The notes beneath the pieces are model-generated. The model ran no database searches. It was not told the origin of the DNA and saw only the letters and a program-made list of their open reading frames with translations. The translations under genes were made by a program, and so were the position numbers. Shown here piece by piece: positions 1 through 64,000 of a stretch of 64,000 nucleotides of DNA. The stretch comes from Natranaeroarchaeum aerophilus. GTDB lineage: Archaea > Halobacteriota > Halobacteria > Halobacteriales > Natronoarchaeaceae. The DNA lies in the NCBI RefSeq assembly GCF_023638055.1, contig NZ_JAKRVY010000006.1, positions 62,001 through 126,000 of the forward strand, given 5' to 3'. Each line of letters starts with the position of its first letter. Position 1 is the stretch's first letter.

Positions 1-1
1 T

Positions 2-1033
2 CTCGTAATCGCGACAGGCTCGACCGTCGACGTCCCCGACCTGCCCGGAATCGACAAGACGGACTTCTCGACCAGTGCGGACGTGCTGGACACCACCGGG
101 TTCCCGGACTCGGGAATCGTCATGGGCTTTGGCTACGTCGGGCTGGAACTGGCCCCCTACATCGCCGAGGCGGGTGAGACCGATCTCACGGTGATCGAAC
201 ACGACGCTGTCCCGCTCGACGAAGCCGATTCCGAGTACGGCGCTGAGCTTCTGGATATCTACGAGGAGAACTTCGATATCGATGTCAGGACACATACCCA
301 CGAGCGACGGCTCGAATCGACTGATGAGGGCGGCGTTCGACTGCACGTTGACCACGAGCCACCGAACGGGGAGGCCTCCAGCGACGTCATCGAGGCTGAC
401 GAGCTGTTCCTCTTTACCGGTCGGAAACCCGCACTGGACGGGCTCGGACTCGACCACACCGCACTGGAGCCGGGCCCGGACTGGGTCGAGGACCCGATGC
501 AGGCGCGTGACGACGAACGTGTGTTTGTCGTGGGCGACGCCAACGGGCACGAACCAATCTTGCACGTCGCCAAGGAGCAGGGGTTCAAAGCCGCCGAGAA
601 CATTCTGGCGCACTCACGAGGCGATCCCACAGATGGGTACGAGAACGTCCATCATCACGTCGTCTTCTCCGGACTGGGTGTCTATCCGTACGCCCGAGTG
701 GGCCACTCCGAAGCCAGTGCCACAGCAGCAGGGATCGATCACATCGCGGTAACGCGATCCGCCAGCGACGACGGCGTGTTCAAGACCAAAGCAGTCCCAG
801 AGGGGCGGGCCACGCTCGTCGTCGGCGAGGACGGGACCGTCCTTGGCTATCAGGGTCTGCACTACCACGCCGACGTCATGGCCAAGACGATGCAGATAGC
901 CGTCGAGATGGGTCTAGACGTGCGGGAGATACCGGATCGCTCGTACCATCCGACGACCCCGGAGATTCTCGACGGGCTGTTGCGGGACGCAAGCGCGAAG
1001 CTGGAATATGCCGATACTACTCGATCACTGTAA
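2..1033 (+). CDS. FAD-dependent pyridine nucleotide-disulfide oxidoreductase (5' truncated)
   Basis: The reading frame is open from base 2, so the N-terminus with the FAD-binding Rossmann motif and any redox CxxxxC pair lies outside the window. What remains has the NAD(P)-binding half (GFGYVGLELAPYIAE, then a conserved VIEHD acidic strand end), the second FAD motif (VFVVGDANG) and a C-terminal dimerisation domain (HHVVFSGLGVYPYARVGH). This order fits the mercuric reductase/dihydrolipoamide dehydrogenase class. Without the N-terminus the substrate cannot be told. The 3' end overlaps the convergent MOSC gene by 17 nt. Confidence 0.85.
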   Translation, partial: LVIATGSTVDVPDLPGIDKTDFSTSADVLDTTGFPDSGIVMGFGYVGLELAPYIAEAGETDLTVIEHDAVPLDEADSEYGAELLDIYEENFDIDVRTHTHERRLESTDEGGVRLHVDHEPPNGEASSDVIEADELFLFTGRKPALDGLGLDHTALEPGPDWVEDPMQARDDERVFVVGDANGHEPILHVAKEQGFKAAENILAHSRGDPTDGYENVHHHVVFSGLGVYPYARVGHSEASATAAGIDHIAVTRSASDDGVFKTKAVPEGRATLVVGEDGTVLGYQGLHYHADVMAKTMQIAVEMGLDVREIPDRSYHPTTPEILDGLLRDASAKLEYADTTRSL

Positions 1034-1793
1034 CCTCGTCGCCGACCCGGAGTGTCGACCCGGCGGCGTCTTCTCCGAGGCGCGTACAGACCATCAGTCG
1101 GAAGTAATGGTCGTACCAGTCTCGGTCGACCCACTCCGGAAGCGTCGCTTCCCGGCGCTCGACAAAGCGCTCCCGGAACCCCTCGGTCTCCGCACCGGTA
1201 TCGGGGTCGCGCGTCGGCACGACACAGCGCTGGCAGGGGTTGACACCAGCGAGTTCGGCGTCGCCAAGTCGGAACGGAACGACGGAGTCGCGATCGGCGT
1301 ATAGCTGATCCTCCCAGAACGGCTCGCCCGCCTCGATGATGATGTTCGGGCGGAGCCTGCGACGCATCTCGGTCGCATCGATGCCGTCGAACCAGCCCGC
1401 GACCGCGTCGAGCGTCTCTCGACTGATCACCGTGGGTCCCGATGCGTCCGTATCGTCGGGCATCCCCCCTGGATCTCGGATCACGCTCACCGGGTAGCCG
1501 AAGTACTCCGAGAGCCAGGCGTTGAGCGAGCCCCGCTCGGCGTCGAGGCTGAACGTCGCGGCGTCCCGATCTGGTGCGCTCACGGTCAGCGCCCGCGCTT
1601 CGGGATCGAACGAGGACTCGATACGGTGGACCGCCCGCTCGCGCTTCCCGTTGACGTACTCGCGGTCCTCGTCGACGATAGCGTACTGTCGGTCGCCGTC
1701 GAGCGCGCCGCTTTCGCGGAGCCGTGCCGAGTCGACGCGGTGTGAGTCGAGAGATTTGACCGGATGGACGAATAGATCGGAAATCGTTGGCAC
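1017..1793 (-). CDS. MOSC domain-containing protein
   Basis: A 258-residue protein with the MOSC N-terminal beta-barrel (ISDLFVHPVKSLD near residue 4) and a MOSC domain holding the conserved cysteine in the GVNPCQRCVVPTRDPDTG region (about residues 180-200). MOSC proteins are molybdenum-cofactor sulfur carriers or Moco-dependent reductases of the mARC/YcbX type. The conserved cysteine and the N-terminal barrel favour the YcbX/mARC-like group, probably acting in the cytosol with a ferredoxin or flavoprotein donor. The length is normal for haloarchaeal members. It converges on the oxidoreductase at 2-1033, and the last 17 nt of the two genes overlap. Confidence 0.85.
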   Translation of the reverse strand: MPTISDLFVHPVKSLDSHRVDSARLRESGALDGDRQYAIVDEDREYVNGKRERAVHRIESSFDPEARALTVSAPDRDAATFSLDAERGSLNAWLSEYFGYPVSVIRDPGGMPDDTDASGPTVISRETLDAVAGWFDGIDATEMRRRLRPNIIIEAGEPFWEDQLYADRDSVVPFRLGDAELAGVNPCQRCVVPTRDPDTGAETEGFRERFVERREATLPEWVDRDWYDHYFRLMVCTRLGEDAAGSTLRVGDEVTVIE

Positions 1794-1902
1794 GAGTCAG
1801 TATCACATCCCGAATACAAAATAAGTTGGCTTCCGCGCAACTTCAGTGTCTGATGCAGCTACGACGAAAGAAAGTGTTGGGTAAATAATAGCAACACATG
1901 TA

Positions 1903-1912
1903 GATATATATC
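1903..1912 (+). promoter_or_regulatory. TATA box of the amino-acid ABC operon
   Basis: An AT-only GATATATATC-type element in GC-rich surroundings lies 38-47 nt before the lipoprotein start at 1950. That predicts transcription starting about 10-15 nt before the ATG. It is the only strong TATA candidate before the four-gene operon. Confidence 0.5.
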
Positions 1913-1949
1913 TTAACTCCTAAGACGGATGGCGACACTGTAATTACAC

Positions 1950-2756
1950 ATGACTCAGGGAAACCGGTTCGTTGATCGGAGAAACTACATGAAACTGGCG
2001 GGCGCTGCCAGCATCGCTGGACTCGCTGGCTGTCTCGAAGGCGACGACGAGAACGGCGAGGAAGCCGACGGCGAGAACACGATCGTTGCCGGGACCGCAC
2101 CCGGCTTCCCGCCATTCGAGATGGTCGAGGACGGCGAGCTGGTCGGTTTCGACATCGACCTGCTCGAAGCTGTCGTCGACGAGACCGAGTACGAGCTCGC
2201 AGAATGGGAACAGCTAGAGTTCGATTCCCTGATCCCGGCGCTCGACAACGGGAACATCGACGTTATCGCAGCAGCGATGACCATCAGTGAGGAACGTCAG
2301 GAACAGATCGCATTCAGCGATCCCTATTACAGCTCGGATCAGTCGATTCTCGTCCAGACCGGTGGAGACTTCCAGCCGGAGTCGCTGGATGACTTCGAGG
2401 GACAAACTGTCGGTGCACAGAGCGGGACGACTGGCGAAACCGTCGTTCGCGACGATCTGATCGAGGCCGGGATTATCGACGAGGGGGATTACACCTCCTT
2501 CGACAACTACGTGCTCGCCGTCGAGGACCTCGAAAGCGGATTGATCGATGCGGTCGTACTGGACGAGCCGGTCGCGGAGACGTTCGAGGCCGAGCGGGAC
2601 GTCGAGGTCGCGTTCGTCTACGAGACTGGCGAGGAGTACGGCTTCGGCATCCGACAGGAGGACGAGGATCTGCAGGCCGCGCTGAGTGACGGTGTCGCTG
2701 CAGTCGAGGAAAGCAGCGAATACGAAGAAATCACGTCGACCTGGTTCGGCGAGTAA
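1950..2756 (+). CDS. Polar amino-acid ABC transporter, substrate-binding lipoprotein
   Basis: A 268-residue exported lipoprotein. It begins with a Tat-type signal (RR at residues 10-11) ending in the lipobox LAGC, with Cys28 as the lipidated residue, followed by an acidic linker. The mature part matches family-3 solute-binding proteins: GTAPGFPPFEM at the start, then GFDIDLLEAV, an AAAMTISEERQE segment and a TVGAQSGTTGE hinge. It should capture a polar amino acid outside the membrane and hand it to the permeases encoded just downstream. The specific amino acid cannot be read from sequence. It is the first gene of the operon 1950-5395, as is usual for haloarchaeal ABC operons. Confidence 0.92.
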   Translation: MTQGNRFVDRRNYMKLAGAASIAGLAGCLEGDDENGEEADGENTIVAGTAPGFPPFEMVEDGELVGFDIDLLEAVVDETEYELAEWEQLEFDSLIPALDNGNIDVIAAAMTISEERQEQIAFSDPYYSSDQSILVQTGGDFQPESLDDFEGQTVGAQSGTTGETVVRDDLIEAGIIDEGDYTSFDNYVLAVEDLESGLIDAVVLDEPVAETFEAERDVEVAFVYETGEEYGFGIRQEDEDLQAALSDGVAAVEESSEYEEITSTWFGE

Positions 2757-2768
2757 GCGTACACATAG

Positions 2769-3599
2769 ATGGATCTGCCAGCGCTGTTGACGACATCCCT
2801 GTGGGCGATAGCGGGAGAGACGTCGCCGCTCGTGGTGGAGACGGTCTGGTCGTTGCTGGGCGAGGACTGGCAGTTCGTCTTCCGGAACGCGGACTACCTG
2901 CTTGGTGGGGTCGTCATCACCATCGTGCTGACTGTCGTCAGTATTCTCCTCGGATTTGCACTCGGCTTCCCGGCGGGTGCGATCGAGACCTACGGGGATG
3001 GCTATCTCAGAAGCGCCGTCCGGAACGTCGGTATCTTGCTCCGTGGCACGCCGATCCTCGTGATCATGATCTACATGTACTTCGTCATGCCGATCGAGTA
3101 TCTGCTCGGTCCGATCAACGCGGCATTCGGTGGACTCGACGTCCTGCTCGGTCCGACGCCCTTTGCCGCCCCTGACGGGATCGGAACGGCGTTTTTCGCC
3201 GCGACGCTCGCCCTCGGTCTCCGGAGTGCAGCCTACCAGTCGCAGATCTTCCGTGGTGCGCTCAGCAGTATTGATGACGGGCAGATGGAAGCCGCGCGCT
3301 CGATCGGTATGAGTCGGTTCGAGGCGATCCGACACGTCGTCGTCCCGCAGGCGCTTCGCCGTTCCGTGCCCGGGTTTCAAAACGAGTTTACGATCGTCCT
3401 CAAGGATACCTCGATCGCCTTCGCGATCGGTCTTGGCGAACTGCTGAAACGGAGCGACGATCTGTTCGTCCAGCAGACGACCGCCGTGCTGGAGGTATTC
3501 CTCTTTGCCAGCTTGCTGTATTTCATCCTGACGTTCGGGACGAACCGCACGCTCGATTACGTCGAGCAATACTTCGCAATCCCAGGTGAATCGTCGTGA
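2769..3599 (+). CDS. Amino-acid ABC transporter permease 1
   Basis: A 276-residue HisMQ-type permease with about five membrane segments. The cytoplasmic EAA coupling loop is clear (MEAARSIGMSRFEAIRHVV, about residues 176-194). It forms the membrane channel with the second permease at 4394, driven by the ATPase. It begins 12 nt after the lipoprotein gene, and its stop codon overlaps the GTG start of the ATPase gene (GTGA), which implies translational coupling. The insert between transmembrane segments (about residues 100-135) is somewhat long. Confidence 0.92.
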   Translation: MDLPALLTTSLWAIAGETSPLVVETVWSLLGEDWQFVFRNADYLLGGVVITIVLTVVSILLGFALGFPAGAIETYGDGYLRSAVRNVGILLRGTPILVIMIYMYFVMPIEYLLGPINAAFGGLDVLLGPTPFAAPDGIGTAFFAATLALGLRSAAYQSQIFRGALSSIDDGQMEAARSIGMSRFEAIRHVVVPQALRRSVPGFQNEFTIVLKDTSIAFAIGLGELLKRSDDLFVQQTTAVLEVFLFASLLYFILTFGTNRTLDYVEQYFAIPGESS

Positions 3600-4378
3600 C
3601 AGACTCCCAGACCGACCGATCCAGTCGTATTGCATCCGAGACAGCGCCGCTTCTCCGTATTGAGGACCTCTGGAAATCCTACGGGGACGAGGAAGTGCTC
3701 CGTGGCGTCGATCTCGACATCGAGCGGGGTGATGTCGAGGTGCTGGTCGGTCCCAGCGGGAGCGGCAAGTCGACGCTCCTGCGGTGTGTCAACCGGCTCA
3801 CAGAGGTCGACAGCGGCCACATCTACCTGCGCGATGTCGACGTCTGTGCGGACGACACCGATCCCAATGAGGTCCGCCAGCAGATCGGAATGGTATTTCA
3901 GGATATCAACCTCTTTGCCCATCTCACCGCCCGGCAGAACGTCATGCTCGGGCTCCGACGAGTCAAAGGGATGGACAAGGACGCCGCCCGAACGCGAGCG
4001 AACGAGGAGCTAGATCGCGTCGGGCTCGGCGACCAGACCGACTCGTATCCGGCACAGCTCTCGGGGGGCCAGAAACAGCGCGTCGGCATCGCCCGCGCGC
4101 TCGCGATGGATCCCGAAGTGATGCTGTTCGACGAGCCCACGAGCGCACTCGATCCGGAACTCTCGAACGGCGTGCTCGAAGTGATGGCCCAGCTCGTCGA
4201 GGAGGGGATGACCATGCTGGTCGTCACCCACGAGATGCGCTTTGCGCGCGGCGGAGCGAGCGGAATCACGTTCCTTGACGACGGACAGATCGTCGAGCGA
4301 GGACCGCCCGAACAGCTGTTCGAGAACCCCGAAGAGGAACGAACCGCGCAGTTCTTCCAGAGTATCAGCCATGAGTGA
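3596..4378 (+). CDS. Amino-acid ABC transporter ATP-binding protein
   Basis: A 260-residue ABC ATPase of the GlnQ/HisP type. Visible motifs are Walker A GPSGSGKST (52-60), the Q-loop glutamine near 102, the LSGGQ signature (155-159), Walker B VMLFDE (175-180), the D-loop SALD and the H-loop VVTHE. It energises uptake by the two flanking permeases. Translation starts at a GTG inside the 4-nt overlap with permease 1. A single ATPase serving a heterodimeric pair of permeases is standard for this family. Confidence 0.95.
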   Translation: MTDSQTDRSSRIASETAPLLRIEDLWKSYGDEEVLRGVDLDIERGDVEVLVGPSGSGKSTLLRCVNRLTEVDSGHIYLRDVDVCADDTDPNEVRQQIGMVFQDINLFAHLTARQNVMLGLRRVKGMDKDAARTRANEELDRVGLGDQTDSYPAQLSGGQKQRVGIARALAMDPEVMLFDEPTSALDPELSNGVLEVMAQLVEEGMTMLVVTHEMRFARGGASGITFLDDGQIVERGPPEQLFENPEEERTAQFFQSISHE

Positions 4379-4393
4379 ACCCGGTGAGATCGG

Positions 4394-5395
4394 ATGAGTG
4401 GAGCGGAGACGACCGAGTCACCGACCGGACGGTTCCGTTCAACGTCTGCGGAGCCCGGACCCGTCCTTGGCGCCCTCGCAGGGGTCGCATTCTGGGGATG
4501 GCTCGTCACACGCTGGCTCAACGACTGGGTGCTCGCCCGGATCGGCGTGGGCCCGGGTGCCGGAGAGAACTTCGTGCCACGGGAACCGTTCGATGCCGCA
4601 GCAGCGTCGGTCGGCGACGTATCCGAGGGGCTCGGCATGGTCGGGCTTCCGATCGAGTGGGCGGCGACGCTGCTGTCGACCGTGGCTATCGCCGTCGATC
4701 TCGCACCAGCACTCGCGGGCGCGGCGTGGTACACGATCGTTCTGACCAGCGTCAGTATCATTCTCGGCTTCTTTATCGCCGTCCCACTCGCGGTGTTGCG
4801 CGTCTACGGCGGGCCCCTGAAATGGCCCGCACTCGCGTACACCGAGTTGATCCGCGGGACGCCGCTGCTCGCCCAGCTGTTCGTGCTCTACTATGGCCTC
4901 CCGCTGGCGATCTGGCTGCAGGACGCGCCGCTGGTCGGCTACGGCTCGATCCCTGAACAGGCGTTCTGGATCGCAATTATCGGCTTTACGATCAACGGCT
5001 CGGCCTATCAGGCCGAGTACATCCGCGGCGCGCTCGAAAGCGTCGACGAGGGACAGCTCACCGCGGCGCGCGCAGTCGGGCTCTCACAGTACGACGGGAT
5101 TCGCTATGTCGTCCTGCCACAGACGCTCAGGTACGCCATTCCGGCGTGGACGAACGAGGTCGTCTACCTGATCAAGTACTCCTCGCTGGCAGCGTTCATT
5201 ACTGTCCCCGAGCTCTACTATGTGGCGAGCGATATTGCGGCCCAGACATTCGAGTACACGGCGATCTTCGGCCTCCTCGCGGTCGTTTACCTCGGTATCG
5301 TACTGACGGCGACGAAAATCATGGATCGGGTCGAGTCCCACGTCGCGATTCCAGGTATTGGGACCGCCGATGGGCGCAAGCAAGGCGATGCCTGA
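4394..5395 (+). CDS. Amino-acid ABC transporter permease 2
   Basis: A 333-residue HisMQ-type permease, longer than permease 1 because of an N-terminal extension. The extension has an extra hydrophobic segment (VLGALAGVAFWGWLVTRWL) and an extracytoplasmic stretch of about 80 residues before the core domain. The EAA loop (TAARAVGLSQYDGIRYVVL, about residues 218-236) marks the ATPase contact. It is the last gene of the operon and probably pairs with permease 1. It ends 4 nt before the convergent membrane-protein gene at 5400. Confidence 0.9.
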   Translation: MSGAETTESPTGRFRSTSAEPGPVLGALAGVAFWGWLVTRWLNDWVLARIGVGPGAGENFVPREPFDAAAASVGDVSEGLGMVGLPIEWAATLLSTVAIAVDLAPALAGAAWYTIVLTSVSIILGFFIAVPLAVLRVYGGPLKWPALAYTELIRGTPLLAQLFVLYYGLPLAIWLQDAPLVGYGSIPEQAFWIAIIGFTINGSAYQAEYIRGALESVDEGQLTAARAVGLSQYDGIRYVVLPQTLRYAIPAWTNEVVYLIKYSSLAAFITVPELYYVASDIAAQTFEYTAIFGLLAVVYLGIVLTATKIMDRVESHVAIPGIGTADGRKQGDA

Positions 5396-5399
5396 GCCG

Positions 5400-5846
5400 C
5401 TACAGTTCCTGTCGAATATAAATCCCGAGGTAGCCACCAACAACACTGAGCCCGACCGTGTAGAGCGACCCCAGCGCGAGCGCACCGAGGACGACCAGTC
5501 CGAACGATGATTGCGCTGCCATACCTGTCAGGAGAACAGTCACGAACATAGCCGCAAACAGGTACGGGATCAGCATGATCAGCCCGGCGGCCAGTCCCAT
5601 CCGCAAGCCGTCACTCGGCGTCCCACCCTGAAGATAGGCGGCAACACCACCGCCCAGCAGCGGGGCAAAGGGGATAAACGAGAGGAAGATACCGACGACA
5701 GCCCCGAGAATCGCGTTCGCGATCGGGTTCGAGAAGTCGTCAGTCGAGCTGTTCGGCTCCGCTGGCTCCGTGGAGGACGTGTCGAACGGGTCGGGGGACA
5801 TGAACGTCAGTACTACCGGTCGGGTGATAATACGCTCGGTGCTCAC
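5400..5846 (-). CDS. DUF5518-like haloarchaeal membrane protein
   Basis: A 133- or 148-residue protein with four hydrophobic segments and a Gly-rich GGGVAAYLQGGTPSDGLRMG motif between the second and third. That motif is typical of the small haloarchaeal membrane family I know as DUF5518. Its function is unknown. Two starts are possible: GTG at 5846, which overlaps the stop of the upstream MutS-like gene in a GTGA arrangement, or ATG at 5801 with the sequence MSPDPF. The N-terminus is acidic and Ser/Thr-rich before the first membrane segment. Its overlap with the MutS-like gene suggests co-transcription. Confidence 0.75.
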   Translation of the reverse strand: MSTERIITRPVVLTFMSPDPFDTSSTEPAEPNSSTDDFSNPIANAILGAVVGIFLSFIPFAPLLGGGVAAYLQGGTPSDGLRMGLAAGLIMLIPYLFAAMFVTVLLTGMAAQSSFGLVVLGALALGSLYTVGLSVVGGYLGIYIRQEL

Positions 5847-7657
5847 TCCTTCCAGCGGGCGTCAGCCAGCGTCCGCTGAACGACGTCGTGACCGACTGCC
5901 TCGGCGAGCGTCTCGAAGCCGGCGCGCTCGCTTCGGTCGTCCGCGTTGGCGACCAGTCGCGAGACGATGAACTCCGGCGTCGAGCGCCCCACAGTTCCAA
6001 ACCGTGGCTGGTAATCGACTTCGAGTTCCAGCTCCGGCGAGAGCCCCTCCGCGAAGATACCGTCCGTTCGCGCAGCGGTTGGCAACGGTTCGAGGTCATC
6101 CGCGAGGTGGGTGACAAAGGCACCGAGAGCGCCCCGATCGACCGTCAATCGAACAAGCCCGTGGAGCAGGTCCGCGGCGCTACCGGGCTCCGTGATTGCC
6201 TCGAACTCGTCGACGAGCATCAGCGTGCGCTCGTTGGTCGAGACCGGCGGGACGATGTTGCGCAGGGTCGATTCGAGCACGCCCGCATTGAAACTGGCAT
6301 GACGGCGGTGGAATACGATCGAATCGAACGTCGAGACCTGTGCGCGACTGGCAGGGACCGGTAGCCCCATCTGGGCCAGCAGGACGACCTGACAGAGCGT
6401 CTCCAGTAGCGTCGTCTTCCCACCGCTGTTGGCGCCAGTCACCACGGCGACGCGGTGCTCGGCGGGCGGCGTCCGGTCGTCAGCGCGTGGCGGCACGTCG
6501 TCGTACTCCGCGAGCGTGTGCTCGCCGATAGCGTAGGTAATCGGCTGGACGCTCTCGTCTTCGGCGGCAAGCGAGAGGTTGAGTGCATCGACGACGCCGA
6601 CTGTCTCCCGGTCAGCAGTAATATACTCGGGGCGACACATTTCGTGGGCCAGTGCGAACCGCGCCAGCGAGAGATAGAAGGCGATGTCGTCGACGGTCTC
6701 GACAGCGGCATCAACGTCCTCGCGGGCCGCCGCGACGTCGCCGCGGAGGTCGCTGGCGACCAGTTCGCGACGCTCGGAGACGGCGCTCCGGAGGTCGGTC
6801 GAGAGCTCGCGAAGGGTTGTTCCGACGAAGTCGGTCGCGTCGATAGCGTCGCCGGGCATCGCGTCCCGCACCCGGTCGATGGTCACGTCGGCTTCCGATC
6901 GGACGTGTTCGACGAACGCCGTCTGGAACTCCTCGGTTCCGCCGACGCCGTCCTCGCGCAGCGCCTCGATGACGTCAAGCGCGTTCGCGTCCAGGCGTTC
7001 GACAACGGCGAGCGAGTCCCGGAGCGAGTCGAGTTCCTCGTCGACGCCTTCGACGACGGTCGAACCGTCCAGCCCGGCGAGCGCGGCGCTTGCGTCGGCC
7101 AGTGCGTCCCGGTCGAGATTCCCGAGCGGCGCGAAGACGTCCTCGCCGTCCCCTGCTGTCGCCTGCTCGCTCGCCGCGACGACGCCCGCGTCGATCAGCG
7201 CTAGAGCCGCGTCGACGGCAGCACGCTCGCCTTCCTGGGCCTCGTCGTACGCCGCGAAAGCGTCGAGAACCCGTTCGCGGTCGGCCTCGTCAAGCGCCGT
7301 CCAGGCGTCCCGTGTCGCCAGCACGGTATCAAGTCGGGCCGTCATCTCGTCGGTATCGAGCAGCGGCGTCAGGACCCGAATCCGGTCGGCAGCTCCGCGG
7401 GTCACCGCGTGGGTCTGGATCAGATCGAGCAGTTCCTTGTACACGTCCCGGGCGTCGCCCGTGGCGAGCACGTCCATCCCCTCGCCGCCGTTGGCTCGGC
7501 GGAGGATCCGTGTCGCCCGCCCACGAGAAAGCCCCGCCTCGGTAAGCGCCCGCACGTCCCCGTTCTCGATGGCCCGGACCGCGTCCTCGACGCCGATCGA
7601 GTCCGTCAGCGCCTCGCGGGTCTTCGGTCCGACGCCCCAGTACTCCTCGAGTTGCAT
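5843..7657 (-). CDS. MutS-related ATPase with N-terminal helix-hairpin-helix motifs
   Basis: A 604-residue protein. Residues 1-55 hold two HhH motifs (WGVGPKTREAL and AGLSRGRATRIL). The middle is helical and coiled-coil-like, with the MutS lever and clamp region. The C-terminal ATPase has Walker A TGANSGGKTT (407-416) and a Walker-B-like LMLVDEF (about 479-485), and ends with a THLADDL switch. It lacks the mismatch-recognition domain and the Smr nuclease domain, so it resembles archaeal MutS5/MutS2-type proteins that bind branched DNA rather than post-replicative MutS1. The usual ELGRGT-type signature after Walker B is replaced by EFEAITEPGSA. It is upstream of, and overlaps, the small membrane gene. 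Confidence 0.85.
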   Translation of the reverse strand: MQLEEYWGVGPKTREALTDSIGVEDAVRAIENGDVRALTEAGLSRGRATRILRRANGGEGMDVLATGDARDVYKELLDLIQTHAVTRGAADRIRVLTPLLDTDEMTARLDTVLATRDAWTALDEADRERVLDAFAAYDEAQEGERAAVDAALALIDAGVVAASEQATAGDGEDVFAPLGNLDRDALADASAALAGLDGSTVVEGVDEELDSLRDSLAVVERLDANALDVIEALREDGVGGTEEFQTAFVEHVRSEADVTIDRVRDAMPGDAIDATDFVGTTLRELSTDLRSAVSERRELVASDLRGDVAAAREDVDAAVETVDDIAFYLSLARFALAHEMCRPEYITADRETVGVVDALNLSLAAEDESVQPITYAIGEHTLAEYDDVPPRADDRTPPAEHRVAVVTGANSGGKTTLLETLCQVVLLAQMGLPVPASRAQVSTFDSIVFHRRHASFNAGVLESTLRNIVPPVSTNERTLMLVDEFEAITEPGSAADLLHGLVRLTVDRGALGAFVTHLADDLEPLPTAARTDGIFAEGLSPELELEVDYQPRFGTVGRSTPEFIVSRLVANADDRSERAGFETLAEAVGHDVVQRTLADARWKE

Positions 7658-7725
7658 ACCTCAAGCTATCACGGGGGTAGTATCAGTGTGGTGTTCCGTT
7701 CCCGCGTGTCGAGACGACTTCCGTC

Positions 7726-7965
7726 TCAGGCGTACGTCCGGTCGATCAGGTCCAGAATATTGTCGGACTCGGACATCGTGATTCCGCGGTCCTCATCGAC
7801 GATGACCGGGACACCTCGCTGGCCGGAGACGCGTTTTACTTCGTTCCGATCCGAGTGCATCGCGTCGACCCAGACCGAGTCATACTCGACGCCGACCTCG
7901 TCGAGGCGATCGGCGACTTTCTCACAGAACGGACAGCCGTCAAGCTGGTACAGCGTGACGCTCAT
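7726..7965 (-). CDS. Glutaredoxin-like / GST N-terminal domain protein
   Basis: A 79-residue thioredoxin-fold protein with the dithiol CPFC at residues 11-14 and the cis-proline loop GVPVIV near 51-56. The size equals a minimal glutaredoxin. It probably reduces cytosolic disulfides using gamma-glutamylcysteine or another low-molecular thiol, since haloarchaea lack glutathione; that partner is inferred from the group. It is monocistronic on the minus strand between the MutS-like gene and the divergent membrane protein at 8051. Confidence 0.88.
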   Translation of the reverse strand: MSVTLYQLDGCPFCEKVADRLDEVGVEYDSVWVDAMHSDRNEVKRVSGQRGVPVIVDEDRGITMSESDNILDLIDRTYA

Positions 7966-8050
7966 ACACCTCTATTGTGAGGGGATGATGAAAGAAGTTA
8001 CTCACGCGGAGACACAAGGCATATATCGACAATCGACATACGCTCGGTCG

Positions 8051-8602
8051 ATGATGGCGACCACCCACGGTTTCGTCGGCCTCGCGATCGCCGCAGTCGT
8101 CGCGGTGATCGCTCCCGAGTTCGCCGTCGCCGCAGCGATCGGCGGTATCGCGGGTGGGATCTTCCCCGATCTGGACGTCCTCGCAGAACACCGGCGGACG
8201 CTGCACTTTCCGGGCTACTACACGATGGTCGCACTCCCCGCACTGGGGCTCGCGTACGTCGTCACCGATGTCGTTACTGTGAGCATAGCAACGTTTCTGG
8301 TCGCCGCTGCAGTTCACTCCCTCAGCGACGCGCTCGGGGGGACACCGTCGGCAGTTCCGTGGGAATCGGACCTCGATCACGCGGTTTACCTCCATGCAGC
8401 GGATCGATGGCTTCCGGCGAAACGCTGGGTCCGGTACGACGGTGCGCCCGAGGACTTTGTCGCCGGAGTGGTCTTTGCCGTGCCCGCCCTCGTCATTTTC
8501 GACGGTGCGATCCGGTATCTGGCAGTGACCGGGATCGTCGTCTCACTGGTGTACACTGCGTTTCGTCGACCGATCGGCCATGCCGTCGCCGGGATAAAAT
8601 AA
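8051..8602 (+). CDS. Membrane-bound metal-dependent hydrolase-like protein (YdjM/DUF457 type)
   Basis: A 183-residue polytopic protein starting MMATTHGFVGLA. The conserved pattern of the YdjM-like inner-membrane hydrolase family is visible: an N-terminal TTH, then GIFPDLDVLAEH with the paired aspartates, and a histidine/aspartate pair in AVHSLSDALGG. These would ligate a metal at the membrane face. No substrate is known for the family. The open frame extends upstream to 7409, but that part is antisense to real genes, so the start is placed at 8051 (or 8054). Confidence 0.75.
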   Translation: MMATTHGFVGLAIAAVVAVIAPEFAVAAAIGGIAGGIFPDLDVLAEHRRTLHFPGYYTMVALPALGLAYVVTDVVTVSIATFLVAAAVHSLSDALGGTPSAVPWESDLDHAVYLHAADRWLPAKRWVRYDGAPEDFVAGVVFAVPALVIFDGAIRYLAVTGIVVSLVYTAFRRPIGHAVAGIK

Positions 8603-8691
8603 GTACGAAGGAAGTGGGGAGCGCAGTGTGCTAGCAATCCTGTACCGGTAACCGCACGAGAGCCGACAAGACGACGGATACACGGGTACGG

Positions 8692-8701
8692 AAATTTATT
8701 T
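8692..8701 (+). promoter_or_regulatory. TATA box for the gene at 8728
   Basis: AAATTTATTT lies 27-36 nt before the ATG at 8728. This is the spacing expected for a leaderless haloarchaeal transcript, so it also supports the chosen start. Confidence 0.55.
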
Positions 8702-8727
8702 GTACGTGGAGAATCCTGTAATAGTGT

Positions 8728-9684
8728 ATGAAGCGGGACCAGTCAGACGGGGACGATCCGTACGTTGAGGCGAGGATACCCCGAGAGCTACACGACCGTG
8801 TAGAGCGACTGTTCCGCGAGTATCGGGGCTACGATTCCTCGTCTGTCCAGGAGAGCCTGAGTGTCATCTGTGATCTGGCGGAAGCCGAACTCGATACCGA
8901 GGAGTCAGGCTCTGAATCAGTCACTGCCTCGGCTCCCGATACAGACGAGACGGTGACCGATGTGACGGGAGACGACCCATCCGGGTCCGCGTCTTCAACC
9001 ACCGATTCGCCGGGGACGATTCGAACTGCAATCGACGACGTGTTCCCGGCCGACTGGGACGCAAGCGAGGAGACAGCCGACAGACTATCGCTGATCGTGA
9101 GTCACTATCTCACTGCCGACGGCTCGACCCGCCTCGAACGCGAAAACACCGCGCTATCGGCGACAGCCACACGACATGGGATGACGCCCGAGCAGCTCAG
9201 AACGGAGATTGTCGACGAGATCTACGGTGCGGACACGCTGCCGGGCGAGCTGGCATCGGAGTTTTTCAGCGAGGCACTTGCCAAGGTCGAACAGCGTCTC
9301 GAACGGGCGGAGACCGATGTTCTCTCGGCAGTCGAACTCGTCGGTGATGGGTCGACAGACACCACGTCCTCGGAAGCAGACAGCCCTGACGAGCCCGAGT
9401 CGCCGCTTGACCTCGGTAGCGGGAGCAGCGCACTTCCGGAGGGGTTGGCCGACGACATGGCGAGCGACGGCGGAGCCGTCCAGAGCGTCGACGACCGCAT
9501 CGATAACCTGTTTACTGGGCCGAACGGGCTCACCGAAATCGGCATTGAGTCGCTGGTAGACGGCGCGGCGACCGATTGTGAGGTCTGTGGCGAGCAGTAC
9601 TCGGTCGTTGACCTCCAGACGACAACCGAAGCGAGCGACGACCGGCGGGTCAATCTGGTCTGTGCGGACTGTCTCCCCGAGTAG
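8728..9684 (+). CDS. Hypothetical acidic protein with C-terminal zinc finger
   Basis: A 318-residue protein of unknown function. The first 50 residues look like a short helical or ribbon-helix-helix-type segment (YVEARIPRELHDRVERLF). An acidic Ser/Thr-rich linker of about 50 residues follows, then a helical middle domain (about 100-215), a second acidic linker and a C-terminal treble-clef-like zinc site with Cys284/Cys287 and Cys312/Cys315. The combination suggests a nucleic-acid-binding or adaptor protein, but nothing in the neighbourhood narrows this. It has its own promoter and no operon partner. Confidence 0.7.
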   Translation: MKRDQSDGDDPYVEARIPRELHDRVERLFREYRGYDSSSVQESLSVICDLAEAELDTEESGSESVTASAPDTDETVTDVTGDDPSGSASSTTDSPGTIRTAIDDVFPADWDASEETADRLSLIVSHYLTADGSTRLERENTALSATATRHGMTPEQLRTEIVDEIYGADTLPGELASEFFSEALAKVEQRLERAETDVLSAVELVGDGSTDTTSSEADSPDEPESPLDLGSGSSALPEGLADDMASDGGAVQSVDDRIDNLFTGPNGLTEIGIESLVDGAATDCEVCGEQYSVVDLQTTTEASDDRRVNLVCADCLPE

Positions 9685-9733
9685 CGAGCGCGGACAGCAA
9701 GCCTGATAGCCCCCCGATTAATACATCCCGTTC

Positions 9734-10192
9734 ATGACGTTGGTCGACGCGGTTTCGATCACCCTTCATCAGGTGTTCGCCGCCGTCTGGGTCGGTAGTG
9801 TTGTATTCATGACTGTTGGCGTGTTGCCGCTCGCCAGAGAGGGTCACCTCGAACCCGAGCCGGTCGAAATGGCGACGGGGACGCTTCGAACTGTCTCCCG
9901 AGTCAGTGCCGTGATCCTGTTGCTCACCGGCAGCCACATGGCCGCGAGCTTCTATACGGCCGCCGACCTGACTGGCACGCCAAACGGCTGGCTCGTTCTC
10001 GCGATGCTAGGGCTATGGCTCGTCCTGATGGGACTGATCGAAGTGAGTGGTAGTCGTCTCGTCGACGGGTTGCAGGCGAAGAAGGTTCGCGCACCCGCTC
10101 ACGAGACGCTCGGCTGGTTCCGTGCGGCGTCGGTAGTCGGCATCCTCTTGCTGGTTATTGCCGGGTTGCTGTCTTCGGGTGCGCTCGTCTGA
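9734..10192 (+). CDS. CopD-like / DUF2269-type integral membrane protein
   Basis: A 152-residue protein with four predicted membrane helices. It starts LVDAVSITLHQVFAAVWVGSVVFM, where an in-membrane His followed by VWVG is the hallmark of CopD-family copper-resistance membrane proteins. A second His (GSHMAASF) falls in helix two. It may bind heme or copper in the cytoplasmic membrane. No copper gene is adjacent, so the role is inferred from the family alone. The gene ends 58 nt before the next membrane-protein gene. Confidence 0.65.
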   Translation: MTLVDAVSITLHQVFAAVWVGSVVFMTVGVLPLAREGHLEPEPVEMATGTLRTVSRVSAVILLLTGSHMAASFYTAADLTGTPNGWLVLAMLGLWLVLMGLIEVSGSRLVDGLQAKKVRAPAHETLGWFRAASVVGILLLVIAGLLSSGALV

Positions 10193-10216
10193 TGAGGCGC
10201 ATCAGATAAAGTTAGA

Positions 10217-10226
10217 AAAATATTTA
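10217..10226 (+). promoter_or_regulatory. TATA box for the gene at 10251
   Basis: AAAATATTTA lies 25-34 nt before the ATG at 10251 and implies a leaderless mRNA. It argues against the longer upstream start at 10158. Confidence 0.55.
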
Positions 10227-10250
10227 CAACAAACGATCGTAGGGCGCGGT

Positions 10251-10691
10251 ATGTCGTCACACGAACGGGTTACTTCGATCCCATCCGGTATCCGGGGCAT
10301 CTGTGTGCTCGACGCCTATCTCGTCCTGCTCGGGATGGCGCTTGCAATGCTCGGTATCGCGGACATGGACGGAACGGTGTGGCTGGACTTCAGCCTTGCC
10401 GGAGTGGATGGTATCACGTGGTTCATCTTCGGAATGTTGGTACTGGTCGCGGTACAGCTGTACGTCATCCAGGGCGTCTGGAACATCGAGTCGTGGGCAT
10501 GGGGTGCCATGATGGTCGTGTTGGTCGGACAGATCGCAATCCTCGCCGGGCTGATCGCGTGGGTACTCACCGGTGAGAGCATGCCGATCAGCTACGCTGA
10601 CGGGGTCATTCGCTGGGCGGTGCCACTGGTCGTCCTCGCTGGCTCTGCAGTCTACCTGTTCGACAAACGCGACTGGTTCACTGAGCTGTAG
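10251..10691 (+). CDS. Four-helix integral membrane protein, unknown function
   Basis: A 146-residue hydrophobic protein with about four membrane helices, separated by short acidic loops and ending with a basic-aromatic tail (FDKRDWFTEL). The N-terminal cytosolic segment has SIPSGIRGICVLDAY. I do not recognise a family with a known function. It carries its own TATA box and is followed by a T-run terminator, so it is likely a single-gene transcript. Confidence 0.7.
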   Translation: MSSHERVTSIPSGIRGICVLDAYLVLLGMALAMLGIADMDGTVWLDFSLAGVDGITWFIFGMLVLVAVQLYVIQGVWNIESWAWGAMMVVLVGQIAILAGLIAWVLTGESMPISYADGVIRWAVPLVVLAGSAVYLFDKRDWFTEL

Positions 10692-10701
10692 TCCGTTCGT
10701 C

Positions 10702-10707
10702 TTTTTT
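10702..10707 (+). terminator. T-run terminator after the gene at 10251
   Basis: Six consecutive T residues, followed by a second T4 run, lie 11 nt after the stop codon. Oligo-T termination is typical for archaeal RNA polymerase. Confidence 0.45.
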
Positions 10708-10798
10708 CCCTGTTTTGCACCCGCCGAGAGAGTGGCGTCGCGACAGTTCGTCCGATCGAATCGCAACGCATAGGCCCCCCGGGCATGGATCGGGTAGT

Positions 10799-11692
10799 AT
10801 GCAACTGGGCGTTATCGGTCTTGGGCGTATGGGGCAGATCGTCGTCGACCGCGTGCTCGATGCGGGACACGATGTCGTCGCGTTCGATCTGGATGAAGAA
10901 GCCGTCGCAACGGCAGTCGACGCTGGCGCGACCCCGGCGGAGTCAGTTGTCGATCTGGCCGAACAGCTGGGAACCGAAAAGCGGATCTGGTTGATGGTCC
11001 CCGCAGGAGGGGCGGTCGACGCCGCGCTCGACGACCTCGAACCACATATGGACGCCGACGATATCGTCGTCGACGGCGGGAACTCCTACTTCCAGGATTC
11101 CGTGCGTCGCGCCGAGTCGACGGAGGTGGCGTATCTCGACTGTGGAACGAGTGGCGGCCCGGCCGGTGCCGAACTGGGCTTTTCGCTGATGATCGGCGGT
11201 CCCGAATGGGCGTACGAGGAACTGAAGCCCGTATTCGACGCCGTCGCCACGGGTCCCGCGGGACACGATCGAATGGGTCCCGCCGGAAGCGGCCACTACG
11301 TCAAGATGGTTCACAACGGCGTCGAGTACGCGCTCATGCAGGCCTACGGCGAGGGGTTCGAGCTTCTGGCGAACGGCCGGTACGATCTGGATCTCGAAGC
11401 CGTCGCCAACACCTGGAACAACGGCGCAGTCATCCGCTCGTGGCTCCTGGAGCTCTGCGAGGAGGCGTTCCGCGAGGAGGGCAACGAACTGGGCGACGTA
11501 GCCGATCACGTCGCCGGTGGTTCAACGGGGACGTGGACGGTGCAGGAAGCGCTCGAACAGGAGGTGCCGACGCCGCTGATCTATCAGGCGCTCGCCGAGC
11601 GCTTCGGGAGCCGCTCGGACCGGTTCTCCCGGCGGCTCGCGAACCGGCTTCGGTACGGCTTCGGGCGACACGAGGTAGCGCGCGAGGAGTAA
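10799..11692 (+). CDS. gnd: 6-phosphogluconate dehydrogenase (decarboxylating, short form)
   Basis: A 297-residue enzyme of the short, NAD-type Gnd group. The Rossmann motif GLGRMG is at residues 7-12, the beta-hydroxyacid dehydrogenase motif reads DCGTSGGPAGAELG, and the catalytic lysine region is HYVKMVHNGVEYALMQ. It oxidises and decarboxylates 6-phosphogluconate to ribulose 5-phosphate. In haloarchaea this is the main oxidative route to pentoses. The open frame extends upstream to 10715, but MQLGVIGLG begins exactly at the fold's first strand, so the start is placed at 10799. Confidence 0.93.
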   Translation: MQLGVIGLGRMGQIVVDRVLDAGHDVVAFDLDEEAVATAVDAGATPAESVVDLAEQLGTEKRIWLMVPAGGAVDAALDDLEPHMDADDIVVDGGNSYFQDSVRRAESTEVAYLDCGTSGGPAGAELGFSLMIGGPEWAYEELKPVFDAVATGPAGHDRMGPAGSGHYVKMVHNGVEYALMQAYGEGFELLANGRYDLDLEAVANTWNNGAVIRSWLLELCEEAFREEGNELGDVADHVAGGSTGTWTVQEALEQEVPTPLIYQALAERFGSRSDRFSRRLANRLRYGFGRHEVAREE

Positions 11693-11744
11693 CCACTCGG
11701 CTCGGCCACGGTTCTCTCTCATCTAGCCAGGCGACCGGCTGGTT

Positions 11745-12362
11745 TCACTCGATGACACGGATGTCGTTGCTCCGGTCATGCTCGATCGTTGTCGCGACCC
11801 CGTCTGCGATATCGGCACCACAGATCTGCTCGATGATCCACAGCGACAGGTCGATCCCGGACGTGACCCCACCTGCTGTCAGGATATCGCCGTTGTCGAC
11901 GACGCGAGCGTCGACAGGGACTGCACCGTGGTCGGATAACTGATCGTGGGCCGAGGCGTGCGTCGTCGCCGGGCGTCCATCCAGCAGACCTGCGGTTGCC
12001 AGGATCATCCCACCAGTACAGACGGCGGCGATTGTCGTTCCCGCGTCGTGGCGACGTCGGATCGCATCGAGTGCTACCTCGTTCTGGGTGACTGCCCACG
12101 CGCTTGCCTCGCCGCGTGTGTTCCACCCGCCGCCGGGGACGACGAGCAGGTCGGGGTCGTCCCCGATCGGGCCATCCGCTTCGATCGTCAGGCCGCGGCT
12201 GGCGGTGGTCCGATCGGTTGGGGCAAACGTCACGAGTCGAACGTCGATCGAACATCCGCGATCCGCGGCCGTGGTGAACACTTCGAACGGTCCAACCACG
12301 TCGAGTTCGTCGAACCCGTCATAACAGAGGATCTCGAGCGTAGTGGGGCTGTCGACGTCCAT
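11745..12362 (-). CDS. DJ-1/PfpI family protein
   Basis: A 205-residue cytosolic protein with the class-I glutamine-amidotransferase-like fold. The nucleophile elbow is AVCTGG with Cys115. A conserved glutamate early in the chain (DELDVVGPFEVF) completes the DJ-1-type site. The closest group by pattern is the transcriptional-regulator-like/isocyanide-hydratase branch of DJ-1/PfpI, but no DNA-binding domain is fused here. The frame extends 19 codons upstream; the ATG at 12362 (MDVDSPTT) fits the family N-terminus better. Confidence 0.85.
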   Translation of the reverse strand: MDVDSPTTLEILCYDGFDELDVVGPFEVFTTAADRGCSIDVRLVTFAPTDRTTASRGLTIEADGPIGDDPDLLVVPGGGWNTRGEASAWAVTQNEVALDAIRRRHDAGTTIAAVCTGGMILATAGLLDGRPATTHASAHDQLSDHGAVPVDARVVDNGDILTAGGVTSGIDLSLWIIEQICGADIADGVATTIEHDRSNDIRVIE

Positions 12363-12430
12363 GTGATCCCGTGGTTGTCCGCCGATATCAACGTCCGCAT
12401 CTGGCGGACGATCCGCCAATAATCACAATA

Positions 12431-12440
12431 CAATTAAACC
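12431..12440 (+). promoter_or_regulatory. TATA box of the membrane-anchored ferredoxin gene
   Basis: A CAATTAAACC element lies 21-30 nt before the ATG at 12461, consistent with a leaderless transcript and with the start MFNELG. Confidence 0.45.
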
Positions 12441-12460
12441 CGCAATCCGAACCCCCTCTC

Positions 12461-13039
12461 ATGTTTAACGAGCTGGGGATCGCGATCGGGTTCAGTCTGA
12501 CCCTGATCGCCGTGCTCATGCATTTCTCCCGTGGGACGGGATGGACATCGAACGAAGATATCTCCCAGGAAGTTCTCGAACGGCGCGCGGAGTCGGTACC
12601 CGAGACGGACTTCCCCGAGCCGATGAACCGGTCGATCGGCGGCGGCGCACCCGCGGGTGCCATCGGCGGCGGCGAAGCCGGTGGCGAACTCGCGGAGGGT
12701 GGCGAAGCGGTCGAAGAGGAGAGTGGCCCGGGAGATATCCCCGAAGACGAGATCGAGTACTACGAGATCGACTTTGTGAAAGAGGGGGAGACGATCGAGG
12801 TCGCAAACAACGAGACGATTCTCGAAGCGGGCGAAGACGAGGGGTGGGATCTGCCCTACGCCTGCCGTGAAGGCTCATGTGTCTCGTGTGCTGGACAGAT
12901 CGACGGCAACACCAACGACTTCATCGAGCACGACGACCAGTCGATGCTTGGCGATGCGGAGCTCGAAGACGGCTACACGTTAACGTGTGTCGCGTACCCC
13001 CGCGGCGAGTTCTCCATCGAGACCGGCGAACAGCCCTGA
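12461..13039 (+). CDS. Membrane-anchored [2Fe-2S] ferredoxin
   Basis: A 192-residue protein. Residues 1-22 form one transmembrane helix. Residues 30-95 are a linker with a Gly/Ala-rich run (about 60-80) and an acidic stretch. Residues 98-190 form a plant-type ferredoxin domain with cluster ligands Cys135, Cys140, Cys143 and Cys176 (C-x4-C-x2-C and a distal TLTCVAYP). The architecture tethers the electron carrier to the cytosolic face of the membrane, so its partner is probably a membrane oxidoreductase. No such partner is adjacent. It differs from the abundant soluble haloarchaeal ferredoxin by having this anchor. Confidence 0.88.
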   Translation: MFNELGIAIGFSLTLIAVLMHFSRGTGWTSNEDISQEVLERRAESVPETDFPEPMNRSIGGGAPAGAIGGGEAGGELAEGGEAVEEESGPGDIPEDEIEYYEIDFVKEGETIEVANNETILEAGEDEGWDLPYACREGSCVSCAGQIDGNTNDFIEHDDQSMLGDAELEDGYTLTCVAYPRGEFSIETGEQP

Positions 13040-13075
13040 GTTCCGTCTCGCTATTTTCGGTTATCGCGTCGACGC

Positions 13076-13891
13076 TCAGTTCGTGAGCGAGTCGTTGATC
13101 CGTTTGGAAAGCCGTGCCCGGACTCTCCCGAGGTCGGCGTTCCCCTCGACTAGCGCCCGATGTTCCTGCCGTAGCAGTCGGTCGAACAGGTGGTCGAACA
13201 GGGCGTCGGACTCGGGCGCACCCCCCTGCTCGGACAGCGTCGCTGCCGCGCGCTCCAGTCGCCCCGGCGTGGCGAACTCGTCGACGATCTTGGCCGGGTC
13301 TGGGGCAGTCGGTTGCGTCTCCTCAGGTTCACGGAACTGCTCGGCTTGGATCGCTGCGCGGTTCCCGCTTTTTGAGCGAAGTACGACACCGTAGGCCTGC
13401 CCGTCGTACCAGTTAGACTCGGGAACAGTGTACGATTCGGGGTCGAAGTCAGTGGCCCGAACCTCCCTTGCGAACGTATTTATTGGGTCAAGGCCGAGGC
13501 GCTTGAAGGCCTGCTCGACGGTGTCCGGCGGCAGGAACCGCTCGCCGTCCCAGACGTTGATTCCCAGCACCGGCGGGATCCGATCCCAGTCGTACGGAAC
13601 GGTCCGCTGGTACGTCGCGACACCGTAGAAGACGACGCCATCGAGATCGGCGCTCAGGGCTGCCTCGTAATCGAGCGATCGTTCGACGCACTGTGTAGCG
13701 TACCGGTACTCCATCGGGATGTCGTCTGGCGAAAGTAGTCGAGATCGATCGCCGAACTGAAGACCGCCCGAACCGTCAATCCGGAACCGGAGCAAGTCCC
13801 CGTCGATCAGTTCCTGAATCCAGAGGTGTCCATCCTCGAGTAGCTCGTCGGCAGCCGAATCGAGTGACGGGATCGACGGATACGGGTGCAT
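13076..13891 (-). CDS. RNA-ligase-fold protein, probably catalytically inactive
   Basis: A 271-residue protein with the overall layout of haloarchaeal RNA_ligase (nucleotidyltransferase-fold) proteins: HLWIQE near residue 22, a central YDWDRIPPVLGINVW block, and a GVVLRSKSG block near the C-terminal half. The expected motif I lysine (KxDG) is replaced by Leu28 (LIDG). The glutamates expected before the central and GVV blocks appear as V and Y, and the late lysine motif reads AAIQ. If my recollection of the family motifs is right, it cannot form the lysyl-AMP intermediate. The fold may survive as an RNA-binding protein. Confidence 0.65.
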   Translation of the reverse strand: MHPYPSIPSLDSAADELLEDGHLWIQELIDGDLLRFRIDGSGGLQFGDRSRLLSPDDIPMEYRYATQCVERSLDYEAALSADLDGVVFYGVATYQRTVPYDWDRIPPVLGINVWDGERFLPPDTVEQAFKRLGLDPINTFAREVRATDFDPESYTVPESNWYDGQAYGVVLRSKSGNRAAIQAEQFREPEETQPTAPDPAKIVDEFATPGRLERAAATLSEQGGAPESDALFDHLFDRLLRQEHRALVEGNADLGRVRARLSKRINDSLTN

Positions 13892-13928
13892 ACCTCTGTG
13901 GAGGTTCTCTCACGTCTTACGTGCTCGG

Positions 13929-14447
13929 TCAGTGGAGCGTTCCCTCTCGTTTCTCGACGTCGTAGGCAAACAACGCGTACCCGACCTCTGCAGCGGAGTA
14001 TCCGGTGTCCGCCGCAATATCGCGGATCGGGCCGATCATCGTCACGTAATCGTCGGCGTCGAACGACTCTTTGCGCCCGTCGAGATAGCCAAGCCTGTCG
14101 AGCGAGGCCCAGACTCGGGTGTCGACAACGGCGTGACGCTCCGGATCGAGTGCAGCGAGGATACAGGACGCTGTCGGGGCCTTGAATCCCGAAAGGCCCG
14201 TCAACAGCTGGATCTGCGAGAAGTCGTCGTCGAGTGTCAGGACGTTCGCCGTCACCGTCTCACAGCGATCTTCCGGATTTTTCTCGACGTGGTACGCGCT
14301 CCGGGTCGAGGATTCGTAGGCGATATCGTATAGCTGGTCGCGCGTGAGATACCCCTGCTCGCGAAACTGCTCACCGAAGGCGTCGAGCCGTTCGGGCAGC
14401 ACGCCCTGTGTCTCCGCGTAGTGGTCGAGATACGTTTCGACGTCCAT
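13929..14447 (-). CDS. Helix-hairpin-helix / DNA-glycosylase-like hypothetical protein
   Basis: A 172-residue helical protein. The segment LTGLSGFKAPTASCILAAL (about residues 79-97) resembles an HhH turn, followed by a conserved-looking HAVVDTRVWASLDRLGYLD block. Together these recall the HhH-GPD glycosylase fold, where an HhH is followed by a catalytic Asp. No Fe-S cysteine set is present. The frame extends to 14495, but ATG 14447 (MDVETYLDHYAE) begins the folded part. It lies 37 nt downstream of the divergently placed RNA-ligase-like gene's start. The function is not known. Confidence 0.6.
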   Translation of the reverse strand: MDVETYLDHYAETQGVLPERLDAFGEQFREQGYLTRDQLYDIAYESSTRSAYHVEKNPEDRCETVTANVLTLDDDFSQIQLLTGLSGFKAPTASCILAALDPERHAVVDTRVWASLDRLGYLDGRKESFDADDYVTMIGPIRDIAADTGYSAAEVGYALFAYDVEKREGTLH

Positions 14448-14529
14448 AGTCAGGCGTTGTCGGCCACCCATCACATTGGTTTCGGTCCTGGCCAACAGGT
14501 ATTTTTGTGCGGGACGACCCAGGGTAGAT

Positions 14530-15093
14530 ATGTCCCAATCGGACAGCCGCCTCCAGAATGTACCGCTGGTCCAGGGCAGCGTCGCTGGACTGTTGACGTG
14601 GGTCCTCGGCTACCTGTTCACATACTTGATCGCCGGAAGTGAACTCCGCGACTCGGAGCTCAATCAGTTCCTCGATTTTATTGGTGAGGACCCAGCGACC
14701 TACGAGATGGTCGGCTGGGTGTTCTACAACGCCCACTTCGTCGATACGACGTTCCAGAACGTTCCCTTCTTCGGGTCGGAAGCGTTCATCGGCGGCGAGG
14801 ACGGGTTCACGATGCTTCTCTACGTGATCCCACCGCTGCTCCTGATCGGCGGCGGACTGGCAGTGGCGCGATACAGCGCAGCGCAGAACGCAAACGACGG
14901 TGCAATCGCCGGGCTGAGCATCATCCCCGGGTACTTGCTCCTCTCGGTCGCGGGGATCTTCCTGTTCGAGGTGACGCTTGGCGACGCGAGCGCAGCACCC
15001 GACCTCGTGGCGGGGATCTTCCTCGCCGGGCTCGTCTTCCCCGCGCTCTTCGGGGCGATCGGCGGTGTCATAGCTGGCGAAACAGCCGAGTAG
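14530..15093 (+). CDS. Haloarchaeal integral membrane protein, unknown function
   Basis: A 187-residue protein with five hydrophobic segments. It starts MSQSDSRLQNVPLVQGSVAG, then a glycine-rich first helix and a soluble extracytoplasmic loop (about residues 40-90) rich in Phe and acidic residues before four further helices. The last helix ends GAIGGVIAGETAE. I recognise the style of a lineage-specific haloarchaeal family but no function. The stop codon is 1 nt from the end of the convergent acidic-repeat gene. Confidence 0.7.
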   Translation: MSQSDSRLQNVPLVQGSVAGLLTWVLGYLFTYLIAGSELRDSELNQFLDFIGEDPATYEMVGWVFYNAHFVDTTFQNVPFFGSEAFIGGEDGFTMLLYVIPPLLLIGGGLAVARYSAAQNANDGAIAGLSIIPGYLLLSVAGIFLFEVTLGDASAAPDLVAGIFLAGLVFPALFGAIGGVIAGETAE

Positions 15094-15094
15094 C

Positions 15095-15385
15095 TTACCG
15101 GGTGTCGATCCCCGGGAACGATCTGTCGGGATGTCGCACCGGGAGCTTCGAGTCCGACTCCTCCTCGACGAGGACAAAGTCAGTTTCGCCGGAGTCGTCC
15201 GGCTCTTCGACGATCACGAAACCGGTCTCGCCAATCGATTCGACCGGCTGGAGTCCGGGATACCGCGCATCGGCGTCCGGCACAGCGACGATCCCCGTCT
15301 CCACCTCCTCTTCTACGAGCACGAACTCGGTCGGTTCCTCGTCATCCAGGAGGACGAATCCTGTTTCTTCATCATCGTGGCCCAT
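15095..15385 (-). CDS. Small acidic protein with five ETxFVxVEE repeats
   Basis: A 96-residue protein that consists largely of imperfect copies of a 9-11-residue unit: ETGFVLLDDE, PTEFVLVEEE, ETGIVAVPDA, ETGFVIVEEP and ETDFVLVEEE. The middle copies are separated by a Pro/Tyr-containing insert. The pattern of a beta-prone hydrophobic core (FVLV) between acidic turns suggests a strand repeat. The ATG at 15385 is preferred to a TTG at 15391. There is no signal peptide or membrane helix. The function is unknown; it could be a scaffold or a fragment of a larger repeat family. Confidence 0.55.
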   Translation of the reverse strand: MGHDDEETGFVLLDDEEPTEFVLVEEEVETGIVAVPDADARYPGLQPVESIGETGFVIVEEPDDSGETDFVLVEEESDSKLPVRHPDRSFPGIDTR

Positions 15386-15512
15386 ATGCAATGCTACGAA
15401 CTACCATGATATTAGTCTACTGCCAGCTCCGACACTCCTCATGGCGCATCTCGGCACCACGAACCGAGTACTCCCGAGAGGGTTTTCCATCCACCGACCC
15501 GTACTGACGTAT

Positions 15513-16238
15513 ATGTGTGGTCGCAGCTCCCTGTTTGCCTCGCCCGAGACACTGGAGTCACGGTTCGACGTGTCAGTACCTGCCTCGTACGACCCGTCCT
15601 ACAATATCGCTCCCGAGGACGACGTCCCGGTCATCCGGGATGAGACGTCCGGAAACGTCGAACTCCGATCGTGGGGCTTTGTCCCACACTGGACTGACAA
15701 TCCCGGTGAGTGGAACGGTCTGATCAACGCGCGGACCGAGACTGTCGACGAGAAGCCAGCCTTCCGCGACGCGTTTAGCCGGAACGAACAGGCGGACGCT
15801 GACCGCCCGACCGGGGGACACTGTCTCGTGCTCGCCGACGGCTTCTACGAGTGGCAAGAGCGCACGGACGGCAAACAACCGTTCCGGATCGAACGGGTAG
15901 ATGGGGAGCCGTTCGCGATGGCGGGTCTCTGGTCGCGCTGGACCGACGGCGATCACTCGACGATCACCGCGACAGTGCTGACGACGTCACCGAACGAGCT
16001 CATGGAGCCGCTCCATCACCGATTGCCAGTCGTCTTCGACGCCGACGAGGAGCGGGCATGGTTGAGCGAGTCGCCACAGTCGAAAGCGGAACTGCTCGAC
16101 CCACACTCGGGTGACGGCTTCGAGAAGTACCCAATCTCCGCTGCGGTGAACGATCCCAGAAACGACTCCCCCGAGATAATCGAGCCGGTCGACGCGCCGG
16201 AGAGTGACCCCCAGACCGGTCTCGATCAGTTCGGGTAG
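15513..16238 (+). CDS. SOS-response-associated peptidase (SRAP, HMCES/YedK)
   Basis: A 241-residue SRAP protein. The second residue is the catalytic cysteine (MCGR), exposed after Met removal. The other conserved residues are Asn72 in INARTET, Glu113 in DGFYEWQ and the His pair in PLHHRLPV (168-169). SRAP proteins form a thiazolidine crosslink with abasic sites in single-stranded DNA and so shield them during replication. The start must be this ATG because Cys2 is obligatory; the longer open frame from 15102 is spurious. The next gene, 40 nt downstream on the same strand, looks like a nuclease and may be co-transcribed. Confidence 0.93.
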   Translation: MCGRSSLFASPETLESRFDVSVPASYDPSYNIAPEDDVPVIRDETSGNVELRSWGFVPHWTDNPGEWNGLINARTETVDEKPAFRDAFSRNEQADADRPTGGHCLVLADGFYEWQERTDGKQPFRIERVDGEPFAMAGLWSRWTDGDHSTITATVLTTSPNELMEPLHHRLPVVFDADEERAWLSESPQSKAELLDPHSGDGFEKYPISAAVNDPRNDSPEIIEPVDAPESDPQTGLDQFG

Positions 16239-16278
16239 CCGACAGCTATACGTACCACAGCCCGAAACCGAACACGAG

Positions 16279-17535
16279 ATGCCAGTACGGACTGGCGAGA
16301 TCGGGCCAACGGAACCCGAAGTACTCGCCCACACGAAACGCGCCCTCTTTCCCGGGGATAATCGGGAGCACGGCTACGCGGTCGTCGACACACAGTTCGC
16401 GACCGAACGGTGGCTCGCCGAGCGGCGCGTCGACCCGCGGATTACGGAGTCGCTGTCGCCGTTCAACAGGATCGAAATCGGCACGGGTTATCCCGACCTC
16501 GTCGGCGTGGGATGGCTCGATGAGGAGTGGGTCTTTGGCGACCCTGCGCGGGATCACCCACCGCTGATCGCCGTCGAGGCGAAGGGGCATCGTGAGGACG
16601 ACTACGTCGATGTCGAACAGGGGATCGTTCAGGCGCACGACCGAATCGCGGAGGCGAACGCCGCCTATCTCGCCGCGCCGCAGGATGCTATCAGCGCCGC
16701 AGCACAATCGCTTGCACAGGACCTGAATGTGGGCGTTCTCGGCGTCGCAGGGAACGGTGACATTGACGTCCTCGAAGCGCCACGGCTCGTCGGTGCGGAG
16801 TCGCCGATGACTGCCAGTGCGATCCGCTTCCAGACGAGCGCACAGGGCGTCGCCGATCAGTCGTTCGGTCTGAACCACCCGAAGAACTACCTCGCATACC
16901 CGCTGGCGGTTCATCACGACGGCCCCACGGAGACGTTGATCGAGGAGAACGTCGTCGGAGCGGTCGACAGTGCCCGAACCGGTGCACGGTTTCTCGGTCT
17001 GATCGAATCGGAGCCGAGCGGGGACGTTCACGTCACGCCACTCGGGCGCGAAGTAGTTCGATTCGCGCTCGAACGGACGGATGGATCGCTCGACGACGCC
17101 CTGGCTCAGTTCGACAACTGGCGACGGACTCGACAGCGATTCGCCGAGCAGGCGCCAGCGTGGGGACAGTTCACCCGTCGTGTGCTCTCCGAGTATCCCG
17201 CGACGCCCCTGCTGGTCGAGGAGCTACAGGCACTCGCCGACGCCGGACGGTCCGACCCGTCGCTGCGGCAGTTGGTGCTCCACCTGTACGAACACCACCC
17301 AGCCTTCGCGATAGAGCTGTTCGTTCGTGGGACCGAGGACGCCCGCGAGCGAGTGTTCGCGGACGAAAATACCCTCGACCGGGAGGCGCTCGCTGACGGA
17401 ACCGTCTATCACTCGGCGACGATCTTCCAGCTCAAAGCGTTGCTCTACCACGCGGGGATTCTCGCCGAGCGCGGCGCGGAACCCCACCGGATCGATCCAA
17501 CGAGCGACTCCTGGGCGCTGGCGACGCCGCTGTAG
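16279..17535 (+). CDS. Hypothetical protein with PD-(D/E)xK nuclease-like motif and winged helix
   Basis: A 418-residue protein. The N-terminal domain (1-150) contains YPDLVGVGW with Pro72-Asp73, then VEAKG with Glu100 and Lys102. This is the spacing of a PD-(D/E)xK restriction-endonuclease-like active site, followed by a QGIVQAHD helix. Around residues 240-275 an ARFLGLIES to VTPLGREVVRF segment reads like a winged helix. The C-terminal 130 residues are helical. It could be a DNA-cleaving or DNA-binding accessory factor. Its position right behind SRAP suggests a link to DNA damage, which is inference. Confidence 0.6.
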   Translation: MPVRTGEIGPTEPEVLAHTKRALFPGDNREHGYAVVDTQFATERWLAERRVDPRITESLSPFNRIEIGTGYPDLVGVGWLDEEWVFGDPARDHPPLIAVEAKGHREDDYVDVEQGIVQAHDRIAEANAAYLAAPQDAISAAAQSLAQDLNVGVLGVAGNGDIDVLEAPRLVGAESPMTASAIRFQTSAQGVADQSFGLNHPKNYLAYPLAVHHDGPTETLIEENVVGAVDSARTGARFLGLIESEPSGDVHVTPLGREVVRFALERTDGSLDDALAQFDNWRRTRQRFAEQAPAWGQFTRRVLSEYPATPLLVEELQALADAGRSDPSLRQLVLHLYEHHPAFAIELFVRGTEDARERVFADENTLDREALADGTVYHSATIFQLKALLYHAGILAERGAEPHRIDPTSDSWALATPL

Positions 17536-17561
17536 CTCCCTGAGGTATTCGTCGCGCACAG

Positions 17562-17664
17562 GTATATATACGAAACCGGGGCAATCCCTCGGTATCCTCC
17601 GTCAACCCACCCGCTGTGGATTGCCGTAGCGCGACACACCACCTCGGGGCTGGCGTCGTGTCGC
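17562..17664. other. Convergent intergenic region with TATA-like element and two stem-loops
   Basis: Between two converging genes lies a TATATATA-like run (17562-17570). Next comes an 8-bp inverted repeat with arms at 17580-17587 (GGCAATCC) and 17618-17625, then a 7-bp one with arms at 17631-17637 (GCGACAC) and 17658-17664, followed by a short T-run. The stems could be a bidirectional terminator, or the TATA element could drive a small RNA. Confidence 0.4.
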
Positions 17665-17691
17665 CTGTTTGCCCAATTATGGCCACCCGTT

Positions 17692-18399
17692 CTAGCCCTC
17701 TCGTAGCTCCTGCAGGACCGGCATCTCCTCGATCCGTTCGTCGTCGAGCGCCGACCAGTCGATCCCGTCCGATCGATCATAGCTCGTGTTCGTTTCGATA
17801 GCTCGGTCCGGCGTCACGACTAGGTCGAGTGGGACGTCGTGCTCGTCGACCGCGACGTCCTCGTCGACGACCTGTAACTCGTGGACGGTCGTGACGACCG
17901 GCGTCACGTCGTCGACCAGTCCCAGCGTATCCAGTAGCGCGTACTCCAGATCGCTGTATCCCTCTCCCTTGCCGATCCGCGCCCCGTCATCGGTGACGGC
18001 GACGCTCCCGGAGACGATCAGGTCGACCGACTCGACTGCGTCGGGACCGACCTGAACCCCAAGTTCGCTCGATCCGGCGATCGTCGTGGCCCGATTGTAG
18101 TCGTCGATCTCATCCGGATCCAGTCGGAGGAAGCAATCGGCGTCGCGGAGCCGCGGGACCGCCATATACAGCGTCTTCCCCGCTTCGAGTGCTCGCTGCC
18201 GGACCGGCCGCTGTGGGGAGTCCGGGTTGATTTTGATGGTATCGGCGGCTCTCCACTCGGATCGTTCAGAGAGACGCTCGGCGGCGTCGTCAGCACCTGC
18301 AAAATTGGGAATCCGGCCATGTGGCGGGAATGGGAACCGCGCCTCGCCACTCTCTTCTAGCTCGTCCCAGATGCGCTCGCGGAGGTCCTGCTTGTCCAT
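17692..18399 (-). CDS. 5-formyltetrahydrofolate cyclo-ligase family protein
   Basis: A 235-residue protein of the MTHFS family. The phosphate-binding motif reads GARIGKGEGYSDLE, a variant of the classical GxRxGxGxGYYD. The N-terminus, KQDLRERIWDEL, is typical of the larger archaeal members. It would convert 5-formyl-THF to methenyl-THF in the cytosol, which fits the folate-making pab operon elsewhere in this window. The open frame starts at 18528, but that extension is antisense to the phosphoesterase gene. ATG 18399 matches the family N-terminus. Confidence 0.82.
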   Translation of the reverse strand: MDKQDLRERIWDELEESGEARFPFPPHGRIPNFAGADDAAERLSERSEWRAADTIKINPDSPQRPVRQRALEAGKTLYMAVPRLRDADCFLRLDPDEIDDYNRATTIAGSSELGVQVGPDAVESVDLIVSGSVAVTDDGARIGKGEGYSDLEYALLDTLGLVDDVTPVVTTVHELQVVDEDVAVDEHDVPLDLVVTPDRAIETNTSYDRSDGIDWSALDDERIEEMPVLQELREG

Positions 18400-18433
18400 G
18401 ACCGTGCGTTGTTTGGGATTGCCCTCAGTGTTA

Positions 18434-18937
18434 TTACTCTGCGACGGCGACGAACTCGACGTCGTCGCTCTCGGTGTCGACGATCGCGATGCTGTGGTGT
18501 TCTTCCGGTACTGTCGGAAAGTGAGCACCCGGGTTCAGCACGGTCGTTCCGTCGACCTCGCGTTCCTCGGCGACGTGATGGTGGCCGTAACAGACGTACT
18601 CGTACTCGCCCGATGCGGCATGTGCCTCGACGTCGTCCAGACGCTCACCGTGAAGCACGGCGAACGTCGTCCCGTCGAACTCCAGTTTGGTGAAGCGCCC
18701 GTGGAGTTTGCTTCCGTTCCCGAGCTGACGGAAAGCGGACTCCAGTCCATCGAGCTCGCCGTCGTTGTTCCCGAGAACGCCGTGGACTTCCAGCCCATCG
18801 AAGTAGCGAACGACGGGTGGTGCGATCACGTCACCACAGTGGATGACCGTCTCGACACCTCGTTCCTCGAAGACCGATACGGCGCGGTCTACGGCCGATA
18901 CGTTGTCGTGCGTGTCCGAGATGACGCCTACCAACAT
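18434..18937 (-). CDS. Metallophosphoesterase (YfcE/MJ0936 type)
   Basis: A 167-residue calcineurin-like phosphoesterase with all metal-binding blocks in order: GVISDTHDN (4-12), HCGDV (about 35-39), GNND (about 56-59), LHGE and GHHHVAEE. Two metal ions catalyse phosphodiester hydrolysis in the cytosol. The small YfcE-type group usually acts on bis-pNPP-like or cyclic diester substrates, and its true substrate is not known. It lies 35 nt upstream of the cyclo-ligase on the same strand and may share its transcript. Confidence 0.9.
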   Translation of the reverse strand: MLVGVISDTHDNVSAVDRAVSVFEERGVETVIHCGDVIAPPVVRYFDGLEVHGVLGNNDGELDGLESAFRQLGNGSKLHGRFTKLEFDGTTFAVLHGERLDDVEAHAASGEYEYVCYGHHHVAEEREVDGTTVLNPGAHFPTVPEEHHSIAIVDTESDDVEFVAVAE

Positions 18938-19004
18938 GCCTGTTCGAAACTCAGAGGACGGGAGACTACAGTAGTTCTGGTCGTCAAGTACTCAAACAGT
19001 CGGC

Positions 19005-19010
19005 AAAAAA
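19005..19010 (-). terminator. T-run terminator after the gene at 19023-19310
   Basis: An A6 run on the plus strand gives T6 on the minus strand, 13-18 nt after the stop of the small membrane-protein gene and before the phosphoesterase gene start. Confidence 0.45.
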
Positions 19011-19022
19011 CAGTAGGTTCGG

Positions 19023-19310
19023 TCAGCTCCGGGACTGAATCAGCTCTTCGATCGTCTCACGAACGTTCCCGGACGACCCCGCCAGGGGCATCGACTGAAG
19101 CTGTTGTTCGATGTCGCGCTGCTTGAAGTGGTTCGAGAGCGTCAGTATCGTTGGTGCCCAGAGACCAACGAAGATCCCCAACTCGCGGTCACCACGCGCA
19201 AAATAGGCGTACAGTGCCAGCCCGACCGATACTACCGATGCAATGAGGGCCGTGTCCGCACCGGCCTCCATCGTGGACCCTGTCTCGTCTGACGACATGG
19301 TTTGGCTCAT
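19023..19310 (-). CDS. Small haloarchaeal membrane protein, unknown function
   Basis: A 95-residue protein with an acidic N-terminus, two hydrophobic segments (ALIASVVSVGLALYAYFA and LGIFVGLWAPTILTLS) and a basic-amphipathic C-terminal helix (FKQRDIEQQLQSM). The size and layout suggest a two-helix hairpin membrane protein of a family restricted to haloarchaea. No function can be assigned. It has its own T-run terminator. Confidence 0.65.
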   Translation of the reverse strand: MSQTMSSDETGSTMEAGADTALIASVVSVGLALYAYFARGDRELGIFVGLWAPTILTLSNHFKQRDIEQQLQSMPLAGSSGNVRETIEELIQSRS

Positions 19311-19521
19311 ATTGTGCCGACGTACGCTATCATCGGAGGCCTCTTAATGACGGATAACCGTTCACAGGGATGTCGAGCGGATTGCCAGTGACTTCTCGCT
19401 TTTAAGCAGATTTTTCTTCGAGTGAGTGCCGCGACGTCGGAGAGTAGCGCACAGTCTTGCCAGTCTGAGTGTGAAACCGTCTCGGATTGTTCACACCGAT
19501 ATAGATCCGAGTAAGCACCTC

Positions 19522-19989
19522 CTACAGGTTCTCTTCTTGATACGATCCATCGTAGGATCCGACGTGTTCGGCACGGGACAGGACGAGCTGGGCGATTCTG
19601 GCGTCCTGCTGGAGTTCGAGTTCGTGGTTGACGTCGAGCAGTCCCTCGCCGCGGCCCGTGTAGCCAGCATCCCACACCGCAGTGTGAAGCATCGCGGAGT
19701 TTCGCATAAGCGACGATCGCGGCAGAACGAACCCGACGTGTCCCTCGGGGATCGAAATCGTCTCTCCGTATCGGGCAATGTAATGTCCGGGATCGAGGTG
19801 GTACGTCTCCGTCTCGGCTGACGGGGCTAGCTCTTCGCGCTCGCCGATCGATTTCCCGTCTCGACCGATCCGCCCCGGCTCCGTCTGTTCGAAGACGTTC
19901 GCGACGGTCAGGTCGACCCCATTCGGCTGAATCTGCTCGTCGGTAACGGAAGAAAGCTGTTCGGCGACAAACGTGCCTGATCGGAACAT
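19522..19989 (-). CDS. dut: dUTP diphosphatase / dCTP-deaminase-like trimeric enzyme
   Basis: A 155-residue protein of the DCD-DUT superfamily. The conserved blocks are IQPNGVDLTV near the N-terminus, VLPRSSLMRNSAML (the PRSS motif) and DAGYTGRGEGLLDV. The length matches haloarchaeal proteins annotated as deoxyuridine triphosphatase rather than the longer dCTP deaminase. It removes dUTP and so protects DNA from uracil; bifunctional DCD-DUT activity is possible. The frame extends to 20157 but that part overlaps palindromic intergenic DNA. MFRSGTFVAEQL at 19989 is the family start. Confidence 0.82.
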   Translation of the reverse strand: MFRSGTFVAEQLSSVTDEQIQPNGVDLTVANVFEQTEPGRIGRDGKSIGEREELAPSAETETYHLDPGHYIARYGETISIPEGHVGFVLPRSSLMRNSAMLHTAVWDAGYTGRGEGLLDVNHELELQQDARIAQLVLSRAEHVGSYDGSYQEENL

Positions 19990-20063
19990 ACGCTGGAAGG
20001 TAGACACTGGACAAAAAATCCTTCGGGACGGACGTTCGGGATGTCCGTGGAAACGTGGTTCGA

Positions 20064-20078
20064 GGAGGGCTCCGAACC
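20064..20078 (-). repeat. 15-nt copy of the tRNA-Met T-arm
   Basis: Bases 20064-20078 repeat exactly bases 20217-20231 of tRNA-Met (the T-arm and start of the acceptor strand). The copy sits inside a small palindrome with arms GGTTCG/CGAACC. It is not part of a functional tRNA. Confidence 0.6.
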
Positions 20079-20158
20079 TCGGAAAGACTCGCTTCGCTCG
20101 TCTTTCCTGCCTCACCCTCACTCCGTTCGCGTGAGACCAACGGGTTCTACGCATCATT

Positions 20159-20215
20159 CGGGCATTTTCACAGCCTTGTCACTCACTGACGTTCGTGACG
20201 TCGTGAAAATGCCCG
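20159..20215. repeat. 13-bp perfect inverted repeat overlapping the tRNA-Met 3' end
   Basis: The arms CGGGCATTTTCAC (20159-20171) and its exact complement (20203-20215) enclose a 31-nt loop. The loop contains a second inverted repeat, GTCAC/GTGAC (20178-20182, 20195-20199). The right arm runs into the last bases of the tRNA acceptor stem (20211-20215). On the minus strand the hairpin begins within the tRNA 3' end, so it could assist termination or 3' processing. Confidence 0.6.
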
Positions 20216-20359
20216 GGGAGGGCTCCGAACCCTCGATCTCCGCATGTCCCAGGTTCGAGGCTCGGCAGTCCTCGTACGGACATGAGAGGCTTCCAAGGAA
20301 CCGCACCGAATCTCTGAACCCTATGAGTGCGGCGCTATGTCCAGCTAAGCCACCCGGGC
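20210..20359 (-). tRNA. Elongator tRNA-Met (CAT) with a 76-nt intron
   Basis: The 5' exon is 20322-20359 (38 nt) and the 3' exon 20210-20245 (36 nt), giving a 74-nt mature tRNA. The acceptor stem GCCCGGG/CCCGGGC, the T-arm GAGGG-TTCGGAG-CCCTC and the anticodon stem CCGCA/TGCGG with loop CTCATA+A all pair. The intron (20246-20321) sits one base 3' of the anticodon, the usual archaeal site for a bulge-helix-bulge. Intron-bearing elongator tRNA-Met is known in haloarchaea. The intron contains a GTGCGG copy that could pair with the 5' anticodon strand instead. No CCA is encoded. Confidence 0.93.
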
Positions 20360-20384
20360 TCACCTGCGAGTTGTCCGCTGATTA

Positions 20385-20393
20385 TCTTTAAGC
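20385..20393 (-). promoter_or_regulatory. TATA box of tRNA-Met
   Basis: On the minus strand this reads GCTTAAAGA, 26-34 nt before the 5' end of tRNA-Met at 20359, the canonical archaeal distance. Confidence 0.6.
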
Positions 20394-20450
20394 TTCTCAT
20401 CTGCTTCGGGTTCGTGTGTCATTCATTCACATCGCGATCGGAGCCTGCAG

Positions 20451-20458
20451 TTTTAAGC
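20451..20458 (+). promoter_or_regulatory. TATA box that fixes the start of the gene at 20481
   Basis: TTTTAAGC ends 2 nt before the upstream ATG at 20460 but lies 23-30 nt before the ATG at 20481. A transcript from it would be leaderless at 20481, so the upstream ATG is unlikely to be used. Confidence 0.55.
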
Positions 20459-20480
20459 CATGGGGGAAGAACACACGTGC

Positions 20481-21614
20481 ATGAGCGAACCCGGTGTCGT
20501 AGAATCCGCTCTCGACGGAGAGACGGTCGCCGCGTCGGTGCCGTTGGGCGGAGAGGACAAACTGTACATCACGCCGACCCGAACGCTGATCTACCGGGCC
20601 GAGGGCCTGTTGAGCGACGAGTCGGTCGAAGAGTATCCCCACGATGCGGAGCGGCTGACCATCTCTGAGGGCCGGCGCAAAACACGGTTCAGTCTCGATT
20701 ATCCGGTCGACGGGACCCGCGAGTTCACGATTCCCTCGAAGTGTGCTGACGACGTAACCCATCCCGTCGTGGCCGGGATCATGAACGCCGCAGGGATCAC
20801 CGAACCGGGCGAGACGGTGCTGTCGACCTATCGATTCAGCGAGCTGACGCTGATCGTTACGAGCGAGCGGCTGGTCAAACACATCGGTGCAGCCGTCTGG
20901 GATACCGATTATGAGGAGTTCCACTACGACGATGTGACCGACCTGACCTTCGAGAAGGGGAGCGTCGCTACACAGGTGGTCCTCGAAGTGAATGGTCGCC
21001 AGCAGCGGATCAAAGCCCCGAACGATCAGGCACGGGACGTCGAGAGCAAACTGTCCGAGGCGCTGACCGCGTACCACGGCGTCAACTCGATCGAGGAGCT
21101 ACGGACCGCGAACGCGTCCGAGGAAGAGGAGCCAGCCGAGCAGCCGGGTGCTGGTGGGGTGGCCTTCGGCGAAGGCGTCGATCCGCTTGAAGCGAACCCA
21201 CCGTCGACCGAGGGCGACGAGGAGCTCTCTGCTGAACAGGTGATAGACGACTCGGGTGGAACGGAGGCAGTAGAGACAGCTGAGCCAGCGGATCCATCGG
21301 ACGGTCCTGCGGAGACCGAAGCGCCTGATACTGACGCGACCGAGTCGGACTCGGTGGGTGCCAACGACCGCTCACAATCGGCTGACGACCCCGGGCCGAC
21401 GACTGAGGACGAAGCGTCGACGGAGACAGCCGATGACGACGGGTTCGACTTCGAGGATGTCGGCTTCGAACCGGCCGAGAGCGATCCGGACGGTGACGAC
21501 ATCGCTGAGGAACTCGCCGAGCTCCGGGCCGTCGTGGAACATCAGAACGAGCGGCTCGACAAACAGCGCGAGGCGATCGAGCGGTTGATCGAGGAGCTCA
21601 GTCGCGGCCGGTGA
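20481..21614 (+). CDS. PH-like domain protein with acidic tail and C-terminal coiled coil
   Basis: A 377-residue protein with no known function. Residues about 10-105 and 105-205 look like two PH-like beta-sandwich repeats (KLYITPTRTLIYRAEG and LTLIVTSERLVKHIG occupy equivalent places). A very acidic low-complexity stretch follows (about 215-330), ending in an amphipathic coiled coil (AVVEHQNERLDKQREAIERL). The architecture suggests a membrane- or protein-binding adaptor that oligomerises. Its last 17 nt overlap the convergent gene at 21598. Confidence 0.7.
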   Translation: MSEPGVVESALDGETVAASVPLGGEDKLYITPTRTLIYRAEGLLSDESVEEYPHDAERLTISEGRRKTRFSLDYPVDGTREFTIPSKCADDVTHPVVAGIMNAAGITEPGETVLSTYRFSELTLIVTSERLVKHIGAAVWDTDYEEFHYDDVTDLTFEKGSVATQVVLEVNGRQQRIKAPNDQARDVESKLSEALTAYHGVNSIEELRTANASEEEEPAEQPGAGGVAFGEGVDPLEANPPSTEGDEELSAEQVIDDSGGTEAVETAEPADPSDGPAETEAPDTDATESDSVGANDRSQSADDPGPTTEDEASTETADDDGFDFEDVGFEPAESDPDGDDIAEELAELRAVVEHQNERLDKQREAIERLIEELSRGR

Positions 21615-21954
21615 CCTTCCGGATACACGAAGAGCCAAAGGGCCCCAGTTCGCCCGCATCGTACTTGATGAAGTGCCCGGTCGAGAGGCCGGACCCGCAG
21701 CGCTGACACTCGAACTCACCGTCTTTCTGAATGACCTGACTCTCGTAGCTGACAAACTCGCTGTGTTTCGGGCGGATGATCCCATCCTCACGTTCGATAA
21801 TCCCGCGTTTCTCCGCGGTATCGAGGATCTCTCTGGTGACTGATGGATGTGTGGAGACGGTCTCCAGCCTGTCTACGGCATCGGCGACACTCAGCTCATC
21901 GTGTTCCAGCGAGCGCAAGAGGTCGAGGCCGAGTGCAATCCGGTCGTCCTGCAT
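21598..21954 (-). CDS. Winged-helix plus zinc-ribbon protein (DUF5830-like)
   Basis: A 118-residue protein. The N-terminal 75 residues resemble a winged helix (ELSVADAVDRLETVSTHPSV, then a recognition-like helix and GIIEREDGIIRP wing). The C-terminal part carries a partial zinc ribbon, CQRCGSGLS and a later SSCIRKV, giving three cysteines plus a possible His (TGHFIK) as fourth ligand. I associate it with the haloarchaeal DUF5830 family. It is a possible DNA-binding regulator. The 17-nt tail-to-tail overlap with the gene at 20481 leaves no room for separate terminators. Confidence 0.7.
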   Translation of the reverse strand: MQDDRIALGLDLLRSLEHDELSVADAVDRLETVSTHPSVTREILDTAEKRGIIEREDGIIRPKHSEFVSYESQVIQKDGEFECQRCGSGLSTGHFIKYDAGELGPFGSSCIRKVTGRD

Positions 21955-22018
21955 CTATCTCCGAGTCCTCGGCCGAGGGGATTAAACGTTACGTGGCCGA
22001 CTGCTCGAATTCCACTGA

Positions 22019-22879
22019 TTACTCGTAGTGATTCCGTTCGACACGCGCGTCGAACCGGCGGGAGAGCAGCGTGGTCACCGGTCCGCCGCCGATCTCGATG
22101 CCATCAAGCGTCTCGATCGGTCGGAGCTCCCACGTCGAGTTCGTCAGAAACGCTTCCTTTGCCGAGCGAACGTCGTCGGGGGTGTACTGGCCAGTATAGA
22201 CCGGAATATCGGCCTCGTCTGCGAGGCTGATGACGACTGACCGGGTAATCCCCGGCAACACCGGCCCGTCGAGGCTCGGCGTGTGAAGCCCGTCCTCGCC
22301 GACAAAAAACACGTTGCTCGTCGCTCCCTCCGCGACGTAGTCGTCAGTATCACGCAGCAGTGCCTCGTCGGCGTCATCGATCAACTCGTTCCGTGCGAGG
22401 ATGCCGTTGAGATAGTTGTGCGTCTTCGCATTGGCCGGGATTGCGGCGTCCGGGATCCGCCGGGTCATCGTGGTCTGGACGGTCGCAGGACCGTCCCAGA
22501 CGGGGTCTCCTTCCGTGCCCCCGCGTGGAAGTTCTGCGACGATGACGACTACTGTCGGGTCCGTGGTCGGGCCCGGCGTTAGCTTGCCGGGCTGGACGCC
22601 ACGTGAGAGAGAGAGTTTGAGGTACGCGTCGGTCAGGTCGTTGGCCCGGAGCGTTTCGAGCACGCGTTCGCGGAGTTCTTCGTCATCGATCCCGTGGTCG
22701 ATCCCGAGTGTCTCGCAAGTGTTCGCCAGCCTGTCGGCGTGAGCCTCCCACTCGAAGACGGAACCGCCGTACGCGCGCATCGTCTCGAACGCAGCATCAC
22801 CGTACATGAAGCCCCGATCGCGGACGTTCACCGTGGCCTCTGACTCCGGGACGAGCTCGCCATCGACGTGGTACTTCAT
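22019..22879 (-). CDS. pabC: Aminodeoxychorismate lyase (class IV aminotransferase)
   Basis: A 286-residue PLP enzyme of fold type IV. The N-terminal DRGFMYGDAAFETMRAY and the PLP lysine in NAKTHNYLNG (Lys152) are diagnostic, as is EGATSNVFFV. The family also contains branched-chain and D-amino-acid aminotransferases. The lyase call rests on its place as third gene after pabB and pabA, with an ATGA overlap (22876-22879). It would release p-aminobenzoate and pyruvate from aminodeoxychorismate in folate synthesis. The long open frame to 23263 is antisense noise. Confidence 0.85.
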   Translation of the reverse strand: MKYHVDGELVPESEATVNVRDRGFMYGDAAFETMRAYGGSVFEWEAHADRLANTCETLGIDHGIDDEELRERVLETLRANDLTDAYLKLSLSRGVQPGKLTPGPTTDPTVVVIVAELPRGGTEGDPVWDGPATVQTTMTRRIPDAAIPANAKTHNYLNGILARNELIDDADEALLRDTDDYVAEGATSNVFFVGEDGLHTPSLDGPVLPGITRSVVISLADEADIPVYTGQYTPDDVRSAKEAFLTNSTWELRPIETLDGIEIGGGPVTTLLSRRFDARVERNHYE

Positions 22880-23541
22880 GATTTGGCTCCCCCGTCGGCG
22901 CGTCTCGCGAACGAACAGAAGTTCTCGATCAGACGTTTGCCGACCGACAGATCGAGGCCGTCCCGATCGTCGTCGCGATCGACCGGTCCGGTCAGAATGC
23001 TCTCGGGATGGAACTGGACGCCGATGTGGGGGCGCTCCTGGTGCCGGACGGCCATCAGTATCGATCGCTCGTCGTCGGTTCGGGCCGTCTCCATGAGCGG
23101 GTCCGGGAGATCCTCTCGTTCGACTGCCAGTGAGTGATAGCGCCCAACCCGGAACCGTTCGGGCATGTTGTCGAAGATTCCCTGCCCATCGTGATCGATC
23201 GTCGAGGGTTTCCCGTGGACAACATCGGGCGCGTTCACCACCGGCCCGCCGTGGGCCGCACACAGCGCCTGATGCCCGAGACAGACACCGAGCGTCGGAT
23301 ACGTTGTCTCAGCAAAGATCGGGATCGAGACACCAGCGTCGGCCGGCGTGCCGGGACCGGGAGAGACCACGATCCCATCGGGATCGAGTTCACGGATCCC
23401 TTCAACATCGATCTCGTCGTTTCGTCGGACGATGACCCTTTCTTGATCGGTCGCCCTGAAATCACACTCTCCCGCCTCGGCTTCCGCGACGAACTGGACG
23501 AGGTTATACGCAAAGGAGTCGTAATTGTCGATGACAAGCAT
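22876..23541 (-). CDS. pabA: Aminodeoxychorismate/anthranilate synthase glutaminase subunit
   Basis: A 221-residue class-I glutamine amidotransferase. It starts [16 protein letters not shown]; the nucleophile lies in GVCLGHQALC and the His-Glu pair in VQFHPESILTG. It supplies ammonia to the chorismate-binding partner encoded immediately upstream. A GTG at 23544 overlaps the partner's stop as GTGA; the ATG at 23541 (TGATG) gives the standard N-terminus. Either way, translation is coupled. TrpG and PabA cannot be separated by sequence; the pabC neighbour favours PabA. Confidence 0.88.
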   Translation of the reverse strand: MLVIDNYDSFAYNLVQFVAEAEAGECDFRATDQERVIVRRNDEIDVEGIRELDPDGIVVSPGPGTPADAGVSIPIFAETTYPTLGVCLGHQALCAAHGGPVVNAPDVVHGKPSTIDHDGQGIFDNMPERFRVGRYHSLAVEREDLPDPLMETARTDDERSILMAVRHQERPHIGVQFHPESILTGPVDRDDDRDGLDLSVGKRLIENFCSFARRADGGAKS

Positions 23542-25076
23542 CACGACTCCCCACCTCCGGCGTCGAGTTCCATCGCCGCCTGCTCGCCGAGTGCCTCGTC
23601 TACGGCCCTGACGAGCGCGCGTGCCTTGTCGAGCGTTTCGGCGTACTCCTGTTCGGGCTCCGAATCGTGTACGATTCCGGCACCGACCCGGAGATGGTAC
23701 TCGTCGACCTGCCGGACGAGCGTCCGAATGACGATGTTCAGCGTGGCCCGCCCGTCAAAGCCGAGGACGCCGATCGAGCCGGTATATGGCCCCCGTCGGG
23801 TCGCCTCGACCTCGTCGATCAGCTCCATGGTTCTGGGTTTCGGTGCGCCGGTGATCGTCCCGCCGGGGAAGACGGCGGCGATGGCGTCCGCGAGCGTGGC
23901 ATCTGCTTGCAACTTTGCACCGACGCGGGAGACGAGATGCATCACTTCGGAGTACCGGTCGACACGCCGGTACTCGGAGACGTCGACGCTGCCGTATTGA
24001 GCAACTTTTCCGAGGTCGTTGCGTTCCAGGTCGACCAGCATCGCGTGTTCTGCCCGCTCTTTCTCGTCGCCCGTGAGTTCGGCTTCGAGTGCTTCGTCCT
24101 CGGCCTCGGTCGCACCGCGCGGGCGCGTCCCGGCGATCGGTTCGGTCTCGATCCGGTCGCCCTCGCGCTCCAGCAGGAGTTCAGGGCTGGCGCTGACCAG
24201 ATCTGCGGCGGGAAACTCCAGCAGTGCGGAGTACGGTGCAGGGTTGACCGACCGGACGGCCGCGTACGTGTCGACCGGGTGGACCGCCGCGGGAGCGGTC
24301 AGACGTTGTGAAACGTTCGTCTGAAAGGTATCCCCGGCGCGGATATACTCCTTGATCGTCCGGACGCGGCCGGCGAACGCTTCCTGCCCACAATCGCTTG
24401 TGAACTCCGCAGTGTCGCCCGTGACTGGCGGCGAACCGACCGCTGGATCGCCCTTCAGGGCAGCAGTCGCAAGCGCGAGCGCTCGTTCCCGCCCCGTTTC
24501 GTACGCGCGGTCGGGATCGGCAGGATCTACCTGGGGGCAGGCGGTGATTCGAAGGGTCGTCTTGCCCGCTCTCGGCTCTTCCCACGCAGCAACCCTGTCG
24601 TAGACGCCAACTTGCAGATGCGGAAGCGAGCGATCGTCGACTGCCCTTTCGGGCAGGTCCTCGATCTCCCGGATCAGATCATAAGAGAACCAGCCGAACG
24701 CACCGCAGGGATACGGTACCGAACACTCGCCTCTCACGAGTGTCTCACCATCTAGTAGGCCCTGCAGAGCGGCAAGCGACGGGGATTCGTGGCCGGAGAC
24801 GCCGATCCCCCGGTCCCGGTTCGACTCGTCCCACATCGCGGCAGTGGGACGGGCCGTCATCGTTTCGACCGGATCGACGGCGAAGTATCCCCATCCCGGC
24901 TGACCGCCGGTCGTTTCGAGGATGACACCCCCTGGGCCATCCCGTGCCCGCCGATACGCCTCGAAGGGATCCTCGACCTCGACGCGGACCTCGACCGGGA
25001 TTCGCGTACCCGGATCGACATCCGTGGCCGTCGCTCGAAACTCCTTGCTGGTAGTTACGACCGACGGTGTGTCCAT
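23541..25076 (-). CDS. pabB: Aminodeoxychorismate synthase component I (chorismate-binding)
   Basis: A 511-residue member of the TrpE/PabB/MenF family. The C-terminal chorismate-binding domain shows [12 protein letters not shown], the [12 protein letters not shown] loop, [18 protein letters not shown] and [11 protein letters not shown]. It aminates chorismate with ammonia from the PabA subunit. The loop reads PIAGT, whereas E. coli PabB uses a lysine (PIKGT) that attacks chorismate; alanine here is TrpE-like. The operon with pabC still argues for p-aminobenzoate synthesis, but anthranilate synthase cannot be excluded. It is the first gene of the operon. Confidence 0.82.
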
Positions 25077-25127
25077 GCCTGCGGGAAGGGACGCGCCGAA
25101 TAATGGTCTTCCGGTTCGATCAATACC

Positions 25128-25730
25128 TTACCGGACTTTTGCCTGCTCGACCCAGTTTTCGACGCGGGACTCCGACAGATCGGTTTCGGCCGCAATCTCG
25201 GCCGCGTCGGCGTCGGCAAGGTCGGCGATCGACTCGATCCCCACATCCGCGAGTCGCTCTGCGTACGCGGGCCCGATTCCCTTGATATCTTCGAGTTCGT
25301 CTTTCTCGGTTGTCGGGTCCTCCGCTGTTTCGTCGTCTTCTGTGTCGTCGTCATCCGCAGCAACGTCTGCATCGTCTTCCGGATCGTCATCTTCCTCGAC
25401 TGCGTGTTCCGACTCGGTGTCCTCGGCGACATCGTCTTCTACGACTTCGTCGTCCGGTTCTGCTTCGTCGATCAGTTCGTCTTCGTCGACCGGTTCGTCC
25501 TCCGCGTCGGTCTCCTCTTCCGGTTCCCCGATTGCGTCGTCAGGTTCCTCGTCGGTGTCTTCTTCGGCGGTGTCCTCGTCCACATCCACGTCGCCGCCCG
25601 TTTCGGTGGCGTCTGCGTCGGGATCGTGTCCACCGACGTCTCGTTCGACCGTCACGCCAACGTCCTGGCGCTGCTTCTCGTCGGTGCTGCCGAGCCCGAG
25701 AAGCGACTTCAGCTTGTCCAACAGTGACAT
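25128..25730 (-). CDS. Acidic linker protein with C-terminal helix-hairpin-helix domain
   Basis: A 200-residue protein. A short N-terminal helix (MSLLDKLKSLLGLGS) is followed by about 115 residues made up mainly of Asp, Glu, Val and Thr. The C-terminal 50-60 residues form a double HhH domain (LEDIKGIGPAYAERLADVGI and IAAETDLSESRVENWV), as in the DNA-binding domains of topoisomerases and ligases. The N-terminal amphipathic helix could bind membrane or a partner. Related HhH proteins with acidic spacers are common in haloarchaea, with no defined role. Confidence 0.75.
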   Translation of the reverse strand: MSLLDKLKSLLGLGSTDEKQRQDVGVTVERDVGGHDPDADATETGGDVDVDEDTAEEDTDEEPDDAIGEPEEETDAEDEPVDEDELIDEAEPDDEVVEDDVAEDTESEHAVEEDDDPEDDADVAADDDDTEDDETAEDPTTEKDELEDIKGIGPAYAERLADVGIESIADLADADAAEIAAETDLSESRVENWVEQAKVR

Positions 25731-25784
25731 TGCAGGATACTTGATAGTCGTTATACTTAAACCCGTCCGACACCGGCTCGATCT

Positions 25785-26585
25785 TCACAGCGCTGCGCGG
25801 AGCGCCTCGTTCATCGCATCGACCGGGGCGTCCTGGCCGGTCCAGCGCTCGAACGCCTCGACGCCCTGATACAGCAGCATCCACGCGCCATCGATCGTCG
25901 TCGCTCCCTGTGCCGCCGCATCGCGCAGGAGCCGGGTTTCAAGCGGGCGGTAGACCGCGTCGAGAACCGCCAGATCACCGTGGAGGGCCTCGGCCGGAAC
26001 CGGGGTTGCATCCTCTTCCATACCGACGCTGGTCGCGTTGACCAGCACCGAGGCGTCCGCCAACAGTGCCTCCAGTGAATCGAGCCCGTGTCCCATCGCC
26101 TCAGGCACTACTGCGGCGAGGTCGTGCGCACTCGATTCCGTTCGGTTGGCGATATCAACAGATGCGCCAGCATCCGCGAGCATGAACGAGATCGCACGGC
26201 CCGCGCCGCCCGCACCGACGACCACTGCGGTCTCGCCGTCGAGAGAGACACCGTGGCGCTCGAAGGCACGTCGCGCGCCCGCCGCGTCCGTATTGTGGCC
26301 AGTCACCGTCTCGCCGGTAAAGTCGATCGTATTGACCGCGCCGATCCGGGACGCCATCTCGTCGACGTCGACGTGGTCCAGTACGTCCTGTTTGAACGGG
26401 ATCGTGACGTTCAGTCCGGAGATACCGAGCGCCTCCGCGCCATCGATCGCCCGACCGAGTTCTGCGGGCTCGGGCTCGAACGTAACGTATCGAGCGTCGA
26501 TACCGAGCGCTTCGTAGCCCGCCTCGTGCATGGGCGGGGACAGCGAGTGACCGACCGGGTTGCCGAGAAGTCCGTACACGTCCAT
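25785..26585 (-). CDS. aroE: Shikimate dehydrogenase
   Basis: A 266-residue AroE. It starts [20 protein letters not shown]; the catalytic lysine is in NVTIPFKQ and the aspartate in GHNTDAAG. The NADP-binding motif is [10 protein letters not shown]. It reduces 3-dehydroshikimate to shikimate, feeding chorismate to the pab operon about 0.7 kb downstream on the same strand. The frame begins nine codons upstream (26612), but ATG 26585 starts exactly at the conserved N-terminal strand. Confidence 0.95.
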
Positions 26586-26701
26586 GGCCGTGAGAACCCA
26601 TTCCCGGGCCATAAGCGGTTCGGAGCGGGGTCGGATACGTCCGGAGCCAGGCCCTCACAGGTAACGATGCGCTTTACTCCCCTCGACCGTTCGTACGTAT
26701 C

Positions 26702-28078
26702 GTGATCGCGATCGTCGTCAGCAGGGCGGACTCCGCGTCCGAACAGATCTTCGAGCAGCTACTGGCAGCACGGGACTGGGACAGACGCGTCGACGAAGGC
26801 CGCGAGGACGCCGCTGGCGGCGGCGATGTCTTCCGAATCGATGGCTTCGAGCTTCGCACCTTCGACGACTGGCATCTCGAACTCGACGATGCCGCCGAGC
26901 CGTTTGAGGATCCGGACCTCCTCGTCTTTGCGTCCCGGCATTCTGGGGAAACAGGACCTCTGCTGACGGCTCATTTCACCGGGAACTTCGGCCCGGCCGA
27001 GTTCGGTGGTCAGGATCGCTCGCTTGCCCCCACCTGTCCGAACGCCCTCTCGACAATCCTCTCGGCGTTCGACGAACACGCTCCAGCCGACTACGACACC
27101 GGGATCGAGTGTACCCACCACGGTCCGACCGAGATCGACATCCCCTCCATGTTCGTCGAACTGGGAAGCGGCGAAGCGGAGTGGGCAGATTCCACAGCCG
27201 CGGCCGCCGTTGCGCGCTCGATCCTCGACCTCCGGGGCGTGGAGCCACATGCGAAGCGTCTGGAGGGTGATATCGGGGCACCGAACAGCGAACCGCCACG
27301 GCGACACCTCGTCGGGATCGGAGGCGGTCATTACGCGCCGCGATTCGAACGGCTTATCCGTGAAACCGACTGGCACGTCGGCCACATCGCTGCCGACTGG
27401 ACGCTCGATGAGCTCGGGTCCCCGGAGCGACACCGCGATGTCCTCGACGAAGCGTTCAGGCAAAGCGAGGGCGAGCTCGCGCTCGTCGCGGATACTGACC
27501 GCGATCTCGACGATGTCAGGCGGGAGCTCTCGGAATCGGGCTACCGGATCGTGAGCGAGACGTGGCTCCGGGAAGTCGACGACGTTCCACTCGCGCTTGC
27601 AGACGATCTCGAATCGGCGCTTTCCCCGATCGATGGCGGATTACGATTCGGAACGGTGCCTGACAACTGGGACGACTACACCATTCACGAGCTCCCGACT
27701 GGCCTGCTCGACGAGGCACAGGGGATCGCGTCCGAAACGGTACGGAGTGCAGTCGAGCGGACGACGCTGGCTTTCGAGACCGTCGAGAACGGCAACCGAG
27801 TCCGTGGTCGGGTGGCCGTCTCGGAGCCGTCCAACTACGATGTGCTCATCGACGCGCTCGTCGACGTGCTCGCAGAGGAGTACGAGACCGTTCGCCGTGA
27901 GAACGGGCAAATTATCGCGGAAACGACGGCGTTCGATCCCTCACTCGCCCGCGAGGCTGGCGTCCCCGATGGGCCAGCGTTCGGAAAACTCTCGAACGGC
28001 GAGCCGGTCTCGGTCGACGGGCGAACGATACACCCTGACGATGTCGAGTCGACGCGGACAGTGACGTTCCCCGCCTGA
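26702..28078 (+). CDS. dtdA: D-aminoacyl-tRNA deacylase (GEK1/DtdA type)
   Basis: A 458-residue protein of the archaeal-plant DtdA family. The two hallmark segments are HHGPTEIDIPSMFVELGS (near residues 138-155) and VGIGGGHYAPRF (about 201-212). It hydrolyses D-aminoacyl-tRNA to keep D-amino acids out of proteins. The start is a GTG at 26702, encoding MIAIVVSRADSAS, and aligns with the family N-terminus. The C-terminal 170 residues are an extension seen in halophilic members, of unclear role. Confidence 0.92.
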   Translation: MIAIVVSRADSASEQIFEQLLAARDWDRRVDEGREDAAGGGDVFRIDGFELRTFDDWHLELDDAAEPFEDPDLLVFASRHSGETGPLLTAHFTGNFGPAEFGGQDRSLAPTCPNALSTILSAFDEHAPADYDTGIECTHHGPTEIDIPSMFVELGSGEAEWADSTAAAAVARSILDLRGVEPHAKRLEGDIGAPNSEPPRRHLVGIGGGHYAPRFERLIRETDWHVGHIAADWTLDELGSPERHRDVLDEAFRQSEGELALVADTDRDLDDVRRELSESGYRIVSETWLREVDDVPLALADDLESALSPIDGGLRFGTVPDNWDDYTIHELPTGLLDEAQGIASETVRSAVERTTLAFETVENGNRVRGRVAVSEPSNYDVLIDALVDVLAEEYETVRRENGQIIAETTAFDPSLAREAGVPDGPAFGKLSNGEPVSVDGRTIHPDDVESTRTVTFPA

Positions 28079-28126
28079 ACCACCGCCGCCGAAAACGGTT
28101 TTTCCCTGACGCCCCAAGGAGTTGAT

Positions 28127-28285
28127 ATGCCACCGACTCTGGAAGTCGAATGTACGAGCGATGAGTGCGAGATTGATATGCTGGAGTTACACTACACCTA
28201 CGATATGCCCGATGACGTGGGAGTCGACGACTTCGTCTGTCCGTACTGTCAGCGTTCGTCCGTACTCGAGGAGATCGTCGTATGA
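28127..28285 (+). CDS. 52-residue zinc-ribbon-like protein
   Basis: A 52-codon ORF starting MPPTLEVECT and ending LEEIVV. It has cysteines at positions 9, 14, 38 and 41 (Cx4C and CPYC), a likely single zinc site. A clear Shine-Dalgarno-like AAGGAG lies a few bases before the ATG, which is uncommon here and supports translation. The stop overlaps the start of the Hsp20-like gene (ATGA at 28282-28285), so the two are translationally coupled. The function is unknown; the coupling suggests a chaperone-related partner. Confidence 0.75.
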   Translation: MPPTLEVECTSDECEIDMLELHYTYDMPDDVGVDDFVCPYCQRSSVLEEIVV

Positions 28286-28701
28286 CGCTCCGGGAGATCG
28301 GGCGCTCAGTCAGTAATACGCTCCTTCGCGGCGTCGGACGTGTCTCCAGTAATGTACAGGAGAGCAAGGCGATCCCGGTTGACCTGCTCGAAAGCGACGA
28401 CGCCATTCTGGCTGTGTTCGATGCACCCGGAACTGCCCGGGACGACGTTCAGGTGCGGTTCAGCGAAGGAAGCCTCCATGTCCGTATCGACCGGTTCCGT
28501 GAGGGGCACGACGGGTTCGAGACAGTGTTTCCCGGCCGCGGACTCGCGCTCACGGGCGAAGTAGAGCTTCCGTCCGACGCCGAGGTAGACCCGAATGCAG
28601 CAACCGCAACGATCAGCGGGAACGGCACCCTGGAGATCCACGTCCCGAAAGCCGACGCAACTGACGACACACAGGACGACGATATCGACGTCGAAGCGTA
28701 G
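28282..28701 (+). CDS. Hsp20/alpha-crystallin-like protein
   Basis: A 139-residue protein with an alpha-crystallin-type core: DAILAVFDAPGTARDDVQVR begins the domain, followed by EGSLHVRID, and it ends NGTLEIHVPKAD, the equivalent of the conserved GVL-type edge motif. The N-terminal 35 residues are basic and the last 15 acidic. It would act as an ATP-independent holdase or, less likely, a gas-vesicle-type Hsp20 homologue. No gvp genes are nearby. Its start overlaps the upstream small zinc protein. Confidence 0.82.
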   Translation: MTLREIGRSVSNTLLRGVGRVSSNVQESKAIPVDLLESDDAILAVFDAPGTARDDVQVRFSEGSLHVRIDRFREGHDGFETVFPGRGLALTGEVELPSDAEVDPNAATATISGNGTLEIHVPKADATDDTQDDDIDVEA

Positions 28702-28755
28702 TACCGGTCACGGCGATGGCCGGAGATTCAAGGCCGTCCCACCCCAAGAGAGGGT

Positions 28756-29946
28756 ATGCGAAGTTTCCGGATCGGTACCGCATTCGGTATCCCGATCAAG
28801 CTCGATCTCACCTTTTTGCTAGTACTACCGCTGTTCGCGTATCTGATCGGGTCTCAGATCACGGCTACCACGGAGTTGCTCAACGATGCAATCGCGGCGG
28901 GGATCGAAGTCGACGCGATCACCACCGGGCTGACACCGTGGATCCTGGGATTTACTGCAGCGGTCGGGCTGTTTGTCGGCATTCTGTTGCACGAACTCGG
29001 CCACTCTTTTGTCGCGATGCGATACGGCTACCCCATTGACTCGATCACCCTCTGGATTTTCGGCGGCATCGCCGCGCTCTCGGAGATGCCCGAAGACTGG
29101 CGACAGGAGTTCAATATCGCTATCGCGGGGCCGATCGTCAGCGTACTCGTCGGCCTCGTCTGCTACGGTCTGTTCGTCGGTGTCCTGCTCGTCGACCCGT
29201 TCGAATCCACACCTGTCGTGTCCTTCGGAACGCTGTTCGTACTCGGCTATCTCGCCGTCCTGAATGTCGTCCTCGCCGTCTTCAACATGATACCGGCGTT
29301 CCCGATGGACGGAGGACGGATTCTCCGGGCGTTTCTCGCCAGAAACCGACCGTACGCCCGCGCCACCGAGACGGCCGCCGAGGTCGGGAAGTTCTTCGCC
29401 GTGCTGCTGGGGCTGTTCGGTCTGTTTTCGTTCAACATCATCATGATTGGTGTCGCCTTCTTCGTCTACATCGCGGCGTCGACGGAGGCGAGGCAAGTGC
29501 TGACGAAGGCCGCACTCGAAGGCGTGACCGTCGCGGACGTGATGACGCCCGCAGAACGACTCCACACCGTCCCGCCGGAGATGGCGGTCTCCGAACTACT
29601 TCAGAAGATGTTCACACAACGTCATACCGGATACCCAGTAATGTCCAATGGGCGGCCTGTCGGTGTCGTCACGCTCGACGACGCCAGAGAGGTCCAGCCC
29701 GTCGAACGGGACGCATACACCGTCGATGACATCATGACACGTGACCTCCGAACGATTTCGCCCGATGCCGACGCCATGGAAGCGATCACGACCATCCAGC
29801 AGGAAGATATCGGCCGACTCCTTGTCGTCGACGAGTTCGGAACCGTTGTGGGGCTGGTCTCGCGCACCGACCTGATGACTGCGCTGGATGTCATTCGGTC
29901 GTCCGGTGTGGAGTCACTCGGGGACCAGACCGAGCCGGTCCGATAA
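28756..29946 (+). CDS. Site-2 protease family membrane metalloprotease with CBS pair
   Basis: A 396-residue M50-type intramembrane protease. The HELGH motif (79-83) lies in a membrane helix, and the third zinc ligand is in NMIPAFPMDGGRILRA (about residues 180-195). Six membrane segments precede a cytosolic tail with two CBS domains (about 255-375; TVADVMTPAERLHTV and TVDDIMTRDLRTI). The CBS pair probably binds adenine nucleotides and gates the protease. The N-terminus MRSFRIGTAFGIPIKLD is typical of the archaeal group. The substrate is unknown. Confidence 0.93.
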   Translation: MRSFRIGTAFGIPIKLDLTFLLVLPLFAYLIGSQITATTELLNDAIAAGIEVDAITTGLTPWILGFTAAVGLFVGILLHELGHSFVAMRYGYPIDSITLWIFGGIAALSEMPEDWRQEFNIAIAGPIVSVLVGLVCYGLFVGVLLVDPFESTPVVSFGTLFVLGYLAVLNVVLAVFNMIPAFPMDGGRILRAFLARNRPYARATETAAEVGKFFAVLLGLFGLFSFNIIMIGVAFFVYIAASTEARQVLTKAALEGVTVADVMTPAERLHTVPPEMAVSELLQKMFTQRHTGYPVMSNGRPVGVVTLDDAREVQPVERDAYTVDDIMTRDLRTISPDADAMEAITTIQQEDIGRLLVVDEFGTVVGLVSRTDLMTALDVIRSSGVESLGDQTEPVR

Positions 29947-29952
29947 CCCCGG

Positions 29953-31095
29953 TCACGACCGTTTGACCACGTCTCTGATGACGCTCTGGACAAGCCGCTC
30001 GTCCGCTAGCTCGATGACCTGTGCGGAGATCTCGACCGGGATCCGCTCGCCGTCCGCCCGCTCGATGTATATCTGTGAGCCGTCGACGTGACGGTTGACC
30101 AGTCCCGACCCGCTATTCAGACGCTCACGGAAGAGCGATTCGTACAGCTCTCTGTCCTCTTCTGGATGGATCTTGCTATGATGCTCTCCGGACAGCTCGT
30201 CGGTAGAGTAGCCGATCATGCTCTCTGCAGCCTGATTCGCCTCCACGATCTCACCTGTCTCCGCATCAGTTACCAGGATCGCGGTCGGAGCTGTATCGAC
30301 GAGTGCATGATATCGCTTTCGAGACCGCTCCAGCGACTTCTCGCGCTCTTTCCGCTCCGTGATATCACGGAAGTAGACCGAGAGCCCGTCGATATCCGGG
30401 TAGATCCTCGCTTCGATCCACGCGTCGAGTATGTCGTAGTGCTCCTCAACGGTGAACGCCTCCTTTTCCGCGAGGACGTCCGTCGCCGCGTCGTAGAACT
30501 CGGTCTCTTCGATCCCTGGGAACACGTCCGCAATGGACTGACCGAGCAGCTCCTTGCGGTCCCTGTCGAGCAACTCGCTGGCATGGCTGTTCATATACGT
30601 TAGCCGCCACTCCGTATCCAGCGCGACGAAGCCGTCATCGATCCGTTCATAGACGCGTCGAATCCGCCGGTTACGCGCTCGCTTTGCCGCTTCGGTCCGG
30701 CGCTGCTCGACGACGTTTCGGATCCGGTGAGCCAACAGATCGTAGTGTTCGCTCCCGGCTTCCTTCCTGATGTAATCGGTGACGCCCGCCGTAATCGCCC
30801 GACTGGCAACCGTCTCGTCACCCTTCCCAGTCATCAGGATGAACGGGAGCTCCGGCGAATCCTCCCGAACGGCCTGCAAGAACTCGATTCCGTCGCGTTC
30901 CGGCATCTGATAATCACTGACGATACAGTCGATATCGTTTTCAGCTAACAGCCGCTCGCCCGCGTCAGCGCTCGTTGCAGTCGTGACCGCGAGATCGTCG
31001 AACTCGTCTTCGAGAAACATCTCCGCCAACTCGCCAAACCGGGGATTGTCATCGACGATGAGAACCTCGATAGAGGAGCGGGATCCAGTAGCCAT
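29953..31095 (-). CDS. Response regulator with two PAS domains (REC-PAS-PAS)
   Basis: A 380-residue cytosolic signalling protein. The N-terminal receiver domain has the acidic pair in LIVDD (about 12-16), the phosphoacceptor Asp61 in IVSDYQMPERDG and the Lys in MTGKG. PAS domain 1 covers about 145-250 (GFVALDTEWRLTYMN) and PAS domain 2 about 262-378 (ILVTDAETGEIVEANQ). There is no histidine-kinase, cyclase or HTH output domain, so it probably works by protein-protein contact. The stop lies 6 nt from the convergent protease gene. Confidence 0.92.
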   Translation of the reverse strand: MATGSRSSIEVLIVDDNPRFGELAEMFLEDEFDDLAVTTATSADAGERLLAENDIDCIVSDYQMPERDGIEFLQAVREDSPELPFILMTGKGDETVASRAITAGVTDYIRKEAGSEHYDLLAHRIRNVVEQRRTEAAKRARNRRIRRVYERIDDGFVALDTEWRLTYMNSHASELLDRDRKELLGQSIADVFPGIEETEFYDAATDVLAEKEAFTVEEHYDILDAWIEARIYPDIDGLSVYFRDITERKEREKSLERSRKRYHALVDTAPTAILVTDAETGEIVEANQAAESMIGYSTDELSGEHHSKIHPEEDRELYESLFRERLNSGSGLVNRHVDGSQIYIERADGERIPVEISAQVIELADERLVQSVIRDVVKRS

Positions 31096-31180
31096 TATCC
31101 CGTGTCGTTGGGCCGCCAGTATAATCGTTGCGGCGCGGGCGGTGCTTTTCTGGTCACAGCACTGGTACGGGGGGTTCAGA

Positions 31181-31240
31181 TGCGAGATTGAACCTGACTG
31201 CGAGACTCACTCCGTTCGACTCGCGTGGTTCAATCTCGCA
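31181..31240. repeat. 14-bp perfect inverted repeat made from a tRNA T-arm-like sequence
   Basis: The left arm TGCGAGATTGAACC (31181-31194) and its exact complement (31227-31240) flank a 32-nt loop. The arm equals the tRNA-His T-arm region with one A deleted. The loop has CTCACTCCGTTCG, a motif also found at the tRNA-Met locus. Confidence 0.6.
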
Positions 31241-31329
31241 CGTCACACCGTCCGCTCCTCACGTCCGTTTTCGGTGGTGGCAAGCCACCACTACGTCTCG
31301 TTCGCTCTCTCACGAGACCGTCGCAGGAA

Positions 31330-31393
31330 GGTCCAGGTGCGAGAATTGAACCCCGGTCGTTCCGCTCCACTCCCTGCTTCAATTCTCTTGGAC
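31330..31393. repeat. 24-nt copy of the tRNA-His 3' end plus a degenerate inverted copy
   Basis: Bases 31330-31353 are identical to 31430-31453, which are the 3' acceptor strand and T-arm of tRNA-His plus one flanking base. The offset is exactly 100 bp. A degenerate inverted copy (TTCAATTCTC and TTGGAC, 31378-31393) follows, so the element can form a hairpin. Confidence 0.65.
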
Positions 31394-31430
31394 GGACTTT
31401 ACGCTGGTCACGTCCGTTCCCAGCGAAAAG

Positions 31431-31504
31431 GTCCAGGTGCGAGAATTGAACCCGCGTCTCAGCCTCCACAAGGCTGAAGGATAGTCCACTACCCCAACCC
31501 GGAC
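31431..31504 (-). tRNA. tRNA-His (GTG)
   Basis: A 74-nt intronless tRNA including the extra G-1, which pairs with C73, the identity element of tRNA-His. All stems form: acceptor TCCGGGT/ACCTGGA with one G-T wobble, anticodon stem CAGCC/GGCTG around loop TTGTGGA, and T-stem GCGGG/CTCGC with loop TTCAATT. No CCA is encoded. Confidence 0.94.
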
Positions 31505-31530
31505 ACGTACCTCGAAATAGTCTATGCTCC

Positions 31531-31541
31531 GTTAAAATAGG
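31531..31541 (-). promoter_or_regulatory. TATA box of tRNA-His
   Basis: On the minus strand the element reads CCTATTTTAAC and lies 27-37 nt before the tRNA 5' end at 31504. Confidence 0.55.
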
Positions 31542-31632
31542 TTACGCCTCGGGGGCGCTACGCGAGGTGTTCACACGCCTCTGTGGGAGATCGGGAGTCT
31601 TTTGCCCCACAGCGGCGTAGAAGAATCCAACT

Positions 31633-32088
31633 GTGGCGATCACGGACAAGATCTACGTCAAGAACCACCGGCAGCTCAGCTCCCAGCTCGACACAAACAT
31701 TCCGAAGGGGGCGTTCAAGGGGGCGACGCTCGATATCCTCTTTCAGGGCGGTGGGCTCGAACAACTCGACGACGCGACGCGGGATCGCGTGCTCGAGTTC
31801 GCCGAGGACTTTCTGGACTGTGACTGCGATAACAACCCCTACTGTGGCTGTCCCGAGCGGAAGTTCATCCGCTACCTGCTCGAACTCCGGGCGGAGGGCC
31901 TCGGGCCGGACGCCATCGTGGACGTGATGAGCGACGACTACATGCTGTATGCCTATCCGGGCGATATCCTCTCCTTTCTCGACCAGGGCGTCCGGACGCT
32001 CGAAGCGACCGAGGAGCTGGCGAAGGTCGATGGCAACCGTGAGGCACAGGAGGCCGCCCGGACGGCAAAACGGGAACTGTCGCGCTAA
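31633..32088 (+). CDS. Cysteine-rich haloarchaeal protein (DUF5814-like)
   Basis: A 151-residue soluble protein starting with a GTG (MAITDKIYVKNHRQLSSQL). A central CDCDNNPYCGCPE cluster (about residues 58-70) has four cysteines within 11 residues, which could hold zinc or an Fe-S cluster. The rest is helical. I link the N-terminal sequence to a conserved haloarchaeal family (DUF5814, from memory). No function is known. Its end overlaps the convergent RHH gene by 4 nt. Confidence 0.7.
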   Translation: MAITDKIYVKNHRQLSSQLDTNIPKGAFKGATLDILFQGGGLEQLDDATRDRVLEFAEDFLDCDCDNNPYCGCPERKFIRYLLELRAEGLGPDAIVDVMSDDYMLYAYPGDILSFLDQGVRTLEATEELAKVDGNREAQEAARTAKRELSR

Positions 32089-32495
32089 CCAAGTCGGACC
32101 GTTTCGTCGGACTCACCGCTCTCGTCATCGAGGTCTTCGAGATAGATCACGTCCTCCGCTTCATCCTCGTCGACCTGCTCGCGGAGATGTGCAACGTAGC
32201 CTTTGTACTCGTCCAGCTGTTCGCGGAGGTGCTCGGCTTCGAGCTCCAGACGCTCGTGTTCCCGAATGAAACTCTTCGGGACAGTGACGCTCGGTGGGAA
32301 CTCGCCGTCCTCGGCGGTTGGCCCCAGTTCGTTCTCGGGGACGACCTGTACCTGTCCGTCGTGGGCGACAAGCTGGTCGACGTAATCCCGGAAGACGGCC
32401 GAGAGCGAAATATCGCGCTCCTCGGCGATCTCCCGGAGCGTCTCGAAGGCGTCCTCGTTCACCCGAAACGAGATCGTCTTGTTTTTGTTCCCCAT
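32085..32495 (-). CDS. Ribbon-helix-helix DNA-binding protein with coiled coil
   Basis: A 136-residue protein. Residues 5-45 match a CopG/MetJ-type ribbon-helix-helix: strand KTISFRV, then helices EDAFETLREIAEERD and SLSAVFRDYVDQL. A linker is followed by a coiled coil (about 80-120, HERLELEAEHLREQLDEY) and an acidic tail. It should bind operator DNA as a dimer and may repress its own gene. ATG 32495 gives the RHH strand at the expected position; the longer frame to 32531 adds nothing family-like. Confidence 0.78.
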   Translation of the reverse strand: MGNKNKTISFRVNEDAFETLREIAEERDISLSAVFRDYVDQLVAHDGQVQVVPENELGPTAEDGEFPPSVTVPKSFIREHERLELEAEHLREQLDEYKGYVAHLREQVDEDEAEDVIYLEDLDDESGESDETVRLG

Positions 32496-32603
32496 GTTAC
32501 CGGTCTGTTCCCGGTCGACACACTTAATCATTCGTGCCTGCGGACCAGCAGCCGAATACGGTTCGCGCTCCGGGAGTCGGGAGGGGGCTGTCGAGGTATA
32601 CGC

Positions 32604-32613
32604 TTTTTTATAT
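32604..32613 (+). promoter_or_regulatory. TATA box for the gene at 32635
   Basis: TTTTTATATT lies 22-31 nt before the ATG at 32635 and supports that start over the longer upstream frame. Confidence 0.5.
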
Positions 32614-32634
32614 TGCCGATCTCTGGTAGCCGAT

Positions 32635-33285
32635 ATGAGCTCCGAGGGAAAAGATCAGAGACAATCACCGACCGATTACGATATCAACGACGTCCTGCGG
32701 CAACTGGACGAGTTGGAGGGAACGGTAGATACCTCGAAAGAGCGACAGGAAGTCCGTCGAACGCGGCGGATGCTCGAATCAGTGCCCGGCAGTGACCGCA
32801 TCAGAAAATACACGTCGAGAGATATCGCAGAGGGGTTTGTCGGCGGAATTATCTTTGCGCTCCCACTTCTCGTCGAGGACGGCGTCTTCGAGATCGCCGA
32901 GTGGTTCGTCGAGTTCACCGTGGCCTCTATCCCGATCTTCTTTGTCATCAACGTGCTGTTCATCGTGGGACTGGTGAGCGGTCTGCTCTATTTCACCGAT
33001 ATCCGCAACGTGCAGGTCCGCTTGCTGTTTGGATTCCTGCCAAAACGACTGACTGCCGTGCTGTTGATTTCCCTCTGTGTCGCCGCCGGGACGATGCTCA
33101 TGTGGGGGCGGCTCACTGCCGAGGGACCGTCGAATTTCGAGATGCTGGCACGGATCACCGTTATCTGGGCAGCCGCAGCGCTGGGGGCGTCGCTGGGTGA
33201 CATTCTGCCCGGCGAAAGCAGCGGGACGGATATCGCCGATCGCGTCGCCGAGATCGGGGACCGGGAATCCGGTAGTCCGGAGTAA
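32635..33285 (+). CDS. DUF2391-type integral membrane protein
   Basis: A 216-residue protein with a soluble helical N-terminal domain (about 1-60, DVLRQLDELEGTVDTSKERQEVRRTRRML) and five to six membrane helices. The sequence RDIAEGFVGGIIFALPLLVEDGVFE is typical of the DUF2391/TIGR02587 family of putative membrane proteins. The function is unknown. The first domain could form a cytosolic coiled coil. It ends 8 nt before the convergent small gene at 33294. Confidence 0.75.
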   Translation: MSSEGKDQRQSPTDYDINDVLRQLDELEGTVDTSKERQEVRRTRRMLESVPGSDRIRKYTSRDIAEGFVGGIIFALPLLVEDGVFEIAEWFVEFTVASIPIFFVINVLFIVGLVSGLLYFTDIRNVQVRLLFGFLPKRLTAVLLISLCVAAGTMLMWGRLTAEGPSNFEMLARITVIWAAAALGASLGDILPGESSGTDIADRVAEIGDRESGSPE

Positions 33286-33293
33286 ACGTCGTG

Positions 33294-33539
33294 TTACTCG
33301 GTCTCGGGGGCTTCGCTTCCGGAGCCGAGTTCGTAGTCGGACAGACTATCTTTGAACTGCTCGTACACCGTTTCGGCACTAACACGCGTCTCGCCGACAA
33401 CCGCGCCAACGAGGCCGCCGATTGCGCCGCCGGTACTCGCGGCGTTCTTGCTGACGATCCCACCGACTGCTGCGCCGACCGCCGCACCGATCGCCGCGTA
33501 CTTCGCCCGATTGAAGATCAGGTTGAGTCGTTGTTTCAT
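33294..33539 (-). CDS. Small glycine-zipper protein
   Basis: An 81-residue protein. After a basic N-terminus (MKQRLNLIFNRAKY), two hydrophobic glycine-zipper segments follow (AAIGAAVGAAVGGIV and GGAIGGLVGAVVG), then an acidic helical tail. Such GxxxG repeats pack helices in membranes. No function is assigned. It is a single gene between the DUF2391-type gene and a membrane protein. Confidence 0.65.
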   Translation of the reverse strand: MKQRLNLIFNRAKYAAIGAAVGAAVGGIVSKNAASTGGAIGGLVGAVVGETRVSAETVYEQFKDSLSDYELGSGSEAPETE

Positions 33540-33590
33540 ACATATACATCAGCCAGATAACGTATAAAACCAGTCCTTCGTGCAGTTCTC

Positions 33591-34115
33591 TCAGTACCGG
33601 TAGACCGCGTTGACGATCCCTGCAGTCTGGCCGATATTGACCAGTGTCAGGCCGAATACGGACAGCCAGACGCCACCACCAACCAGCGCTCCGGCGGCGT
33701 ATACGGCTGCCCCGGCCAGACTCAGTCCTCCACCGATCACGTAGACACGCGGGCCGACTTGGACCTGTCGCCCCGTCCTCACCAGCGCGATACCGGGAAC
33801 GATCATCCAGCCGATCAGGCTCGCGGTGAACAACAGGACAGCGAGGCTGTCGACAACGAACCCGACGATACCCGCCAGCGTGATGGCGAACCCGACCAGC
33901 AGGACGCGTCGCCAGAGCAATAGTACGCCCTCCGCCATCTCGCCCCACGAGAGGAGCGTGAACCCGGCGATGATCGTCGCCATCACGAGGTGGGCGATCA
34001 GCAGTGCGTGTTCGCTCGCCAGATCCAGATGGACCGCAGTGACGAACGTCCAGGCGAGCGGCACGAGCAGGGCGGGTCCGTTCTCGCGAGCGCGTCGGAG
34101 CATATCCTGAAACAC
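33591..34115 (-). CDS. Polytopic membrane protein, unknown function
   Basis: A 174-residue protein with five to six hydrophobic segments and few charged residues (MFQDMLRRARENGP start; a short RTGRQVQVGPR loop between helices four and five). There are no recognisable motifs. It sits directly downstream of the MFS transporter gene on the same strand with a 32-nt gap and could be co-transcribed. Confidence 0.65.
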   Translation of the reverse strand: MFQDMLRRARENGPALLVPLAWTFVTAVHLDLASEHALLIAHLVMATIIAGFTLLSWGEMAEGVLLLWRRVLLVGFAITLAGIVGFVVDSLAVLLFTASLIGWMIVPGIALVRTGRQVQVGPRVYVIGGGLSLAGAAVYAAGALVGGGVWLSVFGLTLVNIGQTAGIVNAVYRY

Positions 34116-34147
34116 ATTTCCGAGCTATCTTGATCCTGTTGCCGGGT

Positions 34148-35320
34148 TCACGCCGAGGTGGCATTGGCCCCGGCGGAGCCACGTGTCGCGGCCCACGTCA
34201 CGACCGTCCCGATCAGCAATGCAATAGCGAGACCGAGGGTCAGATACATCGCGGCCTGAATATCCACGAGTTCAGCGACGACGCCGACGCCGAGTGGAGC
34301 AAGCGCAATTCCCGTGTACGTCCCGCCGGTCGTCATCGCGCTGATCGGACCGCTGTACTCGGGGCTGGCTTCGACGGCGAACGACAGCAGCGTCGGAAAC
34401 AGCCCGGAGATCAGAAACCCAGCGAGGAAAACCAACATGAAGAGGGCCCATCCACCGATGCCGCTGAACGTGACCAGCAGTACGGGGATCGATGCCAGCG
34501 TGAACCCGAAACTCAGGTAGAGATAGTTCACCCGCTCGATGATCCACGTGTTCAGTACGCGACCGGGGATGTACGCCAGCAGGAACGTCGATAGTAGCAG
34601 GTTAGCGAGGTCCCGCGGAACGATCGTGCTCGCGTAGTAGGGCAGCCACGTAAAGAAGATACCCTCTATCCCGCCGAGAAGTGCCATACAGATTATCGCT
34701 CCGAGCACCGCTGGACGTCGCACCAGCGTCCGTAGCGCGTCCAGTGAGAGCGACTGTTCGTTGTCAGTGCTGGCCGGGAGCTCGGTTCGCCAGATGAGCA
34801 GCCCGATCGGGACGAAAAACAGGCCGAGTATCGCGTAAGTGACGCGCCAGTCCGTCACCGAGAGAACGGCGTTCACAAGCACCGGACCTGTCACCGCACC
34901 GAGCGCCCATGCCAGCGAGTACAGCGCGAAGATCCGCCCCCGACGACTCGGATAGAGATGCGAGAGGATCGGCCGGTCGACGCCGCGGAACGCACCGACC
35001 GCCGCACCCTGTCCGACCATCACCGCAAGAAATAGCCAGTAGACTGGAGCGGCGCTCATCACGAGCAACGAAACGGTCGTCGCTGCGACACCGATCAGGA
35101 GTGTCCGCTTGAGATCGATCCGTCCCGAGACGAACCCGATCGCAAGCACCGCGACGACGAACCCGACCGTCCCGGCGGGCGCAACCAGTCCAAGGAGCGC
35201 TTCCGAGACACCGAACGACGACTGAAAGCTCTCCAGAAGCGCCCCCCGTATCTGCGTCGCGACGGCATCGCCCATCACGAACAGGAAGATCGCGACGAGC
35301 CAGACGCGACGCGAGTCCAT
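34148..35320 (-). CDS. Major facilitator superfamily transporter
   Basis: A 390-residue permease with about 12 membrane helices. The loop between helices 2 and 3 has the MFS-A-like pattern FVSGRIDLKRTLLIG, and the N-terminal half ends near a cytosolic loop (RTELPASTDNEQSLSLD). The substrate is not deducible. It is 109 nt downstream of the FrhB-like gene on the same strand, so a role in sulfur-compound transport is conceivable but unproven. Confidence 0.82.
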   Translation of the reverse strand: MDSRRVWLVAIFLFVMGDAVATQIRGALLESFQSSFGVSEALLGLVAPAGTVGFVVAVLAIGFVSGRIDLKRTLLIGVAATTVSLLVMSAAPVYWLFLAVMVGQGAAVGAFRGVDRPILSHLYPSRRGRIFALYSLAWALGAVTGPVLVNAVLSVTDWRVTYAILGLFFVPIGLLIWRTELPASTDNEQSLSLDALRTLVRRPAVLGAIICMALLGGIEGIFFTWLPYYASTIVPRDLANLLLSTFLLAYIPGRVLNTWIIERVNYLYLSFGFTLASIPVLLVTFSGIGGWALFMLVFLAGFLISGLFPTLLSFAVEASPEYSGPISAMTTGGTYTGIALAPLGVGVVAELVDIQAAMYLTLGLAIALLIGTVVTWAATRGSAGANATSA

Positions 35321-35429
35321 GGCTAGCCAGTCGCGCGGCGGCGACCGAATGGGTTTCGGTCTGTTCGATCCGTTGTTATCTCAGAGCGCCAACCGGCGTG
35401 GCCCGGGGAGACGGCGTGGTGCCGTCCGA

Positions 35430-36683
35430 TCAACACCACTCCTCGTACTGGTGGACGCGTGCCGGATTGAGCGGCTGAGCCTCCCGATCGGTACCGTCGT
35501 ACGCCTCGTGGTGGGCCGCGTGGGAGATGTCGAGGTCCCCCTCCGGATCGTACTCGCGAGGGATGATGGAGCGGGCACGCTTTGCGTTCCACGAACTGAC
35601 TTTCTCCAGCACTGGCTCCTGTTCGAGGGCTGCGAGTTCGAGCGTGTCTGCAGCCGTCTCGACCGCGCGCTCGCCTCGCTGGGTTCGAGCGAGTAGCGTG
35701 GTCTTCCCGTCGCTACTGCCAACGCTCCCGGCGGAGATATCGGCTGTCCCGCCGACGAAGTCCGCACACTCGTCACAGCCCTTCAGCCCAGCGTGGCCGA
35801 ACGCATCGACGTCCCGGTCGAACAGGACCGCGCCGTCGGCGTCGTAGCCAAAGAGCGTTCCGCCGTCGACATCGAGTTTTGCGACCGTTTCGGGATCGAC
35901 GCCGAGTTCGGCGATCGCATCGCGGAGCCGTCGCGACTCGAACGCGCGGGTACACATCAGCGAGATCGTCAGGACGACTTCGTCGAGTTCGCCCTCGTAG
36001 CCGTACTCCGAGAGCGCGGTGACGCCCTCGATCACACAGGGCGTCCCCACGACAGCAACAGCAGGATCGTCCAGCTCCGAGGCCTCGATCAACTCGGTGA
36101 TCCGACCGGCCTGCATGGTCTGGTTGTAGAAGCTGCCAGCGCTCTCGACCAGTTCGTCGCGGGTCGTCGCCAGCGTGGCCGTACCGTGGAGCGGCTCGTT
36201 GCTCTTGGTGGCGACTACAGCGCCGTCGATCTCGCCCGCGTCGATGAGTTCGGCCAGCAGCGTCGTAACGACGCCACCGTCCTGTCCGGCTGCAGCCACC
36301 GGTTCGTCTGCGGCGCGGGCGCTGTAGGTCGCCCCGACGCCTTCCGGAACCGCCGACTCGACGTCCTCGATCAGGCGCTCGTAGCGCAGGCCACTGCGCG
36401 GGCAGTAGTCCCAGCAGCGCGAGCAGCCGGTGCACATTTTGACGAGGGTCGGCCGCTCCATCTCGCTGTCGATGCCGATGGAATCGGCGGGGCAAGCGGC
36501 GACACAGGTCCCACACTGGGTACAGCGGTCGGATTCGATGACCGCCTCGTCGAGATCGCGGAACCACGTCTTGCCGGGTGGGGCCGCCGATTCGGCCGCC
36601 TGCTCCCGCGGGTCGCCGCCCTTGCTCGGCACGGATCGGTTGCTCGCTGTACTGCTTGGAATACCAGGGTCGCGCTCGGACAT
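35430..36683 (-). CDS. FrhB-type iron-sulfur flavoprotein (F420 hydrogenase/dehydrogenase beta subunit family)
   Basis: A 417-residue protein. After a 45-residue variable N-terminus come two [4Fe-4S] motifs with cysteines at 54, 57, 60, 64 and 84, 87, 90, 94. The C-terminal 300 residues match the FrhB/FdhB family (GQDGGVVTTLLAELID; AVVGTPCVIEGVTAL with a conserved Cys), which bind FAD and usually F420. It starts 1 nt after the stop of the rhodanese-siroheme reductase gene (TGA-T-ATG), so the two are coupled. It probably passes electrons from F420H2 or ferredoxin to that reductase. A CDECADF pair in the C-terminal half may hold a further metal site. Confidence 0.85.
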   Translation of the reverse strand: MSERDPGIPSSTASNRSVPSKGGDPREQAAESAAPPGKTWFRDLDEAVIESDRCTQCGTCVAACPADSIGIDSEMERPTLVKMCTGCSRCWDYCPRSGLRYERLIEDVESAVPEGVGATYSARAADEPVAAAGQDGGVVTTLLAELIDAGEIDGAVVATKSNEPLHGTATLATTRDELVESAGSFYNQTMQAGRITELIEASELDDPAVAVVGTPCVIEGVTALSEYGYEGELDEVVLTISLMCTRAFESRRLRDAIAELGVDPETVAKLDVDGGTLFGYDADGAVLFDRDVDAFGHAGLKGCDECADFVGGTADISAGSVGSSDGKTTLLARTQRGERAVETAADTLELAALEQEPVLEKVSSWNAKRARSIIPREYDPEGDLDISHAAHHEAYDGTDREAQPLNPARVHQYEEWC

Positions 36684-36684
36684 A

Positions 36685-39096
36685 TCAGTTCACCTCACTC
36701 GCTGCTCGGTCACCGTCCTGTACGACCGCGTCCGCACGGGCTTCCCCGCGGATCAGCTGCCGCAGATCGGCGTCTGGCACGCGCTCGGTCCACCCGGAGA
36801 ACGCTTCTGTACCGCCGTCGGCCGCGTACGCCGACACGAGCCGTGTGATCCCGTCGGGTACGTCATCGAGCACGACCGACCCGGCGATCCAGTCGGCGAA
36901 CGTACCCCGGCCGAGATCCCCACCGAGGCCGACGTCAGCGGCGTCTTTCGTCCCCTCCGGCGTTCGTTTGGCCTCGCCGCGCATGGCGACGTCCCCGATC
37001 TGGGGCTGGGCACACGAGGCCGAGCAGCCGGACATGTGGACCCGGACGGCGTCGGGAAGGTCGGACTCGTCGACGCGGTCGGTCTCCGCGAGCCAGGAAT
37101 CGAGCATGCGCGCCCACTCGATCCCCCGTGATTTGGTTTCGACGACGCCGTACTTGCAGAACTCCGCCCCGGTGCAGGTGACGATCCCGCGGGTAAACGG
37201 CCCCGGATCGGGACTGTACCGCTCCAGAAGTGGCTCGGCGAGCAGGTCGTCGAGCGCGTTCTCGCGGACTCCTGCAATGACAACGTTCTGGTTCGCGGTC
37301 AGCCTGAGCTCGCCGCTCCCGTACCGCTCGGCGAGGTCGGCCAGTTCGACCAGTTCCTCGCCCCGCATGCGGCCGGTCGGGAGGTTGAGGCCCACGTAGT
37401 AGCCGTCCTCGGTCTCGTGGACGCCGACGTGGTCGCCCCGGTAGCTCGTGGTGAGGTCCTTCCCGGCGTCCTCAAAGTCGAAGTCGACGTACCGCTCTAG
37501 CTCCTCGCGGAACCCATCGATTCCGTACTCCTCGACGATGAACTTCAGGCGATTGACCGCCGTGTCGATGTAGCTCCCATGCTCGATGAACAGGTCGGCG
37601 ACGGCGAGCGTCAGCGGCTCGACCTGCTCCGGTTCGACGAAGATGTCGAGATCAGTGGCTGCTCGCGGCCCGTCCGAGAGGCCGCCGCCGAGTTTCACGT
37701 GGAAGCCGTCCCGGCCGTCTTTGATAGCAGGCGTAAAGCCGAGGTCCTGGATCTCGCTCCGGCCGCAGTTCTCGTGACAGCCGCTCAGACTCACCTTGAG
37801 CTTGCGCGGCAGGTTCGCATAGCGCTGGTTCCCCTCGAACGCATCGGCGATGTCCTCACCGAGGGACCGGACGTCGGTGACCTCTTCGCCCAGCCCGGAG
37901 GCGGGACAGGCGACGACGTTCCGGAGCGTGTTGCCGCTCGCCTGGATCGTCGTCAGGCCGACCTCCTCGTAGCGGTCCCAGATCTCGGGCATGTCCTCGA
38001 CGCGGACCCAGTGGGCCTGCAGGCCCTGTCTGGTCGTCACGTCGAGGAAGCCGTCGCCGAACTCGGGGTTCTGCTCTGTACCGCCGTACTCGCCGGGTGC
38101 GCGAGCGAACTCGTCGACGATCTCGCCGTAGGTGCGGGCCTGCTCGGCAGTCAGGACGCCGTTTGGCACCTTCGTCCGGAGCATGAAGTAGCCGTCCTGT
38201 TTCTGGGTGTACAGCCCGATCAGGTGGAGGCGGCCGAAAATGTCCTCGCCGAGCTCGTGAGGAAGCGCCTCGAACCCGTCGGCGGCGACCGCCCGGACGC
38301 GCTCGTAGAGCCGTTCGGGGTCCCAGTCGGGCGACTCTGCCCGAACCCAGTCCGTAAGACTGCCCTCGTAGAAGCTGACGTCCTCGTAACCGAGTTCCGT
38401 CAGGACCGCGAACGTGTGGCTGAGCCGCCGGGCGGTGTTACAGTAGAGGACAATCGCCGTCTCCGGAGAGAGACCCTGCTCGTCGAGGATCGACTCGATC
38501 TCGTCTGTCGGCCGGAGCCGACCATCGTCGTCGACGAAGCGCTCCCAGCTCAGCTGGGTGGCGGTCGGCACGTGGGAGTGGTCGTACTCCGCGGCAGTCC
38601 GTGTGTCGACGACCTGTGTCGTCTCGGCATCGACCGCCGCCTCCACGTCATCGCGATCGGCGAGGAGCTGTGCGTCCGGTTCGTCGGCGTCGTACTCGGC
38701 CGGCTCGGGGTCAACCGGATCGGCCGTGACGCCGAGTCGATCGCGCAGCGCGTCGAAGCCCCCATCGACCAGATACAGGTTCCCGCCGTGACCGTAGACA
38801 GCCGCGGTCAGCAGGAATCGGGCGGCGTAGACCCCGTCACCGCCGTCGTAGGCGACCAGCGTCTCGCCGTTCGAGATTCCGACGTCGCCAAGCAGCGTCT
38901 CGAACGCCTCCCGGCCGGGTAACATCCCCGTCGCGACGCTTGAGGGATCCCGGACGCTATCGAACGGGACGTTTACTGCCGCAGGGACGTGGCCGACATC
39001 CCGGTACTCTCGCCGTTCGCGAACGTCGACGAGCGTCACGTCGCTGTGTTTCTCGACCCACGACGGATCGACAAACACCGGGCTGTCGAGCGTCAT
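36685..39096 (-). CDS. Rhodanese-rhodanese-siroheme sulfite/nitrite reductase fusion
   Basis: An 803-residue three-part enzyme. Residues 1-125 are a rhodanese domain lacking its active cysteine (AYDGGDG). Residues 140-260 are a second rhodanese with Cys219 in LYCNTARR. Residues 280-790 are a ferredoxin-type sulfite/nitrite reductase. Its C-terminal half has the siroheme-[4Fe-4S] ligands C641-x5-C647 and C691-x3-C695. Its N-terminal half keeps LPRKLK and a partial set, Cys397 and C440HENC444. The rhodanese could split thiosulfate so that the released sulfite is reduced to sulfide by the attached reductase. It is the second gene of the unit uORF-reductase-FrhB. A strong SD (GAGGAGGG) precedes the ATG by 6 nt. 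Confidence 0.87.
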   Translation of the reverse strand: MTLDSPVFVDPSWVEKHSDVTLVDVRERREYRDVGHVPAAVNVPFDSVRDPSSVATGMLPGREAFETLLGDVGISNGETLVAYDGGDGVYAARFLLTAAVYGHGGNLYLVDGGFDALRDRLGVTADPVDPEPAEYDADEPDAQLLADRDDVEAAVDAETTQVVDTRTAAEYDHSHVPTATQLSWERFVDDDGRLRPTDEIESILDEQGLSPETAIVLYCNTARRLSHTFAVLTELGYEDVSFYEGSLTDWVRAESPDWDPERLYERVRAVAADGFEALPHELGEDIFGRLHLIGLYTQKQDGYFMLRTKVPNGVLTAEQARTYGEIVDEFARAPGEYGGTEQNPEFGDGFLDVTTRQGLQAHWVRVEDMPEIWDRYEEVGLTTIQASGNTLRNVVACPASGLGEEVTDVRSLGEDIADAFEGNQRYANLPRKLKVSLSGCHENCGRSEIQDLGFTPAIKDGRDGFHVKLGGGLSDGPRAATDLDIFVEPEQVEPLTLAVADLFIEHGSYIDTAVNRLKFIVEEYGIDGFREELERYVDFDFEDAGKDLTTSYRGDHVGVHETEDGYYVGLNLPTGRMRGEELVELADLAERYGSGELRLTANQNVVIAGVRENALDDLLAEPLLERYSPDPGPFTRGIVTCTGAEFCKYGVVETKSRGIEWARMLDSWLAETDRVDESDLPDAVRVHMSGCSASCAQPQIGDVAMRGEAKRTPEGTKDAADVGLGGDLGRGTFADWIAGSVVLDDVPDGITRLVSAYAADGGTEAFSGWTERVPDADLRQLIRGEARADAVVQDGDRAASEVN

Positions 39097-39161
39097 TGCT
39101 GTCCCTCCTCATAGCGGTCCGTTGACCACCGTGTCCATACGCCGGATAGTAGCTCGGTCAT
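39093..39161 (-). CDS. 22-residue leader ORF coupled to the reductase fusion
   Basis: The ORF runs from ATG 39161 to TGA 39093. It encodes MTELLSGVWTRWSTDRYEEG plus two glutamines. The stop overlaps the reductase start as ATGA, and the last codons contain the Shine-Dalgarno GAGGAGGG used for the reductase. The two Trp and mixed charge look like a real peptide. It may be a small protein or a translated leader that opens the downstream ribosome site. Confidence 0.55.
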   Translation of the reverse strand: MTELLSGVWTRWSTDRYEEGQQ

Positions 39162-39419
39162 GGCTTGTCATCCGTTTCGTTCTCCTCTGTATAATGCAGC
39201 TACTGTAACGGGAAACCCTTCCCCTGCTCCGGGAAAGGCGCACGAATCCGATCTACTTCCGACGACTGTTTATCCCGACAAATGAACTCTTTTTATTACT
39301 GTCTCTGGGCGAGAATCAGCAGACACGAACGGGAACGATCTAACTACCCAGCGTTAGGGTTATCGTCGTAGTAGCCGGCAACAATTTCTGGAAAACGAGG
39401 AACAGGAGTCCTGCGGGAG
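39162..39419 (-). promoter_or_regulatory. Upstream region of the sulfur-reductase unit
   Basis: A gene-free 258-nt stretch. On the minus strand two TATA-like elements occur, AATAAAAAGAG (about 39286-39297) and GGATAAACAG (about 39265-39275). Either would leave a leader of roughly 75-110 nt before the 22-codon ORF, unusual in this mostly leaderless genome. The leader has an imperfect CCTTTCCC/GGGAAGGG hairpin near 39205-39230. Confidence 0.4.
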
Positions 39420-40361
39420 CTACACCCGCCGAGTCAGCGACTCCGTGAACTTCCGTTTCGTCGTCCTGACGCGGTCGAACAGCAGCGTTCCCTCCGCGAG
39501 TGCCGGATACTCGACCGGCAGGGACTCGTAGAGGTATGCACAGAGGCTGTGGCCGTCGCCGCGCCAGTGTGACGCGCTAACTCCGGAACGGACCTGTCCC
39601 TGTCGCCGTTCTAGTACGGACTCACACTCGTCTTCCAGCGCGTCCAGTTCCCGCCAGTGGTGTTCGAGTTCCTCGTAGGACTGCCCGAGGCGTCTGTCCT
39701 CGTCGATATCCTCGACCCGGCGGTCGATGTTTGCCAGCGCGTCGTGTGTCCGCTGGATGGAATCGGATTCCGCTTCGAGGGTCCGCAGAAACCGTTCCCG
39801 ACTCGTTTTTGTCTCGGTACCTTTCCGCACGAGGGCCTGTTTGATCTGGGGGGTGAACTCGGATGTCGTATCGAGCGCTGTGGTAACCTCCTCGCCGAGT
39901 TCGATCGCCATGTTTTCCCGCAGGGGTTCGCCGTAATCCGCTTCGTAGTGAGGGACGTCCATTACGGTATTTTCGTACAGTTCGTAGACGTCGTGCAGCT
40001 GCGTCGATGCTGGCCCGGTGTTGGTCCGGCTCATCGTCGCACCGCCGTTGCTCACCATCTGTGGTTGCATCGTCGACGGCTGTAGTTCGCTGATCTCGTT
40101 CACGAAGCGTCCGAACGCTTGCTTTTCGGCCCGAACCCGCTCCGTTTCTTCTGAACACTCTCTGCGAGCGCTCGCGAGATAGGTGAACGCGACGAGCGCG
40201 ATCGTCGCAACTGCCGCGATCGCGACCAGAAATAGGTCCGAAGAAAGAATCTCACCGACGGTACACTCGATGCCTGAACAGCCCTGCTGTAACTGTGGCT
40301 CCCCGATCCGGTAGTGGCCCGCATTCGCTGTCTGTGGAGAAGCCATGCCATTTTCTACCAT
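39420..40361 (-). CDS. Membrane-anchored helical protein (DUF7260-like)
   Basis: A 313-residue protein. The first 45 residues form a short extracytoplasmic segment with two cysteines (QQGCSGIECTVG). One membrane helix follows (LFLVAIAAVATIALVAFTYL, about 43-62), then a long helical cytosolic part starting with a Glu-rich coiled coil (ECSEETERVRAEKQAFG). The C-terminal end GTLLFDRVRTTKRKFTESL recalls a haloarchaeal family that I know as DUF7260. ATG 40361 or ATG 40346 (MASPQ) may be the start. The function is unknown. Confidence 0.65.
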   Translation of the reverse strand: MVENGMASPQTANAGHYRIGEPQLQQGCSGIECTVGEILSSDLFLVAIAAVATIALVAFTYLASARRECSEETERVRAEKQAFGRFVNEISELQPSTMQPQMVSNGGATMSRTNTGPASTQLHDVYELYENTVMDVPHYEADYGEPLRENMAIELGEEVTTALDTTSEFTPQIKQALVRKGTETKTSRERFLRTLEAESDSIQRTHDALANIDRRVEDIDEDRRLGQSYEELEHHWRELDALEDECESVLERRQGQVRSGVSASHWRGDGHSLCAYLYESLPVEYPALAEGTLLFDRVRTTKRKFTESLTRRV

Positions 40362-40446
40362 GCAGGCAGGAACTATAATCGTTGTGTCTGTGGGTTGCAG
40401 AACTTGGTTGCTTTCGTGGCAGTGTAACTAGATACGGCGAGCTGTT

Positions 40447-40749
40447 CTAGTTATCTTCGGGTTCCTCGACGAGTCTGATCCGGCCGTCACCCAAGATGGT
40501 TACGGCATACCCTTCGTACTGGAACGATATCCGAAGTGAGCAATCGGTGCCTGTACAGAGTGATCCGAGTACTTCCGGATCAACCGTATTATAAAGCGGT
40601 TCGAGTGTGGTCTGGTCGACATCACGTAGCGAGGCAACGGCCTCGATCAGTACAGTTGGCGTCCGCTCTGGCGTGTCGTGGTCGACGACAAACGAGTTAT
40701 CGTTTCGTTCGATGCGTAGCTGTCGTTCGTGCTGTTGTCCGGCCATCAT
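40447..40749 (-). CDS. HalOD1 output-domain protein
   Basis: A 100-residue single-domain protein matching HalOD1, a haloarchaea-specific output domain of signalling proteins. Typical stretches are VLIEAVASLRDVDQTTLEPL, then YNTVDPEVLGSL and FQYEGYAVTILGDG. Stand-alone HalOD1 proteins are frequent in haloarchaea, with unknown biochemical activity. Adjacent ATGs at 40749 and 40746 are both possible starts; the longer frame to 40809 is not family-like. Confidence 0.85.
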   Translation of the reverse strand: MMAGQQHERQLRIERNDNSFVVDHDTPERTPTVLIEAVASLRDVDQTTLEPLYNTVDPEVLGSLCTGTDCSLRISFQYEGYAVTILGDGRIRLVEEPEDN

Positions 40750-40930
40750 TGGAATCCCTCTGTCCCCCCACACCCCCGTGTGACGGAACGGCTGTAGTCC
40801 GACTTCCACGATCCAATAATAAAAAGATGCCCAAACTGTGGTACTGTTGCAACCAGGTTGTATAATCCGATTGGAGTCCTTCTGGACGGCGGTTATGCGA
40901 TCCGTAGTCGAAGTTTATGTCTGTTCGTCA

Positions 40931-42103
40931 TCATTCATCTTCGCTGTCGTCTCCGAGCATATTCGAGAGTCCCGGGACCGAGGTATCGTTCCCCCCAAGC
41001 GCTGAGTCGACGAGCATCTGTCCGCCGATGGTCGCTGGACTGATCACGGTATCGGCACCCGCGTGGCGAAGCTTGGCGACGTTATCACGGTCGGTCGCTG
41101 CGGCGACAATCCGGATATCTGGTTGAAGCTGTCGGGCCGTCAAGATCGCCAGTGCGTCCTGTGCGTCGTCATTGGTCGCGACGACCAGCGCCCGCGCCTT
41201 CCCGATTTTCGCTCTGTGCATCGGCCCCTCGTCGCTCGGGTTCCCGGCAAACGCCTTGATCCCGCGTTCCGAGAGCGTCGACACGCGGTCTCTGTTGGTC
41301 GTGATTACGACGAAATCCGTCTCGCTGTCCTGCAACCCTCCGATGATGGGATCAGTGAGATCGCCATCGCCGAGGATGAGGACGTGGTCTTCGAGGAGTT
41401 CTAGCTGTGAATCGCTCATTTTTCCGAGTGCCTGACTGAGTCTGGCTTCGATGGCGGGCCCCAAAAGTGACCCGAGTGCGACCGCAAAACTTGCCGTGCC
41501 GAACACGACGACCGACATCGCGAAGAGTCGTCCTTCGGGGCCAACTGGATGTGCGTCACCGTACCCGACCGTCGTTGCCGTGACGATAGTATAGTAGAAA
41601 GCGTCGAGTATCGTACTGACGTCCTGGAAGTCGTCACGGAGAATATATGTTCCGACCGTTCCGTACGCTTGCGTGCCAATGAGTGCGATCGCCGCGGCGA
41701 GCTGGGTCGTCGAGAGAGCGAGCTCACGCTCGAACTGTTGTCGGTGGAGAGCGACCGTGGGCATCGAGAGCAGCGAGAGAAAGACGAGTGGGAGCGAGAC
41801 TGGACTCGACTGGACCAGCCCCTGCAGGGCAGTGAACGGCAACAGGACGATGACCGCGTACCAGGCGACCCGAAGCCCGCGCTTGAGGCCGTACGCCGCG
41901 CCGAGCATGAGGAAGCCGGTGAGCGTGCCGGTAAAGCCAGCGGTTCGCTGGATCGCGTTCGGAATGTACGGCTCCAGCGGGATGATTGCCTCGAACCGGA
42001 CGTTCCCGATGTGCAAGATGCCGGTCAGGACCGACAGTACCGCGACGAGCGTCGTCAACCCGACCGCCGCGCGGGCGGCGAGCAGTTTCCGACTCCAGGC
42101 CAT
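40931..42103 (-). CDS. K+ channel with regulatory TrkA-N (RCK) domain
   Basis: A 390-residue channel subunit. About five hydrophobic segments are followed by the pore with selectivity filter TTVGYGD (about residue 190), and then a cytosolic RCK/TrkA-N Rossmann domain. That domain starts DHVLILGDGDLTDPIIGGL, a divergent nucleotide-binding loop, and includes TDRDNVAKLRHAGAD. Four subunits would make a ligand-gated potassium channel. The frame extends to 42157; ATG 42103 (MAWSRKLLAARA) gives a plausible N-terminus before the first helix. Confidence 0.9.
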   Translation of the reverse strand: MAWSRKLLAARAAVGLTTLVAVLSVLTGILHIGNVRFEAIIPLEPYIPNAIQRTAGFTGTLTGFLMLGAAYGLKRGLRVAWYAVIVLLPFTALQGLVQSSPVSLPLVFLSLLSMPTVALHRQQFERELALSTTQLAAAIALIGTQAYGTVGTYILRDDFQDVSTILDAFYYTIVTATTVGYGDAHPVGPEGRLFAMSVVVFGTASFAVALGSLLGPAIEARLSQALGKMSDSQLELLEDHVLILGDGDLTDPIIGGLQDSETDFVVITTNRDRVSTLSERGIKAFAGNPSDEGPMHRAKIGKARALVVATNDDAQDALAILTARQLQPDIRIVAAATDRDNVAKLRHAGADTVISPATIGGQMLVDSALGGNDTSVPGLSNMLGDDSEDE

Positions 42104-42189
42104 ACGTGATGCGTAACGCGGGTATCGTATAAACCGGCGTCGGAATGCGAGGCGCAAGCTACTTGCTCGCGGGGCGGTGACCGCCTCGT

Positions 42190-42468
42190 ATGGAGTGGAA
42201 ACTGTTCGCTGATCTCGCCGAACACGCGGGCGGCAAGCACGTCGAGGTCGATGTCGGGTCGGGGGCCACTGTTGGCGACGCGCTGGACGCCCTCCTCGCC
42301 GAGCACGAGGCGCTGGAGTCGCGGGTACTGACCGACGAGGGAGAGCTCAGAGAGCACATCAACGTCCTGCGGAACGGTTCGGACGTGGGCGCAAACGGTA
42401 ACGGTCTCGATACGACGCTCGACGACGGCGACGAGCTGGCGCTGTTTCCGCCGGTCAGCGGCGGGTAG
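42190..42468 (+). CDS. samp1: Ubiquitin-like small archaeal modifier protein SAMP1
   Basis: A 92-residue beta-grasp protein of MoaD/SAMP1 type, ending in the essential diglycine (FPPVSGG). It begins MEWKLFADLAEHAGGK and has the conserved INVLRNG strand. It is adenylated by the E1-like UbaA and either conjugated to proteins or used as a sulfur carrier for MPT synthase. It has its own transcript, ending adjacent to the convergent enoyl-CoA hydratase gene with no intergenic space. Confidence 0.9.
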   Translation: MEWKLFADLAEHAGGKHVEVDVGSGATVGDALDALLAEHEALESRVLTDEGELREHINVLRNGSDVGANGNGLDTTLDDGDELALFPPVSGG

Positions 42469-43230
42469 CTAGAACTTGGGGTCGCGTCCTTCGAGAAACG
42501 CCGCGACGCCTTCCTCGTGTTCCGGCGTATCACGGGCCATTGTCTGCACCGTATTCTCGTGGTCGAGCGCCTCTCGCCAGTGCTTGCTCGCGTTTTCGTG
42601 GAGCGCGCGTTTGGTCAGCCCGACGGTTTCGGTGGGTCGCTTCCGGAGGGTCTCCAGTAGCTCCTCGACACGGCCGTCGAGGCCGTCGTCGGGAACGGCA
42701 TCGTTGAGCAGATCGAGTTCGGCCGCTTCGGCCGCCGAAATAAACTCGCCAGTCATTGTTAGTCGCTTCGCAGTTCGGAGTCCGACCAGCTGCGGCAACA
42801 GGAAGGTTCCGCCGGTGTCGGGAATCAGGCCGACACGCACGAACGCACAGCTGAGTTTCGCGGATTCGGCAGCGTATGCGAAATCACTGACTGCAGCGAG
42901 TGCGAGCCCCGCACCCACCGCGTCGCCATTTACCTTTGCGACGACGGGGACGCGCGAGGTGAGTGCGGACTCGACCACGCGCCCGAACGTCTCGGCGATC
43001 CCGTCGAACGTCTCGACGGCGTTTGGCTCGGTATCGACCATCGTCTCGATATCACCGCCTGCACAGAACGCCTCACCCTCGCCGGTTATGACTACCGCGT
43101 CGTGTGTATCCGGCTCGACGTCCTCGATCGTCTCGGCCAGTTCCGTCGCCGTCTCCATCGTCAGGGCGTTCATCACGCCGGGCCGGTCGAACGTGACGGT
43201 GCGGACTCCGTCGTCGTCGCTGATCTCCAT
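42469..43230 (-). CDS. Enoyl-CoA hydratase/isomerase family protein
   Basis: A 253-residue crotonase-fold enzyme. Oxyanion-hole segments are EAFCAGGDIETM (about 52-63) and GDAVGAGLALAAVSD. The active-site region reads FVRVGLIPDTGGTFLLPQLVG, with Asp in place of the second hydratase glutamate and no glutamate at the first position. This is the pattern of PaaG-like isomerases rather than classical hydratases. It acts on an acyl-CoA in the cytosol; no beta-oxidation neighbour is present. It converges directly on samp1. Confidence 0.88.
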   Translation of the reverse strand: MEISDDDGVRTVTFDRPGVMNALTMETATELAETIEDVEPDTHDAVVITGEGEAFCAGGDIETMVDTEPNAVETFDGIAETFGRVVESALTSRVPVVAKVNGDAVGAGLALAAVSDFAYAAESAKLSCAFVRVGLIPDTGGTFLLPQLVGLRTAKRLTMTGEFISAAEAAELDLLNDAVPDDGLDGRVEELLETLRKRPTETVGLTKRALHENASKHWREALDHENTVQTMARDTPEHEEGVAAFLEGRDPKF

Positions 43231-43299
43231 GCGTCGAACCGACAGGATAGACCATCAAGAAAGTACGGCTCCCGGCGACTACCGAAGACTATGTTCCCC

Positions 43300-44211
43300 T
43301 CAGTTCCGCGTCGAGAGGTCGGCTTCCAGCACGAAATCCGGATCCTCGCTCACCCCACTCCCGATGTGGACAGCATCGGTGACGTGTCTGGGCGTCTCGG
43401 GGAGCAGGACGCGAGTCTGATCGGCACCGACACTCGCGGCGTCACGCTGGATCGCCGCAAAGAGCCCGCGGGCAGCGGGGACGTCGGCCCACGCGGCGAC
43501 CCCGTACTCGGCCCACGTCAGCTCCTCGCCGTCCTCGTTCTCCCGGTCGTAGTGTCGGAGTCGGAAGGTAAACGCCTCGGTTCCGTCGTTCTGGATCGCA
43601 AGGACTCGCTCGGCGTCCCTCGCGAGTCGTTCCCGGGTCAGTGTGGCCAGCGCCCACGGTTCGTCGACGTCGAGGGCGAGTCCCCCGAGGGCGGCATTCG
43701 CGTCACTCCGGGTCCAGTAGGTCCACGCCGCGTCGGGCGACTCGACGACCCGGTGATCGGTCTCGGCGGTCGCGTCGGCGTCCGGCGTCGGCAGCGCCCA
43801 CCGGAACTCCGTGCCGGGATCGTAGCCGACCGAACGACTGGTGCCGAGTCCGGCCATGTTCCAGGAAAAGACCATGTTCCGACAGACCGTCGCACCCCGC
43901 TCGGCTGCCCAGTCGAAGACGCGGTCGTTCATGCGTCGGCTCGCGCCGTGACCGCGGGCCGCAGGCGCGACGCGCATCCCCTGTGCCCACGCCTCGTACG
44001 GAGAGAGCATGACGCCCTGCAGCAGCCCGGCGACCTCGCCGTCAGCTTCGAGAACAAAGGTTCGCTGGTCAGGACCGTCGCTCTCGACCCACTGCTCGAA
44101 GACGCGAGGGATGTAGTCGCCCGTCGCCTGGTCGGGCCACGTGTCCGCGGTGAACCCGGCGACAGCCTCGTAGTCGGAGAGCCGCGCCTGACGGACGCTG
44201 AACTCGGGCAT
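43300..44211 (-). CDS. GNAT family N-acetyltransferase
   Basis: A 303-residue protein. The N-terminal GNAT domain has the acetyl-CoA-binding motif in MRVAPAARGHGASRRM (about 77-92). The C-terminal half (about 150-300) may be a degenerate second acetyltransferase-like domain. The substrate is unknown. The gene starts 4 nt after the stop of gatD and is probably co-transcribed with it. ATG 44211 is chosen because MPEFSVRQARLSDYEAV matches the first GNAT strand; the longer frame runs into gatD. Confidence 0.82.
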   Translation of the reverse strand: MPEFSVRQARLSDYEAVAGFTADTWPDQATGDYIPRVFEQWVESDGPDQRTFVLEADGEVAGLLQGVMLSPYEAWAQGMRVAPAARGHGASRRMNDRVFDWAAERGATVCRNMVFSWNMAGLGTSRSVGYDPGTEFRWALPTPDADATAETDHRVVESPDAAWTYWTRSDANAALGGLALDVDEPWALATLTRERLARDAERVLAIQNDGTEAFTFRLRHYDRENEDGEELTWAEYGVAAWADVPAARGLFAAIQRDAASVGADQTRVLLPETPRHVTDAVHIGSGVSEDPDFVLEADLSTRN

Positions 44212-44215
44212 CGGT

Positions 44216-45457
44216 TTACTCCCAGGGTACCGATCGCTCGGTGATCTCACCCGCGAGCGGCCGCTGCATCGCCGTCTCGGGATCGTCGCTGTTCGCCAGG
44301 GCCCACATCAGTTTGACTTTTGCCGTTCCCGGCAGCATGTCTTCGCCCTCAATCACGCCGGCGTCGAGCAGGTCTCGACCGGTGTCGTAGACGCGATCAC
44401 AGACCCGCCCGTCGAGACACTGGCTCGTCATGACGACCGGCGTCCCGGCGTCGACGATCTCGCCGATCCGTTCGATCAGGTCGGAGTGGACGTGTCCCAG
44501 CCCCGTCCCCTCGATCACGATCCCGTCTTTCTCGGCCGCAAGATCGAGGATCGCCGGATCGAAACCGGGCGTGAACTTCACCAGTGCGACCTCGGCGTTC
44601 AGGTCGGCCGCGATATCGAGATCCGTCTCATCCCGCTCGACGTAGTCGCGCCGCCACTCTATTTCGAGGTCGTCGTAGTCGATCTCGCCGAGGGGCTCCG
44701 CGCCGACTGTCTCGAAGGCGTCCCGGCGGGACGTATGATTCTTCCGAACCCGTGTCCCGCGGTGGAGGGCACAGCGGTCGTCGGACTCGTCGGCATGCAT
44801 ACAGACGAGCACTTCCGCGCAGTCGCTTTTCGCGGCTTCGACCGCCGAGACGGCGTTCATGACGTTGTCAGACGAGGGGCGGTCAGCCGAGCGCTGGCTG
44901 CCGGTAAAGACGATCGGTACCGGCGTATCGAGCATGAAAGACAGCGCGCTCGCGGAGAACTGCATCGTGTCGGTGCCGTGCATCACGACGACGCCGTCGG
45001 CCCCGGCCTCGATCTCCTCGTGGACGGCCTCGGCGAGATCGATCCAGACGTCGGGCGTCATGTTCTCGCTGAGGATGTTCGCCACGACGCGCCCGCGGTA
45101 GTTCGCGCGTCCAGCCAGATCCGGCACAGCGCGAAGGACGTCTTCGGCGTCGAACTGGGCCGTCACTGCGCCGGTCCGGTAGTCGACGGTCGAGGCGATC
45201 GTGCCGCCGGTCGAGATCAGCGAGATGGTCGGCAGTTCTTCGTCGAACTCGACGGTCGAACCCCCCTCGTCTCCGGGTTCTTCGATCTCGTGGACATTCG
45301 ATTCGAGAACCTCGACAGTGGCCCCCTCGCGGTCGATACCGACGTTGTAGCCTCCCGCCAGTTTGACCACCAGATGTTCGGCGGTTGTCGAGGGGAGGAG
45401 GACGCCCTCGTAGTGCTGTCCATCGCGGTCGATCCGCACGTGATCGCCTGCGTTCAT
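44216..45457 (-). CDS. gatD: Glutamyl-tRNA(Gln) amidotransferase subunit D
   Basis: A 413-residue archaeal GatD. Residues 1-80 form the GatD-specific N-terminal barrel (AGDHVRIDRDGQHYEGVLLP), followed by an L-asparaginase-like domain with ISTGGTIAS and the second threonine in MHGTDTMQFSAS. It produces ammonia from glutamine or asparagine for GatE, which converts Glu-tRNA(Gln) to Gln-tRNA(Gln). gatE is not in this window. The open frame reaches 45688, but the part before ATG 45457 crosses the tRNA-like intergenic sequence. Confidence 0.94.
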   Translation of the reverse strand: MNAGDHVRIDRDGQHYEGVLLPSTTAEHLVVKLAGGYNVGIDREGATVEVLESNVHEIEEPGDEGGSTVEFDEELPTISLISTGGTIASTVDYRTGAVTAQFDAEDVLRAVPDLAGRANYRGRVVANILSENMTPDVWIDLAEAVHEEIEAGADGVVVMHGTDTMQFSASALSFMLDTPVPIVFTGSQRSADRPSSDNVMNAVSAVEAAKSDCAEVLVCMHADESDDRCALHRGTRVRKNHTSRRDAFETVGAEPLGEIDYDDLEIEWRRDYVERDETDLDIAADLNAEVALVKFTPGFDPAILDLAAEKDGIVIEGTGLGHVHSDLIERIGEIVDAGTPVVMTSQCLDGRVCDRVYDTGRDLLDAGVIEGEDMLPGTAKVKLMWALANSDDPETAMQRPLAGEITERSVPWE

Positions 45458-45475
45458 ACGCCATGGTTCAGACCG

Positions 45476-45492
45476 GCGGGACTTGAACCCAC
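45476..45492 (-). repeat. Isolated tRNA T-arm-like sequence upstream of gatD
   Basis: On the minus strand the segment folds as T-stem GTGGG/CCCGC with the loop TTCAAGT and is followed by a CGGTCTG acceptor-like strand. No matching 5' acceptor, D-arm or anticodon arm exists in the surrounding 120 nt, which instead has CTCGCTCCGGTCGC-type palindromic sequence. It is best read as a tRNA 3' remnant. Confidence 0.45.
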
Positions 45493-45577
45493 CCTTTCGT
45501 CGGCTCGCAGCCGGAAGCGACCGGAGCGAGTTGCCCCCAACCCAAAAGCCCATTGGCGTCGCGGTCAACTCATAGGT

Positions 45578-46063
45578 ATGAGCGAACGCACCGATCAGCT
45601 CTCCAGATCCCGCGACCCGGAGGTCGACGGCGGCGGTTTCGACGAGGGAATCCTCGACGATTCGCCGGAGACGCCCGAGGCAGAGCACTCCACCGATTCC
45701 ACCGCGGAGTCACGGCTTGCGGAGTATTTCGCTCCGAAGCTGTTTCTGGTCGTCTTTGCCGTCCTCACCGTCCTGGGCCAGCTTGGCAGCATGTTCGTCC
45801 CCCTCGTCGGCGGGCCACTCGGCGTGTTTGTCGGCGCGTTCACGGTCGGCCTCGTGAGCGGGAAACGACGATACGGCGAATCCGCCGTCGCCGGTGGGCT
45901 GGTCGGCGCACTCGGCGTCCTCTTCGGAAACCTTACGCTCGCGACCGTGACTGGGTCGATGCTGACGCTGACCGGCATCGGTGCGGCGGCGGGTGTCCTC
46001 CTCGCTGTCCTCGGCGTCTACTTCGGGCGCGACCTGCGCGTCGGCCTGACACAGGACCTCTGA
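45578..46063 (+). CDS. Integral membrane protein with acidic N-terminus
   Basis: A 161-residue protein. About 55 acidic, Ser-rich residues come before four hydrophobic segments rich in Gly and Val (FLVVFAVLTVLGQLGSMFV; GVFVGAFTVGLVSG; AGGLVGALGVLFG; TGIGAAAGVLLAVLGVYFG). The basic loop GKRRYGES separates helices two and three. No function is known. It is divergent from gatD and abuts the convergent ArsR-type gene (46063/46064). Confidence 0.68.
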   Translation: MSERTDQLSRSRDPEVDGGGFDEGILDDSPETPEAEHSTDSTAESRLAEYFAPKLFLVVFAVLTVLGQLGSMFVPLVGGPLGVFVGAFTVGLVSGKRRYGESAVAGGLVGALGVLFGNLTLATVTGSMLTLTGIGAAAGVLLAVLGVYFGRDLRVGLTQDL

Positions 46064-46720
46064 TCACTCCACGAGCGTCCACCCGTCCTCGACGCGGCTG
46101 ACGAGTCCTTCTTCGGCCATCTCGGCGAGGACTTGCTCGACCATTCCGGGCGGCGCGTCGACGGCGTCGCTGATCGCGTCGGTGCCCCGCGGTCGCTCGG
46201 CTAATTCGAGCAATACGTCGGCGTACAGGCGGCTGTTCTCGGTCGCCTCGAGTTCGTCAGTGAGCCGATCGAGCACGTCGGTAAGCCGGCCCTGCACCCA
46301 GCGCTGGGCCATCGACAGTTCGTTTTCGAGGCGTTCGAGTTCGCGCAGCTCGGCAGCCAGCGACTGGCTGTCGTCGCCGTCGCGGCTGGCGTGGATATCG
46401 AGCGAGAGATATCGCCACGTCGTCACGTCCAGCGCCCGATTGCGCGGGTACGCGCTTTTCGTACCGAACTCGTAGGGGGAGACGTTGACTTCGAGACGGA
46501 GATTGCGGGAGATATGAAAGTATTTGCGCCGCTGGCTGTCCGTGCGGCTCTCGATGATCCCTGCCTCCTCGAGCTTTCGCAGATGATCGATCACCGCTTT
46601 CGGACTGACGTCGAGATACTCGCTGATCTCGGTGACATAGCAGGGCTTGTGCGCGAGAAGCCGGAGGATCCGTCGGCGATTTTCGTTACCGAGGAGATCG
46701 AGCAGGGCTGCAGAGTCCAT
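46064..46720 (-). CDS. ArsR-type winged-helix transcriptional regulator
   Basis: A 218-residue protein. The N-terminal winged helix is clear (LLGNENRRRILRLLAHKP, recognition helix YLDVSPKAVIDHLRKLEEAG, wing ESRTDSQRRKYFHI). A helical middle follows (about 115-165, AAELRELERLENELSMAQ), then a second winged-helix-like domain at the C-terminus (LLELAERPRGTDAISDAV to EGLVSRVEDGWTLVE). It is probably a dimeric DNA-binding regulator of unknown targets. It matches haloarchaeal ArsR/COG4738-like regulators. Confidence 0.85.
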   Translation of the reverse strand: MDSAALLDLLGNENRRRILRLLAHKPCYVTEISEYLDVSPKAVIDHLRKLEEAGIIESRTDSQRRKYFHISRNLRLEVNVSPYEFGTKSAYPRNRALDVTTWRYLSLDIHASRDGDDSQSLAAELRELERLENELSMAQRWVQGRLTDVLDRLTDELEATENSRLYADVLLELAERPRGTDAISDAVDAPPGMVEQVLAEMAEEGLVSRVEDGWTLVE

Positions 46721-46787
46721 CTACCGTAAGTTGGCTGTCAGTGATCAAAAGCGTGTCTGCTTGGTAGCCGGTGCTCTCTACCGAGAC

Positions 46788-47462
46788 TCACGGGTCGGCA
46801 GGCGGGACGTCACGGTCGGACTGCCCGGTCTCCGGCGGTTCATCGTTTTGCTGATCGTCGGAGCCCTGCTCGGTATCGTCGCCCGGACTATCGTTTCGCG
46901 CCGGGACGTCCTCTGGGGGGCCGACGTCTTCAGGGGCGGGGCCGCCGGGAGTTGCGCCTGCTGCCGCAGCAACCTCGGGCCCTCGGAGGTCGGCGACGCC
47001 CTGGGAGAGGTCATCGAAGGCTGCACCGGAATGGCCCGCTTGCGTCGCGCGCGCGGCGGAGTTGTTCACTTCGCGATCGATCGAGTGAATCTGACTCGCA
47101 ACACGGCTCATCTTGATCTCCGTGCTGATATCGTCCTCCTCACGCTCTTCGAGCGATGCTTTCTGTTGTTCGAGTGCTGTCAGCCTGGCGTCGAGTCCCA
47201 TCGCACGATCTTCGAGCACTGCTGCCCGATCATCGGCCCGGTCGTACTCGGCGTCAAACATCCCTTCACTCACCGCGCTTTCCGCACCCGCACTGCTCGA
47301 TTGCATGAACGAACCGGTCTGCATGCCGAGACTCGCGTTCTCGGCACTTTCGGCTTCGTCCCCTTCGTCGAGTGCCACCGCTGTCGCCCCTGTGAGAGAG
47401 ACGACGGCGATGATACCGAGAGCGGCAACCGCGGCGAGTACGAGGGCACGACGGGGTCTCAT
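46788..47462 (-). CDS. Secreted coiled-coil protein
   Basis: A 224-residue exported protein. It has a Sec-type signal peptide (basic MRPRRA, then LVLAAVAALGIIAVVSLTGA). A Ser/Ala/Glu-rich mature N-terminus is followed by a coiled coil (about 75-130, DDRAAVLEDRAMGLDARLTA) and a disordered Pro/Asp-rich tail. There is no C-terminal membrane anchor. Similar proteins occur throughout haloarchaea, possibly as envelope-associated factors (DUF7096-like by memory). The function is unknown. Confidence 0.7.
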   Translation of the reverse strand: MRPRRALVLAAVAALGIIAVVSLTGATAVALDEGDEAESAENASLGMQTGSFMQSSSAGAESAVSEGMFDAEYDRADDRAAVLEDRAMGLDARLTALEQQKASLEEREEDDISTEIKMSRVASQIHSIDREVNNSAARATQAGHSGAAFDDLSQGVADLRGPEVAAAAGATPGGPAPEDVGPPEDVPARNDSPGDDTEQGSDDQQNDEPPETGQSDRDVPPADP

Positions 47463-47655
47463 TGATCAGTCCTACCATCACTACTCGTAAAAAAGCGCAC
47501 TTTTGTTCGTTCCGTTCATCGACCCCGAGAAACCGCCTGATACGGCATATGAGAGTTTAAAACGAGCAGAGATTGCGTAATACCGGGCGTGTATGATCCA
47601 AATGCGCATCCGCCAGAACACCAGGTGCCGCGCAAGCAGTGCTTTTGCCGGAAGG

Positions 47656-47662
47656 CTTATAC
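47656..47662 (+). promoter_or_regulatory. TATA box for the gene at 47691
   Basis: CTTATAC lies 29-35 nt before the ATG at 47691, predicting an almost leaderless transcript. Confidence 0.5.
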
Positions 47663-47690
47663 CCAATCGCGGTTCTTGTTACCATATAGC

Positions 47691-48077
47691 ATGTTCGAAG
47701 AGTTCTCCAGCGGCTACTACTTCGGTCGATTGTACGTCGAACCGTTCGACGGTGATCGGGCGGTCATGCAGCGAGAGCAACACGAACAGGTGAACGAGGA
47801 GCTGTACGCGACCGGTGATGGGGTAGAGCGTCTCGACGCACCGCTGGTGATGAAACTCGACCGACAGCACTTCTCGGTTCACGGCGATTCGGGGATTCCG
47901 CCGGATACGATCGCAGTCCCGGAATCGATCATCGACGGGGCAGGAATCGAGAATCCGCCGACGCTCAGCGAGGTGTTCCTCGCAAAGCGTGAGCATGCCC
48001 GGAAGCTGCTCGGGATGTTCGGTCAGCCGTCAGCACGGGCGGACGCCCTCGACGATGGTTCGACGAGCGGCCAGTGA
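47691..48077 (+). CDS. Haloarchaeal conserved protein (DUF5802-like)
   Basis: A 128-residue soluble protein starting MFEEFSSGYYFGRLYVEP, a beginning that I associate with DUF5802. The middle contains APLVMKLDRQHFSVHGD and PDTIAVPESIIDG, and the C-terminal part is helical. There are no catalytic motifs. The function is unknown. The upstream frame to 47589 is not coding by comparison with the TATA position. Confidence 0.72.
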   Translation: MFEEFSSGYYFGRLYVEPFDGDRAVMQREQHEQVNEELYATGDGVERLDAPLVMKLDRQHFSVHGDSGIPPDTIAVPESIIDGAGIENPPTLSEVFLAKREHARKLLGMFGQPSARADALDDGSTSGQ

Positions 48078-48127
48078 TTAACGCGGCGACCGATAGCGTT
48101 TTGCGACGATACGACGATCAGACACCC

Positions 48128-48418
48128 ATGCGCGAAGCAGAGGAAACGACTCGCGAACGGATCGCCCGGACGCTCCGGGAACGCACCGAGACGCCGAGCG
48201 GACTGGCAGCCGAGTTCGACGTCTCGGTCGGGAGCGTGCTGACCCACGTTCAGCATCTCGCACGATCGCTGGATGGCAGCGACGAACAGCTCCTCGTCGC
48301 ACCACCGACCTGTCGGGAGTGTGGTTTCGACGAGTTCGACGATCTCGCGAACGTTCCCTCGCGATGTCCCGACTGCAAACACGAGGGGATCGAAGAACCA
48401 GCCTTCCGGATCGACTAG
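48128..48418 (+). CDS. Winged-helix/zinc-ribbon transcriptional regulator (COG3357-like)
   Basis: A 96-residue protein. The N-terminal helix-turn-helix (RERIARTLRERTETPSGL, then DVSVGSVLTHVQHLAR) is followed by a zinc ribbon with CRECGFDEF and CPDCKHEG. This arrangement is typical of small archaeal regulators described as HTH fused to a zinc ribbon. It starts at ATG 48128, 51 nt after the DUF5802-like gene, and may be co-transcribed. Its last 4 nt overlap the convergent Rieske gene. Confidence 0.82.
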   Translation: MREAEETTRERIARTLRERTETPSGLAAEFDVSVGSVLTHVQHLARSLDGSDEQLLVAPPTCRECGFDEFDDLANVPSRCPDCKHEGIEEPAFRID

Positions 48419-48834
48419 AACTCGACGTTCGACGTCGACGTCCGATCGGCATCATCCCCGTCGATGCCTCCCTCTGAAACGAATTCGTAGTCGTCATCAG
48501 ACAGATAGACCGCCCCGTTTTCCGTCGTCACGTCGAGCGCTTCCAGATACGCGCCCTCACAGGGACCATGGGTGCACAGACCGCTCTCGGATTCGAAGTA
48601 CGCTCCGTGGTTCGCACAGATGATCTCGCCGTTCCGCATCGGTGCGCCCGACCCCTTGTCCAGGGCGATGTGGGTGAAATGTTGGCAGGAGTTCAGCCAT
48701 CCAGCAACGCCGTCGTCCAGTTCTGTCAGAATCGCCTCGCGTTCCTCGCCCGACTCGACGTCACGGACAGTCACGAGCACGGTCGTATCGTCCGGGACGT
48801 CCTCGACTGTCGTGATCTGCGTCTCCGTACTCAT
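48415..48834 (-). CDS. Rieske-type [2Fe-2S] protein
   Basis: A 139-residue single-domain Rieske protein. The ligands are Cys50-x-His52 and Cys73-x2-His76 in CQHFTH and CANHGAYF, and a Gly-rich Pro-type loop follows (CTHGPCEGAY). There is no membrane helix, so it is a soluble ferredoxin of the type used by dioxygenases or nitrite reductases. No such partner is nearby. The open frame extends to 49131, but MSTETQITTVEDV at 48834 starts the Rieske fold. Confidence 0.88.
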   Translation of the reverse strand: MSTETQITTVEDVPDDTTVLVTVRDVESGEEREAILTELDDGVAGWLNSCQHFTHIALDKGSGAPMRNGEIICANHGAYFESESGLCTHGPCEGAYLEALDVTTENGAVYLSDDDYEFVSEGGIDGDDADRTSTSNVEF

Positions 48835-49387
48835 CGTTCCCCAACAGTAGGTCCGTCGTGTATAACGTTCCGGTTCGGGCGATCTGTGCGACAGCTCACA
48901 GCAAACTATAGTTCTGGCATGTATGATAAAATTTTTATATTTAGTAACCGCGGCCAGATGAGGAGATCCTCCTTTTTCATGGATTATGGGTGCTCTACCT
49001 ACATATATTCTCGTTTCTCCGTCTTTGTTGGTGTGTTCGGCCCTATCATAGATTGGACGACAAAACACAGATGTAGGCAGTAACACTCGGGTCGTGTCGA
49101 GGGTCGACTCATCTGTCTCTGTAGTGCGCAAATGTAAATATGCGGAACAATTCTAATTCATCTAATTTCACAATATCTTTTATCGGGGGCTGTAGAAACG
49201 TCAGTCAAACGCATTGGGGGTACAGGCCACGCGTCCAGAGACAGTCGAGTTTCGAGCGGATCGAGTACCGATGTTCCCAGCCCAAAAATAACTGTACAAT
49301 GTGTAGAATGTGTGCAAATTCTACTATATCAACTGCTATACTGTACAAATAATAGACTGCAAGAATATCAACGAGAAACGAACATTC
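48835..49387. other. AT-rich 553-nt intergenic region at the edge of the sugar cluster
   Basis: This stretch is visibly much richer in A/T than its surroundings and holds no convincing gene. It contains inverted repeat GTAGAAT/ATTCTAC (49303-49309, 49318-49324) and two TGTACAA words (49293-49299, 49342-49348). A 70-codon ORF at 49140-49352 has low-complexity Asn/Ser content and no promoter support. The promoter of the Rieske gene must lie near its left end. It may mark an insertion boundary. Confidence 0.55.
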
Positions 49388-50182
49388 TCACTTCTCCCGG
49401 TAGTCGGGAAGCGTATCGTCCTGCATCGATGCAGTACGCCCTCCATCGACGAGCAGGTTCGCGCCGGTGATGAAGGCGGCATCGTCGCTGGCGAGGAACG
49501 TGGCGACCCCCGCGACGTCCTCGGGTGTCCCGATCCGACCCACTGGATGGATCGACTCGACCTCCTCGATTCGTCCCTCCGGGAGTTCCTCACGGGTTCG
49601 TTCGACCTCGATCCAGCCGGGACTGATCGTGTTGGCGCGGATCTCGGGGCCGAGATCGAGCGCCATCGCCCGGGTCATCCCGTTGATACCCGCCTTGACA
49701 GCGTTGTAGGGAAAGTGACTCGGCATCGTCAGCAGGGCGTGGTTCGAGGACATGTTCAGGATGACACCCTCGTCCATATACTCGACGGCCTCCTTCGCAC
49801 ACAGCCAGTAGGCCCGGAAATCCGTTTCGAGGACGAACTCCCAGTCCTCCATCGTCGCTTCGGTCACGCTGGTTTCGGTCTGGACACCGGCGTTGTTCAC
49901 CAGCACGTCGATGCCGCCGTACTCCTCGGCGGTCGCCTGCATCAGCGCGGCGATGTCGTCCGGTTCGCGCATGTCTGCTTCGACGAACACGGCCTCGCCG
50001 CCGTCCTCGCGGATCGATGCAGCGACGTCCTCGCCAATCTCCGCGGAACGGCCAGTGACGACGACCGACGCACCTTCGGCCGCAAACCGTTTCGCGACGC
50101 CGCGACCGATCCCGCGCGTCGAACCGGTCACCACGACGACCGAGTCCTCGAATCGCCCCTCAACAGGTGTGTACTCCGGCAT
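49388..50182 (-). CDS. Short-chain dehydrogenase/reductase of the sugar cluster
   Basis: A 264-residue classical SDR. The cofactor motif is VVVTGSTRGIGRG (about residues 16-28), followed by NNAGVQ, the catalytic serine in NMSSNHAL and the Tyr-Lys pair in YNAVKAG. The C-terminal GGRTASM resembles glucose/galactose 1-dehydrogenase-type SDRs. It may oxidise galactose (or another aldose) to the lactone, upstream of the galactonate dehydratase. It starts 2 nt after the dgoD stop. A GTG at 50191 would overlap that gene but is less likely. Confidence 0.85.
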   Translation of the reverse strand: MPEYTPVEGRFEDSVVVVTGSTRGIGRGVAKRFAAEGASVVVTGRSAEIGEDVAASIREDGGEAVFVEADMREPDDIAALMQATAEEYGGIDVLVNNAGVQTETSVTEATMEDWEFVLETDFRAYWLCAKEAVEYMDEGVILNMSSNHALLTMPSHFPYNAVKAGINGMTRAMALDLGPEIRANTISPGWIEVERTREELPEGRIEEVESIHPVGRIGTPEDVAGVATFLASDDAAFITGANLLVDGGRTASMQDDTLPDYREK

Positions 50183-50184
50183 GG

Positions 50185-51336
50185 TTACCACTCGGCGACG
50201 CTGCCGTCGTCGTGTTTCCAGATGGGGTTATGCCAGTTGACCTCCTGTTCGGCGCGCTTGCGAACCGTCTCCTCGTCGATCTCGATACCCAGACCGGGAT
50301 CGGTCGGCAGGTCGACGTAGCCGTCGTGATACTCGAAGACGTCGGGGTCCTCGAGATAGTCGAGCACATCGCTTGTCTCGTTGTAGTGGATGTCGAGGCT
50401 CTGCTCCTGAATGAGCGTGTTCGGCGTGCAGGCGTCAACCTGGAGACACGAGGCGAGTGCGATCGGGCCGAGTGGGCAGTGCGGTGCGATCGCCACGTCG
50501 TAGGCTTCGGCCATGCTGGCGATCTTTTTCACTTCGGTGATCCCTCCAGCGTGAGATAGATCGGGCTGGATCAGATCGATGACGCCCTGCTCGAACAGCT
50601 CCTTGTAATCCCAGCGCGAGTACATCCGTTCGCCCGTCGCAATGGGCGTCGTCGTATGCTGGGCGATCTGGGGGAGTGCATCGTTGTGCTCGGGAAGGAC
50701 GGGCTCTTCGACGAACATCGGCTCGTAGGGTTCGAGCGCCTCGACGAGGCGTTTGGCCATCGATTTCGAGACACGGCCGTGGAAGTCGACGCCGATGTCC
50801 ACATCGTCGCCGACCGCATCGCGAACTTCCGCGATCCTGTCGCGTGCGGAGTCGACCGCTGCTGGCGTATCGATCCGACGCATTTCGGGGGTGGCGTTCA
50901 TCTTCAGCGCCGTGAACCCGGCATCGACTTTCTGTGCCGCCGCGTTCCCCACGTCAGCGGGTCTGTCCCCTCCGATCCACTGGTAGACGCGGATCCGGTC
51001 GGCGGTCGCGCCGCCGAGCAGTTCGTGGACTGGCGCGTCGAAGCGCTTGCCCTTGATGTCCCAGAGCGCCTGATCGATGCCTGCGATTGCGCTCATCAGG
51101 ATCGGCCCGCCGCGGTAGAAGCCGCCCCGGTAGAGCCGTTGCCAGTGGTGTTCGATCCGGCCAGGGTCTTCCCCGAGCAGGTAGTTGTCCATCAGCTCTT
51201 CGACCGCGCCGCGGACGGTCTTCGCGCGCCCCTCGACGACGGGTTCGCCCCAGCCGACGGTCCCGTCGCTCGTCGTGACTTTGAGGAACAGCCACCGCGG
51301 CGGCACCTCGAACAGTTCGTAGTCTGTGATATGCAT
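50185..51336 (-). CDS. dgoD: D-galactonate dehydratase (enolase superfamily)
   Basis: A 383-residue protein that resembles E. coli DgoD along its whole length, from the PPRWLFLK and VGWGEPVVEGRAKTV segments at the start to DDGSVAEW at the end. Metal ligands and catalytic residues are at the expected places: Asp184, Glu210 and Glu236, acid-base His186 (VDFHGRV) and His286 (APHCPLGP). It dehydrates D-galactonate to 2-keto-3-deoxygalactonate. It belongs to a tight unit with the SDR downstream and the TIM-barrel protein 48 nt upstream. Confidence 0.92.
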   Translation of the reverse strand: MHITDYELFEVPPRWLFLKVTTSDGTVGWGEPVVEGRAKTVRGAVEELMDNYLLGEDPGRIEHHWQRLYRGGFYRGGPILMSAIAGIDQALWDIKGKRFDAPVHELLGGATADRIRVYQWIGGDRPADVGNAAAQKVDAGFTALKMNATPEMRRIDTPAAVDSARDRIAEVRDAVGDDVDIGVDFHGRVSKSMAKRLVEALEPYEPMFVEEPVLPEHNDALPQIAQHTTTPIATGERMYSRWDYKELFEQGVIDLIQPDLSHAGGITEVKKIASMAEAYDVAIAPHCPLGPIALASCLQVDACTPNTLIQEQSLDIHYNETSDVLDYLEDPDVFEYHDGYVDLPTDPGLGIEIDEETVRKRAEQEVNWHNPIWKHDDGSVAEW

Positions 51337-51384
51337 AGTTGATTGTGTTGTCAGTTGATTTGATGGCCCAGTACAAAATTGTTA

Positions 51385-52134
51385 TTATAGATCCAGTGTC
51401 GCCTCGACTGCATCGTCCGGATCGCCGGTCGGGCGGAACTCACAGCCGACGTAACCTTCGTACCCGGCGTCATCGAGCGCGTCGAAGACGTTGCCGTAGG
51501 CGAGTTCGCCGGTTCCGGGCTCGTGACGGCCCGGCACATCGGCGATGTGTACGTGTCCGATCCGATCGACGTACTCGGTCATCGTCTCGATGACGTTCCC
51601 CTCGGTGATCTGCTGGTGGTAGACGTCGTAGAGCAGTTTCACCCGTGGCGAATCGACCGCATCGACGATATCGATGCCCTCTGCCGTGCTGGTGAGGTAG
51701 TAGCCTGGATGGTCCACTGCCGTGTTCAGCGGTTCGAGTACGAGCGTGACGCCCGCGGTTTCGGCGTCCGGCGCAACCGTTTTCAGTATCTCGACGATCG
51801 TCTCGTGCTGGGTGTGTCGGTCGTGCGCCTCCTGATCGGGGCCAGTCGTCACGATGAGCGTGGGGATCCCGTACTCCGCGGCGGTCTCGATCGACTCGCG
51901 GATCGTCGCAACGGCGTCCTCGACGCTCGCGGGATCGGTCAGTGTCCCGCCCGCCGTGCAGCCAACGATCGGCAATCCCTCGCGGTCCGCGGCGGCCGCG
52001 ACGGCCTCCAGATCCTTCTCGCGCCAGTCCCAGAACTCGATCGCGTCGGCACCGGCGGCACTTGCGCGCTCGATCCGGCGTTCGTAGGGCTCGTCGTCGT
52101 ACACGATATCGAGACAGACCGAGAGGCGCACCAT
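51385..52134 (-). CDS. Sugar isomerase/epimerase TIM barrel (hydroxypyruvate-isomerase-like)
   Basis: A 249-residue AP-endonuclease-family-2 TIM barrel. The metal and catalytic residues fit hydroxypyruvate isomerases: Glu in LVLEPLNT, Asp and His in LLYDVYHQQ, His in GHVHIADVPGRHEPGTG, and Glu in GCEFRP. It would interconvert small ketose/aldose or keto-acid intermediates. Its start codon overlaps the stop of the Gfo/Idh/MocA gene by 1 nt (TAATG), so the two are coupled. The exact substrate is unknown. Confidence 0.85.
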   Translation of the reverse strand: MVRLSVCLDIVYDDEPYERRIERASAAGADAIEFWDWREKDLEAVAAAADREGLPIVGCTAGGTLTDPASVEDAVATIRESIETAAEYGIPTLIVTTGPDQEAHDRHTQHETIVEILKTVAPDAETAGVTLVLEPLNTAVDHPGYYLTSTAEGIDIVDAVDSPRVKLLYDVYHQQITEGNVIETMTEYVDRIGHVHIADVPGRHEPGTGELAYGNVFDALDDAGYEGYVGCEFRPTGDPDDAVEATLDL

Positions 52135-53216
52135 TACTCCTTACCTCGCGGGGCGGGCGTCAGGTCGTCGGACTCGACCATCGCTTCGAGCGGGTTGTCG
52201 TCGATGTCGAGCGGGAACTCGACGCGCCCGCGGCGGCGTGCGGATTCGTACGCGCCGAAGATCAACTCGGTCGCAGTCAGCGCGTTCTCGGCGGACAGCT
52301 CCGGTTCGTCGTCCTCACGGAGACATCGCACGTTCTCGGCGATCGCCCGATCGATGAACGCCCAGCCGTGAAGCCCGTCTTCGGTCTCGACCGTCTCCCA
52401 GTCCCCGCCGTCACGGCGGATCCGGAGCGGCGGTGCGTCCTCGGCCTCGGAGCCGACTTCGATCGTCCCCTCCGAGCCGACAAGCCGGTTGTGACAGCCG
52501 ATTGCGGCGGCGGGACCCTCGTGGGACTCATCCGTTCCGGCGATTCCGCTGACGCCGTTGTCGTACTCCCAGAAGACGATCGCCTGATTCTCGTTGTGCG
52601 TGCCAAAGAGGACGTTCTCCTCCCGGTAGTCGACCTGCGCCATAACCCACTCCGCGGAGTGCTCGTCGTTGAAGTAGTTACACAGGTCAAAGGAGTGAGA
52701 GCCGTAATCGTAGATGCCGATCGCGGAGAACTCGACGCGTCGGAGTTCCCCGATTTCGCCGTCCTCGAGCAGTTGCTTTGCGGTCCGGACGGCGTCGCTG
52801 AACCGCCGCTGGTGATTGAAGGTCACCTGCACGTCGTGGCTGGCCGCCGCCTCGGCCATCCGTCGAGCGCCGCCGAACGTGTCGGCCATCGGCTTCTCGC
52901 AGTGGATCGCCTCGGGGATGCCCGAACGGATGCAGTCGACCACGATGTCGGCGTGGACGGCGGGCGGAACGCAGACCGAGATGATATCCGGTTCGACTGC
53001 CTCAAGCATCCGATCGTACTCCTCGAAGACGTCTTCGATCCCGAACTCCTCGGCGAAGGCATCGGCGTTCTCGGGGACGATATCTGCACACGCGACAAGC
53101 TCGCAGCCGTCGATTTTCTCGTAGGCTGCGGCGTGATGGTAGGCCATCGCGTAGCCGTCACGGCCGGGGTCGTCGGGCTCAGTACCGGTGCCGATGACTG
53201 CAACATCGTACTCCAT
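52134..53216 (-). CDS. Gfo/Idh/MocA family sugar dehydrogenase
   Basis: A 360-residue NAD(P)-dependent oxidoreductase. The N-terminal Rossmann fold begins DVAVIGTGTEPDDPGRDGYA, a glycine motif with an insert before AMAYHHAAAYEK. The conserved catalytic-lysine segment is HCEKPMADTFG (about residue 98). The C-terminal beta-sheet domain has NHQRRFSDAVRTAKQ. Family members oxidise sugars, inositols or their derivatives. It is the first gene of the catabolic unit 53216-49388, after a likely promoter/operator around 53320. Confidence 0.88.
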   Translation of the reverse strand: MEYDVAVIGTGTEPDDPGRDGYAMAYHHAAAYEKIDGCELVACADIVPENADAFAEEFGIEDVFEEYDRMLEAVEPDIISVCVPPAVHADIVVDCIRSGIPEAIHCEKPMADTFGGARRMAEAAASHDVQVTFNHQRRFSDAVRTAKQLLEDGEIGELRRVEFSAIGIYDYGSHSFDLCNYFNDEHSAEWVMAQVDYREENVLFGTHNENQAIVFWEYDNGVSGIAGTDESHEGPAAAIGCHNRLVGSEGTIEVGSEAEDAPPLRIRRDGGDWETVETEDGLHGWAFIDRAIAENVRCLREDDEPELSAENALTATELIFGAYESARRRGRVEFPLDIDDNPLEAMVESDDLTPAPRGKE

Positions 53217-53319
53217 ACCACGAGTTCCGACGGCGAGTGCTTAACAGTTGTGCCAGTTCCTCGGCTGCGAGCACCAGCCCGCAGCAGTTTCGACCGGTTC
53301 ACGCGCTCTGCACCACCTG

Positions 53320-53331
53320 TTCATTAATGAA
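53320..53331. promoter_or_regulatory. Perfect 12-bp palindrome TTCATTAATGAA, candidate operator
   Basis: An AT-rich perfect palindrome lies 104-115 nt before the first catabolic gene (53216) and just downstream of the IclR gene. IclR proteins bind palindromes of about this size. A GTCGGT/ACCGAC hairpin at 53348-53364 lies between it and the IclR stop and could be the IclR terminator. Confidence 0.45.
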
Positions 53332-53434
53332 GAACGCCTGTCGGCGTGTCGGTTGAGCACCGACGTATTACATACATATGTCTGTCAATACACTGCCGTC
53401 CATCCGGAGATGTTCTCCAGTGATGAACACCGTC

Positions 53435-54184
53435 CTAGTCGAGTCCGAGTTCGATCGCTTTCGCCTTGCTTACTACGAGCCCCACCAGATCCTCTTCCAG
53501 ACGCTTACCGCTCAGGCTCTCTGCCGGGCCATGGACGCCGATGGCACCGAGAACGGTCCCGGTACTGTCGACGATCGAGGCACCCAGTCCACGCCGCCCG
53601 TCGGCGTACTCGTCCCGCTCGAACGCGATGTCCTGATCATGGACCGTCCGAAGCTCGTCGAACAGTGCGTCACTGTCGGTAATCGTGTATTCGGTTCGTC
53701 CGGAGAGGCCGTGTTGCTCGACGATCCGGCCGACCTCCTCACGAGAATATTCGGCCAGGATCGCTTTCCCGGGAGCCGTCGTGTGCAGCGGCGTTCGCGT
53801 CCCTTCCGGGGAGTCACTGATCGCCTCGTGACCAGTCGCGTACAGACAGAGCCCCCGCCCCTCGTGTTCGACGACGAGCGTCACGACCTCGCCTGTCGTC
53901 GTTGCCAGACTCTCCAGTTGCTCCCTGGCAGCGGCGAACACCGGCGACCGACGACGGGCAGTCAGCCCGAGCCCGGCGACGCCGATACCGACGCGGTAGG
54001 TCGTCCCGCGCTTCTCGACGTACCCCAGCTCCACGAGCGAGTTCAGGTGGTTGTGGACGACGCTTTTGGTCAGGTCGAGTTCGCGTGCGACCTCCGTGAC
54101 GCCTGCACCGTCGCGCTCGTCGAGCGTCTCGACGACTGCAGCCGTCGTCGCGAGGGCTTGCACCGGGATGCTGTCGGTGGGCAT
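53435..54184 (-). CDS. IclR family transcriptional regulator
   Basis: A 249-residue regulator. The N-terminal winged helix (about 8-65) has the recognition helix ELDLTKSVVHNHLNSLVELG and wing YVEKRGTTYRVG. The C-terminal effector domain contains LHTTAPGKAILAEYS and GLGASIVDSTGTVLGAIGVHG, both typical of IclR. It probably responds to a sugar acid such as galactonate and controls the genes on either side; the effector is inferred from context. Starts at 54184 or 54190 are both possible. Confidence 0.92.
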   Translation of the reverse strand: MPTDSIPVQALATTAAVVETLDERDGAGVTEVARELDLTKSVVHNHLNSLVELGYVEKRGTTYRVGIGVAGLGLTARRRSPVFAAAREQLESLATTTGEVVTLVVEHEGRGLCLYATGHEAISDSPEGTRTPLHTTAPGKAILAEYSREEVGRIVEQHGLSGRTEYTITDSDALFDELRTVHDQDIAFERDEYADGRRGLGASIVDSTGTVLGAIGVHGPAESLSGKRLEEDLVGLVVSKAKAIELGLD

Positions 54185-54244
54185 GGCCATAGCAACGAAT
54201 CGAGTGCGCAAAAAACTGTTCACTATCGCCGAACCGGGACGGGC

Positions 54245-57200
54245 CTACTCCGCTTCGTTGTCGGTCGAGCGATACGCCCTGTACAGTCCCGCAAGGGTAA
54301 CCGCTCCGCCCGCTGCTGGCGCGCCGAAACCGGGGGTCTCGTCATCGTCTGCAGTGTCGTCCTCCGGCGGCTCGTCGTCACCGTTCCCATCGTCCGGTGC
54401 GTCGTAGCCCGCCAGCCCGATCGTCACTGTCCCGCTCAGTTCCGTGCCGGACTCGATCGTCGCATCCTGTTCGAGCAGCATGAGCCGATCGAGGAAGTCG
54501 AGACCGACACCGCCGATCGATCGGTCCAGCACGAACAGCTCAACGGTGTCGTCCCGTACCATCGCACGGACGTGCTGGTCACTGCCCGGCCAGACGTCGA
54601 GACCGTGGTCGTCCGCGTCGGTGAGCGAGGCTGAACGAACGTGGCGTTTCTTCCCGCGGAAGTCGTTCGAGCCATGTTTCGTCACATCCTCTGCCCACTG
54701 TACCTCCCGATCGAGCCGTGCGACGTCATCGTCGGGGCGCTCGTCGTTCGGGAACGCCGCCGCAGTCCCCTCGGGCCGACCGATGTGCTTGTACTCCTCC
54801 GGATAGGTGCTCCAGTCGGGGTCGCGGTCCCACGAGAGCGTCTCGTGGTCGCTCGCAACCGAGAGAACAATGCCTGCGTCTTTGATCGCGATATCCTCCG
54901 CAGGGGAGTACTCGTACTCCACCTTGATGCCGCCGTCGAGCGGGGACAGACGGATGATGCCGTCCACTCGCTCGTACTCGATCCCGATCTCGACGGCCGA
55001 CCCGTCGTCGACGAGATCAACGCGGTCGACGGAGCGGCCATCGAGCCGATGTTCGAGCGCGTCGCCGTAGTGGGGCGGTGATTCTCCGCCCTCGGAGGGC
55101 GTCATTCCCAGATCGATGGCCTCGACGATCGGATCGTCGGTTCCAGCAGGGGTCACCTCGATGTCGCCGGTCTCTCGGTCGACCAACACCTCGTAGTTGC
55201 CCGCAACGAGTTCGACTGTGTCTCCCTCGGAAACGGCGTCAGATCCGAGTGTCTCTGCAGGGACGTCCAGCTCGTCATCCTCTCGTTCGACGACTAGCGT
55301 GTCGACGGTGAACCCGCGACGATCCTCGATCCGAAGGTGGACCTGTTCGTCGTCCACGGTGACGGGAATCGATACGGTCCCGGTCTCGCCTGACGCGATG
55401 TCGGGCGAGAGCTCGCCGCCATCCGAGTCAGTCTCCCATTCGACGGTGTGCTCGTCGAGGTCGGAGAACTCACAGCGGTTCTCCACGTCGAGGGTGAGCT
55501 CCTCCTCGCCCCACTCCGTCGAGTGAACCTGAACCGGTGAGTAGACTTTCTTGACGTGCCAGAGTTCGGGACGGACGCGCCGGTAACCGTCGACCAGTCC
55601 CCAGCGGTACTCCTCGACCTCGACGAGGTCGTCGTCCTCCCACCAGCGATCGGGCTGCGTCTGATCGCCACCGGCCCAGATTGCCGCGCCGATACAGGCG
55701 TCGACATCCCGGACCTGCTCCCACGTCTTCTCGAAGACCGCTACCCAGGCGTCGCGCTCGCCGGGGTCGGTTGCCAGCTCGCGACCGTTGTACGTGTAGG
55801 TGTGGCCGAACTCCCCGAACATGATCGGTGCGGTGAGATCGTCGAACTCGTCGACGCCGAAGCCGGGCCGTGTCGCGGGATAGTGGTGGTTCGCCAGGTC
55901 AACGCCGAGGCCCAGATGATCGACGTCGTCGCCGTACCCCCACTGGTCGAAGTGGTAGATCGTCGGCCGGGTGTCGTCCAGCCCTGCGAGCGCCTCGGCG
56001 GCCTCGTAATGGCCGTCGATATCTTCGGGCCATCCCTCGTTGCCGAGCGACCAGCAGAAGACGGAGGCCCGGTTGCGATCCCGCTCGACCATCTCGACGG
56101 TCTGCTGGACGATCAGATCGTCGTCGTATGGCTCCTCCCAGAGATGGAAGAGCGGAGCCTCCACCTGAACGACCAGCCCGAGTTCGTCACACGCATCGAG
56201 CAGTGCTTCCGACGGCGGGTGGTGTGCGCTTCGAATGAAGTTGATGTTCGCCTCGCGGAGCATCTCGATGTCCTCGTAGGTCTGCTCGGGCGGGACGGAC
56301 TGGCCGTGATCCTCGTGGACCTCCTCCCAGTTGACGCCACGCAGCGTAACGGACTCGCCGTTTATCAGCAGTTCCGAGGCGTCGCTCGGTTCCGACTCGC
56401 CCCCGTCGTCGGAATCCTCGCTCGTTCCGAGTGCGGTATCGAACACGAGGAACTCGTCGACGACCGGTTCGGCGTCGTCGTCCCAGTCCTGGGAGATGTA
56501 CAGCGGCGCATCGTCGTACTCGGCGAGCGAGTCAGCGGAGTGGCTTGCCGAGCCGACCTGCTCGCCGTCGACGTAGAGACGGATCTCGTCGTCATCCATT
56601 GCGATGGTTCCGGTGTACCACTCACCCACGGAAAGGTCGCCGCCAGCGGAACCGGGCCAGCCTCCCTCGCCCTCTGCCCAGAAGTCCAGTTCGCCGCCCC
56701 AGATGCCCGCCGCATACTGGTCATCCTTCGAGAACAGATGCCCGTCACCGGTGTACTGGAACGTTATCTGGACACTGAACCCCGGCTCGGTGAAGCTGAG
56801 AGCGCTTCCGTCTCCGATTACGACGTGGCCGTCGCCAGCACAGTCGACCGCCGTTCCCGAGGGGCTGTCGACCAGTGCGGGGTCGTTGACCAGCTCGCCG
56901 TCGTTCCCGTTTCCGGACTCGTCAGTCGCCATCGAGCTCTCGACATCCTCGAAGTTCAGCCAGGCGAGGGCGTCCTCGGGGTCCGGGGAGATCCCATCGT
57001 CGTCTTCCTCCGATTCCGACTCGTTCGACTCCGGCTCGACGTGATCGACCTCGATCTCTCGGATCCCGATCTGTTCGCTCGTCGCGTGGTCGTCGCCGCC
57101 CGCAGTCACGCTCGCGTCAAGGTCGTACAGGCGGGGGTGAACTGGGTCCCACGTCTCGTACTCGTCGAGTTCGATCTCGACGACGTGCTCGATTTCTCCA

Positions 57201-58057
57201 CCGGAATCGATCGGGTCGAGCGTCTCCTCGACCGCTGCGGCGTGATCGCCGTCCGGGTCTGCAAGGTCGGCACTGAGAACGGCGTCCTCGACTGTCCCAC
57301 TCCCCTCGTTGACTACGGTCGAACGGAGCCGAACGGTCGCCGGGCCGTCCCCGTCCGGAAGCTCCGTCTCGATGTGGAGCGATGACAGGTGACAGTCGGG
57401 GACGGCAAACAGGGTTACACCCCGCGTGATGCCGCCACGGCCGGTTCCCCAGGCCATGTCGGTTGCGAGGGTCTCCTCGGTGACCGCGACATCGACAGTG
57501 TTCGTCTCCCCGACCTCGATTTCGTCGGTGACGTCGAACTCGAACGGGGTGTAGCCGCCGTCGTGTTCGCCAAGGCGCTGGCCGTTGACCCACACCTCGC
57601 CGTGGGTGTAGACCGCGCCGAAGCGCAGTTTCAGTCGGTTCCCCTCCCAGTCCTCGCTGACCTCGAATTCGCGTCGATACCACCCACGTTCGTGGTCCGA
57701 GGGGTCGAGATCCTCCCAGCCGTCCTCGCCAAGATAGGAGTCGACCTCGTGTCCCTCGTGGTTCCACTCGGCCGGGACCTCGTGGTCGCTCCAGCTGTCG
57801 TCGAGAGCGTCGGGAGAATCGACCGTCGCGGCCGAAAACGACCAGGTGCCGTTGAGTGACTGCCGCCCGTCGCCGTCCGCGGCCGGCCGGGGCGTCAGCC
57901 GTACTCCGTCGAGGACGTCACCGTCGAGCGCTTCGACCTCCGACAACTGACCCGCTTTGCCTCCCCCGGTTCCGACGATTGCACCGCCGGCGATTCCTGC
58001 GACCGATGTCAATACTGCACGCCGGTCTACTGACGTCTCTGTAACCCGTTTGGGCAT
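54245..58057 (-). CDS. Tat-exported LacZ-type GH2 enzyme with inserted LamG domain and C-terminal anchor
   Basis: A 1270-residue extracellular beta-galactosidase-like enzyme. A Tat signal (DRRAVLTSVAG, about 11-21) leads into GH2 sugar-binding and Ig-like domains (about 50-340). A LamG/concanavalin-like domain follows (about 355-550; LAWLNFEDVESS to LFVFDTALG-type end), then the catalytic TIM barrel (about 565-850) with the acid/base near Glu674 (SLGNEG) and nucleophile near Glu749 (FGEFGH). LacZ domains 4 and 5 come next. The tail is an Asp/Glu-rich linker plus PGFGAPAAGGAVTLAG and YRAYRS, resembling a PGF-CTERM sorting signal. The cytosolic paralogue at 58176 lacks signal, LamG and tail. 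Confidence 0.9.
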   Translation of the reverse strand: MPKRVTETSVDRRAVLTSVAGIAGGAIVGTGGGKAGQLSEVEALDGDVLDGVRLTPRPAADGDGRQSLNGTWSFSAATVDSPDALDDSWSDHEVPAEWNHEGHEVDSYLGEDGWEDLDPSDHERGWYRREFEVSEDWEGNRLKLRFGAVYTHGEVWVNGQRLGEHDGGYTPFEFDVTDEIEVGETNTVDVAVTEETLATDMAWGTGRGGITRGVTLFAVPDCHLSSLHIETELPDGDGPATVRLRSTVVNEGSGTVEDAVLSADLADPDGDHAAAVEETLDPIDSGGEIEHVVEIELDEYETWDPVHPRLYDLDASVTAGGDDHATSEQIGIREIEVDHVEPESNESESEEDDDGISPDPEDALAWLNFEDVESSMATDESGNGNDGELVNDPALVDSPSGTAVDCAGDGHVVIGDGSALSFTEPGFSVQITFQYTGDGHLFSKDDQYAAGIWGGELDFWAEGEGGWPGSAGGDLSVGEWYTGTIAMDDDEIRLYVDGEQVGSASHSADSLAEYDDAPLYISQDWDDDAEPVVDEFLVFDTALGTSEDSDDGGESEPSDASELLINGESVTLRGVNWEEVHEDHGQSVPPEQTYEDIEMLREANINFIRSAHHPPSEALLDACDELGLVVQVEAPLFHLWEEPYDDDLIVQQTVEMVERDRNRASVFCWSLGNEGWPEDIDGHYEAAEALAGLDDTRPTIYHFDQWGYGDDVDHLGLGVDLANHHYPATRPGFGVDEFDDLTAPIMFGEFGHTYTYNGRELATDPGERDAWVAVFEKTWEQVRDVDACIGAAIWAGGDQTQPDRWWEDDDLVEVEEYRWGLVDGYRRVRPELWHVKKVYSPVQVHSTEWGEEELTLDVENRCEFSDLDEHTVEWETDSDGGELSPDIASGETGTVSIPVTVDDEQVHLRIEDRRGFTVDTLVVEREDDELDVPAETLGSDAVSEGDTVELVAGNYEVLVDRETGDIEVTPAGTDDPIVEAIDLGMTPSEGGESPPHYGDALEHRLDGRSVDRVDLVDDGSAVEIGIEYERVDGIIRLSPLDGGIKVEYEYSPAEDIAIKDAGIVLSVASDHETLSWDRDPDWSTYPEEYKHIGRPEGTAAAFPNDERPDDDVARLDREVQWAEDVTKHGSNDFRGKKRHVRSASLTDADDHGLDVWPGSDQHVRAMVRDDTVELFVLDRSIGGVGLDFLDRLMLLEQDATIESGTELSGTVTIGLAGYDAPDDGNGDDEPPEDDTADDDETPGFGAPAAGGAVTLAGLYRAYRSTDNEAE

Positions 58058-58080
58058 ATATCACACGTAATGTTGATTGT

Positions 58081-58103
58081 TAATAAATATTCCTCTTGTA
58101 CAA
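58081..58103 (-). promoter_or_regulatory. TATA box with adjacent TTGTACAA palindrome before the exported GH2 gene
   Basis: ATATTTATTA (minus strand; 58081-58090) lies 24-33 nt before the ATG at 58057, giving a leaderless start. Directly upstream, TTGTACAA (58096-58103) is an 8-bp palindrome overlapping the BRE position. Similar GTACAA words occur at other AT-rich sites of the cluster. Confidence 0.5.
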
Positions 58104-58175
58104 TCTAGATATAGACGATCCAGAGGGCTTCGATCGAATGATCGTCACCCGTCCCGCTTGCTTGCCGATCGTGCG

Positions 58176-61025
58176 TTAGTTCTCCACCGCCACCCCGAGG
58201 GTCACGGCACCGGAGAACCCGGTTCCTGATTCGACTGTCGCGTCCTCACCGAGGAGCATCAGCCGATCGAGGAAGCTCAGGCCGACACCGCCGATCCGTC
58301 GATCGAGGACGAACATGTCTACCGTATCGTCACGAACCATCGATCGGACGTGCTGACCGGTCCGTGGCCATAGTTGCGCACCGAGACCGTCGTCGGCGTT
58401 CGTGAGCGTTGTCGACAGTGCGTTCCGCTTCGTGCTTCGGAAGTCGTTCGAGCCGTGTTTCGTCACGCCGTCGGCCCACTGGACGTCGCGGTTTAACCGG
58501 GCGACGTCATCCTCCGGTCGCTCGCCAGTCGGGAACGCTCTCGCAGTCCCGTTCTCCCGTCCGATATGATCGTACGCGTCAGGGTACGTGCTCCAGTCCG
58601 CATCGCGCGTCCACGAGAGCGTCTCGTGATCCTCCGTCATCGAGAACACGATACCTGCTTCTTTGCTGTCTTGCTCCTCGGTGAGCGTGTACTCGTACTC
58701 CACGTGGATGCCCTCCTCAAGCGGGCGAAGGAGTACGGTACCGGTTGCAACGTCGTATTCGACTGTGATCTCGGCGGCCCCACCGCCTTCGACTACCTGT
58801 ACGTCCTGTAGGGACCGTCCATCGAGCCGGTGTTCGAGGGCGTCACCGTAGTACGGCGGTGACTCGCCATCCTCGGAGGGCGTCATGCCGATATCGATCC
58901 CGTCGACGATCGGCTCCGGATCGTCCCCGTGCGTAATCTCGACGTGGCCGGTCTCTCGATCGATCGTGGCCGTGTAGTCGGCACCGTCGATAGTGATTGC
59001 GTTGGCAGTCCCGGAGACCGCGTCCGATCCCAGTTCTGTCGCCGGGGCGTCGACGCTCGCCTCGCGACGGGTGAACTCGAACGTGTTGACGGTGAACCCC
59101 CGTCGATCGTCGACTCGCAGTACCGCCTCCTCGGCCGATGAGACGGGGATCGTCACCGTGCCGGTCTCACCGGGAGCGATCTCGGGGTCGAGTTCGCCGC
59201 TGTCGTCGCCTGCCTGCCACTCGACGGTGTGTTCCGCGAGCGTCGAGAACTCACAGCGGTTCTCTACGTCGACGACGAGTTCGTCGTCGGACCAGTCGGT
59301 CGAGACGACCTGTACTGGTGAGTAGATCTTCGTGACGTGCCAGAGTTCGGGTCTGGGGCGTCTGAGGCCGTCCACCAGTCCCCACCGGTATTCGTCGGCT
59401 CCAACGATCTTGCCGTCTTCTACTCCCCTTGCTGGCTGGATCTGGTCGCCACCTGCCCAGATCGCCGCGCCGATGCAGGCGTCGACGTCCCGGACCTGTT
59501 CCCACGTCTTCTCGAAGACCGCTACCCAGGCGTCGCGTTCGCCAGGATCTGTTGCTAGCTCGTGACCGTTGTACGTGTAGGTGTGACCGAACTCCCCGAA
59601 CAGGACTGGAATCTCAAACGCTGCAAAGTTCTGAACGCCGAATCCGGGCCGTGTCGCGGGGTAGTGGTGGTTCGCTACGTCGACGCCGAGATCCAGCGGA
59701 TCCACGGTGTCGTCGGCGAAGTTCCACTGGTCGTAGTGGTAGATCACCGGTCGCGTGCCGTCCAGTTGATCGACCGTCGCTGCGGCGTCGTAGTGGCCCT
59801 CGATACCGCCCGGGTCCCCCTCGTTGCCGAGCGACCAGCAGAAGACGGAGGTGTGACTGCGATCGCGTTCGACCATCTCGGCGGTCTGCTGGACGATGAG
59901 GTCATCGTCGTACGGGTCGGCAGCGTCGAGCTGGAAGAACGGGGCCTCCACTTCCACAAACAATCCGAGCTCATCACAGGCGTCGAGCAGCGCCTCCGAG
60001 GGCGGGTGATGGGCTGTCCGAACGTAGTTGACGTTCGCCTCGCGGAGCAGCTTCATGTCCTGGTAGGTCTGCTCCGCCGGGACGGACTGGCCGTGATCCT
60101 CGTGGACTTCCTCCCAGTTGACGCCGCGAAGCGTGACTGGCTGGCCGTTGACGAGCAACTCGGTTCCCTCGACGTCAATCTCGCGGATCCCGACTCGTTG
60201 ATCGACTGCGTGTTCTTCCCCGCCAGCGGAGATCGTGGCGTCGAGATCGTACAGCTCCGGATGGACGGGATCCCACGTCGTGTACTCCGAGAGTTCGAGT
60301 TCGACGACGTGCTGGAGTTCTTCACCGGGATCGATCAGATCAAGTTCTTCCTCGACCGATGCGGCGCGGTTGCCGTCCGGATCAGTGAGGTCGACGGTGA
60401 GGACGGCGTCGTCGACACTCACCTCCCCCTCGTTGGTCACCGTAGCGAGCACGCGGACAATAGCGTTGCCGTCCTCGTCCGGAAGTTCCGTCTCGACCTG
60501 ACACGCCGAAAGGTGACAGTCCGGGACGGCAAAGAGCGTCACGTCCCGGGTGATGCCGCCCCGACCGGTACCCCAGCCCATATCGGTCGCGAGGGTCTCC
60601 TCGGCGACAGCAACGGTGATCGTGTTGCTCTCGCCGGTGTCAACGATTCCGGTGACGTCGAACTCGAAGGGGGTGTAGCCGCCGTCGTGCTCGCCCAGAC
60701 GCTGGCCGTTGACCCATACCTCGCCGTGGGTGTAGACCGCACCGAAGCGGAGTTTGAGTCGGCTCCCGTCCCAGTCGTCATCAACTGCGAATTCGCGGCG
60801 ATACCAGCCCCGTTCGTAGTCCGAGGGGCCGACGTCCTTCCAGCCGTCCTCACCGAGGTAGGAATCGACCTCGTACCCCTCGTGGGTCCACTCGGCGGGA
60901 ACGCTGTGCGGGTTCCAGTTCCCGTCGAGTTGGTCGGGACCCTCTGCTGTTTCGGCAGTGAACTCCCAGATGCCGTTCAGTGACTGCCGGTCGCTCGGCC
61001 CGTCGGGTCGGGGTGTGGGCGTCAT
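58176..61025 (-). CDS. Cytosolic LacZ-type GH2 beta-galactosidase
   Basis: A 949-residue protein close to E. coli LacZ in length and domain order: sugar-binding domain (RQSLNGIWEFTAE near the start), Ig-like domain, TIM barrel with acid/base near Glu401 (SLGNEG) and nucleophile near Glu478 (FGEFGH), then LacZ domains 4 and 5 (KIYSPVQV; ATIDRETGHVEI). There is no signal peptide. It shares long near-identical segments with the exported enzyme at 54245, so the pair arose by duplication. It would hydrolyse imported beta-galactosides. The open frame to 61448 is overrun; ATG 61025 matches the paralogue's mature start. Confidence 0.9.
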   Translation of the reverse strand: MTPTPRPDGPSDRQSLNGIWEFTAETAEGPDQLDGNWNPHSVPAEWTHEGYEVDSYLGEDGWKDVGPSDYERGWYRREFAVDDDWDGSRLKLRFGAVYTHGEVWVNGQRLGEHDGGYTPFEFDVTGIVDTGESNTITVAVAEETLATDMGWGTGRGGITRDVTLFAVPDCHLSACQVETELPDEDGNAIVRVLATVTNEGEVSVDDAVLTVDLTDPDGNRAASVEEELDLIDPGEELQHVVELELSEYTTWDPVHPELYDLDATISAGGEEHAVDQRVGIREIDVEGTELLVNGQPVTLRGVNWEEVHEDHGQSVPAEQTYQDMKLLREANVNYVRTAHHPPSEALLDACDELGLFVEVEAPFFQLDAADPYDDDLIVQQTAEMVERDRSHTSVFCWSLGNEGDPGGIEGHYDAAATVDQLDGTRPVIYHYDQWNFADDTVDPLDLGVDVANHHYPATRPGFGVQNFAAFEIPVLFGEFGHTYTYNGHELATDPGERDAWVAVFEKTWEQVRDVDACIGAAIWAGGDQIQPARGVEDGKIVGADEYRWGLVDGLRRPRPELWHVTKIYSPVQVVSTDWSDDELVVDVENRCEFSTLAEHTVEWQAGDDSGELDPEIAPGETGTVTIPVSSAEEAVLRVDDRRGFTVNTFEFTRREASVDAPATELGSDAVSGTANAITIDGADYTATIDRETGHVEITHGDDPEPIVDGIDIGMTPSEDGESPPYYGDALEHRLDGRSLQDVQVVEGGGAAEITVEYDVATGTVLLRPLEEGIHVEYEYTLTEEQDSKEAGIVFSMTEDHETLSWTRDADWSTYPDAYDHIGRENGTARAFPTGERPEDDVARLNRDVQWADGVTKHGSNDFRSTKRNALSTTLTNADDGLGAQLWPRTGQHVRSMVRDDTVDMFVLDRRIGGVGLSFLDRLMLLGEDATVESGTGFSGAVTLGVAVEN

Positions 61026-61278
61026 CTCGTCACCCGTACCGGTCGCCGAAGCGTTCCGATTGCAAGCGCGTCGACGATAGCACCCCCATACCAGGATAAC
61101 ACTGTTGAAGACCGGCTGCCCGGTATATTTCGTATGCGCATGATGTCGGGGAGTTGCCGATTGGTAATAAGGGTTCGCCTGCGGAGTGGAGCCGTCGAAC
61201 TGAACGCTCTGTGACGTGCCAGGGGAATCGATAACACTGCCAAACGACGGGTCGAACGGATTCCTCCGTCGGTACCGC
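61026..61278 (-). promoter_or_regulatory. Promoter region of the cytosolic GH2 gene
   Basis: A 253-nt gap after the GH42 gene. A direct repeat GATAACACTG occurs at 61095-61104 and 61230-61239 (plus-strand reading), 135 bp apart. A weak TATA-like ATACGAAATATACC lies between them at about 61122-61135. Confidence 0.35.
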
Positions 61279-63291
61279 TTACGACTGTGACTCGTCGACC
61301 TTGACGTCGAGGCCAGTGACAGGACCATCCGCGATACTGAGGTCATAGGCCGGGACGGTCGCCTCGCCGAGCAGGAACTCGGCGTCCGCGGATGCGTCGA
61401 TCTCGACGGACTCGCCGGTACCGTTCGTGACCCATGTCTTCCCGCCACGCTCGGTCACGCGGACGTTGTCCGGCAGCGGCTCTGAGAGTGCCTCGACGCC
61501 GGCTCTGTCGAGCAAGTCGTCGACGAGCCGATCCGTCAGGTCCTCATCGGGCCAGAGCCCGCAGTAGACCGCCGATCCGGCCCCGAACTCGTGTTCGGTG
61601 ATCGCGGCCAGCCCGTCAGGCGAGCCTGCGGCATACGTCCCGACGACGGTTGCACTGTCGGGCGAGAGCCGCTCGTTCCAGGTGTGGTAGCCGTAAGTCT
61701 CCCCCCTGTACTCGACGACCTGTTCCTGTTTCGGGTGCTGGGCTTCGTGTTCGTCGACAGTCGTTCCGACGAGGTCGGCCAGCGGGCCGGGCGCAGACGC
61801 GTTCAGTAGCTTGTTGTGTCGGTCCTTGACGCCCGAGCGGAGCGTCAGGAGCAACTCGCCCCCGTCTTCGACGTACGATTCGAGCGCGTCCGCCCGCTCC
61901 TCGTTGATCAGGTAGAGCGTCGGTGCAACGACGGCGTCGTACTCGTCGAGCGCCGCGGTCGGCTCGACGACATCCACAGAGACGCCACGGCGCCGAAGCA
62001 CGGCGTAGTAGCCGTGGAGGTGCTCCCAGTACTCGAAGTCCGGGGTGTTCGCCTGCTCGTCGACCGCCCAGAGGTTGTCGTACTCGTGAAGCACGGCGAC
62101 CGACGACGAGACCTCACCAGGATCGGGGAGTCCCACCAGCTCGCTCGCGGCCTCGCTTGCACCCTCGTATCCACGCGCTTTGCTGCCGTCGGCGTCGAGC
62201 AGTCCGGCGTGATACTGCTCTTGCCCTTCGCGGCAGCGCCGCCAGCGGAAGTAGACGACCGATTCCGCACCATGGCTCATCGCGTGGTGAGCCCACAGTC
62301 GGACCGCACCCTCGGCGGGCTGGGGCGAGTACGGCGGCCAGTTGATGTCGCCCGGCTGCTGTTCCATCACCCAGAACGGCGCGTCGGCCGCCGAGCGGTA
62401 GAGATCGTGATTGAAGGAAACCCAGTCGAGATCGCCCACGAGTAGCTCGTCGGTCGAGGGGTCGCCGCGCTCCTGGGCGAAGCCGGTCGGGTACGAGTCC
62501 CACGACGCGAAGTCGAGCGACTCGCAGACGTCGTAGCTGTCGAGTTCGGGGTAGTGGTCCATGAAGTTGTGCGTGATGAACCAGTCGTCGTTGTGGTCGT
62601 TCAGCAGGTCGGCCTGCAGGGCGTTGAACTCGACCACGCTGTCGCTCGTAAAGCGTGCGTAATCGAGCAGGAGCGACGGATGGTGCCACGCTGCGGTGTG
62701 ACGTGGCGGCTGGATCTGCTCGAAGCGGTCGTACTGCTGGCTCCAGAAGTCGGTCCCCCAGTTGTCGTTGAGCGCTTCGATGTCGCCGTGGCGGTCTTCG
62801 AGCCACTCGCTGAACGCGGCCGAACAGTCATTACAGTAACACCGGAGCGTGCCGTGACAGCCGAACTCGTTGTCGATCTGCCAGCCGACGACGCCGGGAT
62901 GATCGGCGAAGTGTTCGCCGAGTTCGTCGACGATCCGGGCAGTTTCCAGCCGGTACGACTCCGAGTTGAAACAGTAGTGGCGGCGGCTTCCGAACTCCCG
63001 TTTCGTCCCGTCGTCCTCTTCCTGTAGAATGTCCGGGTGATCGTCGACGAGCCAGCGCGGTGGCGTCGCGGTCGGCGTACAGAGGACGACATCAATATCC
63101 TGCTCGTGCAGGTGATCGACGACCGTGTCGAGCCACTCGAAGTCGAACTCGTCACGCTCGGGCTCTAGCTGTGCCCACGCGAACTCCGACATCCTGACGT
63201 ACTCGATTCCAGCTTCGACCATCTCCTCGACGTCCTGTTCCCAGCGCTCGCTCGGCCAGTGCTCGGGGAAGTAACAGACTCCTATCGACAT
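61279..63291 (-). CDS. bgaH: GH42 beta-galactosidase
   Basis: A 670-residue enzyme with the size and sequence style of the haloarchaeal BgaH. Catalytic acid/base Glu142 is in WQIDNEFG and nucleophile Glu310 in FWVMEQQPG. Cys107, Cys151, Cys153 and Cys156 (CYCNDC) match the structural zinc site of GH42 enzymes. A trimerisation domain and a small beta domain complete the chain. No signal peptide is present, so it works on imported galactosides. ATG 63291 (MSIGVCYFPEHWP) is the family start; the frame upstream to 63357 is not. It is probably the first gene of the minus-strand cluster. Confidence 0.94.
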   Translation of the reverse strand: MSIGVCYFPEHWPSERWEQDVEEMVEAGIEYVRMSEFAWAQLEPERDEFDFEWLDTVVDHLHEQDIDVVLCTPTATPPRWLVDDHPDILQEEDDGTKREFGSRRHYCFNSESYRLETARIVDELGEHFADHPGVVGWQIDNEFGCHGTLRCYCNDCSAAFSEWLEDRHGDIEALNDNWGTDFWSQQYDRFEQIQPPRHTAAWHHPSLLLDYARFTSDSVVEFNALQADLLNDHNDDWFITHNFMDHYPELDSYDVCESLDFASWDSYPTGFAQERGDPSTDELLVGDLDWVSFNHDLYRSAADAPFWVMEQQPGDINWPPYSPQPAEGAVRLWAHHAMSHGAESVVYFRWRRCREGQEQYHAGLLDADGSKARGYEGASEAASELVGLPDPGEVSSSVAVLHEYDNLWAVDEQANTPDFEYWEHLHGYYAVLRRRGVSVDVVEPTAALDEYDAVVAPTLYLINEERADALESYVEDGGELLLTLRSGVKDRHNKLLNASAPGPLADLVGTTVDEHEAQHPKQEQVVEYRGETYGYHTWNERLSPDSATVVGTYAAGSPDGLAAITEHEFGAGSAVYCGLWPDEDLTDRLVDDLLDRAGVEALSEPLPDNVRVTERGGKTWVTNGTGESVEIDASADAEFLLGEATVPAYDLSIADGPVTGLDVKVDESQS

Positions 63292-63523
63292 GGTATGGTA
63301 GAGGCCGATCAGTCTCTTAAGTTCTCCGATCCTGCAGGTCCCGAGATAGGATTCCACAGATCTGGACGCCGGAATCGAGGCAACGCAGGGATCAATCTGT
63401 GAAGATCGAACGTGTACTCGACGGGGGCCAAGGCGGCGTATTTACTCGACATCGGGATTCACTGTCCAGTATACAACCCAAACGATTATGTAGTACAGGC
63501 CTCAATATGCGCACGAAGTATCA
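63292..63523. promoter_or_regulatory. Divergent promoter region between GH42 and the sugar-binding lipoprotein
   Basis: This 232-nt region separates two divergent genes of the same presumed pathway, so it should hold both promoters. AT-rich elements are AACGATTATGTAGTAC near 63481-63496 for the plus strand and CTTAAGAGAC (minus strand, about 63311-63320) before the GH42 start. Confidence 0.4.
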
Positions 63524-64000
63524 ATGGCACTCAATAGACGAGCGGTTATTAAAGGAGCCAGCGGTATCGCAGCAGCAAGTATGCTCGCCGGTTGTATCGG
63601 GGGCGACGACGAACCATCCGGCGATGCGCTGATCTGGCACGAGCGGGAGGGGTCCGAACTCGACACGGTCGAGGATATCATCTCACAGTACAACGACGAG
63701 AACGAGGAAGGCTGGGAGGTCGCCGACGAAGCGCTGGGCGAACTCGGTGACCGGATCGAGACGGCAGTCGCCGCAGGTGAAGGACCGGAGCTCTACGACT
63801 GGGCACACGACTGGCTCGGTGACCACGTCGACCGAGGCTTCGTGTACGAAATAAGCGACGATCTGACGATCGACGTCGAAGAAGAGTTCGTCGACACCGG
63901 TGTCGACGCTATCAGGTACGAGGGCGGGACCTACGCCCTGCCGACCGGTGGCGAAGTGCCGACGCTGATGTACAACCGGAACTTGATCGACGAACCTCCG
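63524..64000 (+). CDS. Sugar ABC transporter substrate-binding lipoprotein (3' truncated)
   Basis: The first 159 codons of an extracellular binding protein, open to the end of the window. It begins MALNRRAVIKGAS, a Tat-type signal with RR at 5-6, and has the lipobox LAGC with Cys24, followed by a short acidic linker. The mature part reads ALIWHEREGSELDTVEDIIS and later YALPTGGEVPTLMYNRNLI, the pattern of family-1 (maltose/multiple-sugar) binding proteins. It likely captures a galactose-containing oligosaccharide. Permease and ATPase genes should follow beyond the window. Confidence 0.9.
   Translation, partial: MALNRRAVIKGASGIAAASMLAGCIGGDDEPSGDALIWHEREGSELDTVEDIISQYNDENEEGWEVADEALGELGDRIETAVAAGEGPELYDWAHDWLGDHVDRGFVYEISDDLTIDVEEEFVDTGVDAIRYEGGTYALPTGGEVPTLMYNRNLIDEPP

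Follow-up and report, generated by a model that had tools for sequence, protein, structure and literature searches.

A tandem rhodanese fused to a siroheme reductase and paired with an FrhB-type protein: a candidate thiosulfate-fed, F420H2-dependent sulfite reductase of haloarchaea

Little is known about the way in which haloarchaea produce the sulfide needed for cysteine. Sequenced haloarchaea are reported to lack the sulfate route, and a route from thiosulfate via sulfite to sulfide has been proposed for them, carried by separate enzymes (PMC3402447). A locus of Natranaeroarchaeum aerophilus raises the question whether these steps may be joined in one enzyme. It lies in a window of 64,000 nt (GCF_023638055.1, NZ_JAKRVY010000006.1, 62,001-126,000 of the forward strand), the whole stretch of DNA that was analysed, and all positions are window coordinates. 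As stated in a preliminary description of the sequence, three coupled ORFs are present on the minus strand: a leader of 22 codons (39093..39161, sequence MTELLSGVWTRWSTDRYEEGQQ), a protein of 803 aa (36685..39096) and a protein of 417 aa (35430..36683), whose ORF begins 1 nt past the stop of the preceding one.

Based on Pfam/NCBIfam assignments, PDB matches and AlphaFold, the 803-residue protein consists of a tandem rhodanese and a NirA/aSir-type siroheme reductase. It corresponds to the alpha subunit of aFsr, extended by an N-terminal rhodanese; aFsr was predicted from genomic context to be an assimilatory, F420H2-dependent sulfite reductase of haloarchaea (Susanti & Mukhopadhyay 2012, PMC3448663). 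Pfam finds two rhodanese (PF00581) and two NIR_SIR domains (PF01077) together with NIR_SIR_ferr half-domains, and the PDB sequence matches are 1zj8, 2akj, 3b0g, 3aax and 1uar. The AlphaFold model (pLDDT 90, pTM 0.84; the underlying alignment left out two plasmid rows) matched NiR/NirA with a Z of 45 and thiosulfate sulfurtransferases with a Z of 28.

The rhodanese region comprises residues 1-258 (38323..39096, minus strand; Pfam and an alignment of 30 fused loci) and shows the tandem-TST layout, with an inactive first domain and the catalytic cysteine in the loop of the second. All cysteines of the fusion are at positions 219, 397, 440, 444, 641, 647, 691 and 695. The first domain contains none, and the original assignment of a catalytic cysteine, C219, to the second domain only was correct. 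Cys219 (codon 38440-38442) is part of the active-site loop CNTARR, and the motif CNTARRLS including this residue is invariant in 30/30 fused loci. A stand-alone tandem rhodanese of the same genome shares 48% identity with this region and has the same loop, but this type of putative haloarchaeal tandem thiosulfate sulfurtransferase has no reductase fused to it and forms a divergent pair with a CRIGER paralogue. The loop CNTARR does not decide whether thiosulfate is the preferred donor. Rhodanese domains accept several different sulfur donors, which was counted against the thiosulfate reading.

The reductase is of the NirA type with a two-fold A-B-A-B arrangement and without an inserted ferredoxin. 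Its first half covers residues 284-545 (37462..38247, minus strand; alignment of 109 aFsr and half-to-half alignment) and its second half residues 546-785 (36742..37461, minus strand). The siroheme-[4Fe-4S] ligands C641, C647, C691 and C695 (C-x5-C ... C-x3-C), already named correctly in the preliminary description, are invariant in 109/109 aFsr, and the residues of the predicted sulfite site (R356, R392, K432 and K434) are present in the same 109/109 proteins. Position 434 is equivalent to Asn226 of NiR, the residue marked by the tobacco N226K nitrite reductase (PDB 3vlx), and is Lys in every aFsr of this alignment. At the equivalent position, the nitrate-linked (Nas-linked) NirA of the genome, which lies beside a molybdopterin oxidoreductase, has Asn, and a third NirA-type enzyme has Lys. 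Because the sulfite-type Lys-x-Lys is invariant and the bacterial operon reads cysH-aFsr, sulfite is favoured over nitrite and is strongly suggested as the substrate of the reductase. Three further conserved cysteines in the first half (C397, C440 and C444) were absent from the preliminary description. In the half-to-half alignment they are equivalent to C641, C691 and C695, respectively; the non-catalytic half of aFsr repeats three of the four cluster cysteines. As a signature of F420-linked siroheme reductases, this triad of the pseudo-symmetric half can be tested directly.

The 417-residue protein corresponds to aFsr-beta, with a 2x[4Fe-4S] ferredoxin and an FrhB-type flavin/F420 domain (Pfam, PDB matches and an alignment of 23), for which Pfam lists a Fer4 dicluster, FrhB_FdhB_N and FrhB_FdhB_C. 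Cysteines C54/57/60/64 and C84/87/90/94 of the ferredoxin part (36387..36545, minus strand) and C216/244/303/306 of the FrhB_FdhB N and C domains (35628..36329, minus strand) are invariant in the alignment of 23. The FrhB-type domain had been recognised before, but the earlier count of eight cluster cysteines has to be raised to 12: aFsr-beta has three predicted cluster sites, not two, with C216, C244, C303 and C306 forming the third. Its best PDB sequence matches are Fsr (9tn7/7np8) and F420-reducing subunits (8riu/8rja). The AlphaFold model has a pLDDT of 61, with residues 1-99 below 50 and the ferredoxin part not modelled; Foldseek matched it to FrhB/Fsr and also to plant HCAR, which has the FrhB fold. 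This is the single FrhB encoded in the whole genome. A role as subunit of an F420-hydrogenase or as FdhB is not favoured, as no such partner was found among the neighbours and the genome encodes no second FrhB. The F420 ligase encoded in this genome and the F420-acting relatives strongly argue for F420H2 as the electron donor; of the two donors first suggested, F420H2 or ferredoxin, the latter is less likely.

The same order of parts was found in the homologues. Among 391 haloarchaeal genomes searched, the FrhB gene lies directly behind the rhodanese-fused gene and abuts it in 31/31 loci. Order and abutment were the same in an initial comparison of 30 fused loci and in one further locus, and this arrangement is not due to chance. 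NirA-FrhB pairs without rhodanese are widespread in haloarchaea and occur in Acidimicrobiales, one Chloroflexi contig and Rubrobacter, the last of which is included in the Fsr-N tree of the aFsr paper (PMC3448663). In 20 bacterial loci, cysH (PAPS reductase) is located upstream on the same strand as aFsr, and in 7 actinobacterial loci an F420 ligase precedes the cysH-aFsr operon. In a quick tree of the alpha subunits with SH-aLRT support and only two outgroup rows, the genome's own NirA and Sir, the 70 aFsr rows separated from both with a support of 100, and the fused proteins formed one clade (99), sister to all unfused aFsr (96). The fused copy may be more specialised, given that at least 18 of the genomes carrying it have retained an unfused aFsr as well. 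ORF clustering over the 30 fused loci, inspected for linked sulfur genes, returned only the two module genes as present everywhere, and the locus has no linked thiosulfate transporter. The recurrent neighbours in a 13-locus Natrialbaceae group (citrate synthase, DUF7490, a PLP enzyme, SepF and a histidine kinase) look like plain synteny.

A search of the N. aerophilus genome revealed neither a strong CysH match nor an ATP-sulfurylase, and the sulfate route to sulfite therefore appears absent. For the same reason thiosulfate is a plausible source of sulfite, and the initial proposal of such a feed gains support from this as well as from the TST-type loop with its invariant Cys. Strong CysH matches were missing in 28/29 fused-gene genomes checked; CysH loss as a hallmark of the fusion was rejected, as most genomes with unfused aFsr are also without CysH.

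On balance, we consider the pair to be probably a rhodanese-fused aFsr, i.e. a two-subunit, F420H2-dependent, assimilatory-type sulfite reductase fed by thiosulfate cleavage, with the plausible role of converting thiosulfate to sulfide for building sulfur compounds. Cys219 of the fused tandem rhodanese would cleave thiosulfate, and the sulfane sulfur would stay as a persulfide until it leaves as sulfide via a cellular thiol or is handed on. Sulfite would be set free beside the reductase. The flavin of beta would take a hydride from F420H2, electrons would pass from beta via three [4Fe-4S] clusters to alpha, and the siroheme-[4Fe-4S] site (C641/C647/C691/C695; R356/R392/K432/K434) would reduce sulfite to sulfide. 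The net reaction would be S2O3(2-) + 2 thiol electrons + 3 F420H2 -> 2 sulfide. Our confidence in thiosulfate as the putative rhodanese substrate is moderate, that in a direct passage of sulfite between the domains weak. A bolder version, which we regard as unlikely, would make the pair a thiosulfate:F420 oxidoreductase: both thiosulfate sulfurs would become sulfide in one complex, with toxic sulfite held between rhodanese and siroheme site, an extra, undescribed iron-sulfur cluster (C397/C440/C444) in the 'dead' half would take electrons from the F420 subunit, and the leader ORF, fixed in position and variable in sequence, would set translation.

It is somewhat unlikely, in our view, that the rhodanese serves another purpose than thiosulfate cleavage, acting on persulfides or 3-mercaptopyruvate or running in reverse and disposing of sulfite in the form of thiosulfate; the protein would then chiefly be a sulfite detoxifier or persulfide handler. 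Z values of 26-28 place mercaptopyruvate sulfurtransferases and EanB only slightly behind thiosulfate sulfurtransferases as matches of the rhodanese fold, and CNTARR differs from the classical loop CRKGVT as well as from the CG[ST]G loop. The Fsr of methanogens is a sulfite detoxifier (PMC10229431). However, the two adjacent arginines of the loop would suit an inorganic dianion like thiosulfate, and the sulfate route to sulfite appears to be missing from the genome.

An F420H2-dependent nitrite reductase, with the rhodanese as an unrelated side function, seems quite improbable. The NCBI name of unfused aFsr-alpha ('ferredoxin--nitrite reductase'), the highest structural Z values, obtained with nitrite reductases and NirA of Mycobacterium tuberculosis (Mtb), and a nos cluster adjoining the aFsr locus in Natronococcus occultus are in agreement with it, and FsrII of ANME, a related F420-linked siroheme enzyme, used F420H2 to reduce nitrite whereas sulfite was not reduced (PMC9295563). 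In contrast, the sulfite-type Lys434 of all 109 aFsr, the CysH-linked operons in bacteria and the separate NirA with its nitrite-type Asn in the same genome argue against nitrite. K434 and the conserved pairing instead support the original view of a sulfite-type siroheme reductase combined with a predicted FrhB-type F420H2 oxidoreductase. None of the papers found describes an activity assay of an aFsr. Relatives of FrhB can work with ferredoxin, on which plant HCAR, a structural match of aFsr-beta, depends. This would fit a sulfite reductase that draws its electrons from ferredoxin or a different donor, the FrhB protein being a flavoprotein linked to ferredoxin. Such a system is very improbable, as bacterial aFsr operons have an F420 ligase upstream, this genome encodes one as well, and the closest solved relatives of aFsr-beta act with F420.

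The idea of a split haloarchaeal analogue of Fsr holds with regard to the two-gene FrhB pairing but not to its novelty, since aFsr had been predicted (PMC3448663) and the fusion noted (PMC11237513) before, and the reductase is of the NirA/aSir type, not Dsr-like. The known aFsr likewise combines an aSir-type alpha with the CX5C...CX3C motif and a separate, adjacent Fsr-N-type beta (ferredoxin and FrhB); it differs in lacking the N-terminal tandem rhodanese, a word absent from the main text of PMC3448663, and the fused forms are a clade of their own. Rhodanese-NirA fusions of Halobacteria were noted in 2024 as cluster 195.2 (19/529 NirA) and, judged by the description, are the same fusion; the passage concerned names no FrhB partner (PMC11237513), whereas FrhB is found here in 31/31 loci. 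Fsr of group I, the F420-dependent sulfite reductase of methanogens (7np8, 7npa), has in common with the pair an F420H2 oxidase half composed of ferredoxin and FrhB domains, the sulfite-binding Arg/Arg/Lys/Lys and the siroheme cluster motif CX5C...CX3C, but consists of one chain whose reductase is Dsr-like and carries a ferredoxin insert, in contrast to the two subunits, the NirA/aSir-type reductase and the rhodanese found here. The siroheme sulfite reductase NirA of Mtb (1zj8) shares the fold of the reductase, with a Z of 45.2 across 507 residues, but its 566-residue chain is without rhodanese and is annotated as ferredoxin-dependent, not FrhB-linked. What is new is that the rhodanese-NirA fusion and the FrhB/aFsr partner are joined as one system, in 31/31 loci and one clade. 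If the proposed function is true, a conserved, F420H2-driven fused enzyme for thiosulfate to sulfite to sulfide would answer the haloarchaeal sulfide question, assign the F420 of haloarchaea a specific task and offer an example, open to testing, of two successive sulfur conversions joined in one enzyme.

The proposed coupling of the leader, fusion and FrhB ORFs is borne out by the abutting FrhB gene and by the leader. The TGA of the leader overlaps the ATG of the fusion by 4 nt (ATGA), and its last codons contain GGAGG, resembling a ribosome-binding site. Leaders that begin with ATG, span 12-45 codons and terminate in this NTGA overlap precede 23/30 fused genes, compared to 3/52 control genes. 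Within the 13-locus Natrialbaceae group the leader ATG is homologous and the ORF length varies; the peptide sequence is not conserved and none is common across genera. A function as cysteine attenuator was rejected on account of this divergence and of the near absence of Cys from the peptides. In four pairs, pS/pN analysis gave 19.5/122 synonymous versus 24.5/331 non-synonymous changes in frame 0 and about equal values in the other frames, a weak coding signal.

The gene pair in the window is aFsr, a predicted F420H2-dependent assimilatory-type sulfite reductase. The window sequence confirmed the positions of the three minus-strand ORFs reported in the preliminary description: a 22-codon leader ORF (39093-39161), an 803-residue fusion (36685-39096) and a 417-residue FrhB protein (35430-36683), which starts 1 nt past the fusion stop. 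The fusion combines two rhodanese stretches with the A-B-A-B architecture of NirA/aSir-type siroheme reductases. Its AlphaFold model is good (pLDDT 90), and structural alignment matched it to tobacco and spinach nitrite reductases and Mtb NirA (Z 45) as well as to thiosulfate sulfurtransferases (Z 28). Susanti and Mukhopadhyay (PMC3448663) predicted aFsr in haloarchaea, and PMC9295563 mentions it again as putative; the rhodanese-NirA fusion is on record for 19 of 529 halobacterial NirA in PMC11237513. The new point is that this fusion and aFsr are one system: the parts belong to an ordinary family, and their combination is a new variant, rhodanese-fused aFsr, most likely a thiosulfate-fed, F420H2-driven sulfite reductase supplying sulfide.

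Searching with the FrhB protein gave matches in 126 of 391 Halobacteria genomes. A NirA-type gene adjoins the FrhB gene in 79 of 80 contig loci (the exception, L061, begins at a contig edge), and further copies of the pair come from Rubrobacter, Acidimicrobiales and one Chloroflexi contig. Using a query piece covering rhodanese and reductase, which left a wide score gap to the rest, we picked out 31 fused loci in 30 of the 391 genomes; the FrhB gene lies directly behind the fusion in all 31. A quick tree built from the reductase part gathers the fused proteins in a single clade (SH-aLRT 99), with all unfused FrhB-paired enzymes as its sister group (SH-aLRT 96), and aFsr stands apart from the two other NirA-type enzymes of the same genome.

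Only the second rhodanese domain is catalytic, and its CNTARRLS loop is invariant in 30 of 30 fused proteins. Within the genome, the rhodanese region is closest to a stand-alone tandem rhodanese paralogue, 48% identical and with the same loop. Two divergent stand-alone tandem rhodaneses, with CNTARR and CRIGER loops, are found there (locus L173, 3211-5031); several Natrialbaceae (L058, L063, L080 and others) have the same pair downstream of their unfused aFsr. The sulfur donor of the fused rhodanese is, we infer, thiosulfate. A haloarchaeal route to sulfide via separate thiosulfate sulfurtransferase and sulfite reductase enzymes has been proposed (PMC3402447), and the fusion makes this link a physical one. 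In the genome (98% complete), ATP-sulfurylase was not found and the PAPS-reductase family gave weak matches only. Strong CysH was not found in 28 of 29 fused-gene genomes checked, nor in most genomes with unfused aFsr, so its absence is no mark of the fusion.

Sulfite reductases have four basic substrate-binding residues, named for Fsr (PMC10229431), which correspond to R356, R392, K432 and K434 of the fusion and are invariant in 109 of 109 aFsr, fused and unfused. Wild-type tobacco nitrite reductase carries Asn at position 434, with Lys in its N226K entry; Asn also occupies this site in the genome's own NirA (L147), which adjoins a molybdopterin oxidoreductase. At 20 bacterial loci, aFsr is preceded on its own strand by a PAPS reductase gene, and at seven of these an F420 ligase gene lies further upstream. 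This gene context favours sulfite as substrate and F420 as donor. Caution is advised by ANME FsrII, which with F420H2 reduces nitrite, not sulfite (PMC9295563).

The fusion has eight cysteines (219, 397, 440, 444, 641, 647, 691 and 695), among them Cys219 and the four cluster cysteines C641, C647, C691 and C695 named previously. C397, C440 and C444, in the first reductase half, are kept in 29 of 30 fused and 79 of 79 unfused aFsr and absent from the genome's own NirA and Sir. A profile alignment of the two halves places them opposite C641, C691 and C695, so that three of four siroheme-cluster ligands are repeated at the pseudo-symmetric site, where a further cluster may hypothetically be bound. 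The FrhB protein comprises a ferredoxin dicluster, FrhB_FdhB_N and FrhB_FdhB_C; its moderate model matches F420-linked FrhB subunits and Fsr. Here the alignment corrects the previous count of eight cluster cysteines to twelve invariant cluster-type cysteines, indicating three cluster sites instead of two. Unfused haloarchaeal FrhB partners carry a long low-complexity N-terminal extension without Pfam match and with cysteine-rich runs such as CGRSDESCGCGRGCGC (L160, Haloferax mediterranei, 8467-10191; L156, L157, L058); the window's protein is without it. A third FrhB group, about 42% identical (L149, 6801-8084; L150/L159, Halopiger xanaduensis plasmid), has no adjoining siroheme reductase within the compared stretches, and the gene table of that plasmid has no entry at this position.

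An ATG-started leader ORF of 12-45 codons, with its TGA overlapping the fusion start (ATGA or GTGA), precedes 23 of 30 fused genes and 3 of 52 control genes (other genes that follow a long gap on annotated stretches of haloarchaeal plasmids), the loci being related and the start codons script-chosen. Across a 13-locus Natrialbaceae group the leader ATG is homologous, and the ORF stays in frame throughout at several lengths between 35 and 45 codons. Codon-substitution support for the leader ORF is weak. Conservation of the position and not of the peptide points to translational coupling rather than to a functional peptide. A similar ORF, of 22-26 codons, is found with some unfused aFsr genes of haloarchaea. 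Upstream of the leader, about 90 nt (39155-39245) are near-identical to the sister genome, above the conservation of the leader itself, and are probably a promoter or operator. Ahead of the leader ATG, the Natrialbaceae fused loci (L120-L133) share a conserved block (about TTACCCGTACGCGTAGCTGAAAGGGG), at several loci with the 8-nt palindrome TACGCGTA, a possible regulator site.

Downstream, 109 nt from the FrhB gene, a minus-strand MFS transporter gene with weak TsgA similarity (34148-35320) has an equally placed counterpart in the sister genome (L118, 8722-9894); none was seen beside the FrhB gene beyond the genus among the loci compared. It could be part of the fusion-FrhB transcript.
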